DNA from: Hyphomicrobiales bacterium | GTDB taxonomy: Bacteria > Pseudomonadota > Alphaproteobacteria > Rhizobiales > Xanthobacteraceae | Assembly: GCA_003164375.1 (NCBI GenBank) | Contig: PLTE01000382.1 | Location: 2,333 to 35,264, forward strand | DNA: 32,932 nucleotides | Direction: 5' to 3' | Shown: piece after piece, positions 1 to 32,932 of the stretch | How the letters are laid out: the number at the start of each line of letters is the position of its first letter | Position numbering within the stretch: the first letter of the stretch is position 1 | Notes under the pieces: generated by a model | The model's input: only the letters and a program-made list of their open reading frames with translations | Database searches by the model: none | What the model was told of the DNA's origin: nothing | Translations under genes and position numbers: made by a program

Positions 1-2
1 CC

Positions 3-689
3 AAGGGCGCCGGGATGATCGCGCCCGACATGGCGACAATGCTCGCCTTCGTCTTTACCGATGCGCCGATCGCGGCGCCAGTGTTGCAGTCGCTGCTGCG
101 CGAGGGTGTCGTCGACACCTTCAATGCCGTAACCATCGACGGCGACACCTCGACCTCGGACACCGTGCTGGCCTTCGCCACCGGCGCCGCGCACGCGGCG
201 CCGCGCATCACTCGCGCCCACGATCCGCGGCTCGTCCCATTCCGCAAGGCGTTCAACGCCGTGCTCGGTAGTCTCGCCGAGCAAGTTGCGCGCGACGGCG
301 AGGGTGCGCGCAAACTGGTCGAAATCGTGGTCGAGGGCGCCGTATCGAAAGCTTCGGCGCGTCGCGTCGCGCTGTCGATCGCCAATTCGCCGCTGGTCAA
401 GACCGCAATCGCCGGCGAGGATGCCAATTGGGGTCGCGTCGTCATGGCAGTCGGCAAAGCCGGCGAACCTGCCGACCGCGACCGGCTTTCAATCTGGTTC
501 GGCGGCATCCGCGTCGCGCATAAGGGTGCGCGCGATTCGGCGTACGACGAGGCTGCGGTCTCCGCCGCGATGAAGAAGCCCGAGATCGCGCTCAAGGTCG
601 CGCTTGGGCTCGGCAAGGGCCGCGACCGCGTGCTGACCTGCGACCTGACCAAAGAATACGTCGCGATCAACGGCGACTATCGGTCGTGA
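3..689 (+). CDS. argJ: Bifunctional glutamate N-acetyltransferase/amino-acid acetyltransferase ArgJ, C-terminal part (5' truncated by window edge)
   Basis: Frame open from base 3: [16 protein letters not shown] matches the ArgJ autoprocessing region (KGxGMIAPxMATMLAF); ends ...[18 protein letters not shown] typical of the ArgJ C-terminus. Confidence 0.95.
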
Positions 690-696
690 GTGCAGC

Positions 697-1614
697 ATGA
701 TCGCTGCACCTAAACACACTCACACTTCGTTGCTCGACGTCGCCTACGAAGAGAGCGGTGCGGCGAACGGCGTGCCGGTCTTGCTCATGCATGGCTGGCC
801 GTACGATCCGCGCTGCTATGACGAGGTTATCCCGCCACTTATCGCTGCCGGCTGTCGCATCATCGTGCCCTATCTGCGCGGTTTCGGCGCGACGCGTTTT
901 CTTGCTGCCGACACGCTACGGTCGGGCCAGCAGGGCGCGCTCGGCAACGATTTGCGCGAATTGATGGACGCGCTTGCAATCGAACGCGCCGTACTCGCCG
1001 GCTATGATTGGGGCGGCCGCGCCGCCTGCATTGTCGCCGCGCTCTGGCCGGACCGCGTGCATGGCCTCGTCACCGTCAACGGCTACAACATCCAAGACAT
1101 TCCTGGCTCGGCCGCGCCGCAGACGCCAGCGCAGGAGCGCCGCTTCTGGTACCAGTGGTATTTGAACACCGAACGCGGCCGTGCCGGGCTCGATGCCAAT
1201 CGCCGCGAGCTCTGCCGTCTGCTATGGGAATTATGGTCGCCGCATTGGACGTTCGACGACACGACCTTCGAGCGCAGCGCCATCTCACTCGACAATCCGG
1301 ATTTTGTCGCGGTAACGATTCAGTCCTATCGTCACCGCTACGGCATCGTCGCAGGCGATCCGGCCCTGGACGAGATCGAGCGGCGGCTTGCCGCAAAGCC
1401 CAAGATCGCAACTCCGACGATCGCGTTGCAGGGTGAAGCCGATGGCGTCCTGCCGCCTGAGACCTCGGAAAAGCACGCGGCATTCTTCACCGGACCGTAT
1501 CAGCGGCGCGTCTTGCCGAGGATCGGCCATAACCCGCCGCAAGAGGCGCCGCGGGCCGTAGCCGACGCGATCGTCGAATTGGTCCGCAGCACGGAGCCGT
1601 TAGCTCGCGGTTAA
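697..1614 (+). CDS. Alpha/beta hydrolase (haloalkane dehalogenase/epoxide hydrolase-like)
   Basis: VPVLLMHGWPYDPRCYDEV, LAGYDWGGRAA nucleophile-elbow motif, C-terminal IGHNPPQEAP catalytic His region. Confidence 0.85.
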   Translation: MIAAPKHTHTSLLDVAYEESGAANGVPVLLMHGWPYDPRCYDEVIPPLIAAGCRIIVPYLRGFGATRFLAADTLRSGQQGALGNDLRELMDALAIERAVLAGYDWGGRAACIVAALWPDRVHGLVTVNGYNIQDIPGSAAPQTPAQERRFWYQWYLNTERGRAGLDANRRELCRLLWELWSPHWTFDDTTFERSAISLDNPDFVAVTIQSYRHRYGIVAGDPALDEIERRLAAKPKIATPTIALQGEADGVLPPETSEKHAAFFTGPYQRRVLPRIGHNPPQEAPRAVADAIVELVRSTEPLARG

Positions 1615-1693
1615 CCAGGGCGCCGAATGCGGCTATTGATGCGGTCGAATTGAACATGCATTTACCCTCCGCTCTTTAGATTGAGGCCAGGCC

Positions 1694-2098
1694 GTGAGCG
1701 TCAAACTTGTCCTCGTTGCCGCCTGCGCGCTAATCGACGCCGATGGCCGCGTGCTGATCGCGCAGCGTCCGCCGGGCAAGTCGATGGCAGGGCTTTGGGA
1801 GTTTCCCGGCGGCAAGGTCGAGCCCGGCGAAGGGCCGGAACAGAGCTTAATCCGAGAGCTGAAGGAGGAACTGGGCATCGTCGTCAAGGAAGAGTGTCTC
1901 GCACCGCTGACCTTCGCGAGCCATCTCTACCCCGATTTTCATCTGCTCATGCCGCTTTATGTCTGCCGGCGCTGGGAAGGTTTCGTCGCACCGCTGGAAG
2001 AGCAGAATCTGAAATGGGCGCGACCGATCGAGTTGCGTAACTACCCGATGCCACCTGCCGACGAACCGCTGATTTCGCACCTGACGACGCTGTTATGA
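1694..2098 (+). CDS. mutT: 8-oxo-dGTP diphosphatase, Nudix (MutT) family
   Basis: Nudix box GGKVEPGEGPEQSLIRELKEELGI; GTG start. Confidence 0.92.
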   Translation: MSVKLVLVAACALIDADGRVLIAQRPPGKSMAGLWEFPGGKVEPGEGPEQSLIRELKEELGIVVKEECLAPLTFASHLYPDFHLLMPLYVCRRWEGFVAPLEEQNLKWARPIELRNYPMPPADEPLISHLTTLL

Positions 2099-2117
2099 TC
2101 CGAACGCCAGAAGGCTA

Positions 2118-2312
2118 ATGGCCATGTTCAAGTTGCAAAAGCGCACGATCTTCACTACCGCCCGGTACTTCATGCGCGACGACCGCGGCGCCACGTCGAT
2201 CGAATATGCCATGATCGCCTCAGGCGTCGCCGTCGTCATTGCTGCAACGATTACGAGCCTCGGTTCCACCGTCAAAACTCTCTTCACCAACGTTTCGACG
2301 TCTCTGAAATAA
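2118..2312 (+). CDS. Flp family type IVb pilin
   Basis: Short protein with FMRDDRGATSIEYAMIASGVAVVIAAT, the Flp/Fap pilin signature. Confidence 0.9.
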   Translation: MAMFKLQKRTIFTTARYFMRDDRGATSIEYAMIASGVAVVIAATITSLGSTVKTLFTNVSTSLK

Positions 2313-2393
2313 TTATGTCGTTGCAGTAAATGACGCGGCTTGCCTAGGCACTGAATCTTGCCCGAAAACCCGTCGCCAATGTATCGGCCTACC

Positions 2394-3296
2394 CTAACCA
2401 CCGGCTTTATCACCCGCTGAAATCTCGCGCGAACCGAGCGCGTCGGCGAGCCGCGTTTTCGCGGTGCCCGGTTTGAGCGGTTGCTGCTGGCTCGGATGGG
2501 GCGCCCACCCGGACAGCCAGACGATCTCAAAGGTCGCGCGCACGCGCCCGTCGTCGTCAGCAAACTCGCGCGCGTAAATCTCCGCCATCCGCAGCAATGT
2601 CGCACGCCGTAGTGGCGTACGGCGGCGGGCATTGAGCGCATTGGTAGCGCCCATGCGCCGCAGATCATGCATCAGGCCGAACACGGAATCGTAGCGCACG
2701 CAGACACGCTCGACATCGATGACCGGCAACGCGAAGCCGGCGCGCTGCAGCAAGGCGCCGAGTTCGCGCAGATCGGCGAACGGCGCAACCCGCGGCGAGG
2801 CACCGCCTTCGATGTCGCTCTCTGCCGCGGCAAAGGACTGGCGAAGTTCGGTCAGCGTCTCGCCGCCGAACAGCGCCGCGACAAATAGGCCGTCGGGCTT
2901 GAGGGCACGGCGAATCTGTACGAGCGCGCCCGGCAGATCGTTAACGTGATGCAACGCCAGCGCCGACACGGCGAGATCGAGGGCGGCGTCGCCGAACGGC
3001 AGCGCCTCCTCGTCGGCGACGACGAAAGGACGCGTCCGCGTGAGCGCATCGACCGCGACGATCGTGCCGATCGAGTCGAGACGTGAGAGAGCCACCCGCA
3101 CCGCTTCGCCCGGCGTGCCGAGATCGACGGCAAGCTCAAACCGGCGCAGCACTGCGGAAAGCCGCTCGGCAAGGTCGTCGGCGACGCGATCGAGCAGGAA
3201 CGTCGCGCTGCCCAGCGCCGCTGCACGAAGGCGGCGGCGGCGGATGAGCGCGCGGTCGAATATCACCGGGCTATGTGCCGTCGAGACTTCGGCCAT
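2394..3296 (-). CDS. SAM-dependent methyltransferase-fold protein, NDUFAF5/BioC-like
   Basis: VIFDRALIRRRRLRAA N-terminus, DALDLAVSALALHHVNDLPGAL and IRRALKPDGLFVAALFGGETLTELR; start uncertain (ORF extends to 3362). Confidence 0.82.
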   Translation of the reverse strand: MAEVSTAHSPVIFDRALIRRRRLRAAALGSATFLLDRVADDLAERLSAVLRRFELAVDLGTPGEAVRVALSRLDSIGTIVAVDALTRTRPFVVADEEALPFGDAALDLAVSALALHHVNDLPGALVQIRRALKPDGLFVAALFGGETLTELRQSFAAAESDIEGGASPRVAPFADLRELGALLQRAGFALPVIDVERVCVRYDSVFGLMHDLRRMGATNALNARRRTPLRRATLLRMAEIYAREFADDDGRVRATFEIVWLSGWAPHPSQQQPLKPGTAKTRLADALGSREISAGDKAGG

Positions 3297-3390
3297 TGCT
3301 CCGCTAGTCCTTTCGATTGTCTCCCGCTTCGGGCCAGCATTACCTCCCATCGGCGATGACATTTTCCCAATAGCGCGGTAGCGTTAGGCT

Positions 3391-4182
3391 ATGCCGGCAT
3401 CGGTCAGCATTGCTTTGCCTACACCAATCAAACGCGCCGCGGACGCGGCGCGCGCACTATTTCGTACCACGCTCGATCTCGCTTTGCCGCCGCTCTGCCC
3501 CGCCTGCCACGACCCGGTCGAGGGGCGGGGCCTGTGTCCGGGCTGCTGGTCGAAACTGTCCTTCATCACGCGGCCCTATTGCGAGCGGCTCGGCATTCCC
3601 TTCGTCTATGACCCGGGGCCGGGCATCCTGTCCATGGAAGCGATCGCCGACCCGCCGGCCTATCATCGCGCCCGCGCCGCCGTGCGCTTCGACGACATTG
3701 CGCGCGCGCTGGTGCACGGCCTCAAATATGGTGACCGGCTCGACCTCGCGCCGATGATGGGGCGCTGGATCAGCCATGCCGGGCACGAGCTCCTCGCCGA
3801 AGCCGACGCGCTAGTCCCGGTGCCGCTGCATTGGCGCCGGTTGTGGGCGCGGCGCTTCAATCAGTCGGCCGCGCTCGCCGCCGCGATCTCGGCGGAAAGC
3901 GGGGTGTCGGTGGTCGGCTCGGCGCTTAAGCGCGTCAAGCCGACGGCACAGCAGGTTGGCCTCACGCGCCCCGAACGCGCCTTGAACGTCCAAGGCGCGT
4001 TCCGCGTGCCGGAGGACAGCATGGCCGCGGTAGCCGGTCGGCGCCTGGTTCTGGTCGACGACGTGCTCACATCCGGGGCTACCGTCGACGGCTGCGCCCG
4101 GGCGCTGCTACGTGCCGGTGCCGCCAATGTCGATGTGCTGATTTTCGCCAGGGTTGCCGAGCCGGTACGAACGTCCATATAA
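3391..4182 (+). CDS. comF: ComF family protein (phosphoribosyltransferase fold)
   Basis: CPACHDPVEGRGLCPGCWSKL zinc-finger-like segment, FNQSAALA, LVLVDDVLTSGATVDGCARAL PRPP motif. Confidence 0.92.
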   Translation: MPASVSIALPTPIKRAADAARALFRTTLDLALPPLCPACHDPVEGRGLCPGCWSKLSFITRPYCERLGIPFVYDPGPGILSMEAIADPPAYHRARAAVRFDDIARALVHGLKYGDRLDLAPMMGRWISHAGHELLAEADALVPVPLHWRRLWARRFNQSAALAAAISAESGVSVVGSALKRVKPTAQQVGLTRPERALNVQGAFRVPEDSMAAVAGRRLVLVDDVLTSGATVDGCARALLRAGAANVDVLIFARVAEPVRTSI

Positions 4183-4250
4183 ACACTTAACAAAATCCGC
4201 ACGGTATCGTCACGCGGTATCGAAGTGTTGCATTATTGAAGTCCTGCACA

Positions 4251-4535
4251 ATGGCCACAATCGACATCTATACTATTCGCTACTGCCCCTACTGCCACGA
4301 TGCGAAGGAATTACTCTCCCGCAAGGGCGTAGAGTTCAATGAGATCGACGCATCTGCGAACCGGGACATACGTAAAGAGATGATCGCGCGCGCCAACGGA
4401 CGCAGCACTTTTCCGCAGATTTTCATCGGCACGACTCACGTCGGCGGCTGCGACGATCTTTATGCGCTCGATGACGCCGGCAAGCTCGATCCGTTGCTGA
4501 CCGATGCCGAGCAATCGAAGGAACGGCCGGCATGA
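4251..4535 (+). CDS. grxC: Glutaredoxin 3
   Basis: MATIDIYTIRYCPYCHDAKELL (CPYC active site), TFPQIFIGTTHVGGCDDLYALD. Confidence 0.95.
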   Translation: MATIDIYTIRYCPYCHDAKELLSRKGVEFNEIDASANRDIRKEMIARANGRSTFPQIFIGTTHVGGCDDLYALDDAGKLDPLLTDAEQSKERPA

Positions 4536-5416
4536 CCGCGACAAACGCTTCGACCTTCAGGGTCGGCCTTATTCAGATGCGATCGGGGCTCGATCCGGCG
4601 TTCAACCTGACGACGGCCTTGGCGCTGATCGAGGAGGCCAAACGCGCCGGCGCCGACTACGTGCTCACGCCGGAAATGACCAATATCCTGGCGCTCAAAC
4701 GCGACCAGCTGTTCGCGAAGATCGTTGCGGAGGAGCAAGATTCGACGCTGGCAAGCTTGCGGGAAGTTGCGCGCAAACTTTCGATTTTCATCCATATCGG
4801 TTCGCTGGCGATCAAAGTGTCGCCGGACAAAGCCGCCAACCGCTCGCTCCTGATCGACCGCAAAGGCGAGGTGATCGCACGCTACGACAAGATCCATATG
4901 TTCGACGTCGATCTTGCCGGCGGCGAGAGCTATCGGGAATCCAACAATTACCGCCCCGGCGAACTGGCGGTGATCGCCGATCTGCCGTGGGGCCGGCTCG
5001 GTCTGACGGTCTGTTACGACCTGCGTTTTCCGGCGCTTTATCGCGCGCTCGCCGAGGCCGGCGCGTCGTTTCTCGCCATACCCTCGGCATTCACGCGACA
5101 GACCGGCGAGGCGCATTGGCACGTTTTGCAGCGCGCGCGCGCCATTGAAAACGGCTGCTTCGTGTTCGCCGCGGCGCAAGGCGGCAAGCACGAAAACGGC
5201 CGCGAGACTTTCGGTCATTCACTCGTGGTCGATCCATGGGGGCGCATCATCGCCGAGGGAGGCACCGACCCTGGCGTGCTGATCGCGGAGGTCGATCCGG
5301 CCGCGGTCGCGGCGGCGCGAGGCCGGATTCCATCGCTCAATCACGGCCGGCGTTTCGAACTGGTCGAGCCGATGGCCGAGCCGACCTACCTGCATGTCGT
5401 GCCGGAGCCGCTATGA
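4532..5416 (+). CDS. Carbon-nitrogen hydrolase (nitrilase superfamily, Nit-like amidase)
   Basis: TPEMTN (Glu), DKIHMFDVD (Lys), LTVCYDLRFPALYRAL (Cys) catalytic triad; 4-bp overlap with grxC. Confidence 0.93.
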   Translation: MTATNASTFRVGLIQMRSGLDPAFNLTTALALIEEAKRAGADYVLTPEMTNILALKRDQLFAKIVAEEQDSTLASLREVARKLSIFIHIGSLAIKVSPDKAANRSLLIDRKGEVIARYDKIHMFDVDLAGGESYRESNNYRPGELAVIADLPWGRLGLTVCYDLRFPALYRALAEAGASFLAIPSAFTRQTGEAHWHVLQRARAIENGCFVFAAAQGGKHENGRETFGHSLVVDPWGRIIAEGGTDPGVLIAEVDPAAVAAARGRIPSLNHGRRFELVEPMAEPTYLHVVPEPL

Positions 5417-5949
5417 TCCGCTACGCACTCAGCTGCGATAAGGGCCACGCCTTCGAAAGCTGGTTCCAGAACTCGGCCGCCTACGACAAGCAGCGCAAGC
5501 GCTCGTTGGTGGCCTGCCCGGCGTGCGGCTCCGCGAGAGTGGAGAAGGCGATCATGGCGCCTAGTCTGGCGTCAAATCTCGCGCCCCAGCTCGGCCATAT
5601 CGATGCTGCCGGGCCGCAGCCGCCCGGCCCGTCGCCCACCCCGTCGAACCCGACGCCGCCGCCGCTACAACCAGCGCCGTCGCCCCCGATCCCGCCCAGG
5701 AGTGCGGTCGCGATGATGTCGCAGCCGGAACGCGAGTTACGGCAAAAGCTCAAGGAATTGCGCGACCACGTCGCCAAGAATGCGAGCTACGTCGGCAATA
5801 ACTTCCCCGAAGAGGCGCGCAAGATCCATTATGGCGAGACCGAACGCCGCTCGATTTACGGCGAGGCGTCCCCAGACGAAGCGAAGGAATTGCACGACGA
5901 GGGCATCGAATTTCATCCGTTGCCGATCCTGCCGGATGATCAGAATTAG
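5413..5949 (+). CDS. DUF1178 family protein
   Basis: MIRYALSCDKGHAFESWFQNSAAYDKQ with CPACGSARVEKAIMAPS; proline-rich linker; ATG overlaps the end of the upstream CDS. The ORF-track start at 5236 is inside that gene. Confidence 0.9.
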   Translation: MIRYALSCDKGHAFESWFQNSAAYDKQRKRSLVACPACGSARVEKAIMAPSLASNLAPQLGHIDAAGPQPPGPSPTPSNPTPPPLQPAPSPPIPPRSAVAMMSQPERELRQKLKELRDHVAKNASYVGNNFPEEARKIHYGETERRSIYGEASPDEAKELHDEGIEFHPLPILPDDQN

Positions 5950-5955
5950 CGCGCT

Positions 5956-6708
5956 TCACGCCGCCTGTTCGGCGACGACCATATAATTTGCGTCGATGTC
6001 GGTCGAAAGCTGAAAGCGGTCGGCAAAAACATTGTAGATCACGCCGGCCTCGTCGATGACGCGCAAGCCATTTTGTTCGATTGCCATTTCAAGCTCGTTC
6101 GGAGTCACGAATTTTTGCCATTGATGGGTGCCACGCGGTATCCAGCGCAAAATATATTCGGCGCCAACGATGGCCAGCGCGAAGCTCTTTAAGGTGCGAT
6201 TGAGCGTGGCGACGAACATAAGGCCGCCGGGCTTCACCATCGCGGCGGCGCTCGCGATGAACAGGGCGACATCGGCGACGTGCTCCACGACTTCCATGGC
6301 GAGAACAACGTCGAACTTTTCGCCCGCCGCGGCCAGCGCCTCGGCGGTGGTACTGCGGTAATCGATGGTCAGCCCCGATTGCGCCGCGTGAAGCTGGGCG
6401 ACCTCAACATTGCCATCGGCGGGATCGGCGCCGACGACCGACGCGCCGAGCCGCGCCAGCGGTTCAGAGAGCACTCCGCCGCCGCAGCCGATATCGAGAA
6501 TGCGCAAGCCGGCAAGGCTGTCGCGCCGCGTCGGATCGCGGCCGAAATGTTCGGCGGCGTGATCGCGGATGTAGACGAGGCGGACCGGGTTGAACTTGTG
6601 CAGCGTCGCCCATGGCCCGCGCGCGTCCCACCACTGTCCGGACAGGCGCGAGAATCGCGCGATCTCGGCCTCGTCAATGGTGCCTGCTGAGGGGGGCTGT
6701 CGATCCAT
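5956..6708 (-). CDS. ubiG: Bifunctional 2-polyprenyl-6-hydroxyphenol methylase/3-demethylubiquinol 3-O-methyltransferase
   Basis: [74 protein letters not shown]. Confidence 0.95.
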
Positions 6709-6728
6709 GGGGAGCTACTTTCGATTTG

Positions 6729-7772
6729 TTAGCCGGATACCGCCATCATCTTGATCTCATGGGTCTTAGCAATTCCCGCGAGCTCTTCCCACAGCTTTGC
6801 AGGAAGAGGGATGCCGGATTTGCGCCGTTTGGCTTCGGTGCGGCCGGAGCGCTCGCCTGGCAACAAGATCTCGTCGAAGCCAGTTTGCCGCGGCAGCGCC
6901 TTGATGATGGCGGCGAGCGTGTCGGCGTCATGGGTGAAATCGCCCACCGGGCGAAACGTCGCGATATCGACGGCGATCATCGCCGTATTGGCGGTGTGGC
7001 GCGTCCGTTTCTCCGGGCCAAGCGCACGCGCCTGGACCGGCGCCGCCGCCAGCACGCTCGCCAGCATTTCGAACATCAGGCCTAGCCCTGATCCCTTGGG
7101 ACCGCCGAGCGGCAGCAGGATTTCGGCCGTGCGCGGATCGGTGGTGGGCTCGCCCTTAGCGGTCAACACCGTGTCTTGCGGCAGCTCAGCGCCGCTGGCG
7201 CGCGATTGCAGGATCTTGCCGTTCGAGATCGTGCTCGCCGCCATATCGAGAACGAGCGGACCGCTTCCGCTCGGCACCGCGATGGCGATCGGCGAGGTGC
7301 CGAGGCTCGCCACCCGCGCGCCGTGATACGCCATCAAGGTTTGCCCCGCGCCCATGATGATCGCGGCGCAATCGCGTTCCGCGATCCATTGCGCGTAGCG
7401 TCCGATCGCGCCGGTATGGGTGGTCTGGCGGATGAGGCCAAAACAGACGCCGGACTTTTTTGCCCGCTCCACTGCCAAAGCCGCACCCTTCATCGCCGCG
7501 ATTGGACCGAAGCCATGGCCGCCGTCGAGCACGAAAGTCGCGGCGCGGTCGTGGATCAGATACGGCTGCGCCTTCGGATCGATTTCGCCGCTACCGATCA
7601 GCTTGAGGTAGCGCGGCAGCCGCGACACGCCGTGGCCGTCGACGCCTCGAAGGTTGGCCCAGACCAAGCCCTGAGCGACAGTGGCGGCGTCGCTGTCGCT
7701 TGCACCGTGCGCAACGAGCAAATCGCGGATGAAACGCAAAAGCTCGTCGTGACTGACTTTATTGCCGCTCAC
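6729..7772 (-). CDS. Ldh family oxidoreductase (malate/L-lactate/ureidoglycolate dehydrogenase type)
   Basis: GVDGHGVSRLPRYLKLIGSGEIDPKA, GPIAAMKGAALAVERAKKSGV, THTGAIGRYAQ; GTG start. Confidence 0.88.
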   Translation of the reverse strand: MSGNKVSHDELLRFIRDLLVAHGASDSDAATVAQGLVWANLRGVDGHGVSRLPRYLKLIGSGEIDPKAQPYLIHDRAATFVLDGGHGFGPIAAMKGAALAVERAKKSGVCFGLIRQTTHTGAIGRYAQWIAERDCAAIIMGAGQTLMAYHGARVASLGTSPIAIAVPSGSGPLVLDMAASTISNGKILQSRASGAELPQDTVLTAKGEPTTDPRTAEILLPLGGPKGSGLGLMFEMLASVLAAAPVQARALGPEKRTRHTANTAMIAVDIATFRPVGDFTHDADTLAAIIKALPRQTGFDEILLPGERSGRTEAKRRKSGIPLPAKLWEELAGIAKTHEIKMMAVSG

Positions 7773-7861
7773 TCACCGCTCCGTCTAAGCATTTCAGTAG
7801 ACCATGATCTCTTCGGAACACCGGCTTCCTCCCCCTGGATCAAGTCCGGGGGCTGGCATTT

Positions 7862-8767
7862 TCAGGATCCTGGTTTGGTCGGAAAATAGCGGTCGAGCCA
7901 GTCGCGTAAAAGGCTCCAGACGCGTTTGGAATTCTCCGCAAACAGAAAATGATCGAGCCCACTGAACAAATGCAGCTCGCTCGGTTGGCCGGCGCGTTTG
8001 AACAGTTCGATCGACTGCTCGGTTGGCGTCACTGAATCGTTCGCCGCATGAATGAGCAAGAGCGGCCGGGGCGCAATTTTTCCCACCACCTCCTCGGCGC
8101 GGAAATCGAACATGCTCTGCGCTGTCTCGGCCGGAAACATTTCGACTGAATTGGGCGCCAGCATGCCGACCTTCTGCCGCTCCAAGCTCTCGCGAACGTG
8201 GATGGGTATCGGCACAATTTCATGGCGCGGAACCATCAGCGATTGTCCGGTCCGGACGCGATGGGCGCGCCCCTCTTCGAGCATGCTGGTGAATTTCGCC
8301 CAGGCTTCCGGCGTCGGATGCTGGCCGCGGAATTTGCGTTCGCCATGGCCCCAGCCGCCGTTCGAGATCACCGCGGCAAGCCGGGGGTTGACACCGCCGG
8401 CATAGACCGCGACCGCGCCGCCGAAACTCGAACCGATGGCGCCGATGCGGTCCGGATCGACCGCTGGATGCCGCGCGAGGAAGGACAGCGCATTGCCGAG
8501 ATCCTCCACCTGTTCGAGACAGATCACGCGACCGAACTCGCCCGCGCTGTTGCCGCAGCCGCGCATATCGAAGCGTAACGTGACATAGCCGAAATCGCTG
8601 AGCACGCGTGTTGGCGCCAACACGCTCGGGCTTTCACTATTCGAACCGAAGCCATGCAGCACCAGGAAAGCCGCGCACCGCTGCGACGGCTGAAAGCCTT
8701 CCGGCAGGCCGAGCACACCATGCAGGCGCAAGCCCGCGGATTGAAAGCTGACGACTTGTTCTTTCAT
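7862..8767 (-). CDS. Alpha/beta hydrolase (serine aminopeptidase/dienelactone hydrolase-like)
   Basis: FLVLHGFGSNSESP, LRFDMRGCGNSAGEFG, GAIGSSFGGAVAVY nucleophile elbow, GLDHFLF. Confidence 0.85.
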   Translation of the reverse strand: MKEQVVSFQSAGLRLHGVLGLPEGFQPSQRCAAFLVLHGFGSNSESPSVLAPTRVLSDFGYVTLRFDMRGCGNSAGEFGRVICLEQVEDLGNALSFLARHPAVDPDRIGAIGSSFGGAVAVYAGGVNPRLAAVISNGGWGHGERKFRGQHPTPEAWAKFTSMLEEGRAHRVRTGQSLMVPRHEIVPIPIHVRESLERQKVGMLAPNSVEMFPAETAQSMFDFRAEEVVGKIAPRPLLLIHAANDSVTPTEQSIELFKRAGQPSELHLFSGLDHFLFAENSKRVWSLLRDWLDRYFPTKPGS

Positions 8768-8811
8768 ACTGCGTGAGACGAATAAATCTCCTCCTTCATG
8801 CCCGGCCAGCT

Positions 8812-10002
8812 CTATCGCGACTGATCTTCGCCGACGTCGAAGGTGCGCACGCCTTCGAGCCGGTCCGGAAGTTCAAGCACCTGTGGATTTGCCAGCGTTT
8901 GGCGGGCATTGTGGTAGCCGCTTTCCCAGTGCTCCTCCATCGTGCGCCGAGAGAACTCGAAGTCCTTCGCGATTCCTTCGTAACTTCTGGCGCGATAAAT
9001 CAGGTGCACAATATTGCACACTCTATCGTCTGCTTCGCTGGCAAGTAGTGTTACATCCTCGTTATTGTGCAACGCTTCCGGAAGTTGTTTTAGGACATTT
9101 GCAACGGCAATTCGAAGCTTCTGGACCTTCTTGTATTGATCGGTTGCCGCACGGTTCCGGCTCGAATACACGATCTCTTTCTGGCGCACTTCGACTTCTA
9201 ACAAATCCTTCGGCAGTTCGCCGCGCGCATTCCAGAGGTCGACCTGAAACGCCAGCGTGTCGCGCCGCGGACGGCTGTCGAGCACCCATTGCAACGGCGT
9301 ATTGGAAATAAGTCCGCCATCCCAGTAATGCTGTCCATCTACTTCGGTCGCCGGAAAGCCAGGCGGCAAGGAGCCGCTTGCAATGACATGTTCGACACGG
9401 ATCCGATGGGTCGTCGAGTCAAAGTAAGTAAAATTTCCGCTGCAGATGTCCACCGCACCGATGCTAAGGCGCGGGTGCCCCACGTTGATCCGATCAAAAT
9501 CGATCAGTCGCTCGAGCGTAGCCTTCAGTGGCGTGGTATCGTAGTAACTCGCCTTGGTAGTGCCGCTGCGCGGCCAAAACATTGCCGGCGGGAGGCGCGG
9601 AACGAAAAAATTCGGAGCACCAAACAGCAGGATGCTCAAGGCCTGGGCTTGATTGACGACCTGACGATGGAAGTTGTCGCGCAGCTCGAAGAGCTTGAAG
9701 TCTGGAATTCCCAGAGGAGATGCGCTAACGGTCTCCCAGAATTCACGCAAGCGCGCGACGCGCCGATCAGGCGGGTTGCCGGCGATGATCGCCGAATTGA
9801 TCGCCCCAATTGAAATTCCGGCGACCCAATCCGGGTGCAGATCCGCTTCGGCCAAGGCCTGATAGACTCCTGCCTGATAAGAGCCGAGGGCGCCGCCGCC
9901 CTGCAGCAACAAGACAATCTGCTCGAAGGGCGTACGCTTCCCGTCCGCAGACTTTGCGGGCGGCACGGTTGGATCGGGCATGTCGGAATGGAGCCTGGCC
10001 AT
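8812..10002 (-). CDS. Patatin-like phospholipase family protein with C-terminal DUF3734-type region
   Basis: LLLQGGGALGSYQAGVYQAL oxyanion motif, GISIGAINSAI (GxSxG), YWDGGLISNTPL (DGG). Confidence 0.92.
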   Translation of the reverse strand: MARLHSDMPDPTVPPAKSADGKRTPFEQIVLLLQGGGALGSYQAGVYQALAEADLHPDWVAGISIGAINSAIIAGNPPDRRVARLREFWETVSASPLGIPDFKLFELRDNFHRQVVNQAQALSILLFGAPNFFVPRLPPAMFWPRSGTTKASYYDTTPLKATLERLIDFDRINVGHPRLSIGAVDICSGNFTYFDSTTHRIRVEHVIASGSLPPGFPATEVDGQHYWDGGLISNTPLQWVLDSRPRRDTLAFQVDLWNARGELPKDLLEVEVRQKEIVYSSRNRAATDQYKKVQKLRIAVANVLKQLPEALHNNEDVTLLASEADDRVCNIVHLIYRARSYEGIAKDFEFSRRTMEEHWESGYHNARQTLANPQVLELPDRLEGVRTFDVGEDQSR

Positions 10003-10071
10003 GTCGTAACGTCACTTTCCACAGCCACTACTCCGGATCAAGACCGGGCCAGGCCTTTTTCTCGATACGCG

Positions 10072-11706
10072 TTAGACCCCCTCGGCCTGGCTCGCCGTCG
10101 CCGCGGGCGGCGCCGGCCATCGCTCGTGGGTGAGCGGCACCTGCATTTTAACGGTAAGCCCCTTGCGCGAAAAGGTACGCGTCACTTCTCCGTTGAGCTG
10201 GCGTTCGATGACGAGGTCGATCAGCCGTGAGCCGAAGCCGACACGCCGGGGCCGCCGTGCCGGCGGTCCGTTCTTCTCGACCCAATTGAACGTCATGGTC
10301 ATGCCGCGCTGACTGCGGTTTACTGACCAGCTTAGGTCGAGCTGGCCCTTGGGACGCGACAGGCTGCCGTGTTTGATCGCATTGGCCACGAGCTCATGCA
10401 GGGCCGCGTTCAAATTAAAAACCGGATCCGGCTCAAGATCGATATTCGGGCCTTCGAACGAGGCTCGGTCGATGTAAGGTCCAAGCACGACATAAAGCAG
10501 CTCCATAATCGGGATCGACTTCCAACCGCCTTCGGTGATCAGGCGGTGGGCATTGGCCATGGCAAGCACGCGCGCCTGGTACTTGCTGGTGAGGTCGGCG
10601 ATGCTTTTCGATGTTTTGGCCGTCTGCGAGAATAGCGCCAGTAATTGCGAAAATAGATTCCCGGAGCGGTGGCGCATGTCCCGGATCATCAATTCGTGGC
10701 GCTGCTCGAGCTGGCGGCGTTGAATGGCGCCGGCCAGGAGGTTGCCGACGGCAGCGAGGAACGAAATATCTTGCGCACTGAATTGGCGCTTTCTGGTGGT
10801 GCAGACACCGAGAATGCCATACGCGCGGCCGTCGCGACCGGCGATCGTCACGTTCACGCCGCTCATGCAACGGTGGTCGGTCAAGTAGGAGGCGACTTCG
10901 AACCTGTCTTCGCTGGCTAAATCGGCGATGACGACCGGAACGCTGGAATCGAGCGTGAAGCGGGCAAATGTATTGGGCGCCGTCGTCGTCAAAATCGTGC
11001 CGACGAGGTCCGTCTTCCAGCCGAAGCCGGCGCGCAACAAAAGTTCGCTGTCGCCGGGGAGGAGTTCTAGGATTTTGACGAAATCGACCACCAGCGTAAG
11101 GGCGACCGTGCTCACGGCATCATTGAGAAGCCGCTCAAGATCGGGTTCGGCGAGCGCGCGCTCGCCGAGCTGTGCCAATGCCTCGTGCTGCTTGGCGCGG
11201 CTGCGCAGCTCATTTTCAAGACGAACCCGTTCGGTCACGTCATAGCAAAGGCCGACCATGCCCATCGGTGCTCCGCTTTCGGCAAGGACCGTTCCGGTCG
11301 CTTCAAGCCAGCATTCGTCGCGACCGTCGCAGCACGGCGTCCGGTAGCGTGCACGGAACGTTGATCGGGTGCGCAGCGCCTGTTGCAGCGCCATTTCCAC
11401 ATCGGCCCGATCATCGCGATCGATGGCGGCGATGAAGCCTGCATAGCTGCCGTCGAAGCTGCCGGACGACATGCCGTACAGCGCCTCAAGATTGCTCGAC
11501 CACGTCACAGTGCTAGCGGCGCTGTCCCAGAACCAGACACCGATCGGCGCGGATTCCAACGCGGCGCGAACCGTCGCAAAATTCGGAAAGAATTCCTTTG
11601 CAAACTCATTGGCGGCGCTTACTGCGATCTTGTCCACCGACCGATCGTTTGGCGCAATCAATTCCAACTTGCTCGTATCAGGCATGTGTTTCTCGGACAT
11701 GGTCAT
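10072..11706 (-). CDS. PAS-GAF sensor histidine kinase, HWE/HisKA_2-type
   Basis: PAS (GVWFWDSAASTVTWSSNLEALYGMS), GAF (LGERALAEPDLERLLNDAV...), phosphoacceptor RDMRHRSGNLFSQLLALF, LHELVANAIKHGSLS, FNWVEKNGPP (W-x-E), GFGSRLIDLVIERQLNG. Start MTMSEKHM at 11706 favoured. Confidence 0.88.
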   Translation of the reverse strand: MTMSEKHMPDTSKLELIAPNDRSVDKIAVSAANEFAKEFFPNFATVRAALESAPIGVWFWDSAASTVTWSSNLEALYGMSSGSFDGSYAGFIAAIDRDDRADVEMALQQALRTRSTFRARYRTPCCDGRDECWLEATGTVLAESGAPMGMVGLCYDVTERVRLENELRSRAKQHEALAQLGERALAEPDLERLLNDAVSTVALTLVVDFVKILELLPGDSELLLRAGFGWKTDLVGTILTTTAPNTFARFTLDSSVPVVIADLASEDRFEVASYLTDHRCMSGVNVTIAGRDGRAYGILGVCTTRKRQFSAQDISFLAAVGNLLAGAIQRRQLEQRHELMIRDMRHRSGNLFSQLLALFSQTAKTSKSIADLTSKYQARVLAMANAHRLITEGGWKSIPIMELLYVVLGPYIDRASFEGPNIDLEPDPVFNLNAALHELVANAIKHGSLSRPKGQLDLSWSVNRSQRGMTMTFNWVEKNGPPARRPRRVGFGSRLIDLVIERQLNGEVTRTFSRKGLTVKMQVPLTHERWPAPPAATASQAEGV

Positions 11707-11844
11707 GCCTTCATTGTCACGGATTTTACAAATCCGCCTTGGGCGCCTCAGGTAAAGATTGTGGTTGGTGATGACAATGGAAAGAGGCCGAAGCACGTTT
11801 CATGCGCTTCGGCCGCGGCAATGCACAGCGACAAAACTGTTCCA

Positions 11845-11864
11845 GCGGGGCTTTTCTGCCCCGC
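11845..11864 (-). terminator. GC-rich hairpin downstream of the L,D-transpeptidase gene; possible terminator
   Basis: GCGGGGC-TTTTCT-GCCCCGC perfect 7-bp stem; no immediate U-tract on the minus strand, so weak as an intrinsic terminator. Confidence 0.35.
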
Positions 11865-11888
11865 CGCGGAAAGTTCCGGGTAAGCGCC

Positions 11889-12656
11889 TCAATAGATTCC
11901 GGCGAGCGCAGCGCGCCGCGCCATTGTGGCGCTCGGCGGCTCGGGATCAACAGCCGGCCGGACAGCGATCTGGGCCATCATCGGACCACCATGGCCATCA
12001 TCGATGGAGACTTGTCCTCGATCGCTCGGCAGCACCATCACTTTGGTGCCGACGCCAACGCGGTCGTAAAGGTCCATCACGTCGGCGTTTTGCAGCCGGA
12101 TGCAGCCACTCGATACGTGCTTGCCAATCGTGGTTGGATCGTTAGTGCCGTGAATCCGATAATCGGTGTTGCCGAGATAAAGCGCACGCGCACCCAGCGG
12201 ATTGCCGGGACCGCCGCCGACCCAGCGTGGCAAGTAAGGCTGCCGGGCAACCATTTCTGCCGGCGGAATCCAGTCCGGCCACTCGGCCTTGCGCGAGATC
12301 GTCTCGACGCCGGACCAGGTAAAGCCTTGACGTCCGACACCGATGCCGTAACGCAGCGCTTTGCCGTCGCCGAGCGTCAGATAAAGGAAGGTATGCGCGG
12401 TATCGATGATGACGGTGCCCGCCGGTTCGACGCTCGGATATGCCACAACCTGCCGACGTAGCGGCGCCGGAAGTTCGTCCGGCGTCACGTCGCCCGGTGG
12501 CTGGTCTTGCGGCGCATATTGCGGGAAGGCGGGTTCGTAGCGCGGCGCTGACGTGTAATTCAGAGACTGCGCGGTGGCCGGAACGCCGGGCGCCACAAAA
12601 ATGCCTACCAACAGGATCGCACTGCAAAAATGCCACAACCGTTTATTCGCTGACAT
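11889..12656 (-). CDS. L,D-transpeptidase (YkuD/ErfK family), secreted
   Basis: Signal-like N-terminus MSANKRLWHFCSAILLVGIFVAPGVPATAQ; YRIHGTNDPTTIGKHVSSGCIRLQNADVMDLYDRV contains HGxx...SxGCIRL. Confidence 0.93.
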   Translation of the reverse strand: MSANKRLWHFCSAILLVGIFVAPGVPATAQSLNYTSAPRYEPAFPQYAPQDQPPGDVTPDELPAPLRRQVVAYPSVEPAGTVIIDTAHTFLYLTLGDGKALRYGIGVGRQGFTWSGVETISRKAEWPDWIPPAEMVARQPYLPRWVGGGPGNPLGARALYLGNTDYRIHGTNDPTTIGKHVSSGCIRLQNADVMDLYDRVGVGTKVMVLPSDRGQVSIDDGHGGPMMAQIAVRPAVDPEPPSATMARRAALAGIY

Positions 12657-12904
12657 GACACGCTCCCGTGCTGAAATGCCGTTCTCATTTTCATCAATCA
12701 TCGACAAGCCGGGAAGGTTCCGTAGTACGGACCAAACAACTAGTCGCCTTCGACACCGAGCGTCGGGGGCGCCCTGCTCGTCAATTCGTTTTTGATGATA
12801 GTCTCCGACGCGGCTGCGCCGGCGCTTCGCTGTCGCAACTGCAACTGTTCCAGCCGCAACGCGAGGATGCGATGGGCGGAATCATTCAAACAGACAGCGC
12901 ACCA

Positions 12905-13231
12905 TTATGTCGTACAACGGCCGTAGACATGGGCCAATCGCGGCGACGCAATCGGCGAGAAGGCGGCGTCGCAGCCATCGGGAATTTCTTCGGGCGCCTG
13001 CCGAGTCAGTTGCAAGACCGACCCGCGGCGCACCGCCGAGTTGATTTGCGCAGAGAGCGGCAATCGATTGCCCTTGAATGCGCGGTTTACAGAGACCGCG
13101 GGGGTCCCAACGGTAAGACCCGCGCCCGCAGTCGGATCGGCGCTTAAGAATGGGAGGAGGCCGACGAAGAGCAAAGCAACCGCAGTCATGCCCAGCGCGC
13201 CGGCGATGCGAACAAACAACAGCTTGGCCAT
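12905..13231 (-). CDS. Small secreted/periplasmic hypothetical protein
   Basis: MAKLLFVRIAGALGMTAVALLFVGLLPFLSA hydrophobic N-terminus; C-terminus EEIPDGCDAAFSPIASPRLAHVYGRCTT with two Cys; perfect EcfG-type promoter upstream. Confidence 0.7.
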   Translation of the reverse strand: MAKLLFVRIAGALGMTAVALLFVGLLPFLSADPTAGAGLTVGTPAVSVNRAFKGNRLPLSAQINSAVRRGSVLQLTRQAPEEIPDGCDAAFSPIASPRLAHVYGRCTT

Positions 13232-13321
13232 CGGACTTCTCCGCCGCGCCGAACCGATCGTGGTCACGATCGTTCGGGATGCACGAAAAGCCCCTCAAGC
13301 TGACCACCACACCGACGACTC

Positions 13322-13346
13322 AACGTGCGGTGCGACGCTAGGTTCC
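13322..13346 (-). promoter_or_regulatory. Candidate EcfG (ECF15) promoter upstream of the small secreted protein gene
   Basis: Minus strand GGAAC (13346-13342) - N16 - CGTT (13325-13322), about 90 bp before the ATG at 13231. Confidence 0.7.
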
Positions 13347-13449
13347 GGCAACACGGCGAGTCACCGACTCGTGATGGCGCCTGGCCGTCATAGCGCGACC
13401 GGCGACGCTCGGTCCGGATCGATAAGGAACAAAGAACAGAGTCAGGGCT

Positions 13450-13546
13450 TGTTATGCCGGACGGCCATTCTTCCCCCCTCCCCCCGTGCTTGGCCGGCCA
13501 TGTTGGGCGCAACCGATATGCCGATCGGTTGCGCCTTAATTTTTTG
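13450..13546 (+). ncRNA. Candidate small RNA, GsrN-like architecture (C-rich loop hairpin plus intrinsic terminator)
   Basis: Hairpin CGGCCA(13462-13467)/TGGCCG(13491-13496) with 23-nt loop containing CCCCCCTCCCCCC (13473-13485); then 12-bp perfect terminator stem and T-run; no + strand CDS upstream; GGAAC at 13426-13430. Confidence 0.55.
13506..13546 (+). terminator. Intrinsic (Rho-independent) terminator on + strand
   Basis: GGCGCAACCGAT-ATGCCG-ATCGGTTGCGCC followed by TTAATTTTTT. Confidence 0.85.
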
Positions 13547-13650
13547 GCTTCTTCTTTCCAGGGCGCCGCAATCCGTCTTCGCTCGCCGGACGCGTTTCGA
13601 CGGGTATCAGTCCACCAAAGTGAGAAGCGCGCGGCGGATAGCCACAAGCC

Positions 13651-13728
13651 CGAAATCCATATCCACGATGGTGGTTATGGATTCCGGGCTCCGCGCATTC
13701 GCTCCGCCTTGGAATGACGATGAGCAGA
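13651..13728. repeat. Rhizobial-type palindromic intergenic repeat
   Basis: GCCCGAAATCCATATCCAC-GATG-GTGGTTATGGATTCCGGGC imperfect 19-bp inverted repeat (2 mismatches) followed by TCCGCGCATTCGCTCCGCCTTGGAATGACG, resembling the abundant '...GGATTCCGGGCTC...GGAATGACG' repeats in this order. Confidence 0.6.
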
Positions 13729-13738
13729 GTTTGGTCGA

Positions 13739-14557
13739 TTACAACGTCGCTTGGCGCTCGGTCGGCTTGCGCTCGCGTTGCCGCGCCTTGCGACCGAAGA
13801 ACAGAGCCTGGCTCACTACGGCGGACACTACCGCGACCTGGAACGGTTTTGCGATCAGGAAGGCCGGCTCAGGCCGTTGGCCGGTCAGGAACCGCTCCGG
13901 GTAAGCGGTGATGAAGATCACCGGCACTTCGAACGAGCCGAGCAGTTCGTTGACGGCATCGAGGCCGGAACTGCCGTCGGCGAGCTGAATGTCGGCGAGA
14001 ATCAGCCCCGGCCGCTGGTGTTTGGCCAGCGCCAGTGCCTCGCTGTGGGTACGCGCAATGCCGATAACGTTATGACCGAGACTTTCGACCAGCGCCTCGA
14101 TATCCATGGCGATGAAGGTCTCGTCCTCGATGATGAGGACATCGGTCGCGATTTCCGCCGCAAGCTCGCGGCCGGATTCCTCGACCAGACCGCGCAGCGT
14201 CTGCAGATCACAGTCGAGCACTTCGGCAGCGTCCTCCTCGGAGAAGCCTTCGAGCGCGACCAGCAGAAAAGCCTGGCGGGGCCGCGGCGTGATCTGAGTC
14301 AGGTGCTGCTCCGGCGGCAGGATGATCTCGCTCGCTTCGGGCGTGCCATTTACCGCCACGGAATTCCAGATTTTGGTGAATAGGCGATAGAGGGCAATCC
14401 GTGAGTTCGAGCCCGATTGCAGGATTTTGGGGCTAGCGATCAGCGATTCGACAGTGGCGACGACGTAGGCGTCCCCGGAGACCTGACTGCCGGTCAAGGC
14501 CCGAGCGTAGCGGCGCAGTGACGGCAAGTGCTGCAGTACGGCTTGTGAGGTAGACAC
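13739..14557 (-). CDS. phyR: General stress response anti-anti-sigma response regulator PhyR
   Basis: N-terminal ECF sigma-like domain (LPSLRRYARALTGSQVSGDAYVVATVESL..., AFLLVALEGFSEEDAAEVL) fused to receiver (VLIIEDETFIAMDIEALVESLGHNVIGIART...LILADIQLADGSSGLDAV...VIFITAYPE). GTG start at 14557 with SD GGGGAGGG. Confidence 0.96.
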   Translation of the reverse strand: MSTSQAVLQHLPSLRRYARALTGSQVSGDAYVVATVESLIASPKILQSGSNSRIALYRLFTKIWNSVAVNGTPEASEIILPPEQHLTQITPRPRQAFLLVALEGFSEEDAAEVLDCDLQTLRGLVEESGRELAAEIATDVLIIEDETFIAMDIEALVESLGHNVIGIARTHSEALALAKHQRPGLILADIQLADGSSGLDAVNELLGSFEVPVIFITAYPERFLTGQRPEPAFLIAKPFQVAVVSAVVSQALFFGRKARQRERKPTERQATL

Positions 14558-14596
14558 GGCACCCTCCCCTTCCACGATGCTGAGGTTACTGGCAAA

Positions 14597-14621
14597 AACG
14601 CCGCAGCGCAAAAAAAGTTCC
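14597..14621 (-). promoter_or_regulatory. EcfG-type promoter of phyR
   Basis: Minus strand GGAAC (14621-14617) - N16 - CGTT (14600-14597). Confidence 0.85.
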
Positions 14622-14638
14622 CAAGCGTGTTCCTGGGC

Positions 14639-14664
14639 GGAACCATGGGGGCTGTCAGTGCGTT
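14639..14664 (+). promoter_or_regulatory. EcfG-type promoter of nepR-ecfG
   Basis: GGAAC (14639-14643) - N17 - CGTT (14661-14664). Confidence 0.85.
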
Positions 14665-14704
14665 AGCGCGCAATGGTAGGTCACCAGAGGGTGGGACCGG
14701 CAAG

Positions 14705-14968
14705 ATGGGTGATCGGGGGAAAGACGACGATATGAAGCACCGCAAGACCAACCTAGAGCCATTAGAGCCGGTCGCGGAGAAGCCGGAAAGCCATAACCCC
14801 ATGGGCAGATCAGTCACTTCCCAAAAGCCCGAAGCCCGCCTGGGCCGCGAGGTTCAGGCTCGGATCGGCCAGCAATTGCGCGCCATGTACAACGACGTGG
14901 TTAGTCAGGGCGTGCCGCAGCATCTTACTGATCTGGTCCGGCGGTTGGGCGACCAAGAAGCCGAGTAA
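14705..14968 (+). CDS. nepR: NepR family anti-sigma factor
   Basis: LGREVQARIGQQLRAMYNDVVSQGVPQHLTDLVRRLGDQE is the NepR core; between phyR and ecfG. ATG at 14705 (or 14732) preferred because the ORF-track start at 14627 lies upstream of the promoter. Confidence 0.93.
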   Translation: MGDRGKDDDMKHRKTNLEPLEPVAEKPESHNPMGRSVTSQKPEARLGREVQARIGQQLRAMYNDVVSQGVPQHLTDLVRRLGDQEAE

Positions 14969-14987
14969 TAGTGAACGAGGCACGCGC

Positions 14988-15539
14988 ATGAAGCTCGATC
15001 CTGCGATACGCGACCAAGTTCTGGCTACCGTGCCGAGCCTGCGCGCATTCGCGATATCGCTGTGCGGCAATATCGACCGTGCCGACGACCTGGTGCAGGA
15101 GACGCTGCTACGGGCGCTCGCCCATATCGACAGTTTCGAGCCTGGCACCAACATGCCGGCTTGGCTGTTCACGATCCTGCGCAACTTGTTCCGCTCCGAG
15201 TATCGCAAGCGGCGCCGCGAAGTGGAAGACGCCGACGGCCGTTACGCCGAAACGCTGAAATCGCACCCCGAGCAGACCGGCCGGGTCGAATTCGAGGAAT
15301 TCCGCGCCGCGCTGGCGAAGCTGCCGTCGGACCAGCGCGAGGCGCTGATCCTCGTTGGCGCGTCGGGCTTCTCCTATGACGATGCCGCAGCGATCTGCGG
15401 CTGCGCGGTCGGCACCATCAAGAGCCGTGTCAACCGCGCCCGCACTCGGCTGGCCGATCTGCTCGCCATCGACAGCGTCGACGACTTCGGGCCCGATCGG
15501 GCAACCCGCGCGGTGCTTGCGGGCGGCGGTCGGAATTAA
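14988..15539 (+). CDS. ecfG: RNA polymerase sigma factor EcfG (general stress, ECF15)
   Basis: LRAFAISLCGNIDRADDLVQETLLRALAHIDSFEPGTNMPAWLFTILRNLFRSEYRKRRRE; sigma-4 ALILVGASGFSYDDAAAICGCAVGTIKSRVNRAR. Confidence 0.95.
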   Translation: MKLDPAIRDQVLATVPSLRAFAISLCGNIDRADDLVQETLLRALAHIDSFEPGTNMPAWLFTILRNLFRSEYRKRRREVEDADGRYAETLKSHPEQTGRVEFEEFRAALAKLPSDQREALILVGASGFSYDDAAAICGCAVGTIKSRVNRARTRLADLLAIDSVDDFGPDRATRAVLAGGGRN

Positions 15540-15571
15540 CCTCAAGCCTGAGCCATTTTCCGTCGCCGCGG

Positions 15572-16870
15572 TTACATGTGCGACGGCAGCCATAATGCCA
15601 GCGCTGGAAACGCGATCAAGATCACGAGCCGGATAAGATCGGTGACGATGAACGGCAACACACCGAGGAAGATCGTCGAGAAGCTCACTTCCGGTATGAC
15701 GCTCTTAATCACGAACACATTCATGCCGACCGGCGGGTGAATAAGCCCGAGCTCTACCGTCATCACGATAATAACTCCAAACCAGATCGGATCGAAGCCG
15801 AGCTGCATGATCACCGGAAATATGATTGGGATGGTCAGAATGATCATCGCGAGCGCATCCATCAGACAGCCGAGCACGAGATACATCAGCATGATCAGCG
15901 CGAGCAGGCCGTAGCGGCCGAGCCCTAACCCGGTGAGGAGCTCCGTAACCTTCTGCGGCGTCTGGGTCACCGTGAGGAAATAGCCGAACAGCAGCGCGCC
16001 GATCAGCACCGTGAGCACGGCGGCGGCGGTGCGCACCGCTTGCAATAGCGAGCGGCGGATGTCCGCGCGCGCGAGCTTGCCCCGAGCGACGCCGATCAAC
16101 AACGCACCGCAGGCGCCCATGCCGCCGGCTTCGGTCGGCGTGAACAGCCCGCCGTAAAGCCCGCCGATAACGAAGAGGAAAAGCAGCAGCATCGCCCAAA
16201 TGTCGCGCAATCCGGTCCGCCGTTCGGCCCAGGAATGGCGCGGCGCCGCAGGCAGGAATTTCGGCCGCAGCCGGCCGATGATCATGACGGTGATCATGTC
16301 CATAGCGGCGGCGAGCAGTCCCGGAATGATTCCGGCGATGAACAGCCTGCCAATATCCTGTTCGGTGATGATGCCGTAGACAGCGAGCACGGTGGACGGC
16401 GGCAACATGGCGCCGAGCGTGCCGCCGGCGGCAATCACGCCGGTGGCGAAGCTCTGCGGATAGTGATAGCGCCGCATTTCCGGATAAGCGACCGTGGCGA
16501 AAGTGGCGGCGGTGGCGACTGACGAGCCCGAGATCGCGGCAAAGCCGGCGCACGCCGCGATGGTGGCGATGCCGAGACCGCCCCTGAAATGACCGACGAA
16601 GGCGTTCGCGGCCCGGAACAATTCGCGGCTCATGCCGGAATTCGACACGAAGGCGCCCATCAGCAGGAACATCGGGATGACGCCGAAGGTGTAGTCGGTC
16701 ACCGTCCGCATCGAGGTAAGTCCGACGCTCTTGAGTGCCGCGGTGCCACCGACCAGATAGGCAAAGCCGCTGACGCCGACGAGGCCCATCGCCATGCCGA
16801 CCGGCACTCGCAGCAGCATCAGCGCGAACAGGCCGACAAAACCGATGATCGCCACCGCGTCGGGGCTCAC
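15572..16870 (-). CDS. TRAP transporter large permease subunit (DctM)
   Basis: Multi-TM protein with LLRVPVGMAMGLVG, AISGSSVATAATFATVAYPEM, GVIIVMTVELGLIHPPVGMNVFVIK. GTG start at 16870 favoured over TTG at 16906. Confidence 0.93.
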   Translation of the reverse strand: MSPDAVAIIGFVGLFALMLLRVPVGMAMGLVGVSGFAYLVGGTAALKSVGLTSMRTVTDYTFGVIPMFLLMGAFVSNSGMSRELFRAANAFVGHFRGGLGIATIAACAGFAAISGSSVATAATFATVAYPEMRRYHYPQSFATGVIAAGGTLGAMLPPSTVLAVYGIITEQDIGRLFIAGIIPGLLAAAMDMITVMIIGRLRPKFLPAAPRHSWAERRTGLRDIWAMLLLFLFVIGGLYGGLFTPTEAGGMGACGALLIGVARGKLARADIRRSLLQAVRTAAAVLTVLIGALLFGYFLTVTQTPQKVTELLTGLGLGRYGLLALIMLMYLVLGCLMDALAMIILTIPIIFPVIMQLGFDPIWFGVIIVMTVELGLIHPPVGMNVFVIKSVIPEVSFSTIFLGVLPFIVTDLIRLVILIAFPALALWLPSHM

Positions 16871-16922
16871 ATGTACCTCAGAGAATTGCGCCTCTCGCGA
16901 ATGCAAGCCATTCGATTGCGCC

Positions 16923-17480
16923 TCATTCGACCGGCTTGATCTGGTACTGGCCGCCCAGCAGTTCGGGATGGAAAATCAGCCGATAGGTGCGCACCGCGAT
17001 CAAGAGCACCGCCGAAACATCGCCGATCCAGGCGACTAGAAAAAACGGCCACACCGGCAGCCGGAGGTCGAAGGTGAGTACATGGTCGGCGCGCGTGCCC
17101 ATCACTTTGCCGAACAGCGTATAGGTTTGCACCGTCACCACGAACAACAACACCAGTGTCGCGAACACGTCGATGACGCGCTTCATGCGCACACCGACAT
17201 TGGCGTAGACGAGATCGACGGTGATGTGACTGCCGCGATAGGACGTCGCCGCAATGCCCCAGAAAATGAGAATGCCGAGTAAGAGCCGGCCGAAATCGTA
17301 ACTATCGGGGATCTGGGTCGCAAAGAAGTAGCGCAGCAGTACCGAGACGAAGATATCGAGCGCGACGATGCCGACGAAGAACGCGGCGATCAGTTCGATC
17401 GCATCGATGAAGCGATCCATCAGGTTGCGTCTGGGCGCGGCGGATTCAACATTGGGATTGGCAGCTACAGACATCGGCAT
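16923..17480 (-). CDS. TRAP transporter small permease subunit (DctQ)
   Basis: Four hydrophobic segments, FGRLLLGILIFWGIAATSYRGSHITVDLV typical of DctQ; between DctP and DctM. Confidence 0.9.
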   Translation of the reverse strand: MPMSVAANPNVESAAPRRNLMDRFIDAIELIAAFFVGIVALDIFVSVLLRYFFATQIPDSYDFGRLLLGILIFWGIAATSYRGSHITVDLVYANVGVRMKRVIDVFATLVLLFVVTVQTYTLFGKVMGTRADHVLTFDLRLPVWPFFLVAWIGDVSAVLLIAVRTYRLIFHPELLGGQYQIKPVE

Positions 17481-17549
17481 TATCCTGGGGATTGTCTCAT
17501 ATGACGACGACGGCAAGATGCCCGCCGCCGTCCTCGGCGTGATCGCGCG

Positions 17550-18584
17550 TCAGAAGCCCGCCTTGTACTGGGTCAGCGAGGCTTGCAGCTCGCTCCAGAT
17601 CGCGTCGGAGCCGCCGCCCGCTCGCTTCACGTCGGCGGCCCATCTCTGCTTGAGCGGCTCCGCAGATTTCTTCCATGCCGCAAGGTGCTCGTCTGTGATC
17701 TTGTAGACCTCGTGGTCCGGCTCGGCCTGGATCTTTTCCAGGCCGGCGTGCTCAAAGTCGGCCCACGGGTCGGCGAACCTGCCGGCCCATTCGGTCGTGC
17801 AGTGATCGTCGATCACCTTCTTTTGCGGCCCAGACATGGCATCGTAGGTTGCCGGGCTCATCAGCCATTGGAACATGACCGAGCCGAGCGGCGCGTCCAT
17901 GTCGTACTTGGTCACCTTGTCGATGCCGAAAAGCACCGTCGAGCCCCACGGGAAGGTGACGGCATCGGCAACGCCTTTGGCAAGAATATCCCGCACCTCC
18001 GGCGCGCTGGACTGCACATTGGTGCCGCCAAGCAGCGTGACCCAGGCGGCGATAGTGCCTTGGGCCGGCCTGATCTTCATGCCCCGGATGTCGGTCGGCA
18101 CCACAATTTTCTTGCTGATGGAGTGCCACCCTACCGGGTCGAGCACGAAGGAGAAGCAATAATGCACATCCTTCATTTCGGCCGCTGCGTATTTGCGGTA
18201 CCAGGCGTCGATCGCGCGATTGCCGCCCTTGGCCTGGCCGACCAGGAACGGCAACTCACCCGCAGCCATGATCGGGAAACGTCCTGGCTGATAGCCCGGA
18301 TTCACGTAGACAAAATCGGCGATACCATCGCGCGCCATGTCGTAATGGTCGAATGCTTTGCCGAGTTGCTGCGCGGGATAAATTTTGTAGGTGATGGTCC
18401 CGTTCGACTGCTTCTGGACGTCGTCGGCCCAATCCTGGATCGCCTTCTGCAACGGATGCGTCGGCGGCAGCCAATTCGACAACTTGAGCTCGATGATCTT
18501 GTCCTGCGCCGACGCTCTACCGAGACTGAGCGCGAAGCCGAGCGCGACAAGGCCACAGAACTTCGCCCGGCGCATTCGCTGCAT
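17550..18584 (-). CDS. TRAP transporter substrate-binding protein (DctP)
   Basis: Signal peptide MQRMRRAKFCGLVALGFALSLGRASA; LKLSNWLPPTHPLQKAIQDWADDVQKQSNGTITYKIYPAQQLGKAFDHYDMARDGIADF. Confidence 0.93.
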   Translation of the reverse strand: MQRMRRAKFCGLVALGFALSLGRASAQDKIIELKLSNWLPPTHPLQKAIQDWADDVQKQSNGTITYKIYPAQQLGKAFDHYDMARDGIADFVYVNPGYQPGRFPIMAAGELPFLVGQAKGGNRAIDAWYRKYAAAEMKDVHYCFSFVLDPVGWHSISKKIVVPTDIRGMKIRPAQGTIAAWVTLLGGTNVQSSAPEVRDILAKGVADAVTFPWGSTVLFGIDKVTKYDMDAPLGSVMFQWLMSPATYDAMSGPQKKVIDDHCTTEWAGRFADPWADFEHAGLEKIQAEPDHEVYKITDEHLAAWKKSAEPLKQRWAADVKRAGGGSDAIWSELQASLTQYKAGF

Positions 18585-18751
18585 GAGACCCCCCGTTTTC
18601 GGCTTTTTGCCGCTTGGTTGGCAGCAACCCCAACCGACCCATTTAATCGCAGAAACGCCTCCATGCACAAGCAATTCCAAAAATGATCGATAAAATTGTC
18701 GCTAATGCTCTGTGAGTTTCTGCACGCTGTTTTTCGATCCTTCGGAAAAAC

Positions 18752-18773
18752 GCTTACGAATTAACTCGTAAGC
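18752..18773. promoter_or_regulatory. Inverted repeat, candidate operator between dctP and the BTLCP protease gene
   Basis: GCTTACGA-ATTAAC-TCGTAAGC, perfect 8-bp arms, about 90 bp upstream of the + strand ORF at 18860. Confidence 0.4.
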
Positions 18774-18859
18774 AGTAGCGGCTAGACTATCGCGTCCTTG
18801 AACAACAACAAGCCGGGCGAGCGCGCAAGCGCCCTACCCCGCCGTTCAGGGACGTCAAA

Positions 18860-19810
18860 ATGTTTGCTCGCGTTGTGGCGTGGGGCTTTGCCGCATTCCT
18901 TGTCGTCCTGCCCGCGCGTCTCGGCATCGAGACCGACTTGCTCGCGACTGCATATATGCGCGCGGCGGTGATCGCGACGCCGTCCGATCGCACCGACGTG
19001 TCCAATCAAGCGGCAGACGCTGCGACGAACAAAGTCGAAGCCAAAGCCGAGTCCAAAGCCGAAGACGAGATCGTTCCGGTCGCGGCCGAATCCCATGCGC
19101 CCGAGCAGAACGATGGGCCCAGCGACACGCCGCCCACCGCACTGGAAAAATCGGCGACGCTCGACCCGGCACCGCCGACGGTCGCACCCCGATCTGCAGC
19201 GGAGCCGTTCGGGCTCGTCGCGCTCCCCGTTTCCGCCGGCAACGTATTGGCGAAGTGGAGCACCGTCGAGGCCGCCATCCGGGCCGACGACGAAATACTG
19301 GCGCGCTGCCGCGACAACGCCGACCGCTGCCCACCGGCGGCGCAAAACTTCCTTGCCATCATTGCGCAAGGACGCGCTCAGACCGGCCGCGCCCGCGTTG
19401 GCGTGATCAACCGCGCCATCAATCTGGCGATCCAGCCAATGAGCGATCTGGCGCAATGGGGCGTGCCCGACCGCTGGAGCGCGCCGCTCGAAACGTTCTC
19501 GACCGGCCGCGGCGATTGCGAGGATTACGCCATCGCCAAATACGTCGCACTCACTGCGGCCGGCGTTGCCCCAGCCGACGTGAAGCTCGTCATCGTCCGC
19601 AATACCGCAGCCAAGCAGGATCACGCCGTCGTCGCCGCGCGTCTCGACGGCAACTGGGTCATGCTCGATAATCGTTGGCTGACGCTGGTTGCTGATTCCG
19701 ACATGCCGCAAGTGATACCGATGTTCGTCCTCGACGGTGCCGGCGTCCGGCAGTTCGCTTCGCCGGCACTTGCCGGCGCACAGCACGCATCCGCGCCGGC
19801 GTCATTTTGA
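18860..19810 (+). CDS. Bacterial transglutaminase-like cysteine proteinase (BTLCP; LapG-like family)
   Basis: FSTGRGDCEDYAIAKYVAL (Cys), KQDHAVVAARLDGNWVMLDNRW (His, Asp). Confidence 0.88.
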   Translation: MFARVVAWGFAAFLVVLPARLGIETDLLATAYMRAAVIATPSDRTDVSNQAADAATNKVEAKAESKAEDEIVPVAAESHAPEQNDGPSDTPPTALEKSATLDPAPPTVAPRSAAEPFGLVALPVSAGNVLAKWSTVEAAIRADDEILARCRDNADRCPPAAQNFLAIIAQGRAQTGRARVGVINRAINLAIQPMSDLAQWGVPDRWSAPLETFSTGRGDCEDYAIAKYVALTAAGVAPADVKLVIVRNTAAKQDHAVVAARLDGNWVMLDNRWLTLVADSDMPQVIPMFVLDGAGVRQFASPALAGAQHASAPASF

Positions 19811-19811
19811 A

Positions 19812-22031
19812 CTACTTCGATTCCGCTTCGTAGACGCCGTCCCAATCCGCGCCGGGCGGATCGGCGCGATAGACCGCGATGCGCTCCTCATACATATCGT
19901 AGAGGCCTGCGACATCGAAGCCGGCGGCGAGCTTGCGGCAACGCTCGATCGCGTCCAGCGTCTCGTCCCATTGTTGCTTGCGGAAGCACGCCAGCATTTG
20001 CGCGTTAAGCTCGCGTAATTCTCCGCAGCGCGGATCCTGCTCGACCTCGGCACGGCCAAGCACCGCGAATACGACCTCCGGCTGCTTTTTTCCCTTCACC
20101 TGGATCAGATCGATCTCCATCGCTGCGAATTTCCGCTTGGCTCCCTCCGCGGTGCGCGAGCCGATGACCAGCGGCAGGCGGTAGTCCTTGGTGCGCGCCT
20201 CCAGTCGAGAAGCAAAGTTCACGGTGTCGCCGAGCACCGAATAATTGAAACGGAAATCGGACCCCATATTGCCGACGACGCACGGTCCGGTATTGAGCCC
20301 GATGCCGATCCGCAGCGGCATGTAGACGCCGCCATTGGCGTCGGCCTCGCGTTTGAGCTCGACGTTGAGCGCAGCGGCCCGGGCCTGCATTTCGAGCGCG
20401 GCATCGCAGGCATTGGCTTCCTGTTCGTCGTCGTCCACCGGCGCGTTCCAGAAGGCCATGATGGCGTCGCCGATATATTTGTCGATGGTACCCTTGCGCT
20501 CGATGATGGCGTTTGTCAGCGGGGTAAGGAAGCGGTTCATCAGCCGGGTCAAACCCTGCGGATCGTCTTTGTAGTGTTCGGAAATGGTGGTAAAGCCGCG
20601 CACGTCGCTGAACAAGATAGTCATACGGCGCTCCTCGCCGCCGAGCACGAGCTTCTCCGGCGCACGCGCGAGCTGTTCGACCATGTGCGGCGACAGGTAA
20701 TAGCCGAAGGCGGAGCGGATCTGCTGGCGCTGTTTCTGTTCGCGAAAATAATTTACGAAGGTCAGCACCAGATAGATCAGCCAGCTCGAAATAAGCGGAT
20801 AGGTAAAATCGATGAGCAAATTGTGTACAACAAAGAGATAGAGTGACAGGCCGATTAGGCCCGCGATCAGCGTGGCGCCGAGCAGCACTACGATAGTCGC
20901 CGACAGCATCGGGGCTGCGACGATGATGCCGAGTCCGAACAAGACCGCCACCGTAAGCTCCGCGCCAATGGCATAGTTCGGATTGACAAGAAGCGACTTG
21001 GTCAACACGCTTTCAAGGATCTGAGCGTGAACTTCGACGCCCGGCATCACGGCATCAAGCGGCGTGGTCTTGATGTCGAGAAGTCCAATGGCCGAGGTGC
21101 CGATGAGCACGAGCCTGCCGCGAAGCCGATCCGTCGGCACATGACCTTGCAACACGTCTTTCGCTGAAACGTAACGCGCCGGGTCGTGCTTGTTAAAATG
21201 GACCCAGAGCTGGCCGTTGCGGTCCGTCGGCACTTCTAGTCCGGGCACCGCGACCGACTGGATCCCGGCTTCGTTCACACGCACCAGAATGGCACCGGCG
21301 TGGCTGACCACCCGCAGCATTTCCATGGAGAGTGACGGCACCAGCGCGTCTTGCGCGTCCATCACCACCGGCACGCGGCGAATGATGCCATCGGTCTCCG
21401 GATTGATCGAGAACAGACCGCGGCCGGCAGCCGCCCGCTCGATCACCGGCACGTTGCGCAGCAATCCGGGAAAGGTCACTAGGAACGGCGCCGGATCCGG
21501 CCCGCGGATGGCAAACCCGGTCTGCAGCGCTGCGTCGGCCTGGGTCGGCGGCGTCGGGCTCGCCGTTCCGGTTTCGCCGACGACGACGCGCGAGTGCTTG
21601 ATCGCATCGGCCAGCACATCGTCATTACTCGGCAGGCTGTCGAGCTTGGCTCGGGTTTCGTCGTCGATGCCGCGGAAGCTGTGTTCCGCGATCGCCGGCG
21701 ACATGCGGTCCGGTTCGGCAAAAATGACGTCGAATCCGATAGCGACGGCGCCAAGCTGGGTGATGCGCGTGACCAGATCGGCGATCGTGGTACGCGGCCA
21801 CGGCCATTGGCCAATGTCCTTGAGGCTGGCCTCATCGATGTCGACGATCGCGACCGGCCGAGCCGTTTGCTGGCGCGGCCACAGCACTTGGAACAGATCG
21901 AAGGTGCGTAGCCGCAGTTCCGCGAGCGGCCGCGGGTCGGACAGCCGCAACGGCACCAGCGCGAACAACAGCACCAGGCACACCGCCCGCGCCACGCCGA
22001 AATGCCGCGCCCAGCGCGCTATCCTGTTCAT
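19812..22031 (-). CDS. CHASE2 domain-containing class III adenylate/guanylate cyclase
   Basis: CHASE2 (RPVAIVDIDEASLKDIGQWPWPRTTIADLVTRI), TM segments, cyclase domain RMTILFSDVRGFTTISEHY...TIDKYIGDAIMAFWNAPVDD, RIGIGLNTGPCVVGNMGSDFRFNYSVLGDTVNFASRLE. Confidence 0.95.
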   Translation of the reverse strand: MNRIARWARHFGVARAVCLVLLFALVPLRLSDPRPLAELRLRTFDLFQVLWPRQQTARPVAIVDIDEASLKDIGQWPWPRTTIADLVTRITQLGAVAIGFDVIFAEPDRMSPAIAEHSFRGIDDETRAKLDSLPSNDDVLADAIKHSRVVVGETGTASPTPPTQADAALQTGFAIRGPDPAPFLVTFPGLLRNVPVIERAAAGRGLFSINPETDGIIRRVPVVMDAQDALVPSLSMEMLRVVSHAGAILVRVNEAGIQSVAVPGLEVPTDRNGQLWVHFNKHDPARYVSAKDVLQGHVPTDRLRGRLVLIGTSAIGLLDIKTTPLDAVMPGVEVHAQILESVLTKSLLVNPNYAIGAELTVAVLFGLGIIVAAPMLSATIVVLLGATLIAGLIGLSLYLFVVHNLLIDFTYPLISSWLIYLVLTFVNYFREQKQRQQIRSAFGYYLSPHMVEQLARAPEKLVLGGEERRMTILFSDVRGFTTISEHYKDDPQGLTRLMNRFLTPLTNAIIERKGTIDKYIGDAIMAFWNAPVDDDEQEANACDAALEMQARAAALNVELKREADANGGVYMPLRIGIGLNTGPCVVGNMGSDFRFNYSVLGDTVNFASRLEARTKDYRLPLVIGSRTAEGAKRKFAAMEIDLIQVKGKKQPEVVFAVLGRAEVEQDPRCGELRELNAQMLACFRKQQWDETLDAIERCRKLAAGFDVAGLYDMYEERIAVYRADPPGADWDGVYEAESK

Positions 22032-22129
22032 GGCCGGCAAATCCCCGCGACCTGCGCTGAACCGCGCGAGCTAACTATAGCGACCTTATCCGTCGCCGCG
22101 AAGCGTAACGCAGCGTGGCAAGACGCTTA

Positions 22130-23545
22130 TTATTTTTCGCGGAATGAGCGCATCAACTGGTCGTGCAGCGGCTTGATCAGGTAGGACAGCATGGTGCGTT
22201 CGCCGGTCTGGATGAAGGCCTCGACCGGCATGCCCGGCGTCAGCTTGACGTCGCCGAGACGCGTGATCTCGTCGGCAGTCATCGCGATGCGGACCAGATA
22301 ATAGCTCTGTCCGGTCCGCTGGTCGGTGGTGGTATCCGCGGCGATACGCACCACGGTGCCGTTGAGCTCGGGCGTCGTCCGCGCATTGAATGAGGAAAAA
22401 CGGAGAACCACGGGTTGATCGAACTGGACCTGATCGATGTCCTTCGGTTCGACCTTGACTTCGACCAAAAGTTTGTCGCTCTCTGGCACGATGAGCATAA
22501 TGGGATCGCCAGCGGTGACGACGCCGCCAACCGTGTTGGCCGTGGTCTGGAACACGATGCCGTCCTGCGGCGCGCGGATATCGGTGCGCTTGAGCTGATC
22601 CTCGGCCGTCACCTTGCGCTCGACATATTCGCCGATCTTGCTGTCAGTCTCGCGCAGCTCCTTGGCGACGTCGCTGAAGAGATCTTGGTCGACCTGGATG
22701 ATTTGCAGCTGGATCTCGGCGATCTTGCCTTTGGCTTCGGCGGCTTGGGCGACGAGCTGGCCGTGCTCGCCCTCAAGCTGCGCTTCCTCGCGTTCGAGCG
22801 AAGTGAGCCGATTGAGCTGGACCAGGTTTTTCTGCCACAGATCGCGCACGCCTGTCAGTTCCTGCTCGACCAGCGCGACCTGCTTGTCCTTGGAGTCCTC
22901 CTGTGCGGTGAGGCCGGTGATCTGCTGCTGCAGCTGCGCGATTCGTTCGTGCAGCTGTTGCTTCTGGCCAAGCCGATCTTGCCGGCGCAGATCGAACAGC
23001 CGGCGCTCGCTCGACAGCGCCTCCTTCACCTCGGGTTCGTCGACATGGCCGACAAATTCCTTCGGTACCGGGACGCTATCGTCGCCGTCGCGCTCGGCGG
23101 CGAGGCGAGCGTGGCGCGCATAAAGCTCGGTAAGACCCTTAGTGACGATGGCGAGATTGGCCCGGGTCACCGTTTCGTCGAGCCGGATCAACATGTCACC
23201 CACCTTGACGTGATCGCCGTCACGCACAAAGAGCTCGCCGACCACCCCGCCGGTCGGGTGCTGCACTTTCTTGACGTTCGAATCGACGACCAGTGAGCCT
23301 TGGGCGATGAGCGCGCCCGAGATTTCGGCGGTCGAGGCCCATCCGCCGAGGCCGAAGGCCAGCGCCGCAACCAGAATACTACCGACGAGAATGTGCCGGC
23401 GAATTGATTCGCTGGCGCTATGCTGCGGCGCCCCGTCGCCGAGATGCCACGGCATCGCCGCCTTGATCAGGCCCATGATCCAAAGCAGCCCCGGCTTGGC
23501 CGTAGCAGCCATCTTGTCGAGCGGGCCGATCGACTTTTTGATCAT
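22130..23545 (-). CDS. HlyD family type I secretion periplasmic adaptor
   Basis: LVVDSNVKKVQHPTGGVVGELFVRDGDHVKVGDMLIRLDET, RAPQDGIVFQTTANTVGGVVTAGDPIMLIVPE, LTPGMPVEAFIQTGERTMLSYLIKPL. Confidence 0.95.
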   Translation of the reverse strand: MIKKSIGPLDKMAATAKPGLLWIMGLIKAAMPWHLGDGAPQHSASESIRRHILVGSILVAALAFGLGGWASTAEISGALIAQGSLVVDSNVKKVQHPTGGVVGELFVRDGDHVKVGDMLIRLDETVTRANLAIVTKGLTELYARHARLAAERDGDDSVPVPKEFVGHVDEPEVKEALSSERRLFDLRRQDRLGQKQQLHERIAQLQQQITGLTAQEDSKDKQVALVEQELTGVRDLWQKNLVQLNRLTSLEREEAQLEGEHGQLVAQAAEAKGKIAEIQLQIIQVDQDLFSDVAKELRETDSKIGEYVERKVTAEDQLKRTDIRAPQDGIVFQTTANTVGGVVTAGDPIMLIVPESDKLLVEVKVEPKDIDQVQFDQPVVLRFSSFNARTTPELNGTVVRIAADTTTDQRTGQSYYLVRIAMTADEITRLGDVKLTPGMPVEAFIQTGERTMLSYLIKPLHDQLMRSFREK

Positions 23546-25296
23546 CACGCGCCCCCCTGGTCCGCTACTTTCAGAGCCCGCGGCGCCGCGTTCGTAGGAG
23601 CGATCCTGGTCAATATCTCTTCTTTGGGGCCGAACTGCTGCTGGCGGCCTTTGGCCATGATCAGAATATAGTCGACGCCCGCGATCGCGCTCGGTCGATG
23701 CGCCACCACCACCGTAATGGCGCCGCGGGCGCGCAGCCCAAGAATGGCGCGGGTCAGCGCTTCATCGCCTTCGGCATCGAGATTGGAATTGGGTTCGTCG
23801 AGTACGACCAGGAACGGATCGCGATAAAGCGCCCGCGCGAGCGCGATCCGCTGGGCTTGGCCGGCGGAGAGCGCGCTACCCTGTTCGCCGACCATCGTCT
23901 CGTAGCCGTCGGGCAAATTGATGATGAGATCGTGGACACCGGCTGCCTGCGCGGCAGCGATCACCGCATCGGGGTCCGGCGGATCATCGAAGCGAGAAAT
24001 GTTCTGCGCCACCGTGCCATTGAACAATTCGACGTCTTGCGGCACGTAGCCGATATGGCGGCCTAGCGCCTCCGGCGACCACTGATCGAGCGTGGCACCG
24101 TCGAGGCGGACGGTGCCGCGCCCGGTCGCCCAGACGCCAACCAGCAGGCGCGCCAACGAGGACTTTCCCGACGCCGTCGGACCAATCACCCCGAGTGCCT
24201 TGCCGGCCGCAAGAGTGAAATTGACGTCCTGGCAAACGATTTTCGACTGGCCGGGCGGCGCGACCGCGGCGTTCTGAACCACCAGCGTATGTGACGGCGG
24301 TTTGAGCGGCATCGGCGCGGTTTGCGGCGGCAAATGTCCGAGCAGTTTAGACAGACGGTGCCAACTCTGCCGCGCGCCGACGAAACCGCGCCAATTGGCG
24401 ATGGCGAGGTCGACCGGGGCGAGCGCGCGGGCGCCCAGGATCGAGCCGGCGATGATGATGCCCGGCGTCGATTGTTGATTGATCACAAGCCACGCGCCCA
24501 CCGCCAGAATGGCGGACTGCAACAGCATCCGCAAAACCTTCGACATCGCGCCGAGCCCGCCACCGACGTCGCTGGCACGCCCGCTCGCGGTCACATAATT
24601 GCGGTTGAGTTCGTTCCAGTGTTTGGAAATGCGGCCGACCATGCCCATCGCCGTGATTGCCTCGGCATTGCGTCGGCTCGCTTCCAGGAGCGTATTGCGC
24701 GCTGCGGCGAATTGCGCGGCGCTGCGGGTCGGGTGGCGCGTCTGTACCTCGGTCACCACGGTAAGGGTGATCAGGATGACGGTGCCGACAAGAGCGGTGA
24801 GCCCGATCAAAAAGTGAAACAAAAAGCAGATCGCCAGATAGACCGGCATCCACGGCAGATCGAAAAATGCAATTGGACCGCTGCCGGAAAGAAAGCCGCG
24901 CACAGCGTCGAGATCGCGGATCGGCTGAGTACCATCACCCTTGGCGCCAATCTTGAGCGGCAGCCGGACGATGGCGTCATAGACCCGCATGCTCATCGCC
25001 TCATCGAGGCTATGACCGACACGCACCAGGATGCGGCTCCTGATCAAATCGATGACGCCCTGCGCGGCGTAGAGGCAGGCCACCAGGATCAAAAGTGCGA
25101 CCAGCGTCGGCACGCTCCGGCTCGGCAGGACCCGGTCATAAACTTCGAGCATGAACAGCGCGCCGCTGAGCATCAAAAGGTTGCTCATGCCGCTGAACAT
25201 GGCGATGGCAATGAAAGCTCGCCGGCAGGCGCCGAGGGCCTTGGCAAGTTCGGAACTGGCGGGCTGCTGCCGCAATGGGCCGAGTGGCTGGCTCAT
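23545..25296 (-). CDS. Type I secretion system permease/ATPase (PrtD/HasD-type ABC transporter)
   Basis: MFMLEVYDRVLPSRSVPTLVAL, Walker A GPTASGKSS, signature LSAGQAQRIALARALYRDPFLVVLDEPNSNLD; start uncertain (ORF to 25341); overlaps the adaptor gene. Confidence 0.95.
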   Translation of the reverse strand: MSQPLGPLRQQPASSELAKALGACRRAFIAIAMFSGMSNLLMLSGALFMLEVYDRVLPSRSVPTLVALLILVACLYAAQGVIDLIRSRILVRVGHSLDEAMSMRVYDAIVRLPLKIGAKGDGTQPIRDLDAVRGFLSGSGPIAFFDLPWMPVYLAICFLFHFLIGLTALVGTVILITLTVVTEVQTRHPTRSAAQFAAARNTLLEASRRNAEAITAMGMVGRISKHWNELNRNYVTASGRASDVGGGLGAMSKVLRMLLQSAILAVGAWLVINQQSTPGIIIAGSILGARALAPVDLAIANWRGFVGARQSWHRLSKLLGHLPPQTAPMPLKPPSHTLVVQNAAVAPPGQSKIVCQDVNFTLAAGKALGVIGPTASGKSSLARLLVGVWATGRGTVRLDGATLDQWSPEALGRHIGYVPQDVELFNGTVAQNISRFDDPPDPDAVIAAAQAAGVHDLIINLPDGYETMVGEQGSALSAGQAQRIALARALYRDPFLVVLDEPNSNLDAEGDEALTRAILGLRARGAITVVVAHRPSAIAGVDYILIMAKGRQQQFGPKEEILTRIAPTNAAPRALKVADQGGA

Positions 25297-25610
25297 GGAT
25301 CGTGCATACCTCGGTCGCGCATTATTGGGTCGCGCATTCAACCAAAGCGGGCCGCAAATCGCGCCCGAGCTTGCGAATGCCGGCGGCTGTCTTTCACACG
25401 CCGAAAACCCGATCCCCCGACTGAACGAGGACCACTATACCCTTAGTTACAGATCTATTGGGGCAGGTTCACGGCCGTTAGTTAATATGGCCGGATGGCG
25501 CCAAGGGCGCGGCCGGGACCGCACTTCCGTGTGGACCGCAGCAGACAGGCGCAACGACGGATATCATTCCTATGCGGCAACCGCCCCGAACAGTCACCCG
25601 CGGCAACGGC

Positions 25611-25643
25611 AAAACCGCCGGCCGCATTGACTTGCGGCCGGCG
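25611..25643 (-). terminator. Probable intrinsic terminator on minus strand downstream of the 58-aa gene
   Basis: Minus: CGCCGGCCGC-aagtcaat-GCGGCCGGCG followed by gTTTT; 10-bp perfect stem. Confidence 0.55.
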
Positions 25644-25767
25644 TCGGTTCGTTACGTAGCCTGCTTCGGCAATACGTCTGCGCAGCGGCGCGCGCCGATG
25701 CCTAGCCGATACTTATAAGTAAAGGCAGGTCCGATGGCCGCTTGCGAAGCTGATTTGCTCGAAAAAG

Positions 25768-25944
25768 TCAGGAACGGGAGTCGAGTGACAGCCCGATGCT
25801 GAAGGCCTTTTGACGAGTTGCGCCTTCGGTTCGCTTCAGCTTCTTGGCAATTTGCGACGCTGGAGTCTTCTTGCGCGCCAGCGCCTTCAGGTCACGGACC
25901 TCGCCCGCAGTCCAGGCACGCCGCTTCTTTTTCCTCTTCGCCAT
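25768..25944 (-). CDS. Small basic SANT/Myb-like protein, 58 aa (not in supplied ORF track)
   Basis: MAKRKKKRRAWTAGEVRDLKALARKKTPASQIAKKLKRTEGATRQKAFSIGLSLDSRS; strong SD AAAGGGAGGTATT-ATG; followed by a terminator-like hairpin. Confidence 0.75.
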   Translation of the reverse strand: MAKRKKKRRAWTAGEVRDLKALARKKTPASQIAKKLKRTEGATRQKAFSIGLSLDSRS

Positions 25945-26762
25945 AATACCTCCCTTTCAAGAAAGGTCGCTTGTATCCCTTACGGGAGTAAATGAAAAGC
26001 CAGCAGATGAGATTTGGATCACCTGCGGCATTCGAGCTTAGCAGTCGAGTTCAGCTACAGAACCTCAGCAGCGGAACCTTGCAGCAGAATCATCGTCGAT
26101 CGTCAACCGGTCTCGTATTGTCAGCCAAGACGCAAAGACCAGAAAAACCCAGACCCGGTCTGCAGTACCGTCGCACATACGGCAGGCAAGTTAACAAAAG
26201 CTTTTGTTAGATTGTTCTTAGCGCGCTCAAAGCCCGGAAGCAAACCTAACTTGCGCGCCCCCCGTCAAAGAATCCGGGCCGTCAATCGAACAGAGTATTT
26301 AAAGCAGGCCGGCATTTCGAGCAAGAATAACAAGCCGGGACGTATTTGGACCTAAGGCGCTCAGGACGCAACGCGGATCGTGACATGGCCAATCAAATAT
26401 TATCGTCCGACATCGTTCAAAGCAATTGATCGGCAGGACGGCTTCGCTGTCAGCCCGACAGACGGCGTCAACGCGAAGGAACCCGCGGTCGAGCTATTTG
26501 CAACTGCACCCTTCTGCTGCCTGGTCGCCGTGACTGCGTTGTTGCTCGGACAGCATACCGGCCATGCGGCGAAGCTGCGCCGGTGATCGGCAATGAGCGA
26601 TACAGGATCGGCATGCTTCATCAGCCAGAACCGGCACTGCCGCAGCTGCCGGCTTCGGAGCCAAGCTGCCCGACTGGCAAAAGAGCCTCCCGTCGGGGTG
26701 CAAATAATCCGCCGGTCCGTTAGGCTTGCCGCCTCAGGGAATTGAAGCTGGCGAGCATCCCG

Positions 26763-27188
26763 ATGCGCATCGCGTTCGTTTCAGCGCTCAGCGTTCTGAT
26801 CCTGGCTGCGGCTGCAATCAGCGGCCGCGCCCAGACGCCGCTGCTTTCGTGTTACGGCACGCAACAGCCGAAACAGGTGGCCGAACTCTTGTTCGGCCGC
26901 GATATCGGCAACCGGCTCGGCGTGAGCGAAGCCGCGTGGGCTCGCTTCATCGCACGCGAAGTAACGCCGCGTTTTCCCGACGGCCTAATCGTCACCGATG
27001 CCGTCGGGCAGTGGCGCGATCCCGCCTCCGGCACCATAGTGCGCGAGGCGGCCAAGCGCGTCGAAATCGTGCTGCCCGGCGATAGCGAAGACGAAGCGCG
27101 GCTCGATGCCGTCGCGGCGGCCTACAAGCGCAAATTCCACCAGCGCTCGGTCGGTATCATCGTGCGCCCGGCCTGCGTTTCGTTTTAG
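26763..27188 (+). CDS. DUF3574 family protein, secreted
   Basis: Signal peptide MRIAFVSALSVLILAAAAISGRAQ; ELLFGRDIGNRLGVSEAAWARFIAREVTPRFPDGLIVTDAVGQWRDPASG. Confidence 0.8.
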   Translation: MRIAFVSALSVLILAAAAISGRAQTPLLSCYGTQQPKQVAELLFGRDIGNRLGVSEAAWARFIAREVTPRFPDGLIVTDAVGQWRDPASGTIVREAAKRVEIVLPGDSEDEARLDAVAAAYKRKFHQRSVGIIVRPACVSF

Positions 27189-27246
27189 ACCGCTCCGTCG
27201 CGCGCGGGGCTTGCGGCCGACGGCTGTCCTTCCTAGCTTTGTCATT

Positions 27247-27312
27247 AGAGCATGATCCCGAGAAGTGGAATCGGGTTTTCGCGCAAGATCATGCCCAAAC
27301 ACAGAATCTAAA
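27247..27312. repeat. Rhizobial intergenic palindromic repeat (AGAGCATGATCCCGA...GATCATGCCCAAAC)
   Basis: AGAGCATGATCCCGAGAAGTGGAATCGGGTTTTCGCGCAAGATCATGCCCAAACACAGAATCTAAA; nested arms GCATGATC/GATCATGC and CCCGA/TCGGG. Confidence 0.7.
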
Positions 27313-27373
27313 CCCGATTTGATTCGATCGAATTCGATCGGGATCCAGGCAAGTGAGATGTGGGTCGCCGCCG

Positions 27374-27847
27374 ATGAGCCCGTGCACAGACGAACTTAAG
27401 CTTGTTGCCCTCGACAAGGACGACATCGAGATCGTGTCAGCGCATGTGCAAGATGCGCTGGTCAAGATCGCCGATATTTTCTGGCAGCCGCGTGAACATC
27501 GCTTTGTGATGGCGCTCAACCGCTTCGACTGGATGACGGCTGTCGATGCCAAAACCGAGGCGAAGGCGGATTACCGGCGCTGCCGCACGGCCTTGCGCTT
27601 CGAGCGTGTCAATGGCTGCAAGTGCCGCAATCTCGACCAGGGCAAGAAGGATGCGCGGCTTAATCTCCTTGCCGTCGAATTCGCCGAAACAGATTCCCCC
27701 GCCGGCATCGTGACACTGACCTTCTCCGGCGGCGGCGCCATCCGCCTCGATGTCGAATGCCTGGAGGCCGAACTTGCCGATCTCGGCGAGGTTTCTGCCG
27801 CGGCTCTTTGCCCAGACCATTTCACCGCTGGCTCGGTAACGGCGTAA
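27374..27847 (+). CDS. DUF2948 family protein
   Basis: ELKLVALDKDDIEIVSAHVQDALVKIADIFWQPREHRFVMALNRFDW; position close to hisD as in other alphaproteobacteria. ORF can start at GTG 27353. Confidence 0.88.
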   Translation: MSPCTDELKLVALDKDDIEIVSAHVQDALVKIADIFWQPREHRFVMALNRFDWMTAVDAKTEAKADYRRCRTALRFERVNGCKCRNLDQGKKDARLNLLAVEFAETDSPAGIVTLTFSGGGAIRLDVECLEAELADLGEVSAAALCPDHFTAGSVTA

Positions 27848-27881
27848 TCGTCATTCCGGCATTGAGTCCGGCGCGGCGGAA

Positions 27882-28706
27882 TCAAGCTGGGCGCGGGCGA
27901 CGCGCCGGCGCGGCGAACAGCTTCATCAAGGCAACGATCGTCAGAAGCGTCGCCGCATAGACCACGACCTGCATCGCGGTGGGCTGATCGACATAGCCGA
28001 TCAAAGTGTGCAGCGCCCGGCCCAAGAAGCTCGAATCGCTCAAGATCCAGGACGTGTCCCACACCGTTTCGTCGAGCGCGGTAAGAATATTAGCCTGTTC
28101 GAGAAACGCGATAGCCTGCGCCGCCATGCCGGCGGCGAGTAACGCAATCAGCGCGCTGGTCACGCTGAAAAGGTAGCGCACCGGAATGGTGATGAGACCG
28201 AGATAGGTCATCAGGCAGACCAGCGAGCCGAGAATGAGGCCGACGAAGCCGCCGCCGACCATCGCCCAACTCGCACCGCCTTGCGCCGCGGCGACGCCAT
28301 AGAGAAAGAGCACGACTTCGGAGCCTTCGCGCAGCACCGCGATCGCGACCACGATGGCGAGCGCCAACAGCGATTTCGATCCGGCCGCCACCGCCTCGCC
28401 GGCGGCGCGCAATTCGTCGACCAGTTCGCGGCCGTGCCGCGACATCCACACATTGTGCCAGGTCAACATCAGCACCGCGAAGCCGAGAATCCCGGCATTG
28501 AATATTTCCTGGCCGCTGCCGCCGAACAATTCCGACAATCCGCCGGTGAACAGCGCCACCATGCAGGCACCGAGCACGCCGGCGCCGACGCCGCCCGCTA
28601 TCCATCGCCCGCGGCCAGCCACGCCCGTGGTCACAGCCATGACGATGCCGACGACCAGCCCGGCTTCGAAGACTTCGCGGAACACGATCAGCAGGGCGGC
28701 TAGCAC
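27882..28706 (-). CDS. FTR1 family iron permease
   Basis: Two REXXE motifs (FREVFEAGLVVGI; LREGSEVVLFLYG), multi-TM; GTG start. Confidence 0.92.
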   Translation of the reverse strand: MLAALLIVFREVFEAGLVVGIVMAVTTGVAGRGRWIAGGVGAGVLGACMVALFTGGLSELFGGSGQEIFNAGILGFAVLMLTWHNVWMSRHGRELVDELRAAGEAVAAGSKSLLALAIVVAIAVLREGSEVVLFLYGVAAAQGGASWAMVGGGFVGLILGSLVCLMTYLGLITIPVRYLFSVTSALIALLAAGMAAQAIAFLEQANILTALDETVWDTSWILSDSSFLGRALHTLIGYVDQPTAMQVVVYAATLLTIVALMKLFAAPARRPRPA

Positions 28707-28727
28707 GGCGGCCTCACGACAAAACTC

Positions 28728-28760
28728 TCATGGCACGACCATGAAATCATGGCACGACCA
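28728..28760. repeat. Short direct repeat TCATGGCACGACCA x2
   Basis: 28728-28741 and 28747-28760 are identical 14-mers separated by TGAAA, spanning the cupredoxin stop codon. Confidence 0.8.
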
Positions 28761-29109
28761 GGAAGCCCTGGGTCTCATGGTGAAAATCGTCAAAGAAATT
28801 ATAGCGGCCCGGCTGCTGCGGCCGAACATAAACGACGGCCTCGCTGCCCGCCGGGACGATTTTTTCGAAATGCAAAGCGTCGCTTTCGAATTCGGAGACA
28901 ATCGGATTGAGGTTCTTGACATGGATAGCGATCGCCTGGCCGGGGGGCGCGTGCAACTCGGCGGGATCGAATAGATGATCCTTGATCGTGATCGACACCG
29001 TGACCTTGTCGTCGGCGTGTGTGCCGACCGGACCCAGCCAAAACGCCGCTACAAGCACAAGCGAGGACGCAAGCTGCCGCCCCCTCCGTTCGTGCACTTG
29101 ACCCGGCAT
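28747..29109 (-). CDS. Cupredoxin domain-containing protein, secreted (FTR1 partner)
   Basis: MPGQVHERRGRQLASSLVLVAAFWLGPVGTHADDKVTVSITIKDHLFDPAELHAPPGQAIAIHVKNLNP...PAGSEAVVYVRPQQPGRYNFFDDFHHETQGFLVVP. The upstream ORF start at 29181 is a TTG inside a TTGACA promoter-like element. Confidence 0.85.
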   Translation of the reverse strand: MPGQVHERRGRQLASSLVLVAAFWLGPVGTHADDKVTVSITIKDHLFDPAELHAPPGQAIAIHVKNLNPIVSEFESDALHFEKIVPAGSEAVVYVRPQQPGRYNFFDDFHHETQGFLVVP

Positions 29110-29192
29110 AGCTGGCAAAACACGTTTCCTGTGCGGTGAATTCTTGACTAAGGAGTTGGGGAACAGCGGACTTTTTGTCAATCAAAAAGCCG

Positions 29193-29215
29193 AATATTAG
29201 AATTGTTATAATATT
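29193..29215. promoter_or_regulatory. Candidate Irr (ICE-like) iron-responsive operator between cupredoxin/FTR1 and hisD
   Basis: AATATTAGAA-TTG-TTATAATATT, 9/10 inverted repeat with core TTAGAA-N3-TTATAA. Confidence 0.45.
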
Positions 29216-29305
29216 GTCTGACTGCTACTCAGCCCGCAGGTTAACGTCGAAGATAGCCTTAAGGTCGACAGCACGTCAGCCATAAACCAGGCAAAAGCCA
29301 GCACA

Positions 29306-30598
29306 ATGCCCATTCGCCTCGACATACGTTCGGGAGATTTCGCGCAAAAATTTCGCGCCTTCCTCGACACCAAGCGCGAGGCGTCGGTGGATGTCGAGGC
29401 CGCAGCCCGCGCCATCGTCGCCGATGTCGCCGCCCGCGGCGACCGCGCGCTGAAGGACTACACGCTCAAGTTCGACAGGCTCGATCTCGACGCCGTCGGG
29501 CTGAAGGTAACGGCAGATGAGATTGGCGCGGCGCGCAAGACCTGCAGTCGCGACGCGCTCGATGCGCTCGAATTCGCCCGCACTCGCATCGAGGCTTACC
29601 ACCGACGGCAAGTGCCGCAGGACGATCGCTTCACCGATGCGCTCGGCGTCGAACTCGGTTCGCGCTGGACTGCGATCGATGCGGTCGGGCTTTACGTGCC
29701 GGGCGGCACTGCGGCCTACCCGTCCTCGGTGCTGATGAATGCCGTGCCGGCCAAGGTCGCCGGTGTGCCGCGGATCGCCATGGTGGTGCCGGCGCCGGGC
29801 GGCAAACTCAGTCCGCTGGTGCTGGCGGCGGCCGAGCTTGCCGGTGTCGACGAGATTTTCCGCGTCGGCGGCGCGCAAGCAATCGCGGCCTTGGCCTATG
29901 GCACGGAGACAATCGCGCCGGTCGGAAAGATCGTCGGGCCGGGGAATGCCTATGTCGCCGCGGCCAAACGCATCGTGTTCGGCCGCGTCGGCATCGACAT
30001 GATCGCCGGACCCTCCGAGGTGCTGATCATTGCCGACAAGGACGGTCATCCTGATTGGATCGCCGCCGACCTCTTGGCCCAGGCCGAGCACGACACCAGC
30101 GCCCAGGCGATCCTCATCACCGACGACGAAGGGCTTGCCGCTGCGACCGAGCGCGCGATCGAAGGTCAGCTTGCGCGATTGCCGCGCGAAAAGATTGCCG
30201 GGGCGTCGTGGCGGGATTTCGGCGCGGTGATCCTGGTTCGCAATCTCGACGAAGCGCTGCCGCTCACCGACGCGATCGCTCCCGAGCATCTCGAAATCGC
30301 CGCGGCCGACGCCGAGCGGCTCGCCGGGCAGATCCGCAATGCCGGCGCGATTTTCATCGGCGCGCACACCCCGGAAGCAATCGGCGATTACGTCGCCGGA
30401 TCCAACCACGTGCTCCCGACGGCGCGGTCGGCGCGCTTTTCGTCGGGTCTCGGCGTGCTCGATTTCATGAAGCGTACGTCGATCCTCAAATGCGGCCCCG
30501 AGCAATTGCGCACGCTCGGCGGCGCCGCGATCACGCTCGGCACCGCGGAAGGGCTCGATGCCCATGCCCGCTCGATCTCGATTCGGCTCAACCGTTGA
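29306..30598 (+). CDS. hisD: Histidinol dehydrogenase
   Basis: GLYVPGGTAAYPSSVLMNAVPAKVAGVPRIAMVVP, VGGAQAIAALAYGTETI, DMIAGPSEVLIIAD, APEHLEI, GSNHVLPTARSARFSSGLGVLDFMKR. Confidence 0.98.
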   Translation: MPIRLDIRSGDFAQKFRAFLDTKREASVDVEAAARAIVADVAARGDRALKDYTLKFDRLDLDAVGLKVTADEIGAARKTCSRDALDALEFARTRIEAYHRRQVPQDDRFTDALGVELGSRWTAIDAVGLYVPGGTAAYPSSVLMNAVPAKVAGVPRIAMVVPAPGGKLSPLVLAAAELAGVDEIFRVGGAQAIAALAYGTETIAPVGKIVGPGNAYVAAAKRIVFGRVGIDMIAGPSEVLIIADKDGHPDWIAADLLAQAEHDTSAQAILITDDEGLAAATERAIEGQLARLPREKIAGASWRDFGAVILVRNLDEALPLTDAIAPEHLEIAAADAERLAGQIRNAGAIFIGAHTPEAIGDYVAGSNHVLPTARSARFSSGLGVLDFMKRTSILKCGPEQLRTLGGAAITLGTAEGLDAHARSISIRLNR

Positions 30599-31092
30599 TG
30601 GCACGAAAAAGCCCCAGTCGGGAAAAGACCGGCCGGCTCGCTGCGGTGACGCTCGATGAGGCTTCGCTCGGCAGTTCCAATGACGACGTCGAACACGAGC
30701 GCAGGATCGCCATCTACGATCTGCTTCAAGAGAACCAGTTCCTGCCGATCGACCACCAGGGCGGACCCTATACGCTGCAACTAGGCATCAGCGGCAACCG
30801 GCTGGTGTTCGATATCCGCCTGACCGACGGCACGCCGGTGGTGGCCCATATGCTGTCGCTGGCGCCGTTCAGTCGGATCGTCAAAGACTATTTTGTCATC
30901 TGCGACAGTTATTACGCAGCGATCCGCACCGCGACGCCGGACCGCATCGAGGCACTCGATATGGGCCGGCGCTCGCTGCACGACGAAGGCTCGCGCCTCG
31001 TGATGGAACGGCTCAAGCGCAAGGTTGATCTCGACTTCGACACCGCGCGCCGGCTGTTCACGCTGATCTCGGTCTTGCACTGGAAGGGCTGA
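30598..31092 (+). CDS. UPF0262 family protein
   Basis: LAAVTLDEASLGSSNDDVEHERRIAIYDLLQENQFLP...GPYTLQLGISGNRLVFDIR; immediately follows hisD (TGATG). Confidence 0.92.
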   Translation: MARKSPSREKTGRLAAVTLDEASLGSSNDDVEHERRIAIYDLLQENQFLPIDHQGGPYTLQLGISGNRLVFDIRLTDGTPVVAHMLSLAPFSRIVKDYFVICDSYYAAIRTATPDRIEALDMGRRSLHDEGSRLVMERLKRKVDLDFDTARRLFTLISVLHWKG

Positions 31093-31100
31093 GGGCGCCG

Positions 31101-31562
31101 ATGCCGCCAGCAGCGAAGCGACCTCTGGCGGTGTTGTTCGCCTGCGGCCTCAATTCGGTGCGCTCGCCGATGGCGGCCGGCTTGTTTGCGCAAATATTCG
31201 GCCGCGCGATCTATGTCGGCTCGGCCGGGGTGCGTAAAGCCGAGCTCGACGCGTTTGCGGTCTCCGTCATGACGGAAATCGGGCTCGACATTTCGCGGCA
31301 CAAGCCGGTCACGTTCGAGGAACTGGACGACTGGGAGGGGCTGAATTTCGACCTCATCGTCACGCTCGCGCCAGAAGCCCATCACCGCGCGCTGGAGCTC
31401 ACCCGCGTGAGCGGGATCGACGTCGAATATTGGCCGACGGCGGATCCGAGCGCCGTCGAAGGTAGCCGCGCGCAACGGCTCGGCGCCTATCGCGAGGTCC
31501 GCGATCAACTTCTCGCGCGCATCCGCCAGCGTTTCCTGACGCGGAGTACGGGGAACGAGTGA
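31101..31562 (+). CDS. Low molecular weight phosphatase (arsenate reductase/protein tyrosine phosphatase family)
   Basis: VLFACGLNSVRSPMAAGLFAQIFG, a CxxNxxRSP phosphatase loop. Confidence 0.9.
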   Translation: MPPAAKRPLAVLFACGLNSVRSPMAAGLFAQIFGRAIYVGSAGVRKAELDAFAVSVMTEIGLDISRHKPVTFEELDDWEGLNFDLIVTLAPEAHHRALELTRVSGIDVEYWPTADPSAVEGSRAQRLGAYREVRDQLLARIRQRFLTRSTGNE

Positions 31563-31681
31563 TGTTGCTTGGCCCACAAACCACACCCCCAAACACAGTT
31601 GTGAAGCGCCCCGTCATCCGCTAGGTTCCGCGCAAATTTTGGCCGTGAGCGCGGCCAGACCGCAGCAATTCCGGGACGCGA

Positions 31682-31900
31682 ATGGCGAAGGAAGAACTTC
31701 TGGAATTTCCCGGTGTCGTGACGGAACTGCTCCCGAACGCCACCTTCCGCGTCAAGCTCGAGAACGAGCATGAGATTATCGCCCACACGGCTGGACGCAT
31801 GCGCAAGAACCGCATCCGCGTGCTCGCCGGCGACAAGGTGCTCGTCGAAATGACGCCATACGATTTGACCAAGGGCCGGATTACCTACCGGTTCAAATGA
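31682..31900 (+). CDS. infA: Translation initiation factor IF-1
   Basis: [72 protein letters not shown]. Confidence 0.98.
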
Positions 31901-32520
31901 TTGGCCGCCCGAAATTGGTGCTCGCTTCCGGCTCGCCGCGCCGGCTCTCGCTCATAAACCAAGTGGGCATCGAGCCGGACGCGTTGCGTCCCACCGATAT
32001 CGACGAGACGCCGAAGCGGGGCGAGTTGCCGCGCGCCTGCGCGACCCGGCTGGCCCGCCTCAAGGCGGAAGCCGCGCTGGACATGGTGCGCATCGACGAC
32101 GACCTGAAAGGGGCCTACATCCTCGCCGCCGACACTGTGGTCGCCGTCGGCCGCCGCATTCTGCCTAAGGCCGAGATGCTCGACGAGGCGGCGCAGTGTC
32201 TGCGGCTTCTATCCGGCCGCAATCATCGCGTTCATACCGCCGTGTGCCTGGTAACGCCGAAGGAGACGTTCCGGCAGCGCCATGTCGAGACGCGGGTGCG
32301 TTTCAAAAGGCTGTCGGACCAAGACATCGAGGCCTATCTCGCGTCGGGCGAATGGCGCGGCAAGGCCGGCGGCTACGCGGCACAGGGGATCGCCGGAGGT
32401 TTTTTGGTGAAAATGGTCGGTTCTTATTCCGGCATCATCGGCCTGCCGCTCTACGAGACCATGACGCTTCTGGCCGGCGAGGGTTATCCGGTTCATTTCG
32501 GCTGGCTCAACACGATCTGA
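31897..32520 (+). CDS. maf: Maf family nucleotide pyrophosphatase
   Basis: [68 protein letters not shown]; 4-bp overlap with infA. Confidence 0.96.
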
Positions 32521-32592
32521 TGCCCGTATGACGCTGGCGCGGCCCGTTCGGCGCCCCATATTGCGGCCATTATTGGAGATGTGGCACCTCCC

Positions 32593-32787
32593 ATGCCCGA
32601 CGCTACCAAGCGCAACCCCTGTCCGATCTGCGGTAAACCGGCCGAGCAAATGTTTCGGCCATTTTGCTCAAAACGCTGCGCCGACGTCGACCTGCACCGC
32701 TGGTTCTCCGGCAGCTATGCCATTCCGGTGACGGAAGACGAGGAAGTGGATGAACGGCGCGAGGAGAGCGGCGACGAGCCGAACTGA
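32593..32787 (+). CDS. yacG: DNA gyrase inhibitor YacG
   Basis: NPCPICGKPAEQMFRPFCSKRCADVDLHRWFSGSYAIP zinc motif CxxC...CxxxC. Confidence 0.95.
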   Translation: MPDATKRNPCPICGKPAEQMFRPFCSKRCADVDLHRWFSGSYAIPVTEDEEVDERREESGDEPN

Positions 32788-32909
32788 CTCGCTTCGGGGC
32801 TGACACGGGAGCTTCTCGGCCCATTCTGGACAGCGCGAAACCGAGCCTCTATAAGACGGCGCTCTCGCAAGGCCCGTTTAGCGGGTTGCTCCTTGGCGAG
32901 TGCACCAGG

Positions 32910-32932
32910 GCCCAGGTAGCTCAGTTGGTAGA
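32910..32932 (+). tRNA. tRNA 5' end (probably tRNA-Phe), truncated by window edge
   Basis: GCCCAGGTAGCTCAGTTGGTAGA: 7-nt acceptor arm, T8-A9, D-stem GCTC and D-loop; this 5' end is typical of alphaproteobacterial tRNA-Phe. Anticodon not in window. Confidence 0.85.

Follow-up and report, generated by a model that had tools for sequence, protein, structure and literature searches.

A covarying small RNA beside the phyR-nepR-ecfG general stress locus of Xanthobacteraceae, very probably a GsrN-like regulator

A contig of a Hyphomicrobiales bacterium of the Xanthobacteraceae (PLTE01000382.1) carries the general stress response (GSR) genes phyR, nepR, and ecfG, and the DNA next to phyR raises the question of whether a separate small RNA is encoded there, and, if so, which sigma factor transcribes it and which mRNAs it might bind. 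The window analyzed here is the whole stretch of 32,932 nucleotides. An initial annotation had proposed a two-module RNA, a C-loop hairpin plus a terminator, at 13426-13546, and each of these features does lie where it had been placed. The RNA itself is a plus-strand, two-hairpin element in which the C-loop hairpin comes first and the intrinsic terminator second. Its parts are as follows.

13457 to 13546, plus strand: small RNA, a predicted transcript of ~90 nt whose start is deduced from the promoter
13459 to 13499, plus strand: hairpin 1, stem GG-A-CGGCCA / TGGCCG-G-CC
13468 to 13490, plus strand: exposed C-rich loop, a putative seed for pairing with G-rich mRNA
13505 to 13545, plus strand: intrinsic terminator with a 13-bp stem, a 6-nt loop, and a U-run

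In hairpin 1, the loop TTCTTCCCCCCTCCCCCCGTGCT lies unpaired between the left arm GG-A-CGGCCA and the right arm TGGCCG-G-CC. The terminator at the 3' end of the RNA reads GGGCGCAACCGAT-ATGCCG-ATCGGTTGCGCCT at 13505-13536, then TAATTTTTT, and was also picked up independently by a terminator scan. The plus-strand RNA folds at -37.1 kcal/mol, compared with a shuffle mean of -26.7 (z -3.4); none of 200 shuffles equaled it. The fold of the minus strand is weaker (z -1.8). In addition, there is no plausible protein gene on the plus strand for more than 1 kb upstream, in agreement with the earlier reading of that region. An ATG does open an 87-aa plus-strand frame at 13454, which might be taken to code for a small protein; however, this frame crosses the terminator, and a conserved reading frame is excluded because the length of the loop varies by 1-6 bases among close homologues. 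It is barely conceivable that this frame accounts for the element.

How widely is the element kept? The initial annotation had staked the small RNA on close relatives keeping the C-rich loop and the stems. A blastn search with 161 bases found the element in 17 of the 19 other genomes of the same genus, and weakly in two further genera; the loop bases CCCCCGTGC are near-invariant within the genus, while other genera show CCCCTCGTGC or CCCCCTGCCCC. Most of the named records that bear the motif are metagenome-assembled genomes assigned to Xanthobacteraceae or Hyphomicrobiales. A first covariance model, built from 22 sequences, has matches in 87 of 300 family genomes (25 of 47 genera), and a broader model, built from 94 sequences, in 168 of 300 (32 of 47 genera); the E-values of these models are rough, given short calibrations. 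The window's own small RNA is matched at 13454-13548 with 97.9 bits. About 44% of the sampled family genomes have no model match under strict filters, and because the large searches used such filters, an absent match is not proof of absence. Among the genera with matches are g48 (genomes of ~5.5-8.8 Mb) and g52 (~4-6 Mb), which are probably Bradyrhizobium and Rhodopseudomonas, respectively. The RNA family spans many genera of the Xanthobacteraceae as GTDB defines that family.

Beyond the family, one genome from another family of the same order has the RNA, with GGAAC-N16-CGTT. A class-wide model search, in which first-look filters limit sensitivity, gave no convincing relative outside the order; the matches found there lack GGAAC and look like chance. 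A class-wide pattern combining promoter, C-tract, and U-run gave 1 match among 395 genomes, a result that says little because the degenerate promoter in the window itself escapes this pattern.

The structure is well supported by covariation, which the initial annotation had named as a check across relatives and which is strong in two alignments, one of them free of structure. In the model-fitted alignment, which holds 94 sequences, standard pairs fill 97.4% of the base-pair cells, compared with 25-45% in slid controls; there are 276 cells with two-sided changes, and 20 of 21 pairs change on both sides. These include 7 of the 8 pairs of hairpin 1 (93 distinct sequences) and all 13 pairs of the terminator. 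When the window's own structure was scored on a second alignment (MAFFT, 56 sequences), which was made without structure, 93.2% of cells were paired, with 169 two-sided cells, versus 21-47% paired in slid controls. Furthermore, the pyrimidine tract of the loop is at least 70% unpaired in the predicted folds of 95 of 96 homologues.

The terminator loop is conserved as well (GTGGTGATGCC) in genera with large genomes (L138, L141, L147, L150, L158, and similar loci). This is unusual for a plain terminator, and a second pairing site is possible.

The neighboring GSR genes had been named in the initial annotation, and Pfam confirms all three. The features around the small RNA are the following.

12905 to 13267, minus strand: 120-aa open reading frame (ORF), divergent from the small RNA, conserved in the genus
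13346 to 13322, minus strand: EcfG box of the 120-aa ORF, a perfect GGAAC-N16-CGTT, conserved at 17 of 18 loci of the genus
13426 to 13450, plus strand: EcfG-type promoter of the small RNA, GGAAC at 13426-13430, N16, GCTT at 13447-13450, the -10 being degenerate
13739 to 14611, minus strand: phyR (PhyR_sigma2, PhyR_sigma-like, Response_reg), convergent with the small RNA
14597 to 14621, minus strand: EcfG box of phyR, GGAAC-N16-CGTT, from a pattern scan
14639 to 14664, plus strand: EcfG box of nepR-ecfG, GGAAC-N17-CGTT, from a pattern scan
14715 to 14721, plus strand: GGGGGAA tract in the nepR leader, a candidate target 17-11 nt before the start codon
14732 to 14968, plus strand: nepR (PF18557 NepR), start picked by comparison with relatives
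14988 to 15539, plus strand: ecfG, general stress sigma factor (Sigma70_r2, Sigma70_r4_2), 95-99% identical in the genus

The 120-aa ORF has no Pfam match and a signal-peptide-like start, and is probably an uncharacterized general-stress protein. On the far side of the small RNA, Pfam identifies an L,D-transpeptidase and an HWE-type histidine kinase. Within the reach of the contigs, the gene order in the genus is kinase(-), L,D-transpeptidase(-), 120-aa ORF(-), RNA(+), phyR(-), nepR-ecfG(+). A PAS-GAF-HWE histidine kinase at 10072-11796 (minus strand), near the GSR locus and kept in the genus, is a candidate kinase for PhyR.

Nearly all model matches are convergent with phyR, and at loci with enough flank, the RNA is also on the same strand as ecfG. 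Since the terminator stem is a near-perfect palindrome ~200 nt past the phyR stop, the element might instead terminate transcription in both directions or be merely a 3' element of phyR, with no separate RNA; weak reverse-strand model matches, which cover the terminator hairpin only, point the same way. However, the U-run is found on the plus strand only, leaving the minus-strand hairpin without one, and hairpin 1, its loop, and the GGAAC box are all conserved on the plus strand. Furthermore, the distance from the RNA to the end of phyR ranges from 27 to ~1500 bp, and is once 2.3 kb, and there are extra copies of the RNA (six in G022, three in G184, and two in G063), several of which show no phyR within the flank examined. 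Both of these readings are highly improbable. The six copies in G022 (L060, L038, L042, L126, L132, L139), five of which have GGAAC upstream, may be sibling small RNAs.

If the element is a stand-alone RNA, which sigma factor transcribes it? Since the covariance models hold no promoter sequence, the region upstream provides an independent test. In 95 of 96 matches, a GGAAC precedes the start of the model by ~28 nt, versus a chance expectation of ~2.5% per sequence; the homologues behind this count are not independent, yet the bases flanking the box have drifted apart from genus to genus. With GGAAC as the anchor of the alignment, 82-89% of the matches retain a TT at offset 18-19, corresponding to the TT of the EcfG -10 cGTT with a spacing of N16. 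The initial annotation had correctly recognized GGAAC at 13426-13430, but its -10, read as N17-CTTGTT, is better replaced by N16-GCTT, which contains the conserved TT. Its +1 near 13457 fits this register, which puts the start at ~13456-13459.

Within the 33-kb window there are three perfect GGAAC-N16/17-CGTT sites (0.5 expected), all at the GSR locus, where they serve phyR, nepR, and the 120-aa ORF; the box of the small RNA is the deviant one. Because these three genes have canonical boxes, the small RNA sits in a compact EcfG-controlled cluster. The degenerate pattern GGAAC-N16/17-NNTT is found 7 times in the window versus 5.2 expected; since this pattern by itself is not significant in the window, the case for the promoter of the small RNA rests on its conservation.

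The deviant -10 bears on whether the RNA, though real, is driven in the genus by another sigma factor, housekeeping or other ECF, and so falls outside the EcfG regulon. In every genus member the -10 is GCTT, CTTT, or similar, without the CG of CGTT, as such a reading would predict. Against it, all genus members keep GGAAC, and many other genera have cGTT or cATT at equal spacing; in addition, the region around the small RNA yielded no sigma-70 promoter, and the neighboring genes bear EcfG boxes. Control by a different sigma factor is thus unlikely, and the promoter sequence suggests that the RNA would be under EcfG control.

The next question is whether the RNA belongs with GsrN of Caulobacter crescentus (Tien et al. 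2018, PMC5869019). Like GsrN, it has an EcfG/SigT-type promoter (with a degenerate -10 in the genus), a predicted length of ~100 nt, an exposed C-rich loop in its 5' half, and an intrinsic terminator. It lies close to phyR-nepR-ecfG. In most Caulobacteraceae, gsrN is also near GSR genes, whereas in C. crescentus it is away from the GSR locus (PMC5869019). GsrN, moreover, is processed into a 5' isoform and is Hfq-dependent, and its six-cytosine loop pairs with G-rich mRNA, the Caulobacter target being katG (PMC5869019). Pairing with katG, which is a Caulobacter feature and not required of GsrN-like RNAs elsewhere, is unsupported in the genus, where 11 katG leaders have no shared G-tract that matches the loop; katG was consequently set aside as a target. 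The term "GsrN-like" thus holds for the way of working suggested by promoter, loop, terminator, and locus, but not for katG pairing, and the RNA may be placed beside GsrN by function.

For B. diazoefficiens and R. palustris, Tien et al. had proposed GsrN-like RNAs solely on the grounds of position and a promoter site (PMC5869019). These predictions have the same place at the GSR locus and an upstream EcfG site, and probably belong to the same family as the g48 and g52 matches; the present work adds structure, covariation, and conservation of the loop. The covarying structure is consistent with that prediction and with a family of the GsrN-like kind by function (PMC5869019). The Rhizobiaceae GsrN-like RNAs (R. 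etli, S. meliloti, B. abortus) are likewise GSR-dependent; they lie near the GSR locus and expose a C-rich loop (PMC5869019). In an order-level sample, the models matched none of these Rhizobiaceae RNAs, the one match being the genome of another family mentioned above.

Other known RNAs fit less well. Neither the window nor any of ten homologous loci reaches the gathering score of an Rfam release 15 family. For the BjsR RNAs of B. japonicum, the promoters given are of the RpoD/RpoN type, or none is given, and no description places these RNAs at phyR. The CcsR/cuckoo RNAs of Rhodobacter are RpoH-dependent and have CCUCCUCCC loops; an RNA of that type would also present a C-rich, anti-Shine-Dalgarno-like loop together with a terminator. 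Here, however, the loop carries another motif (CCCCCCUCCCCCC), an EcfG-type box lies upstream, the gene is found at phyR-ecfG, and Rfam gives no match, making membership in the CcsR group hardly credible.

By analogy with GsrN, the C-rich loop is the likely seed. In the window, the GGGGGAA of the nepR leader forms 7 perfect pairs with loop bases, and similar G-tracts occur in the nepR leaders of most genus members. In 68 nepR leaders, the longest stretch perfectly complementary to the cognate loop averages 6.2 nt, compared with 5.4 nt for the background (320 leaders) and 5.3 nt for ecfG, with rank-test p-values of 1.8e-7 (versus background) and 2.8e-5 (versus ecfG); the leaders share ancestry, and a single background value (36) reflects either the RNA itself or an overlap artefact. 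The enrichment is a lead rather than proof because of this kinship, the artefact value, and the fact that the G-tracts double as Shine-Dalgarno sequences. Among the mRNAs examined, the nepR-ecfG leader is nevertheless the best candidate target, and pairing there would form a feedback loop. A fuller version, in which the loop binds the G-tract covering the nepR ribosome-binding site, changes the balance of NepR to EcfG, and does so in much of the family, is possible though rather doubtful. In Caulobacter, nepR-sigT mRNA is reported to have co-eluted with GsrN, and no feedback on SigT was observed (Tien et al., PMC5869019).

Genome-wide exact complements of the loop were also considered as targets and rejected, lying mostly in REP-like repeats and not in gene leaders. 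In the genome G000 (loci L175, L177, L179, L180, L181, L183, L184, L191), REP-like palindromic repeats carry GGGGGAGGGGG, or a sequence one base off, which complements the loop of the RNA. This may be a coincidence of two GC-rich elements, or possibly a sponge.

Taken together, homologues, synteny, covariation, and the GGAAC box bear out the proposal of a conserved, unannotated small RNA beside phyR-nepR-ecfG; it is real and very probably a stress-induced regulator like GsrN. The best explanation, to which we assign a probability of roughly 0.8, is that the RNA has a gene of its own within the EcfG general stress regulon and works as follows. Under stress, PhyR would sequester NepR, freeing EcfG, which would then transcribe the RNA from the conserved GGAAC-N16-nnTT promoter. 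The predicted transcript of ~90 nt would stop at the intrinsic terminator, seen both as sequence and as covarying structure, and hairpin 1, whose pairs covary, would keep the C-rich loop single-stranded. As in GsrN, the loop may then pair with G-rich stretches near ribosome-binding sites, altering the translation or stability of the mRNA; if the nepR-ecfG leader is among them, the RNA would feed back on its own regulon.

With these results, what had been predicted solely from position and promoter becomes a defined, covarying RNA family with a covariance model. It is a testable regulator, with a defined putative seed and a candidate target in the nepR-ecfG leader, and the small divergent 120-aa gene appears, from its promoter, to be part of this EcfG-controlled cluster. 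The general stress response matters to soil survival and symbiosis in Bradyrhizobium and Rhodopseudomonas, the genera to which this family probably extends.
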